A DNA stretch of 12,256 bases from Opitutaceae bacterium (GTDB taxonomy: Bacteria; Verrucomicrobiota; Verrucomicrobiia; Opitutales; Opitutaceae). Position numbers and translations under genes: made by a program. Position 1 is the first letter of the stretch, and each line of letters starts with the position of its first letter. The stretch is from assembly GCA_031272375.1 (NCBI GenBank), contig JAISTY010000196.1, positions 1 through 12,256 of the forward strand, read 5' to 3'. The notes beneath the pieces were generated by a model. The model was given only the letters and a program-made list of their open reading frames with translations, made no database searches and was not told where the DNA came from. Of the stretch, positions 1 through 12,256 are shown in pieces.

Positions 1-351
1 TTCCGGATAATCGAAAACGCGGACGGGCACGCCGCATTTTTCGAGCAGGGCGACGGTTTCCGACGCGCCCCAGCGCCCCGCGAGCACGAGGTCCGGCTTG
101 CGGCGCAACACCTCCTCCGCCGTCCCGCGGATCGCGGGGAGCCGCCGCGCCTTTTCAAACAGCGGCGAGTAATTCGGGCTGCGCGACAGCTCCGTGAGGG
201 CGGCGACTTGTCCCTCGTCGGCGAGAAGCATCACCCATTGGTCGAGGAGGAGGTTGAGGGAGACGACGCGGCGCGGCGGCGCGGCGGCGGCTTGTCCGGC
301 GGGCAACGGGACGCACAGGGCGAGCAGAAGGGTCAGGAGGGCGGCGCGCAC
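1..351 (-). CDS. ABC transporter periplasmic substrate-binding protein, COG0614 (BtuF/FepB-like), 3' end cut off
   Basis: Binds a cobalamin or ferric-siderophore type ligand in the periplasm and delivers it to an ABC permease. The 117 visible residues begin with a signal peptide (hydrophobic stretch LLTLLLALCVPLPA, then an Ala-rich cleavage region), followed by the family opening RRVVSLNLLLDQ and the typical segments LPAIRGTAEEVL and KPDLVLAGRW. This is the first lobe of the fold; the second lobe lies beyond position 1. I chose the GTG at 351 because the only upstream in-frame codons run straight into the TGA of fabH, and because this start gives a proper signal peptide; no ribosome binding site is visible. 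It lies 24 nt downstream of fabH on the same strand, so co-transcription is likely. The ligand cannot be decided from this half. B12 would fit the cobalamin-dependent EutB nearby, but that is inference. Confidence 0.83.
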   Translation of the reverse strand, partial: MRAALLTLLLALCVPLPAGQAAAAPPRRVVSLNLLLDQWVMLLADEGQVAALTELSRSPNYSPLFEKARRLPAIRGTAEEVLRRKPDLVLAGRWGASETVALLEKCGVPVRVFDYPE

Positions 352-375
352 GGCGGGTTGTCGGGGTTGGGGGCG

Positions 376-3040
<2,665 letters not shown>

Positions 3041-3074
3041 AAAGGAACCCCTTTGCCGAGGGTTGGTTTTCCCG

Positions 3075-3091
3075 CGGGAGCGTCCCTCCCG
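3075..3091 (+). other. Small hairpin downstream of eno
   Basis: CGGGAG, loop CGTCC, CTCCCG forms a perfect 6-bp stem in the 3' untranslated region of eno. No T-run follows, so it is probably not a terminator itself. A still smaller AAAGG/CCTTT hairpin directly follows the stop codon (3041-3054). Confidence 0.35.
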
Positions 3092-3118
3092 TGGTTCAGG
3101 TTTCCCTCCGGCATCCAC

Positions 3119-3158
3119 GCGGCGGCTTGTCTAGCATCACAAGCCGCCGCCTTTTTTT
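3119..3158 (+). terminator. Intrinsic terminator of eno
   Basis: A perfect 12-bp stem, GCGGCGGCTTGT (3119-3130) against ACAAGCCGCCGC (3139-3150), has an 8-nt loop and is followed by C and seven T (3152-3158). It lies 79 nt after the eno stop. This is a textbook Rho-independent terminator and separates eno from the TRAP operon. Confidence 0.93.
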
Positions 3159-3467
3159 GCCCGCCGACAACCCGCCGCGCGCCCCCAACGGCCGGCTTTT
3201 GACGCGAAAAATGGCGCAAGCCCTGCCGCGGGACGGGCTTGGGAACAGTAGCGCGCGAAAGAAATTGTTATGATAAAGTTTTTGGATGGCTGCATTGAGT
3301 TAAACAAAACTAATACATGCTGTTTTTGTTGTCGTGTTCATTATGTTTATTTTCAACATGTTCCATAACTAATGGGCGGGAGGCGCAAAAAAAATATTTG
3401 CACACCCCAATTAGCAGTTCAACTATCAGCGGCGTTCTCTTGGGAACCAAAAATAGGAATAACTAAT
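3159..3467 (+). promoter_or_regulatory. AT-rich leader/promoter region of the TRAP-eutB operon
   Basis: About 310 nt without a gene. The composition drops sharply; 3301-3360 has only 16 G/C in 60 bases, against a GC-rich background. A hairpin CAAGCCC (3217-3223) / GGGCTTG (3235-3241) opens the region. A near-perfect inverted repeat, AACAAAAC (3303-3310) / GTTTTTGTT (3322-3330), and a palindrome AACATGTT (3355-3362) are possible operator sites. A weak sigma-70-like pair is TTGCAC (3398-3403), 17 nt, AACTAT (3421-3426). AGGA at about 3456, upstream of the dctP ATG, is the only reasonable ribosome binding site I see in the operon. No cobalamin-riboswitch B12 box was recognised. Confidence 0.5.
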
Positions 3468-4547
3468 ATGAGCACACAAACACCAAAGGTTGAAAAAGCA
3501 GAGGCTCGCATGAACAAGCGCGAGTTTCTCAAGAAGGCCGGGCTGGGGCTGGCCTTCGCCGCCGGCGCGCCTTACATCATCGCCGCCAAAAAGCCCGCCA
3601 TCAAGTGGCGCCTCCAGACCTATGCCGGCTCCGCCCTCGGCGAACACGTCATCAAACCCGCGGTGGACGCCTTCAACAAGGCCGCGGACGGCGAGATGTT
3701 CATCGAGCTTTACTACGCCGACCAGCTCGTGCCCACCAGCGAGCTGTTCCTCGCCTGCCAGCGCGGCACCATTGACGCCGTCCAGAGCGACGACGACTCC
3801 ATGGCCTCGCCCGCCGACGTGAAGATTTTCGGCGGCTACTTCCCGTTCGCGGCGCGCTACTCGCTCGATGTGCCGGCGTTGTTTTACAAGTTCGGCCTCG
3901 ATAAGATCTGGAAGGAGTCCTACGACGCCGTCGGCGGCGTCACCTGGCTCAGCGCGGGCGCGTGGGATCCGTGCCACTTCGTCACCAAAAAGCCCATCAA
4001 CTCGCTCGCTGATCTCAAGGGGTTGCGGGTCTACACGTTCCCGACCGCCGGGCAGTTCCTGCAGCAATTCGGCGTCGTGCCCGTCACCCTGCCCTACGAG
4101 GACGCGGCCCCCGCGGTCACCACCGGGCAGCTCGACGGCATGGCGTGGTGCGGCATCACCGAGGACTACACCGTCGGCTGGGCGGATGTTAACAAATACT
4201 TCCTGACCAACAACATCTCCGGCGCGTGGATCGGGCACTTCTTCGCCAACACGAAGTCCTGGGCGAAAGTGCCGGACAAGTTGAAGGAACTCTGGAAGTT
4301 GTGCATGGACAGCTCGCACTACTACCGCCAGCACTGGTATTGGGCGGGCGAGGCCGACCTCCGCGTCAACGGCCCCAAGCTCAAACTCACCGCGATCCCC
4401 GACGACGAATGGAAGAGCGTCGAGGAAGCCGCCGTCAAATTCTGGTCGGAACTTGGCAAGACCTCCGAGCGCGCCGGCAAGGTCGTCAAGATATTCCAGG
4501 ACTACAACGCTCTCATGGCGAAGGCCGGAAGGCCGTATCGCTACTGA
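3468..4547 (+). CDS. dctP: TRAP transporter periplasmic substrate-binding protein (DctP family), candidate ethanolamine/amine binder
   Basis: Captures the substrate in the periplasm for the TRAP membrane subunits encoded just downstream. It is 359 aa from the ATG at 3468. An internal ATG at 3510 (MNKREFLKKAGLG) would also give a complete signal; I prefer 3468 because AGGA lies before it, with moderate certainty. The signal resembles a Tat signal with KR in place of RR (NKREFLK), followed by a hydrophobic stretch ending about residue 40. Family features include LADLKGLRVYTFPTAG (180-195), TLPYEDAAPAVTTGQLDGM (207-225) and the aromatic-rich C-terminus. Most DctP proteins carry a conserved Arg after LKGLK-x that binds the substrate carboxylate; here the aligned residue is Tyr189. 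This argues against an organic acid ligand, and eutB in the same operon points to ethanolamine. The symbol is a family name, not a claim of dicarboxylate transport. Confidence 0.95.
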   Translation: MSTQTPKVEKAEARMNKREFLKKAGLGLAFAAGAPYIIAAKKPAIKWRLQTYAGSALGEHVIKPAVDAFNKAADGEMFIELYYADQLVPTSELFLACQRGTIDAVQSDDDSMASPADVKIFGGYFPFAARYSLDVPALFYKFGLDKIWKESYDAVGGVTWLSAGAWDPCHFVTKKPINSLADLKGLRVYTFPTAGQFLQQFGVVPVTLPYEDAAPAVTTGQLDGMAWCGITEDYTVGWADVNKYFLTNNISGAWIGHFFANTKSWAKVPDKLKELWKLCMDSSHYYRQHWYWAGEADLRVNGPKLKLTAIPDDEWKSVEEAAVKFWSELGKTSERAGKVVKIFQDYNALMAKAGRPYRY

Positions 4548-4570
4548 CAAACAAACGGGTGTATAAATAA

Positions 4571-4601
4571 TCGCGGGGGGATTTTGGGTGTCCCCCCGCG
4601 A
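4571..4601 (+). promoter_or_regulatory. Intercistronic GC hairpin between dctP and dctQ
   Basis: CGCGGGGGG (4572-4580) pairs perfectly with CCCCCCGCG (4592-4600) across an 11-nt loop, and T4571/A4601 extend the stem to 10 bp. It begins 24 nt after the dctP stop and ends 17 nt before the dctQ ATG. AATTTATATA follows instead of a clean T-run, so partial termination or protection of the dctP mRNA 3' end is more likely than full termination. Such hairpins commonly raise binding-protein expression over permease subunits; that role is inferred here. Confidence 0.75.
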
Positions 4602-4618
4602 ATTTATATAAAAGTCTC

Positions 4619-5278
4619 ATGACATCGTTTTTCAAAAACACCGCCCGTTTTTATGTTCATTATGTCACCGCGCTGAACCACGCGGTCGGCATTTTCGCGG
4701 CGTATCTGCTGCTGATGCTGCTGGCCATATTGATGTATTCCGTCATCAGCGCGGGCGTGTTCAACAAGCCCGGCGTCTGGGTGATGGAGATGGCGCAGTT
4801 CACAATGGCCGCCTATTACCTGCTCGGCGGCGGCTTGTCCATCCGCGAGGGCGCGCATGTGCGCATGGATTTCCTTTATGAGAAATGGGGCGCGCGCCGC
4901 AAACTCGTCACCGATTGCCTGACCATCGGCTTCGTCGTGTTTTATCTGATTGTGATGGTGAAGGGCGGGATTTCCAGCTCGTCGTTCGCGCTTGAATACA
5001 AGCAGCGCAACCACACCGCCTGGGCGCCCTACATGGCGCCGATCAAAATCATCATGACAACGGGGATGTTCCTGATGCTGCTGCAGGTCGTCGCCGAATT
5101 TCTCCGCGACCTCGCGAAACTCGGCGGCTGGAACATTGAATACGGAAAATCCGAAACCGCCGCCGGAGAGGAGGTTCCGCTCATCTCCACGCGCGCCACG
5201 CGCTCGTTCAGCCCGGTGATGCTGTTCAACAACATCACCGGCGCGCTGTGCGTGAAACTTTACGACCGGACACGCTGA
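4619..5278 (+). CDS. dctQ: TRAP transporter small permease subunit (DctQ family)
   Basis: Small integral membrane subunit that pairs with DctM to form the Na+-coupled TRAP permease. It has 219 residues and four predicted membrane segments, at about 22-46, 54-74, 99-117 and 138-161. The short family signature REGAHVRMDFLYEKW (76-90) follows the second segment, as usual. The protein is longer than the common 160-190 aa because of a charged then hydrophobic C-terminal tail after residue 165, which has no motif I recognise. The ATG at 4619 follows a hairpin and an AT-rich leader without a Shine-Dalgarno. Position between dctP and dctM supports the assignment. Confidence 0.94.
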   Translation: MTSFFKNTARFYVHYVTALNHAVGIFAAYLLLMLLAILMYSVISAGVFNKPGVWVMEMAQFTMAAYYLLGGGLSIREGAHVRMDFLYEKWGARRKLVTDCLTIGFVVFYLIVMVKGGISSSSFALEYKQRNHTAWAPYMAPIKIIMTTGMFLMLLQVVAEFLRDLAKLGGWNIEYGKSETAAGEEVPLISTRATRSFSPVMLFNNITGALCVKLYDRTR

Positions 5279-5335
5279 AAACAGCCCGGACACTTCATAT
5301 AAACAACAAAACCACCCGAAAAAAACACCGCCGAA

Positions 5336-6655
5336 ATGTCACCCGAACTGATTATATTATTGATGTTCTCAACCCTGATGCTGCTGATGATAACGGGGCA
5401 GCGCGTCTTCGGCGTCATGGGCTTCGTTGGCGTCATCTGCGCGATTTGTCTGTGGGGCGACGGCGGCTGGGAAATGGGGTTCAGCGCGGCGATAAAATTG
5501 TTCAACTGGTATCCGATGCTGACGCTGCCGATGTTCATATTCATGGGCTACATGCTGTCGGAGTCCGGCATCGCCAACGATTTGTATCACATGCTGCATG
5601 TCTGGATGGGCGGGTTGCGCGGCGGGCTTGCGATAGGAACCCTGTTTTTGATGGTGATGATTTCGTGCATGAACGGGTTGAGCGTCGCGGGCATGGCGAT
5701 CGGCTGCAGCGTCGCGCTGCCGGAATTGTTGAAACGCGATTACGACAAGCGGATGATCAGCGGCATCATACAGGCCGGCAGCTCGCTCGGCATCCTGGTC
5801 CCCCCGAGCATCGTGCTTGTCCTATACGGCATGATCGCGCGCCAGCCGATCGCGACGCTCTGGCTCGCCGGCATCGTCCCGGGATTGATGATAGCCGCGT
5901 TCTTTTTGATATATATAGTCGTCCGCTGCAAACTGCAACCCTCGCTCGGTCCGGCGCTTCCGGCGTCCGAGCGCAACTTCACATGGGGCGAGAAACTGCG
6001 CGTGCTCGGCGCGGGAATTCTGCCGGTTTTGCTGATGCTGGTTGTCATCGGCTCGTTTTTCCTCGGCTACGCGAGTTTGGTTGAAAGCTCCGCGATCGGC
6101 GCGCTCGCCTCGATGCTCATCGCGCTTTTCCGGCGCCGCCTGACGCGGAAGGTTCTTCACAACACCCTGAAGCAATCGCTCAACGCCAGCGCGATGTTCA
6201 TGTGGATCATGATGGCCGCGCTCGCGTTCGCCGCGGTTTTCGACGGCCTCGGCGCCGTCCGCGCGATTGAAAAGGTGTTTCTCGACCAATGGGGGCTTTC
6301 GCCGTGGATGGTGCTGCTGTTGATGCAGGTCTCCTTTGTCATTCTCGGCATCTTCCTCGACGACACCGCGATGCTCGTGATTGTCGCCCCGTTATATATA
6401 CCGATGATTATAAAGCTCGGCTTCAGCCCGGTCTGGTTCGGCATCCTTTACACAATCACGTGCCAGATCGCCTACCTGACGCCGCCGTTCGGCTACAATC
6501 TGTTCCTGATGCGGGCGATGTCGCCGCCGGAATTCACAATAAAGGACATCTATGTCTCCATCATCCCCTTTGTCGCGATCATGTTTTTGTCGCTTATATT
6601 AATCATGTTTTTCCCGCAAATCGCGCTCTGGCTGCCCAGCCTCGCCGCAAAATAA
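5336..6655 (+). CDS. dctM: TRAP transporter large permease subunit (DctM family)
   Basis: The main transport subunit of the TRAP system, a multi-pass inner-membrane secondary transporter of the IT superfamily. The 439 residues are normal for the family and mostly hydrophobic. Family blocks are present: a first half with QAGSSLGILVPPSIV (146-160), the linking ASLVESSAIGA motif (246-256), and a second half with GIFLDDTAMLVIVAPLYIP (338-356) and the mirrored YLTPPFGYNLFLMRAM (380-395). The two helical-hairpin repeats with VPP and TPP are those that hold Na+ and substrate in characterised TRAP proteins. The start is 57 nt after dctQ, with no ribosome binding site. The gene uses about a dozen ATA isoleucine codons, whereas eno uses one. 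Confidence 0.96.
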   Translation: MSPELIILLMFSTLMLLMITGQRVFGVMGFVGVICAICLWGDGGWEMGFSAAIKLFNWYPMLTLPMFIFMGYMLSESGIANDLYHMLHVWMGGLRGGLAIGTLFLMVMISCMNGLSVAGMAIGCSVALPELLKRDYDKRMISGIIQAGSSLGILVPPSIVLVLYGMIARQPIATLWLAGIVPGLMIAAFFLIYIVVRCKLQPSLGPALPASERNFTWGEKLRVLGAGILPVLLMLVVIGSFFLGYASLVESSAIGALASMLIALFRRRLTRKVLHNTLKQSLNASAMFMWIMMAALAFAAVFDGLGAVRAIEKVFLDQWGLSPWMVLLLMQVSFVILGIFLDDTAMLVIVAPLYIPMIIKLGFSPVWFGILYTITCQIAYLTPPFGYNLFLMRAMSPPEFTIKDIYVSIIPFVAIMFLSLILIMFFPQIALWLPSLAAK

Positions 6656-6660
6656 TATAA

Positions 6661-8052
6661 ATGTCCTTTCAAAAAACATGGTCGTTTTCCGTCGGCAAAA
6701 ACCGGCATCATTTCGGGTCGCTGCGCGAATTGATGGCAAAGGCGTCGCCATGGAAGTCGGGCGACGCGCTCGCGGGGCTTGCCGCTTCCTCCGCGGAGGA
6801 ACGCGCCGCCGCCCAAAGCTGCCTCGCGGACGTGCCGTTGGCGCAATTCCTTGAAGACCTGCTTGTTCCATACGAGCAGGATGCCGTCACGCGCCTCATC
6901 ATTGACACGCATGACGCGGCGGCGTTCGCGCCTGTCGGCGGCTTGTCGGTCGGGCAATTCCGCGACTGGCTGCTGCGTTATGAGACTGACACGGAGGTTC
7001 TTACCGCGCTGGCGCCGGGGCTGACGCCCGAAATGGTCGCCGCCACCTCGAAACTGATGTCCAACCAGGATCTCATTTTAGTCGCATCGAAGTGCCGGAT
7101 TGTCACCGCGTTCCGCGACACGATTGGGTTGCCCGGCAGGTTGTCGGTGCGCCTGCAGCCCAACCATCCCGCCGACGACGCCCGCGGCATCGCCGCATCC
7201 ATCGTTGACGGACTGCTTTATGGCTGCGGCGACGCGGTCATCGGCATCAACCCCGCGACGGACAGCGTGCCCTCGATGGAAACGCTGCTGCGGATGCTCG
7301 ACGATCTCATTCGCCGTTATGAAATTCCAACGCAATCCTGCGTCCTCGCGCATGTGACGACCGCGCTGGAAGTGATGCGCCGCGGCGCGCCCGTTGACCT
7401 TGTTTTCCAATCCATTGCCGGAACGGAGGCTGCCAACAAGGCCTTCGGAATTAACCTGTCCCTATTGGCCGAGGCGCGCGATGCCGCGCTTTCGTTAAAA
7501 CGTTGGAATGTCGGCGATAACGTCATGTATTTTGAGACGGGGCAAGGCAGCGCGCTTTCGGCCGACGCCCACCACGGCGTTGATTTGCAAACCTGCGAGG
7601 CCCGCGCCTACGCGGTGGCGAGGCCGTTCAAACCGTTGTTGGTGAACACAGTTGTCGGCTTCATCGGCCCCGAATACCTGTCCGACGGCAAACAAATCAT
7701 CCGCGCCGGTTTGGAGGATCATCTCTGCGGGAAACTGCTTGGTCTGCCAATGGGTTGCGACATCTGCTACACCAACCATGCCGACGCCGATCAGGACGAC
7801 ATGGACAACCTGCTGACGCTGCTTGGGGTTGCCGGCTGCAATTACATCATGGGCATTCCGGGGGCGGACGACATCGCACTGGGCTATCAAAGCAACTCCT
7901 TCCACGACAGCCATTACTTGCGTCAGGTGCTAAACCTGCGCCCCGCGCCGGAGTTTGAGGCCTGGCTTGAAAAAACGGGGCTGACCCGCGCGAACAAGCT
8001 GCCGCCGCCGGAGACCAGCGCCGCGCTGCCATTCAACGCCTTCCTTGCATGA
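6661..8052 (+). CDS. eutB: Ethanolamine ammonia-lyase large (catalytic) subunit
   Basis: Adenosylcobalamin-dependent deamination of ethanolamine to acetaldehyde and ammonia, normally as an EutB-EutC complex. The 463 aa compare with about 453 in E. coli. By spacing and motif, the residues known to contact substrate in E. coli EutB (Arg160, Gln162, Asn193, Glu287, Asp362, from memory) correspond to Arg164 and Gln166 (RLQPNHP), Asn197 (GINPATDS), Glu292 (YFETGQGS) and Asp367 (GCDICYTNHADADQDD). All are intact, so the subunit looks functional. It starts 5 nt after the dctM stop, so it is almost certainly in the TRAP operon. EutC does not follow: the next gene is on the opposite strand 37 nt later. 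The window also has no reactivase EutA, shell proteins, or acetaldehyde and alcohol dehydrogenases. Confidence 0.98.
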   Translation: MSFQKTWSFSVGKNRHHFGSLRELMAKASPWKSGDALAGLAASSAEERAAAQSCLADVPLAQFLEDLLVPYEQDAVTRLIIDTHDAAAFAPVGGLSVGQFRDWLLRYETDTEVLTALAPGLTPEMVAATSKLMSNQDLILVASKCRIVTAFRDTIGLPGRLSVRLQPNHPADDARGIAASIVDGLLYGCGDAVIGINPATDSVPSMETLLRMLDDLIRRYEIPTQSCVLAHVTTALEVMRRGAPVDLVFQSIAGTEAANKAFGINLSLLAEARDAALSLKRWNVGDNVMYFETGQGSALSADAHHGVDLQTCEARAYAVARPFKPLLVNTVVGFIGPEYLSDGKQIIRAGLEDHLCGKLLGLPMGCDICYTNHADADQDDMDNLLTLLGVAGCNYIMGIPGADDIALGYQSNSFHDSHYLRQVLNLRPAPEFEAWLEKTGLTRANKLPPPETSAALPFNAFLA

Positions 8053-8089
8053 GGCGCGGAAGGGCGCCCGCTCGGACCGCCGGACGCGT

Positions 8090-8500
8090 TCATCTCCAAG
8101 GCATTGGGAAACAGGTGGTATTGTAGAGGGAATAGTCGGCGGTGCCGTTGACGGCGAAGGTGCGCAGGAGCGCGGCTTCGCGAAGAATGCGGCGGGCGGC
8201 TTCGAGGGTGGCGCCGGTTTTGGAGCGGTCGTCGGCGATGAGCAAGGCTTTGCCGGCGAAGGAGAAGGAGGGCGCGCGGAGAAGGGTCGGGGTTTCGCGG
8301 CAGGGGGTGTTGTCGGGGCCGCGCCAGTTGAGATGAAGGATTTCGAGGGGAATTTGGAAGCGTTCGGCGAGGAGGGCGCCGGGGACGCAGCCGCCGTTGG
8401 CAATGGCAACAACGGCGTCGAAGCGTTCCGTAAAACGAAGGGCGCGAAGGCGTTCGATGAAGTCGGCGAACGTCGGGCGGGCTGCGGGGGCGTCAGGCAT
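8090..8500 (-). CDS. Small type I phosphoribosyltransferase
   Basis: Likely moves phosphoribosyl from PRPP to a base or similar acceptor; the acceptor is unknown. The 136 residues contain the PRPP-binding loop ALLIADDRSKTGAT (85-98), with the DD...TG pattern of type I enzymes, and an earlier AIANGGCVPGALLAE (33-47) resembling the pyrophosphate loop of Gpt-like enzymes. The hood region LNWRGPDNTPCRET (58-70) does not name a substrate to me. The ATG at 8500 overlaps the last bases of the upstream ECF-type gene (ATGCCTGA, 8 nt shared), which suggests translational coupling. A substrate imported by that protein may be the acceptor. The gene ends convergently with eutB, 37 nt apart. Alternative: a broad COG2236-like predicted phosphoribosyltransferase. 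Confidence 0.75.
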   Translation of the reverse strand: MPDAPAARPTFADFIERLRALRFTERFDAVVAIANGGCVPGALLAERFQIPLEILHLNWRGPDNTPCRETPTLLRAPSFSFAGKALLIADDRSKTGATLEAARRILREAALLRTFAVNGTADYSLYNTTCFPMPWR

Positions 8501-9044
8501 TGCGGCGGATGCGGGCGAAGAGGCGCGCCACCGCGAAGCCGCCAGCGATTTGCAGGAGGATGCCGGGCCAGCCAAGGGCAAGGTCGCGGAGGGCAGCGCC
8601 GTGGCCGGCAAGCGCGGTTTGAACGAGACCGCCAAGGAGTTGCGCGGCGATGACGGCGATGGCGAGGCCGGCGAGAAGCGCGAAACCGGTGGTTTTGACG
8701 CGGCGGGAAACGAGACCGGCGACGATGGCGAGCGCGGCGGATTTGAGGGTGATGGCGAGAAGGACGTCGGCGGCGGGCATGCCGGCGAGGGCGTGGTTGA
8801 GCGCCGGGGACAGCAGGGCGGCGGCGAGACCGGCGCGCCAGCCGAGGCACCATGCGCCCATGAGCGTGAAGAAATAGATGGGCAGCCAGGTTTGCCCGCC
8901 GAGGGCGAAGGCATGGCAGGCCGCGGGCGCGAGGAGATTGCCGGCGACAAGCGCGGCGGCGCAGACGGTGAAGGCGAGGCGGCGCGGGCTGATGTCGAGG
9001 GGGCGCCAGAGGGTTTGGGAGACGGTCGGGTTGGCGGTATTCAT
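8493..9044 (-). CDS. ECF transporter substrate-binding (S) component-like membrane protein
   Basis: A 183-residue membrane protein with about five to six hydrophobic segments (about 23-43, 53-72, 73-90, 93-112, 118-142 and 158-176). The core GGQTWLPIYFFTLMGAWCLG (49-68), followed by LLSPALNHALAGMP (77-90), matches the pattern of ECF vitamin-uptake S components (G-x-x-WLP, a G-x-x-x-G helix, then SP...l-x-GMP). No ECF ATPases or T component are nearby, so it would rely on a shared energising module elsewhere. I chose the ATG at 9044 because an upstream in-frame ATG at 9089 adds a polar stretch before the natural MNTANP start; neither has a ribosome binding site. It overlaps the phosphoribosyltransferase gene, suggesting import and then phosphoribosylation of a base-like or vitamin precursor. 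The ligand is unknown and the family call is by pattern. Confidence 0.62.
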   Translation of the reverse strand: MNTANPTVSQTLWRPLDISPRRLAFTVCAAALVAGNLLAPAACHAFALGGQTWLPIYFFTLMGAWCLGWRAGLAAALLSPALNHALAGMPAADVLLAITLKSAALAIVAGLVSRRVKTTGFALLAGLAIAVIAAQLLGGLVQTALAGHGAALRDLALGWPGILLQIAGGFAVARLFARIRRNA

Positions 9045-9132
9045 GGGTGGTCGAGGTTGATGGTTGGAGGCGGAACGGGCGGCATCCAATTGCGAGGTGT
9101 TTGAAATTCAAGCCCCATCTCTTTTGTTTCAC
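9045..9132. other. First part of the divergent ECF-like / esterase intergenic region
   Basis: Sequence directly upstream of the minus-strand ECF-like gene, so its promoter should lie here or in the adjacent repeat block. I see no convincing promoter motif, riboswitch or coding potential. Confidence 0.3.
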
Positions 9133-9159
9133 CACAAAGGACACGAAGTATCCAATCCG

Positions 9160-9180
9160 TTGAACAGAAGATAAGAAGAA
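9160..9180 (+). repeat. Direct repeat copy 1 (TTGAACAGAAGATAA...)
   Basis: A 21-nt word that recurs at 9267 with a single mismatch (position 16, G against A). It sits 11 nt after a CACGAAG word and is followed by a CTGTTC segment, as is copy 2, so the repeated module is longer than the core. Confidence 0.8.
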
Positions 9181-9266
9181 CAAACCGGACGGCTCTGTTC
9201 TCAAGAGGTTAAATTATTACACAGAGACCACGGAGTTCCACACAGAGTTCACAGAGAGCCAAACCA

Positions 9267-9287
9267 TTGAACAGAAGATAAAAAGAA
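9267..9287 (+). repeat. Direct repeat copy 2 (TTGAACAGAAGATAA...)
   Basis: Matches copy 1 at 20 of 21 positions, offset by 107 nt. It is preceded by CACAGAGAG and followed by CTGTTCCCC, the same order as copy 1. This indicates an imperfect tandem duplication of about 107 bp. Confidence 0.8.
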
Positions 9288-9615
9288 TAAAGAAGACGCC
9301 CCTGTTCCCCTGGAACAAAATCGCAAAACCCAATTAACCGCAAAGAACGCATAGAACTCAAAATCCCAAAAGAACTCTCCGTGTCCTCCTCCCCAACTCC
9401 GTGACCTCCGTGTAATAAAAAAACGCAACCCTTCCTCTCTTCGTGTCTTCGTGTGAGATCCAAAAAAACTCTCCGTGCCATCCGTCCCTCTCCGTGCTCT
9501 CTGTGCAATAAAAAACCTCCGTGTCCTCCCCACCAAAACCCCTGTTTCCCCAACCGCAAAGACTCCCCGCCACCCCGCCTTGCCCCCAGCCTCCGCAAAA
9601 AAAAAACTCCCGCCC

Positions 9616-11733
9616 ATGCGTCTCCTCTTTCTCCTCCCGCTCCTCACCGCCCCGCTCCTCGCCAACTTCCGCACCGCCCGCGTCTTCACCGACCACATGG
9701 TTCTCCAACGCGGCATGGAAAACCCCGTCTGGGGACAAGGCGCCGCCCCCAACGCCACCGTCACCGCCTCCCTCCGCGACGCCTCCGCCGCCCTCGCCAC
9801 CGCCTCCACCCGCGCCGATTCCCAGGGCCGCTGGCGCCTCCGCCTCCCCATCCCCAACGCCCCCGTCGCCTCGCCACTCACCCTGACCATCGCCTCGGAC
9901 AACGCCTCCCTCACCCTCGCCGATGTCCTTGTCGGCGACGTCTGGCTCTGCGCCGGCCAGTCCAACCTCACCCACGCCGTCGCCCACAACGCCGACACCG
10001 ACACCTCCCGCCCCTATTCCCATAAGAGCAAGACCACCTGGCGTCTCCCCGACCCCAACCCGGCCCTCGACTCCGGCATCCGCCACTTCGGCCTCGAGAG
10101 AAAAATCCCCGCCAACTTCAACGACCCCCTCGACGACTTCATCCCCGACCTCGACAACGACCCCGCCGTCGAAAACACTTGGAAACGCGCCACCCCTGAA
10201 ACCGCCGGCGAGTTCACCGCCATCGGCTTCTATTTCGCCCGCGCCTGGCGCGCCGCCAAACTCCGCTCCGGTCAGAACATCCCCGTCGGCCTCCTCCGCG
10301 TCGGCTGGGGCGGCACACGCATCGAAAGCTGGCTCGACGCCCGGACCCTCGCCTCCCGCCCCGACTTTGCCGCGCGCCGCGCCGAACTCGCCGGCTCCGG
10401 CCCCACCCCGGAAAAACTCCGCTCCAACCGCCCCTCCGCCTGCTTCAACTCCCGCGTCCACCCCCTCGCCGGCCTCGCCCTCCGCGGCGTCCTCTGGAGC
10501 CAAGGCGAGTCCAACTCCGGCACCCACGCCCTCTACCGCGCCGAACTCCCCGCTCTTATCTCAAGCTACCGCAAACTTTTCCAAAACCCCGATCTCCCCT
10601 TCCTCATTCTCCAAACCCCCTCCATTCCGCGCTCCAGCCGCCTCGGCGAAAACCAACCCTACCCCTGGCTCCGCGAAGCCCAGGCCGAAACCGCCCGCTC
10701 CACCCCGCGCGTCTTCCTCGTCTCCACCCTCCCACTCGGCTCCACACAACCCTCCCCCAACAACACCGACGCCGAAATCCACTGCCGCACAAAACACCTC
10801 ATCGCCCCCTTCGCCGCCCTCGCCGCGCGCGCCGGAATTGACGGCGAAAACATCCCCGCCCAAGGCCCCCGCTTCCTCTCCGCCACTTTTTCAGCCAACG
10901 CCGTCACCGCGACCTTCGACACCTCCGGCGCCGGCCTCGCCACCTCCGACAACCTGCCCCCTCGCGGCTTTGAAATCGCCGACGCCTCCGGCCGCTGGCT
11001 CAAACCCGCCTCCGTCACCCTCGGCGAAAACACCGTCACCCTCTCCGCCCCCGGCCTCCCAGACCCCGCCGGCCTCCGCTACGGCTGGTCCAACCAAGGC
11101 CACGCCCTCTCCGAAAAATCCGCCCCCGACGCCGACGAATACCCGCCCACCGCCAACCTCTCCTCACGCCTCCCCGCCGACACCGGCGACCGCCTCCCCA
11201 TGCAACCCTTCCGTTTTGAAACCAAAACCATCGGCGCCACCTTCGACGCCCCCGCCCTCGACGACCGCTTTGACCGCTCCCCCTGGGACGCCGCCCTTCA
11301 CTCCCGCACCCTCGGCCTCCGCCGCGCCACCGACGGCACCGTCGAACGCACCCGCGCCATCGCCACCGAACACCTCAGCTACCGCTCCGCCCGCCCCATC
11401 ACCGGCTTCACCCTTCACGCCATCCTCGCCCACAAAAACCCCGTCGCCACCCCCGACCCAAGCCGCCTCTACGTCTCCGTCTCCAACGACGGCGAAAACT
11501 GGACGCTCCCCGTTCCCCTCGTCCTCTCCACCAACGCGACCGCCAAAACCACCGTCCACGCGACAACCTGCCGCCCGCCCGCCGGTCTCCTTGCAAACGC
11601 CCCCACCTGGCTCCGCGTCACACTCAACGGCTCCGCAATCACAACGGAAACCCAAACGCGCCTCGCCCGCGTCGAACTCCGCACCGGCACCCCGGTCGAG
11701 GCCTTCCCCTGGCCCACGCAAAACAAGCCCTGA
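9616..11733 (+). CDS. Exported sialate O-acetylesterase-type SGNH hydrolase with extra C-terminal region
   Basis: Probably removes O-acetyl groups from sialic acids or other acetylated sugars outside the cytoplasm. It has 705 residues. Residues 1-16 are a signal peptide (MRLLFLLPLLTAPLLA); 19-45 hold the family opening FTDHMVLQRGMENPVWGQG. The SGNH blocks follow: LCAGQSN (nucleophile Ser116), GWGGTRIESW (230-239), LWSQGESN (293-300) and a late EIHCRTK with His389 as probable catalytic His. The usual DIHP element is altered: Glu precedes Ile-His and Cys replaces Pro. A beta-rich family domain runs to about 515, then another 190 residues with a discoidin-like look (SVSNDGENWTLP). The frame is open upstream to an ATG at 9475, but that adds 47 residues encoded by the intergenic repeat, so I use 9616. 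Substrate is unproven. Confidence 0.84.
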   Translation: MRLLFLLPLLTAPLLANFRTARVFTDHMVLQRGMENPVWGQGAAPNATVTASLRDASAALATASTRADSQGRWRLRLPIPNAPVASPLTLTIASDNASLTLADVLVGDVWLCAGQSNLTHAVAHNADTDTSRPYSHKSKTTWRLPDPNPALDSGIRHFGLERKIPANFNDPLDDFIPDLDNDPAVENTWKRATPETAGEFTAIGFYFARAWRAAKLRSGQNIPVGLLRVGWGGTRIESWLDARTLASRPDFAARRAELAGSGPTPEKLRSNRPSACFNSRVHPLAGLALRGVLWSQGESNSGTHALYRAELPALISSYRKLFQNPDLPFLILQTPSIPRSSRLGENQPYPWLREAQAETARSTPRVFLVSTLPLGSTQPSPNNTDAEIHCRTKHLIAPFAALAARAGIDGENIPAQGPRFLSATFSANAVTATFDTSGAGLATSDNLPPRGFEIADASGRWLKPASVTLGENTVTLSAPGLPDPAGLRYGWSNQGHALSEKSAPDADEYPPTANLSSRLPADTGDRLPMQPFRFETKTIGATFDAPALDDRFDRSPWDAALHSRTLGLRRATDGTVERTRAIATEHLSYRSARPITGFTLHAILAHKNPVATPDPSRLYVSVSNDGENWTLPVPLVLSTNATAKTTVHATTCRPPAGLLANAPTWLRVTLNGSAITTETQTRLARVELRTGTPVEAFPWPTQNKP

Positions 11734-11823
11734 AGTCCGCGGCGGCTGGGCCCGCCCGAAAAAAATCTCCGTGACCTCCCCGCGAAACTCTGCGACCCCT
11801 GTGCCCTGAACCCACCAACCGCC
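11734..11823 (+). repeat. Esterase-lemA gap with further CTCCGTG-type repeat words
   Basis: The 90-nt spacer carries CTCCGTGACCTCC (11767-11779), CTCTGCG (11788-11794) and CCCTGTG (11797-11803), the same degenerate family as the block at 9133-9530 and in the same orientation as its right half. A run of seven A (11759-11765) precedes it, again like that block. No good terminator hairpin with a T-run is visible after the esterase. Confidence 0.6.
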
Positions 11824-12256
11824 ATGACCGCCTTCCTCATCCTTCTCGCCATTCTTGTTGTCCTGATCCTTGTGGTTATCAGCCTCTACAACACGCTCGT
11901 CGCCCTGCGCAACCGCTTCAAAAACGCCTTCGCGCAGATAGATGTGCAACTCAAACGCCGCTACGACCTCATCCCCAACCTCGTCGAGACCGCCAAGGCC
12001 TACATGGCGCACGAACGCCAGACCCTCGAAGCCGTCATCGCCGCCCGCAACACCGCCTTCTCCGCCTCCAAGACCGCCGCCGCCAACCCCGCCGACTCTT
12101 CCTCCCTCAAAAACCTCAACGCCGCCGAGTCCGGCCTCACCGGCGCCCTCTCGCGCCTCATGGTCGTCGTCGAGCAATACCCCCAGCTCAAGGCCAGCCA
12201 GAACATGGCCCAGCTCTCCGAGGAACTCGCCTCCACCGAAAACAAAATCGCCTTCG
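11824..12256 (+). CDS. lemA: LemA family membrane protein, 3' end cut off
   Basis: The first 144 residues are visible. An N-terminal membrane anchor (about 3-24) is followed by the LemA signature: LYNTLVALRNRFKNAFAQIDVQLKRRYDLIPNLVETAKAYM, at about residues 22-62, then helical segments with HERQTLEAVIAARN, QYPQLKASQNMAQLSEELASTENKIAF. LemA proteins are usually about 185-200 aa, so roughly 50 residues lie beyond the window. The molecular function of the family is not well defined; the protein is anchored with a helical bundle outside the membrane. In many bacteria lemA sits with a TPM-domain or M48 peptidase gene, which would be expected downstream. The start follows CCAACCGCC, with no Shine-Dalgarno. 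Confidence 0.95.
   Translation, partial: MTAFLILLAILVVLILVVISLYNTLVALRNRFKNAFAQIDVQLKRRYDLIPNLVETAKAYMAHERQTLEAVIAARNTAFSASKTAAANPADSSSLKNLNAAESGLTGALSRLMVVVEQYPQLKASQNMAQLSEELASTENKIAF

Follow-up and report, generated by a model that had tools for sequence, protein, structure and literature searches.

A TRAP transporter for ethanolamine has already been published: EtoXVW of Phaeobacter (MED193_10031-10041), with gamma-glutamylation genes alongside (PMC10132767, available text). The same text reports that the binding protein EtoX bound ethanolamine and did not bind the phospholipid head groups and glycerol phosphates tested, and that its metagenome matches were accepted at an E-value cut-off of 1e-60. 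Another TRAP binding protein, Csal_0678, has a crystal structure containing ethanolamine (4UAB, available part of the record) and no equivalent of SiaP Arg147 (PMC4646407, available text). The short eut operon of Pseudomonas aeruginosa comprises acetaldehyde dehydrogenase, Eat, eutB and eutC (PMC5821096, available text), and short eut operons are also mentioned in the accessible part of PMC3306737.

The locus described here lies in a window of 12,256 nucleotides (the whole stretch of DNA analysed), which is an entire contig (C28) of an Opitutaceae genome (G000) of 1.46 Mb in 242 contigs, 67.6% complete. The order of genes is fabH (-), eno (+), dctP-dctQ-dctM-eutB (+), convergent phosphoribosyltransferase and ECF-like membrane genes, a SASA-domain protein and LemA. 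The four central genes, each with a Pfam score over the cut-off, and the two hairpins discussed below are:

3119..3150, + strand: intrinsic-terminator-like hairpin and T-run behind eno (12 pairs, 9 of them G-C, tail CTTTTTTT)
3468..4547, + strand: dctP (etoX-type), predicted periplasmic ethanolamine-binding TRAP protein (Pfam DctP, 68.5 bits)
4571..4601, + strand: strong terminator-like hairpin in the dctP-dctQ spacer (folding energy of the 71-nt gap -32.5 kcal/mol, z -6.3)
4619..5278, + strand: dctQ (etoV-type), small TRAP membrane subunit (Pfam DctQ, 76.6 bits)
5336..6655, + strand: dctM (etoW-type), large TRAP membrane subunit (Pfam DctM, 230.4 bits)
6661..8052, + strand: eutB, ethanolamine ammonia-lyase large subunit (Pfam EutB, 718.7 bits)

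By ORF coordinates the gaps in this row are 71, 57 and 5 nt, and an earlier sequence-only reading, in which the four genes were codirectional and eutB began 5 nt 3' of dctM, was exact. The dctP frame is open from an ATG at 3372, with further ATGs at 3468 and 3510 and a stop at 4547; the DctP of relatives (e.g. P0003, Geminisphaera colitermitum) begins MNKREF, matching the ATG at 3510, and the start may be 3510 instead of 3468. The N-terminus carries a twin-arginine-like (KR) signal. Downstream, on the minus strand at 8090-9041 and convergent with eutB, the phosphoribosyltransferase gene overlaps the end of the ECF-like membrane gene (PF12822, below cut-off). The large SASA-domain protein (9616-11733, +; sialic acid-specific acetylesterase type) is not related to the transporter-lyase genes.

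The transporter resembles EtoXVW and Csal_0678: its DctP has an aromatic residue at the Arg147 position, keeps Glu220 and is 68% identical to Csal_0678, and its DctQ and DctM are related to those of loci with a glutamine-synthetase-family gene. Its partner, however, is the cobalamin lyase EutB and not gamma-glutamylation genes, no glutamine-synthetase match was found among the scanned frames of the window, and the order is P-Q-M as against the commoner Q-M-P. With eutB in place of the gamma-glutamylation genes, the locus has an EtoXVW-type transporter but is not the published EtoXVW operon. Eat is a one-protein carrier; like the P. aeruginosa short operon, the window joins a transporter to the lyase with no microcompartment gene in the row, but it does so with a three-part TRAP system including a binding protein, in an operon without aldehyde dehydrogenase. 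Its EutB belongs to the same family as that of the long eut operons of Salmonella and E. coli, whereas the shell protein, EutA and EutH-like gene of those operons are missing from the row.

The identity between the window DctP and Csal_0678 extends across 315 residues (E 1.5e-150 against the PDB set, a database differing in size from that of the EtoX study), making 4UAB the closest structure. A first structure model built from 18 sequences was poor (pLDDT 55.9), and a second from 64 sequences was usable (83.3). In the alignment, Tyr189 occupies the usual position of the carboxylate-binding arginine, opposite R of 4pet and 4yzz and F of 4uab; that R we take to be SiaP Arg147. Arginine is present at this position in none of 90 aligned DctPs. 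Model residue 359 pairs with 4UAB 347, so that Glu232 pairs with Glu220, the platform acid that holds ethanolamine in 4UAB, and this residue is Glu in 90/90. From these features we infer that the window DctP is an EtoX-family protein with ethanolamine as ligand.

The EutB protein shares 222 identical residues with E. coli EutB over 434 aligned columns and keeps Arg160, Gln162, Asn193, Ser247, Phe258, Glu287, Asp362 and Met392 (8/8), which we take to be the active-site residues, a list that fits 3abo numbering; 14 of 17 positions checked against 3abo are identical, the differing ones being 257, 401 and 403. Ethanolamine ammonia-lyase needs the EutC subunit. In the source genome, eutC lies on another contig (C199:2367-3257, L131), as a full frame (PF05985, 284.8 bits) beside a miaB-like frame. 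Searches for EutC in the window (best E 1.8) and for EutB on C199 (best E 1.6) gave only noise, so that both contigs bear out the split; the separation may be an assembly effect. The GC content is 0.57 in dctQM, 0.61 in eutB and 0.745 in eutC, compared with 0.64-0.73 in twelve other stretches of the genome. A foreign origin suggested by this contrast was set aside as a hint only, the dct genes of relatives being likewise low in GC.

The sequence-only reading had proposed a search for conserved dctPQM-eutB neighbourhoods, and the arrangement does recur. Among 252 Opitutaceae genomes (the family set; DctP threshold E <= 1e-60), DctP was found in 8, EutB in 37 and EutC in 38, and in all 8 DctP-bearing genomes eutB adjoins dctP on one strand; the dctM-eutB adjacency is thus not unique to the source genome. 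Six of these loci read dctP-Q-M-eutB-eutC, one (G457) reads eutB-eutC-dctP-Q-M, and the window is without eutC. The chance of all 8 DctP genomes falling among the 37 with eutB is about 1e-7, with kinship ignored. No such DctP occurs in the remaining 29 genomes with eutB, and seven of their loci compared with the window genes contained eutB and eutC with no match to DctQ, DctM or DctP. An EAT-type permease (TIGR00908) was considered as the carrier in most of these 29 and rejected, since only 1/252 family genomes had one at E 1e-60.

Beyond the family, in the phylum set (E <= 1e-40), DctP occurs in 3/288 genomes: the window's, G047 and G267, the latter two with a glutamine-synthetase-family gene instead. 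In the class set (E <= 1e-60) it occurs in 4/335: besides the window's, these are G679, where the order is dctPQM-eutBC; G539, where the partner is a glutamine-synthetase-family gene; and G554, in which dctM is cut short by the end of the contig. In the 80 named loci, the best 80 out of a total of at least 578, the partner is eutBC (as dctPQM-eutBC) in 6, a glutamine-synthetase-family gene in 54, aldehyde dehydrogenase only in 1 and neither in 19, the last judged within the stretches examined, some of them short. No locus with both eutB and a glutamine-synthetase-family gene was present in these best 80 of at least 578, within the same stretches. Compared with a Thalassospira query (PF00120), 24 of the 54 glutamine-synthetase-family proteins are 63-100% identical and 30 are 26-33% identical; all 54 would presumably glutamylate ethanolamine.

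In a tree of DctP and DctM (34 rows), the eutB-linked transporters form a single clade (support 99/97; 84 in the DctM tree), and two rows from Zoogloeaceae, together with the L034/L064 pair (L064 from Lentisphaerae), are nested among the Opitutaceae, which points to movement of the eutB-linked transporter set between phyla. The two Zoogloeaceae records (L013, L015) have the whole dctPQM-eutBC set, and interphylum transfer is probable for them. The row nearest to the window varies, being L034/L064 in the DctP and DctM tree (84/63) and Zoogloeaceae in the DctM tree (82), and the closest relative of its transporter is accordingly unsure. In the EutB tree, the window and four TRAP-linked rows of Opitutaceae share a group with Zoogloeaceae, L034 and L064 (86). 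The TRAP linkage requires 3 changes on the EutB tree and 4 on the EutC tree, so that the pairing may have been gained, or given up, more than once. The window's eutC groups with G421/G312 (82), away from the closest relatives of its eutB, and the two subunits may therefore differ in history.

The hairpin at 3119..3150 would separate eno from the dctP operon, upstream of which no sigma-70-like promoter match was found. The hairpin between dctP and dctQ is a possible brake keeping the binding protein above the permease, and might lower expression of dctQM-eutB. It is uneven in 12 relatives (cruder shuffles): z is -6.2 in L034, -4.2 in L127, -3.3 in L128, -2.7 in L012 and -2.1 in L123, and it is weaker than -2.1 or absent in the other 7. 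The dctM-eutB gap is an estimated 72-136 nt in L012, L123, L125 and L128, so that the tight coupling seen in the window is not general. An Rfam search of the window gave one match, sub-threshold, and a search of the source genome for cobalamin riboswitches gave a single match (C189:603-723, -), at 24.8 bits against a cut-off of 31.5.

We read dctPQM-eutB as one operon for ethanolamine uptake and cleavage, with EutC supplied from another locus, at a probability of about 0.86. Gene order, protein families, pocket and active-site residues and the conserved linkage make up the part of this reading taken from sequence; co-transcription, the direction and energy of transport and the pairing of EutB with a distant EutC would follow by inference. 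The proposal of the sequence-only reading that the system imports ethanolamine or a close amine for EutB is well supported by homology; that reading had overlooked the published ethanolamine TRAP and the position of eutC on another contig. DctP would bind ethanolamine in the periplasm, with Glu232 holding the amine and hydroxyl and Tyr189 replacing the carboxylate-binding arginine; DctQM would move it inward, driven by an ion gradient; and EutB, with the distant EutC and adenosylcobalamin, would convert it to acetaldehyde and ammonia. Fe-ADH, EutA and the BMC shell protein (PF00936, 0 matches) were not found in the source genome, nor was an aldehyde dehydrogenase except for a frame reading like ProA; at 67.6% completeness these absences are not firm. 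Ethanolamine might be mainly a nitrogen source, with acetaldehyde exiting the cell, which would fit the absence of a found aldehyde sink.

Three other accounts of the locus were weighed. TRAP substrates are mostly carboxylates (PMC4646407, available text), and the transporter could on those grounds carry an organic acid, with eutB as a chance neighbour; the pocket residues (no arginine in 90 at the carboxylate position) and the ethanolamine held by the closest structure led to the rejection of an organic-acid TRAP, eutB is linked in 8/8 family genomes with such a DctP, and this account is scarcely credible. A wider range of small amino alcohols (e.g. 2-aminopropanol), with ethanolamine one of several substrates or not the main one, is unlikely. 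Csal_0678 has two PDB entries of one sequence, 4UAB and 4XF5, the second presumably with another amino alcohol, 2-amino-1-propanol, so that the ligand range may be wider, and ethanolamine ammonia-lyase accepts 2-aminopropanol; against this, the two pocket positions tested are those of the ethanolamine-binding family, and the homolog EtoX, in its reported assay, bound ethanolamine but neither phospholipid head groups nor glycerol phosphates.

The position of eutC would also be consistent with a decaying cassette, in which eutC has moved or been lost from the operon and eutB is no longer part of a working lyase in this organism. In the other 7 TRAP-bearing family genomes eutC is directly behind eutB, and GC3 is 0.75 in the window's eutB compared with 0.92 in eno and fabH. 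Both subunit genes, however, have uninterrupted frames that score strongly against their families, and EutB retains the eight active-site residues listed above. The two genes are also apart elsewhere in the family, on different contigs in G472, G477, G480 and G385 and 5 kb apart on one contig in G045, and eutC is placed before eutB in G474 and G482. Decay is consequently quite improbable, and a working operon for ethanolamine uptake and cleavage is preferred.

The importer and the lyase are each of known kinds; their coupling, seen repeatedly in different groups of bacteria, has received little description. No description of an EtoX-type TRAP joined to eutB was found in the literature searched, although Vetting et al. 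2015, on TRAP ligands, may mention one. With the predicted ligand, the window system is a TRAP for a cation, with Tyr189 and Glu232 in the pocket. The partners suggest that a single ethanolamine importer family serves two unrelated chemistries, in some loci that of a glutamine-synthetase-family enzyme and in others that of a cobalamin lyase. Tentatively, and at slightly under even odds, eutB-linked EtoXVW might be a distinct module for turning ethanolamine into ammonia, self-contained and passed on horizontally, in which high-affinity uptake is joined to the cobalamin lyase and whose operon has no microcompartment, reactivase or aldehyde handling. It would have spread between Verrucomicrobiota, Kiritimatiellota/Lentisphaerota and Zoogloeaceae, for the most part perhaps in gut bacteria (habitats guessed from record names), as a counterpart of the Pseudomonadota gamma-glutamylation module. 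Ethanolamine is a breakdown product of membrane lipids. If the reading is true, many such DctPs are misnamed as mannitol/chloroaromatic or C4-dicarboxylate transporters and need correction, and eutB-linked etoX would be a genome and metagenome marker of the lyase-based use of lipid-derived ethanolamine.
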